From contig JAKANW010000154.1 of the NCBI GenBank assembly GCA_021823555.1, positions 1-6,893 of the forward strand: a stretch of 6,893 nucleotides of DNA, read 5' to 3'. The notes below the pieces were generated by a model, which worked only from the letters and a program-made list of their open reading frames with translations, ran no database searches and was not told where the DNA came from. Origin of the DNA: Chloroflexota bacterium (GTDB lineage: Bacteria; Chloroflexota; Anaerolineae; Anaerolineales; Villigracilaceae). Positions 1 through 6,893 of the stretch are shown piece after piece. A program made the position numbers and the translations under genes. How positions within the stretch are numbered: position 1 is the first letter of the stretch; each line of letters begins with the position of its first letter.

Positions 1-828
1 GTCGAGCACCGTCCTTTTTTGGATAAAGTCCTTGAAAATCTTCCAGAGAAGCAAACAATCGAAAGGATCACAGAGAGTCATTCGATTATCGTCCAGTGCC
101 TGGGAGCGTTTCGCGTGCTGGTGAATGGAGAAGAAATTTCACAGGAACGTTGGGTTTCAGCAAAGGCGCGCGATTTGCTGGCATATTTTGTTACGATGCG
201 CGGCGAACGCACCCCTGCGGAGAAAGTCTTCGATGCGATTTGGGGTGATAAGGCAAACACGAGTCGTACGGCATTCCATACAGCGCTTTCGCGTTTGCGC
301 AATGCCTTGCGAAGCGGTAATGACAATCCGCGTTTTATTCTGGTGGAAGTCGGTGAATACTGGCTGGACTCCGCGCGCTTCAAAATTGATGTGGATGAGT
401 TCGACTCTGCATTGGCAAAGGCGCACGCGGCGAAGCGCGGTGCGGCCTCCGCTGAATGGTATGAGAGCGCTGTGCAATTGTACGAGGGTGAATATCTGTC
501 AAATCTTTATTATGAATGGGTCTTCCCTGAGCGACGAAGGCTGCTTCAATCGTATCTCAGCGCCCTGCAGGGCTTGAGCAAGTATCATCTTGCCAATCAA
601 TCTCCAAAGCTGGCGTTAAGTTATATCGAACGCGCAATTCCACTCGATCCCTTGAATGAAGATCTGTATTGCCATGCCATGCGCGCTCACGCCGCGATGG
701 AAGACCGCGCCGGTTTAGCCCAGCAATATCAAACTTTAAGGCACATCCTCGCCAAGGAATTGGACATGGAGCCTTTGCCAAGCACCAGGGAACTTTACCG
801 AAATTTGACAGAGAAAACAGGAAGGTAA
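1..828 (+). CDS. SARP/BTAD-type transcriptional regulator, C-terminal part (5' end outside window)
   Basis: The frame is open from base 1 to a TAA at 826-828, giving 275 visible residues. A TTG at 19 could be called as a start, but codons upstream stay open, so this is most likely the C-terminal end of a longer protein. Visible residues about 31-110 look like an OmpR-like winged helix: a short beta-rich lead-in (CLGAFRVLVNGEEI), a WVSAKARDLLAYF helix, and a recognition-helix region with SRTAFHTALSRLRNAL. Residues about 118-265 match a bacterial transcriptional activation domain (BTAD): DVDEFDSAL, the YEGEYL segment, ERRRLLQSYLSAL, and TPR-like helices ending in LAKELDMEPLPSTRELY. Such domains occur in SARP activators and at the C-terminus of large MalT/LuxR-like ATPase regulators; the missing N-terminus decides between these. 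The function would be DNA-binding transcriptional control in the cytoplasm; the target is unknown. It ends 78 nt before the response regulator, and I see no terminator between them. Confidence 0.85.
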   Translation, partial: VEHRPFLDKVLENLPEKQTIERITESHSIIVQCLGAFRVLVNGEEISQERWVSAKARDLLAYFVTMRGERTPAEKVFDAIWGDKANTSRTAFHTALSRLRNALRSGNDNPRFILVEVGEYWLDSARFKIDVDEFDSALAKAHAAKRGAASAEWYESAVQLYEGEYLSNLYYEWVFPERRRLLQSYLSALQGLSKYHLANQSPKLALSYIERAIPLDPLNEDLYCHAMRAHAAMEDRAGLAQQYQTLRHILAKELDMEPLPSTRELYRNLTEKTGR

Positions 829-866
829 ACCGCCAAAATTGCCGTATCTCCCTCCCTGAAAAGCCT

Positions 867-900
867 GCTTCATTTTGACTTCACTTTTGAAGTGTACAAT
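867..900 (+). promoter_or_regulatory. Pho-box-like promoter of the two-component operon
   Basis: Two 7-bp direct repeats, GCTTCAT (867-873) and ACTTCAC (878-884), are separated by 4 bp (period 11). Exactly 10 bp then follow before a -10-like TACAAT (895-900). The layout copies that known for PhoB/OmpR-family activators, where the box replaces the -35 element. A TTGACT at 875-880 is present but only 14 bp from the -10, too close for a normal sigma-70 -35. A small dyad (ACTTCA 878-883 / TGAAGT 888-893) overlaps the second repeat. The expected transcription start, 6-7 nt after the -10, falls at about 907, the A of the response-regulator ATG. The same arrangement precedes the secreted-protein gene at 2967-3000. 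Confidence 0.65.
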
Positions 901-906
901 GTCATC

Positions 907-1593
907 ATGCGAATCTTGCTCGTTGAAGATGAACTCAAAATTTCTACCTATGTCAAACGCGGATTGGAAGAAGCTGGCTACGCGGTGGATGCGGTGTACA
1001 CAGGCCGCGATGCGCTGGATTGGGCGGTTGCCACTGCCTACGATCTGATCATCCTCGACATCCTGATCCCCAAAGTGGATGGGCTTACCGTTTGCCGCGA
1101 ATTGCGCGCCGAGAAGAACCGTACCCCGATTCTCATGCTCACTGCCCGCGACACAGTGGACGACCGCGTCACCGGTCTGGATGCCGGCGCGGACGACTAT
1201 CTGGTCAAGCCGTTTGCGATGAAGGAATTGTTGGCGCGCGTCCGCGCACTGGCGCGCCGCGCAAACGAAGCGCCCAAATCGCCTGTGCTAACCCTGGCTG
1301 ATCTCACGCTTGATCCATCTGCACATCGGGTCACGCGCGGCGGCAAAGTGATTGACCTGCCCGCCAAAGAGTTTTCCATTCTGGAATACCTGCTTCGCAA
1401 TACAGGCCGCGTGCTCACGCGCACCATGATCGCTGAACATGTATGGAACTACGACTCCTATAACCAATCCAATGTGGTGGATGTCTACATCCGCAATCTG
1501 CGCCGTAAAGCGGACGATCCATTCGAGCCAAAACTCATCCATACCCTGCGCGGCATAGGCTACCGCCTTTCCATCGAGGAAGATGAAAATTAA
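907..1593 (+). CDS. OmpR/PhoB-family two-component response regulator
   Basis: This 228-residue protein has the usual length and domain order of the OmpR/PhoB family. The receiver domain (about 1-115) shows the acidic pair E7/D8 in MRILLVEDE, the phospho-acceptor D51 in LIILDILIPKVDG, T79 in MLTARD, Y98, and K101 in the LVKPF motif. The winged-helix DNA-binding domain (about 128-225) carries LPAKEFSILEYLLRNTGRVLTR split over its central helices, VVDVYIRNLRRKAD as recognition helix, and the HTLRGIGYRL wing. I chose ATG 907 over an in-frame GTG at 892 because receivers of this family begin with MRILLVEDE, and because 892 lies inside the promoter spacer. No Shine-Dalgarno precedes 907, which fits a leaderless mRNA. 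The protein presumably receives phosphate from the histidine kinase, whose start codon lies inside this gene (11-nt overlap). Its exact stimulus is unknown; it could belong to the MprA/CusR/PrrA-like group. Confidence 0.95.
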   Translation: MRILLVEDELKISTYVKRGLEEAGYAVDAVYTGRDALDWAVATAYDLIILDILIPKVDGLTVCRELRAEKNRTPILMLTARDTVDDRVTGLDAGADDYLVKPFAMKELLARVRALARRANEAPKSPVLTLADLTLDPSAHRVTRGGKVIDLPAKEFSILEYLLRNTGRVLTRTMIAEHVWNYDSYNQSNVVDVYIRNLRRKADDPFEPKLIHTLRGIGYRLSIEEDEN

Positions 1594-2962
1594 TTCCCTG
1601 CGCTTTCGCTTTGGATTATGGGTCGGTGGTTTCCTGCTGGCCTCCCTTTTGCTTTTTGGTGTCTATGTCTACGCCAGCATGTCGCGCAACCTCCATGCGG
1701 CAGTGGATGACGCCTTGCGTTTGAGCGCCACCCAGTCCATGGGAACGCTCAACGTGGACAATGGCCGCATCATTTTGGCCGATAACCTTCCCGAAAACAA
1801 CAGCGATATGGAGGCTCTGCGGGCGCGCGGATTCACCGTGCGCTTTCTCGATGCAAACGGCGTTTTGCTTGGCGGCTTTGGCGCAAATTGGAATACATCC
1901 TTAGCATCCATCCATCTTGGAAAACAAGCTTCCTTCTTTACAACAACCAACACCCAGGGAGAACCCGATTCCCGCGTCTACATTCTGCCCGTGATGAACG
2001 GCAACCAGATCGCGGGATATGTTCAGACCGCGCAAAGTCTTGAGAATACCCAACAAACATTGGAACGATTGCAACTCTCCCTTCTGCTGGGAATCCCGTT
2101 TTTGACCCTGCTCGCCGCGCTGGGTGGATATTTTCTGGCAGGACGCGCGCTCAAGCCTGTGGATGAAATCACCAATACCGCGCGCCGAATCTCTGCACAG
2201 GATCTATCTGCCCGCCTCAACCTGCCCGACAATGGCGACGAACTGGGACGGCTCGCCTCCACCTTTGACGATATGCTGGCGCGGCTCGACGATTCGTTTC
2301 GCCGCGAACGACAGTTCACCTCGGACGCCTCGCATGAACTTCGCACGCCGCTGGCCGCCATGCAGACCATCATCGGTGTGATGCGTTCGCAGAAACGGAC
2401 AACCACAGAATACGAGGAGGCCCTCGATGATTTGGGGGAGGAGACCAATCGCCTGCGTTCGTTGACAGAAGATTTGCTCAGGCTGGCGCGCGGTGAACAA
2501 CCCGTCCCATTGCAAAAAGAGCGCGTGGATTTGTCGGCTTTGCTGGAAGATGTCGCAGAATCGCTGACCCCGCTGGCAGAGGCGAAGGGACTCACTTTGG
2601 AATGCCGCGTCCAGCCGAATTTAACGGTCAGCAGTGATCGGGACGGTCTGATCCGGCTCTTTGTCAATTTAGTGGATAATGCCATCAAGTTCAGCGAGTC
2701 GGGCAAGGTTATGGTGTCCGCACAAATCGAGTCGAATATCATCCGAGTTAACGTGACCGATACAGGCAAAGGGATCGCGCCTGAACATCTCGATCACATC
2801 TTTGATCGTTTTTATCGCGCGGATGCTTCGCGCACGCAGGCGGGCACGGGATTGGGACTGGCAATTGCCCTGCAAATTGTGCGCGCACAGGGGGGAGATA
2901 TTACGGTGAAGAGTGAACTGGGAGTGGGGACAACCTTTTCAGTGACACTGCCGGCTCTGTAA
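1583..2962 (+). CDS. HAMP-domain sensor histidine kinase
   Basis: This 459-residue membrane kinase is paired with the preceding response regulator, overlapping it by 11 nt, so translation is probably coupled. Residues about 11-31 form the first membrane segment. About 32-163 is an extracytoplasmic sensor region without a domain I recognise, and about 164-187 is the second membrane segment. A HAMP linker follows (about 187-240; RALKPVDEITNTARRI, GDELGRLASTFDDML). The HisKA domain carries the phospho-acceptor H251 in SDASHELRTPLAAM. The ATPase domain has the N box with N366 (NLVDNAIKF), G1 with D393 (DTGKGIAP), the F box (IFDRFYRAD) and G2 (421-426, GTGLGL). All catalytic motifs are present. 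Architecture resembles ArlS/BaeS/CusS-type kinases that sense envelope stress or metals, but the ligand cannot be read from the sequence. The start is supported by the basic residues just before the first membrane helix; a GAGGA lies only 2 nt upstream of the ATG. Confidence 0.95.
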   Translation: MKINSLRFRFGLWVGGFLLASLLLFGVYVYASMSRNLHAAVDDALRLSATQSMGTLNVDNGRIILADNLPENNSDMEALRARGFTVRFLDANGVLLGGFGANWNTSLASIHLGKQASFFTTTNTQGEPDSRVYILPVMNGNQIAGYVQTAQSLENTQQTLERLQLSLLLGIPFLTLLAALGGYFLAGRALKPVDEITNTARRISAQDLSARLNLPDNGDELGRLASTFDDMLARLDDSFRRERQFTSDASHELRTPLAAMQTIIGVMRSQKRTTTEYEEALDDLGEETNRLRSLTEDLLRLARGEQPVPLQKERVDLSALLEDVAESLTPLAEAKGLTLECRVQPNLTVSSDRDGLIRLFVNLVDNAIKFSESGKVMVSAQIESNIIRVNVTDTGKGIAPEHLDHIFDRFYRADASRTQAGTGLGLAIALQIVRAQGGDITVKSELGVGTTFSVTLPAL

Positions 2963-2966
2963 TTTC

Positions 2967-3000
2967 ACTTCATGACGACTTCATCTCCGCCCGCTATGAT
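2967..3000 (+). promoter_or_regulatory. Pho-box-like promoter of the small secreted-protein gene
   Basis: Two identical repeats ACTTCAT (2967-2973 and 2978-2984) lie at an 11-bp period, start 4 nt after the kinase stop codon, and are followed after exactly 10 bp by a -10-like TATGAT (2995-3000). No -35 hexamer is evident, as expected for an activator-dependent promoter. The layout is the same as at 867-900, so the window's own response regulator is the obvious candidate activator. Predicted transcription start is about 3006-3007, giving a 5' UTR of about 42 nt. No terminator is seen between the kinase and this gene, so read-through from the operon could also transcribe it. Confidence 0.65.
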
Positions 3001-3048
3001 CAACATCGAACGGCGCACAGTGCGTCGAATCAGAAAAGGAGATGAACC

Positions 3049-3426
3049 ATGAAACTCAACCGATTTTTTGCTCTCGCGGCAATTGCCCTGCTGGTTGTGG
3101 GCGCGATGGGCGCCATCAGCATGAAGGCTTTTGCCAAAAGCAGTGCGGCTCCTGTCACACAAACTTCCCTTCAGGCGCAGAGTTGCTCGCAGGATCAAGC
3201 CGATGGCACGGAAGTCCAATCTGCCACCGACACCGATAACGTGGATTTGCAATGCGGCGACCAGAACGCACCCGACACCGGTGTGGAAGCCGCAGGTACG
3301 GGCGGGCAGGAAACTGTCAGCGCTACGGATACCGACAATGTGAACGTTGAAGAACAAGTCGGTGACCAAAGCGGCGCGGATACCGGCGTGGAAGCGCCTG
3401 AAGCTGTTGCCCCTGCTGGCAAGTAG
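3049..3426 (+). CDS. Small secreted acidic protein with two internal repeats
   Basis: I do not recognise a named family. The protein has 125 residues. Residues 1-29 form a signal peptide: basic MKLNR, hydrophobic core 6-23, and a signal peptidase I-like AFA at 27-29. The mature part is acidic, low in complexity, and contains a duplication. SATDTDNV occurs at 58-65 and 91-98, GDQ at 70-72 and 105-107, and DTGVEA at 76-81 and 111-116. The DTDN clusters could bind cations, and C46/C69 are its only cysteines; both points are speculative. Most codons of the shared motifs differ synonymously (six of eight in SATDTDNV, including Ser TCT versus AGC), which argues that the protein is under selection and the gene is real. 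AAGGAG at 3036-3041 is an ideal Shine-Dalgarno 7 nt from the ATG. It follows the kinase by 86 nt, has its own box-bearing promoter, and ends before a strong terminator. It is probably an exported target, or an accessory/sensor partner, of the two-component system. Confidence 0.85.
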   Translation: MKLNRFFALAAIALLVVGAMGAISMKAFAKSSAAPVTQTSLQAQSCSQDQADGTEVQSATDTDNVDLQCGDQNAPDTGVEAAGTGGQETVSATDTDNVNVEEQVGDQSGADTGVEAPEAVAPAGK

Positions 3427-3443
3427 TCTCATCCTCTCGACAA

Positions 3444-3470
3444 CGCCCCCGGACAACCGGGGGCGCTTTT
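3444..3470 (+). terminator. Rho-independent terminator
   Basis: A perfect 9-bp GC-rich stem, CGCCCCCGG (3444-3452) with CCGGGGGCG (3457-3465), closes a 4-nt loop (ACAA) and is followed by CTTTT. It begins 17 nt after the stop of the secreted-protein gene and should end transcripts of the signalling cassette. Confidence 0.9.
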
Positions 3471-3567
3471 CGTTATCGTGGGAATGATCCTCAACGTGGC
3501 AATTACCCCTCGAAGGCTGTCCACTCGAAAGGTGGTGGAGGCGCTGGGGATGTTCCATTTCATTTGA

Positions 3568-3650
3568 AACCGTCCCGCAGGCGTTGCCCTGAGCCTGCCG
3601 AAGGGTTTGAAAGGACGGTCAAATTCGCCCAATCGAACCTGCGGGACGTT
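3568..3650. repeat. Composite inverted repeat with dispersed-repeat core (intergenic)
   Basis: The outer arms CGTCCCGCAGG (3571-3581) and CCTGCGGGACG (3638-3648) are perfect 11-bp complements. Between them sits a GC-rich core, TGCCCTGAGCCTGCCGAAGG (3585-3604), of a kind I know as a dispersed repeat in many bacterial genomes. A further segment, GGACGGTCAAA (3613-3623), can pair with 3563-3575 with a two-base bulge, so the left arm has two alternative partners. It lies in the 469-bp gap between the secreted-protein gene and hemA. It is most simply a non-autonomous repeat or MITE-like element. The left arm is not followed by a T-run, so this is not a classical terminator. Confidence 0.6.
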
Positions 3651-3692
3651 CTTTCCCAAGTCCTTCACATAAAAAGTAATTCGCGATGACCG

Positions 3693-3725
3693 GAATAATG
3701 TCATGAGATAACCATGACATTATTC
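3693..3725. promoter_or_regulatory. Perfect 13-bp dyad, possible operator
   Basis: GAATAATGTCATG (3693-3705) and CATGACATTATTC (3713-3725) are exact reverse complements around a 7-nt spacer. The element is AT-rich, lies about 170 bp upstream of the hemA start, and is not followed by a T-tract, so I favour a protein-binding dyad over a terminator, though an RNA hairpin is possible. I cannot name the binding protein. Confidence 0.45.
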
Positions 3726-3751
3726 TCATTAACTGCTGGCTCCTGCTTCGC

Positions 3752-3850
3752 ATTAACATTCACTTAATCGTACAAGTGAAATTATTAACCAACGCTAATC
3801 CAAATCTATAGAAATCTATATGTATTTATTTCTATAAGGTGCTTATATTT
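3752..3850 (+). promoter_or_regulatory. AT-rich putative hem operon promoter region
   Basis: Base composition drops to strongly AT-rich here, in contrast to the neighbouring genes. Contents: a 7-bp dyad TTCACTT (3759-3765) / AAGTGAA (3774-3780); a direct repeat AAATCTATA at 3802-3810 and 3812-3820 with a weaker third copy at 3828-3836; and several -10-like hexamers (for example TATAAG 3833-3838). No convincing -35/-10 pair at 16-18 bp stands out, so the exact promoter is not assigned. Position and composition make it the likely promoter zone of hemA-hemC-hemD. Confidence 0.35.
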
Positions 3851-3895
3851 GCAGCCGGTTAGACGTCATACTTTGCATCAATTGGTTGCTCATCA

Positions 3896-5221
3896 ATGCA
3901 CACCCTTTGTCTTGGACTCAATCACACCACTGCTCCCCTCAAACTTCGCGAACAATTTTCGCTAGATGAAAATGGGATTCGTTCCGCGTTAGCTCGCCTC
4001 TCTTGTGGACATATATCCACATCCATCGCTGAACTTATCATCATCTCCACCTGTAACCGCATCGAACTATATGCCGCCTCCAGCAAATTGGCTTTTGCCG
4101 AGTTGGAGGCTTTTTTGTCGGAAGTGAGCGGCGTGAAGGCGGAACATTTCCACACGCATACCTATCGCTTTATGGACATGGAAGTTGTCCGCCATCTGTT
4201 TGAAGTCTCGGCAGGACTCGACTCGCTCGTAGTGGGTGAACCGCAAATCCTGGGACAGGTCACACGCGCGCTCGAACTTTCGCGCGGACAAAACGCGGCG
4301 GGTCCCCTGCTCAATCGTCTGTTCCAATCTGCCATCCATGCAGGCAAACGCGCCCGCACAGAGACGGGCATCAGCCGCAACCCGGCCTCGGTTTCGTCGC
4401 TGGCCGCCTCGCTGGCGGAACGAGTCGTCCATCCCATCGCCAAGGCGCAGGTCGTCATCCTGGGCGCGGGCGAAATGGCGGAGCTGACCGTCGAAGCGCT
4501 GCGCAAGCGCGGGGTCGGAAAGATCCGGGTGATCAACCGAACGCTGGAACGCGCCCGCGAAATGGCAAAACGCTGGGGCGCAGAATCCGCCACTTTCGAA
4601 TTTCTCCAGAAAGCCCTGTGCGATGCCGACATCCTGATCGCGTCCACGGGCGCGCCGCACACGCTCGTGGATACACAGATGGTGCAGCAGGCCATGCGCA
4701 CCCGCCCGCATCGCCCGCTGGCGCTGATTGACATCGCCGTGCCGCGCGACATTGATCCTGCCGCCGCCGATATTCACGGTGTGCGCCTTTACGACATGGA
4801 CACGCTGAACGCTCAACTCGAACATTCACTGGCTGAGCGCGTGGCCGAGGTGCCGCAGGTCAAAGCCATACTCGAAGAGGAACTCTCGCAATTTGCCGAA
4901 TATCTGAAATCGCTGGAGATGTTGCCGCTCATTGTTGACATGCGCCAGCAAGCCGAAAGCATCCGACAAGCCGAACTGGAAAAGACCTTGCGCCGTATGC
5001 CAGACCTGACCGACGCCGAGCGTATCCGCATCGAGGCCCTGACCGAAGCGCTGGTCAACAAACTTTTGGACGCTCCTGTCCGCCGCCTGCGCGCCGAAGC
5101 TGCCTGCCCGCATGCGCCTGAATATGCCACCGTGGCCCGCACCTTGTTTGGCTTGAAGCCCGAAAGCAGATTGTGTACTTTGTCGGGCGAGGCCTGTCCA
5201 ATCCCCACTGCGGCTGATTGA
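3896..5221 (+). CDS. hemA: Glutamyl-tRNA reductase
   Basis: HemA reduces glutamyl-tRNA(Glu) with NADPH to glutamate-1-semialdehyde, the first committed step of the C5 route to tetrapyrroles, in the cytoplasm. The 441-residue length is normal. The N-terminal catalytic domain shows GLNHTTAPLKLRE (7-19), the STCNRIELYA motif with the nucleophilic cysteine at C53, H100 in VVRHLFEVSAGLDS, and VVGEPQILGQV (112-122). The NADPH-binding Rossmann domain has VVILGAGEMAEL (186-197), VINRTLERA, the ASTGAPH segment (249-255) and LIDIAVPRDIDP (277-288). The C-terminal part (about 310-425) forms the dimerisation helices, with LPLIVDMRQQAE and ALVNKLLDAPV. The ATG at 3896 gives the standard MHxLCLGLNHTTAP start; I see no clear Shine-Dalgarno. 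It opens the haem operon and ends 15 nt before hemC. Confidence 0.97.
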   Translation: MHTLCLGLNHTTAPLKLREQFSLDENGIRSALARLSCGHISTSIAELIIISTCNRIELYAASSKLAFAELEAFLSEVSGVKAEHFHTHTYRFMDMEVVRHLFEVSAGLDSLVVGEPQILGQVTRALELSRGQNAAGPLLNRLFQSAIHAGKRARTETGISRNPASVSSLAASLAERVVHPIAKAQVVILGAGEMAELTVEALRKRGVGKIRVINRTLERAREMAKRWGAESATFEFLQKALCDADILIASTGAPHTLVDTQMVQQAMRTRPHRPLALIDIAVPRDIDPAAADIHGVRLYDMDTLNAQLEHSLAERVAEVPQVKAILEEELSQFAEYLKSLEMLPLIVDMRQQAESIRQAELEKTLRRMPDLTDAERIRIEALTEALVNKLLDAPVRRLRAEAACPHAPEYATVARTLFGLKPESRLCTLSGEACPIPTAAD

Positions 5222-5236
5222 TAAGCAGAGGCGGAC

Positions 5237-6157
5237 ATGAAATTGATTTTTGCGACAAGACCTTCTGCCCTCGCCCGCTGGCAAACCCAGTGGGTAATCC
5301 GCGCGCTTCAAAACGTTCACCCCGATTTGATTTGCGAAGAAAAAATCATCACTACGCAAGGCGACAAAGTTCTGGATAAACCTTTGCCCGAAATCGGCGG
5401 CAAGGGACTCTTTACGCAGGAACTCGAAAGTGAATTATTGAATGGCGATGTGCATTGCGCGGTTCATTCCCTCAAGGATTTGCCCGTTGAAAATCCCTTT
5501 GGATTAACGATTGGATGTATCCCCGCCCGCGCGGAAGTGCGCGACGCCTTGATCTCTGCCCGCGGCTATACACTTTCGACTTTGCCCACAAACGCCTCTG
5601 TCGGGACCTCGAGCCTGCGCCGCGCGGCCCAGTTGCTTTCCCTGCGCCCGGACCTTCACACCGAGTCGTTGCGCGGCAACGTGGACACGCGCGTTCGTAA
5701 AGCGTTGGATGGTCAGTACGATGCCATTATTCTCGCAGGCGCGGGATTGACCCGTTTGGGATTGGATCATCACGTGACAGAATGGCTTCCACTCGATGTA
5801 ATGCTGCCTGCGCCTGGACAGGGCGCGCTGGCCGTCCAATGCCGCGCCGACGATCAGACTACCCTCAGCCTGCTCGCCGCGCTGGAAGATGAATCCACGC
5901 GAAAAGCGGTCGCTGCCGAACGCGCCTTCCTGAGCGGACTCGGCGGCGGATGTTCCGTGCCTGTGGCTGCTTATGCAGTCATCAGTGAACAGTCATCAGT
6001 GATCAGTTTGACGGGGTTGGTGATTTCGGAAGATGGAAAGAAGACCGTCAAAGTCACAGGGCAAGGCACAGACGCGCTCCAACTTGGAAACGAGCTTGCC
6101 CAACAGGCCATTCAACGAGGCGCGAGCGAAATCTTGAAACCGATCACTGTTCACTAA
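5237..6157 (+). CDS. hemC: Hydroxymethylbilane synthase (porphobilinogen deaminase)
   Basis: HemC joins four porphobilinogen molecules into the linear hydroxymethylbilane, using a covalently bound dipyrromethane cofactor. The 306-residue length is typical. Diagnostic motifs are the N-terminal ATRPSALARWQT, the IGGKGLFTQELE segment (53-64), the catalytic aspartate D81 in HSLKDLP, GTSSLRR (123-129), LRGNVDTR (145-152), LPAPGQGALAVQ (190-201) and the cofactor-attachment cysteine C239 in GLGGGCSVPVAAYA. An AGAGG at 5227-5231, 5 nt before the ATG, can serve as ribosome-binding site. Two parts of the gene are made of heptamer repeat DNA: residues about 247-257 (VISEQSSVIS) just after the cofactor loop, and the last codons plus stop (ITVH). 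Neither destroys the frame or a known catalytic residue, so I expect the enzyme to be active. Confidence 0.97.
   Translation: MKLIFATRPSALARWQTQWVIRALQNVHPDLICEEKIITTQGDKVLDKPLPEIGGKGLFTQELESELLNGDVHCAVHSLKDLPVENPFGLTIGCIPARAEVRDALISARGYTLSTLPTNASVGTSSLRRAAQLLSLRPDLHTESLRGNVDTRVRKALDGQYDAIILAGAGLTRLGLDHHVTEWLPLDVMLPAPGQGALAVQCRADDQTTLSLLAALEDESTRKAVAAERAFLSGLGGGCSVPVAAYAVISEQSSVISLTGLVISEDGKKTVKVTGQGTDALQLGNELAQQAIQRGASEILKPITVH
5976..6010 (+). repeat. CAGTNAT heptamer array inside hemC
   Basis: Five contiguous 7-bp units occur in direct orientation: CAGTCAT (5976), CAGTGAA (5983), CAGTCAT (5990), CAGTGAT (5997) and a degenerate CAGTTTG (6004). The first two and next two units form a 14-bp period (CAGTCATCAGTGA occurs twice). 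Translated in the hemC frame they give residues 247-257 plus the start of the next strand. An inverted copy lies at 6142-6177. Confidence 0.8.
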
Positions 6158-6177
6158 TGACTGGATACTGGTTACTA
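6142..6177 (-). repeat. Inverted heptamer array spanning hemC stop and hemD start
   Basis: Read on the - strand, the heptamers are TAGTAAC (6171-6177), CAGTATC (6164-6170), CAGTCAT (6157-6163), TAGTGAA (6150-6156) and CAGTGAT (6143-6149). Bases 6142-6163 are complementary to 5976-5997 of the hemC array at 20 of 22 positions. The array supplies the last HemC codons, the TAA stop at 6155-6157, the whole 19-nt hemC-hemD gap and the A of the hemD ATG. Confidence 0.75.
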
Positions 6178-6893
6178 TGAAAATACTGATCACCCGTCCG
6201 CGCGCCCAAGCCGATGACTTCGCTGAAAGATTGCGTTCCGCAGGCTTCGAGCCAATCTTTTTCCCTGTGATTGAAATTCGTCCGATTGAAAATAATGCGG
6301 CGCTCGATCAAGCGCTGGAGAAATTGGATCGCTACGCGTGGGTGGTGTTCACCTCGGTCAATGCGGTGGAGGTGGTATTTTCCCTCACCCCTCGCCCCTC
6401 TCCCAAAATTGGGAGAGGGGTTGGGGTGAGGGTTGCCGCGATTGGGCCGAAGACCGCCGAAACGTTGCAGGCGCGCGGCGTGACTCCTGATTTCGTCCCT
6501 GAAGAATATGTGGCTGAGTCTATTTTGCCTGGGCTGGGTGATTTACGTGGAAAATGGGTCCTGCTTCCCCGCGCAGAAATCGCCCACAAGGAATTACCCG
6601 AAGCAATCGCCAAAGCGGGCGGAATCGCGCATGAGATCGTGGCATATCAAACTCTCCCTGCAAAAGTTGACATGGATGGACTCGACGCTTTGAAATCTGG
6701 CGTGGATGTTGTCACTTTTACCAGTGCTTCCACAGTTGAAAATTTTGTCGCTGTTCTGCGCCAAAATGGACTCGACCCGTTGAACCTGCCGAACAATCCG
6801 CTGTTCGCTTGCATTGGTCCCATCACGGAGCAAGCCGCGCGGGAAGAAGGGTTATCCAATCTTGTTGTTGCTAAAGAATATACGACTGATGGA
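6177..6893 (+). CDS. hemD: Uroporphyrinogen-III synthase (3' end outside window)
   Basis: HemD cyclises hydroxymethylbilane with inversion of ring D to give uroporphyrinogen III, the branch point of haem, sirohaem and cobalamin. The frame is open from ATG 6177 to the window end, 239 codons; the family is usually about 250 residues, so little is missing. Recognisable parts are MKILITRPRAQADDFAERL, WVVFTSVNAVEVVF (55-68), AAIGPKTAETLQARG (87-101), PDFVPEEYVAESI, GKWVLLPRAE, VVTFTSASTVENF and the ACIGPITEQAAREEG segment near the end, giving the two-lobed fold of the family. Residues 69-86 (SLTPRPSPKIGRGVGVRV) are encoded by a palindromic repeat and occupy the place where relatives usually have a helix and linker between FTSVNAVE and AAIGPKT. 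No Shine-Dalgarno is visible; the start lies 19 nt after hemC in repeat DNA, so coupling to hemC translation is likely. Confidence 0.93.
   Translation, partial: MKILITRPRAQADDFAERLRSAGFEPIFFPVIEIRPIENNAALDQALEKLDRYAWVVFTSVNAVEVVFSLTPRPSPKIGRGVGVRVAAIGPKTAETLQARGVTPDFVPEEYVAESILPGLGDLRGKWVLLPRAEIAHKELPEAIAKAGGIAHEIVAYQTLPAKVDMDGLDALKSGVDVVTFTSASTVENFVAVLRQNGLDPLNLPNNPLFACIGPITEQAAREEGLSNLVVAKEYTTDG
6382..6432. repeat. 51-bp palindromic element in frame within hemD
   Basis: Arms CCCTCACCCC (6382-6391) and CCCCTCTCCC (6395-6404) pair with GGGAGAGGGG (6411-6420) and GGGGTGAGGG (6423-6432); only TCG versus TT in the middle of each arm is unpaired. The apex is AAAATT (6405-6410). The element is 51 bp, exactly 17 codons, and keeps the hemD frame. 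The sequence type (CCCTCACCCC...CTCTCCC palindromes) is known as a dispersed repeat in many bacterial genomes. Confidence 0.85.

Follow-up and report, generated by a model that had tools for sequence, protein, structure and literature searches.

Two conserved tandem boxes in the DNA analysed here (the window, 6,893 nt) very probably mark an autoregulated two-component system of the OmpR/PhoB type that also activates the gene of a secreted protein; we infer both binding and activation from sequence comparisons. The first-pass annotation had proposed that the regulator activates its own operon together with that of the exported protein, and the proposal was supported by conservation of the boxes among uncultured Chloroflexota relatives and by half-sites that are specific to the clade while their geometry is kept. 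Regulators of this type, repeats of this architecture and two-component modules with a PepSY partner are already known; this circuit and its DNA signature seem to be new. Literature on Anaerolineae and Chloroflexi two-component regulons and binding motifs, judged from titles and abstract openings among the matches listed, held no match to this circuit, its operator or its targets. What began as a look-alike promoter pair can be framed as a testable regulon in Chloroflexota, with a named regulator, operator and targets.

Genes and promoters of the window

All genes of the window lie on the forward strand, in the order: end of a BTAD-type regulator gene, response regulator, kinase, 125-aa acidic protein, hemA, hemC and hemD. 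The response regulator (228 aa; 907-1593, ATG at 907) matched Pfam Response_reg (PF00072) and Trans_reg_C (PF00486) above cut-off, and so has both the receiver and the winged-helix DNA-binding domain by which the OmpR/PhoB family is defined. Its nearest solved sequences were DrrD (1kgs) and then Mycobacterium tuberculosis PhoP. Within its recognition helix (SNVVDVYIRNLRRK), Arg196 and Asn197 are encoded at 1492-1497 (forward strand); from the shared helix pattern and the PhoB numbering, we take Asn197 to be the counterpart of PhoB Arg201 and of PmrA Asn196. The sensor histidine kinase gene (1583-2962, forward strand) overlaps the regulator stop codon and encodes a first transmembrane segment, a PAS/Cache-like outer domain, a second transmembrane segment, HAMP, HisKA and HATPase_c. 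An AlphaFold2 model of kinase residues 1-240 was of moderate quality (pLDDT 74) and gave WalK- and PhoQ-like sensor matches, the predicted outer domain resembling the PAS/Cache-like fold of those kinases at 9-17% identity.

The small exported acidic protein (125 aa; 3049-3426, forward strand) has a hydrophobic N-terminus, as judged by eye, and beyond residue 30 carries 18 acidic residues and 1 basic residue. A Pfam search found no domain in it, and so no PepSY; the few names that its homologues bear point to Chloroflexota, Anaerolineales. A terminator-like hairpin follows at 3444-3475 (forward strand; nine G-C pairs, then CTTTTCGTTA). It had the strongest stem, by G-C pairs, of the eight candidates that a consensus terminator scan returned for the region (3.8 in shuffles), and the transcript of the secreted-protein gene probably ends there.

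Upstream of the regulator gene, a tandem box at 867-884 (forward strand) consists of GCTTCAT (867-873), tttg and ACTTCAC (878-884), an 11-bp period; after 10 bp (ttttgaagtg) comes the -10 hexamer TACAAT (895-900, forward strand). The box of the secreted-protein gene, at 2967-2984 on the same strand, reads ACTTCAT (2967-2973), gacg and ACTTCAT (2978-2984), and is likewise followed, after ctccgcccgc, by a -10 hexamer, TATGAT (2995-3000, forward strand). The coordinates that the first-pass annotation gave for this 34-bp layout (7-bp repeat, N4, 7-bp repeat, N10, -10), 867-900 and 2967-3000, proved exact. Scanning both strands with RCTTCAY-N4-RCTTCAY-N10-TANNAT returned only these two matches, as did a looser YTTCAY/TANNNT form, in agreement with the earlier statement that the window holds no third full copy. 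The idea that the two stretches are alike by chance can draw on the several positions at which they differ; we found no other support for it, and given that neither form occurred in shuffles (0 of 1000 dinucleotide-shuffled windows for the strict pattern) and that the layout is conserved among relatives, we regard its probability as negligible.

The further remark that neither site has a correctly spaced -35 element held for the regulator site, where the best candidate matched TTGACA at no more than three of six positions with a 16-18 bp spacer. It was only roughly true of the secreted-protein site, which has a weak -35-like ATGACG (four of six, 17-bp spacer). This candidate scored 9 of 12 in a sigma-70 scan, and its match is no better than chance because shuffles of the region yielded 2.2 such sites on average. 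Since the -10 hexamer of the regulator operon ends 6 nt before ATG 907, we predict an operon mRNA with little or no leader, transcription starting at or beside that ATG; leaderless regulator mRNAs were likewise predicted in three relatives (L101, L111 and L163).

Conservation of the box among relatives

Loci with a regulator-kinase pair were gathered by kinase searches at 1e-60, which found matches in 78 of 400 and 161 of 396 genomes; the best loci, up to 30 per search, were kept. The first set of regulators came from 72 sources (the window, L099-L113 and L159-L214), of which 69 gave a regulator (L104, L170 and L202 were dropped), amounting to 57 distinct proteins. Distinct regulators with the IRNLR helix of the window numbered 24, one of them (L235) from the later hold-out set described below; they are not all independent because several are near-identical (L162/L165, L164/L166, L191/L193).

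The layout TTCAY-N6-TTCAY-N10-TANNNT was present within 200 bp upstream of 19 of the 24 regulator genes, that of the window included. The five exceptions comprised one promoter off by a single base (L167) and four that clearly deviated (L189, L196, L197 and L235). Shuffled sets of the 24 promoters never gave the layout (0 of 300), and the reverse strand gave it once. When periods of 6-20 were combined with gaps of 4-20, only period 11 emerged, and gap 10 accounted for 19 matches, the next-commonest gap for at most 4. The direct repeat of about 11-bp period that the OmpR/PhoB family leads one to expect was thus found, and is the predicted target of the regulator. Loci L002-L080 represent other phyla. 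A neighbouring regulator was identified at 62 of these 79 loci, many of the regulators being closely related to one another and carrying IKRLR helices, and none of the 62 had TTCAY-N6-TTCAY within 250 bp.

In PhoB promoters the box stands in for the -35 element, 10 bp upstream of the -10 hexamer. The same arrangement, that of PhoB-type class II activation, was found in the regulator promoters and at the system loci. A -35 element was never consistent in the 19 box-bearing promoters, where the best match at 16-18 bp reached one to three of six positions. Activation rather than repression is therefore how we read the position of the box, which is all that the sequence offers on this choice. A regulator sitting over the promoter could block polymerase, and the second site of the window does retain ATGACG at 17 bp; that the regulator binds the boxes but represses, or merely tunes basal transcription, is nevertheless improbable, as a fixed 10-bp gap joined to the lack of a good -35 is as expected of activator-dependent PhoB-type promoters, and a repressor would have no need of a fixed gap to the -10.

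Secreted-protein genes of relatives were recognised by tblastn to the protein of the window. The 25 mapped loci held 15 such genes with upstream sequence, and a sixteenth came from a contig (L104) that shows the homologue and no regulator. Fourteen of these 16 were preceded by the box, 13 exactly and one (L301) with one mismatch; L100 and L105 have kept the downstream half-site alone, still followed after 10 bp by a -10-like hexamer. The count of 16 leaves out the gene of L296, truncated by the contig end, and six more genes (in L104, L113, L302, L303, L305 and L307) that were spotted through their box. In L302 and L307 the regulator promoter lacks the box, yet the box precedes a secreted PepSY gene. 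The first-pass annotation had named a lack of conserved repeats upstream of orthologues as an outcome that would refute its reading; the repeats were found before 19 of 24 regulator genes and 14 of 16 secreted-protein genes.

Among the box-downstream secreted proteins of relatives that were tested, 10 of 12 contained PepSY (8 of 10, plus both L303 and L307), the exceptions being L101 and L111; in a list of the 120 nearest homologues, PepSY was detected in 6 and in none of the other 114. Other genes near the system carry the box in relatives. They encode a DedA(VTT)-PAP2 fusion (L099, with a similar start in L144 judged by eye), a PAP2 protein (L102) and lipoprotein-like proteins, some of which were tested and gave no confident Pfam match (L099, L102, L295, L297 and L298) while others were judged by eye (L296, L299, L300 and L304); also found were an ABC ATPase (L099) and, by eye, a glycosyltransferase-like (GT2-like) protein. 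The view of the system as a self-contained module is too narrow for relatives with these additional box genes. Taken with the modelled PAS/Cache-like outer domain of the kinase, the predicted functions of the box genes suggest an envelope response.

Spacing and distribution across genomes

With gaps of 5-15 allowed in eight genomes, the gap was 10 in 22 of 25 matches at system loci; away from these loci it was 10 in 14 of 32. Some of the matches overlap. The strict pattern was then applied to 21 clade genomes (G314, which also carries a clade regulator, was left out) and gave 71 matches in 20 of them, with none in G790; the reversed pattern gave none. By hand count, 50 of the 71 were within about 16 kb of a regulator-kinase pair of the clade. 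Thirty-nine genomes in which no kinase matched at 1e-60 served as a comparison, four candidates being scored per genome: 36 strict matches fell in 21 of the 39, and the reversed pattern gave 3.

In the genome scan that had been suggested with this pattern, matches cluster near regulator-kinase pairs, but the pattern by itself is unspecific: genomes without a close kinase match had about one match each, a rate similar to that found away from the system loci of clade genomes. A match on its own is therefore not diagnostic of a site for this regulator. The off-locus background probably reflects other regulators that share the architecture. Because off-locus matches are equally frequent where no close kinase is present, the regulon that we defend is local, and we claim no distant targets.

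A proposed circuit and its known parallels

The proposed order of events is as follows: the kinase, through its PAS/Cache-like outer domain, would probably read a condition of the envelope and phosphorylate the response regulator (907-1593). The phosphorylated regulator would bind each nYTTCAY pair as a head-to-tail dimer, and since the box fills the place of a -35 element, 10 bp before the -10, the bound dimer would recruit RNA polymerase in the class II, PhoB-like manner. Two outcomes would follow: the regulator-kinase operon would be switched on in positive autoregulation, and the secreted-protein gene would be co-activated from its own promoter. The secreted protein would probably act in the envelope, and might feed back on the kinase in the manner of DbfQ and DbfS; for the window such feedback is speculative because its secreted protein is without PepSY.

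Regulators of the OmpR/PhoB family bind direct repeats, and M. tuberculosis PhoP recognises 7-N4-7 repeats with strict spacing (PMC4832192). The Escherichia coli PhoB/Pho box has in common with the window an OmpR/PhoB-family regulator and 7-N4-7 direct repeats (PMC4832192, PMC4415409), and the Streptomyces coelicolor PhoP box, GTTCACC-N4-GTTCACC, is built in the same way. The PhoB half-site is CTGTCAT, however, as against nYTTCAY here, and PhoB has Arg201 where the regulator of the window has Asn197. The label "Pho-box-like" in the first-pass annotation therefore suits the geometry of the boxes, and suits neither the half-site nor the neighbouring genes, which are not those of the Pho regulon. 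Membership of the Pho regulon was rejected on two counts: CTGTCAT half-sites are absent (position 3 was T in all 38 half-sites of the clade), and no pst or phoA-type gene was among the box genes examined in the mapped loci.

The DNA complex of M. tuberculosis PhoP, the second-best solved relative of our regulator, has a tandem dimer on 7-N4-7, with a different half-site (TCACAGC) and other helix residues (PMC4832192). For the exported partner, DbfQRS of Vibrio cholerae is the best functional parallel, by analogy; there, and in BqsS with PA2658/PA2659 of Pseudomonas aeruginosa, a small exported protein is encoded beside a two-component system, as here (PMC12714742). The same paper describes an autoregulated operon in DbfQRS-like modules, where the window has a conserved box before the regulator's own operon and autoregulation is predicted. 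Those modules are recognised by a PepSY protein encoded no more than four genes away from the kinase or the regulator; the secreted protein of the window has no PepSY domain detectable with Pfam, although some of its relatives have one. Unlike DbfQRS-like modules as there described, the secreted-protein gene of the window has its own regulator box and a terminator-like hairpin, and among relatives lipoprotein and DedA/PAP2 genes are preceded by the box as well. Such a recurring exported partner, sometimes bearing PepSY, is in line with the recently described concept of sensor kinases modulated by small proteins of the periplasm. The available parts of reports on HssR/HitR (PMC3968170) and the PhoB regulon (PMC10294691) added nothing decisive.

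Recognition helix and half-site in neighbouring clades

In a tree of the regulators (131 rows), the window fell in a clade of 25 (support 100/99), 20 with the box and 5 without. Its neighbour, with a sister relation supported at 92/81, is a clade of 19 regulators (support 100/100) with an IRRLR helix; the sole fixed difference between the two recognition helices is Asn to Arg, and residues outside the helix also vary between the clades. Eighteen of the 19 Arg-clade promoters have nnnTCAY repeats in the 7-4-7-10 geometry, half-site positions 1-3 being free. At position 3, the Asn clade, that of the window, had T in 38 of 38 half-sites, whereas the 36 half-sites of the Arg clade had mostly G (21), with T (11) and A (4) in the others.

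These data bear on the idea that the boxes are true operators bound by a paralogous OmpR-family regulator, or shared by several regulators. The box of the neighbouring clade has the same TCAT core, some of its half-sites read nTTTCAT, and 6 of the 19 Arg-clade promoters were scored as the box type of the window in the tree labels; a close relative, G092, holds both paralogues (L101 and L218), and genomes without a close kinase match carry the pattern about once each. Against this stand the divergence at half-site position 3, the proximity of most pattern matches (50 of 71) to the regulator-kinase pair of this clade, and the presence of the box directly before this very regulator in 19 of 24 cases. 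We consider binding by a paralogue unlikely, if somewhat less so than repression, and retain the regulator encoded beside the boxes as their reader.

PMC3973317 describes a hydrogen bond between Arg201 of PhoB and a guanine, and equates that residue with Asn196 of PmrA. PmrA/BasR, with Asn at this position, a half-site that starts with CTT (CTTAAT) and an 11-bp period, resembles the system of the window; its DNA-binding domain is only distantly similar, and base 4 of its six-base half-site is A rather than the C of the window. The parallel is no more than suggestive because, in the docking model of the same source, the Asn made no base contact. We offer only tentatively, as a conjecture that may well be wrong, that base 3 (T as against mostly G) is set by a single helix residue, the Asn or Arg that corresponds to PhoB Arg201, the two helices being nearly identical in other respects, such that the clades diverged by one specificity switch with the rigid 7-4-7-10 layout kept and one clade having an exported PepSY-type feedback protein. 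The six Arg-clade promoters scored as the box type of the window, and the differences outside the helix, speak against a clean switch. Two neighbouring clades, with one fixed helix substitution and one shifted base, in any case form a natural comparison for how response regulators read DNA. If the conjecture is true, this pair and other half-sites (nTCTTAG/C, nTTTAAT) would make a natural series for DNA reading in the OmpR/PhoB family. The nTCTTAG/C repeats, in identical geometry, were found in a distant group (12 of 22 distinct regulators with DVY-IGYLR), where they also precede secreted genes.

A code relating helix pairs (RN, RY, GY, RR) to half-sites was derived from the first set, in which matches scoring at least 11 points out of a possible 12 were obtained for 20 of 23 RN, 12 of 22 DVY-GY, 4 of 6 RY and 3 of 3 RR regulators, and was fixed before 80 new places, part of the remaining kinase-search matches listed, were fetched. 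This hold-out set provided 77 regulators (L225, L271 and L291 were dropped; L216 repeats an earlier protein). As a general rule the code is mostly unsupported: in the hold-out the predicted half-sites were found for 7 of 16 RR, 2 of 29 RY (7 DVY, 22 EVY), 0 of 16 GY (11 DVY, 5 EIY) and 0 of 1 RN regulators. The half-site difference between the two neighbouring clades, as read from their promoters, stands despite this failure. The geometry did persist in the RR-pair clade, where 15 of the 16 hold-out promoters have TCAT repeats spaced exactly 7-4-7-10.

Promoter architecture

In the window, only 6 nt separate the end of the -10 hexamer from the ATG of the response regulator gene (895-909), and the regulator-kinase operon therefore looks to be transcribed as a leaderless mRNA, a prediction from promoter spacing. 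The distance is likewise short (6-7 nt) at L101, L111 and L163, loci in related genomes; it is 14-115 nt in the remaining 15 of the 19 regulator promoters with the exact layout.

A cluster of boxes (tandem nYTTCAY repeats) was located in genome G556, where about 9 kb of locus L099 (5177-13896) hold seven. The genes behind them encode a response regulator with its histidine kinase, two secreted proteins, DedA-PAP2, a glycosyltransferase-like product, an ABC ATPase and a lipoprotein. The same contig carries one more box, its eighth, at G556:C35:73449. At L100 of genome G452 (4443-4526), kinase homology ends at residue 407 and the secreted-protein gene retains only the downstream half of a box. 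Judged by its sequence, L100 is a decayed or misassembled locus.

Related repeat types

More distant pairs of two-component and secreted-protein genes (upstream regions of L103, L107-L110 and L112) carry nTCTTAG/C-like repeats with the same geometry of two 7-bp repeats 4 bp apart and 10 bp before the -10 hexamer; by eye, some of these promoters, those of the secreted-protein genes of L109 and L110, seem to have three repeats. Upstream of regulators with an EIY(I/V)GYLR helix, TTCACAG-like tandem repeats were observed, exact in L281 and L288 and variant in L285 and L287; none precedes the regulator of L286. These repeats are near to the TCACAGC half-site of M. tuberculosis PhoP (PMC4832192).

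Also by eye, CTTCAYnAAnnCTTCACA-type matches of the same geometry occur in L146, L147, L157 and L158, and among several pattern matches in genomes without a kinase match at 1e-60. The genes behind these sites encode small exported or His/Met-rich membrane proteins, and one of the products has an end resembling a cupredoxin, which suggests another regulator in Anaerolineae, perhaps metal-related.

Inverted repeats

A perfect 13-bp inverted repeat with 7-nt spacing (GAATAATGTCATG / CATGACATTATTC; 3693-3725), about 170 bp upstream of hemA, is a possible operator or hairpin. Two others look like dispersed repeat elements: a perfect 12-bp inverted repeat within the hemD reading frame (6395-6420), and an 11-bp inverted pair, with copies at 3571 and 3638, between the secreted-protein gene and hemA (3571-3648).
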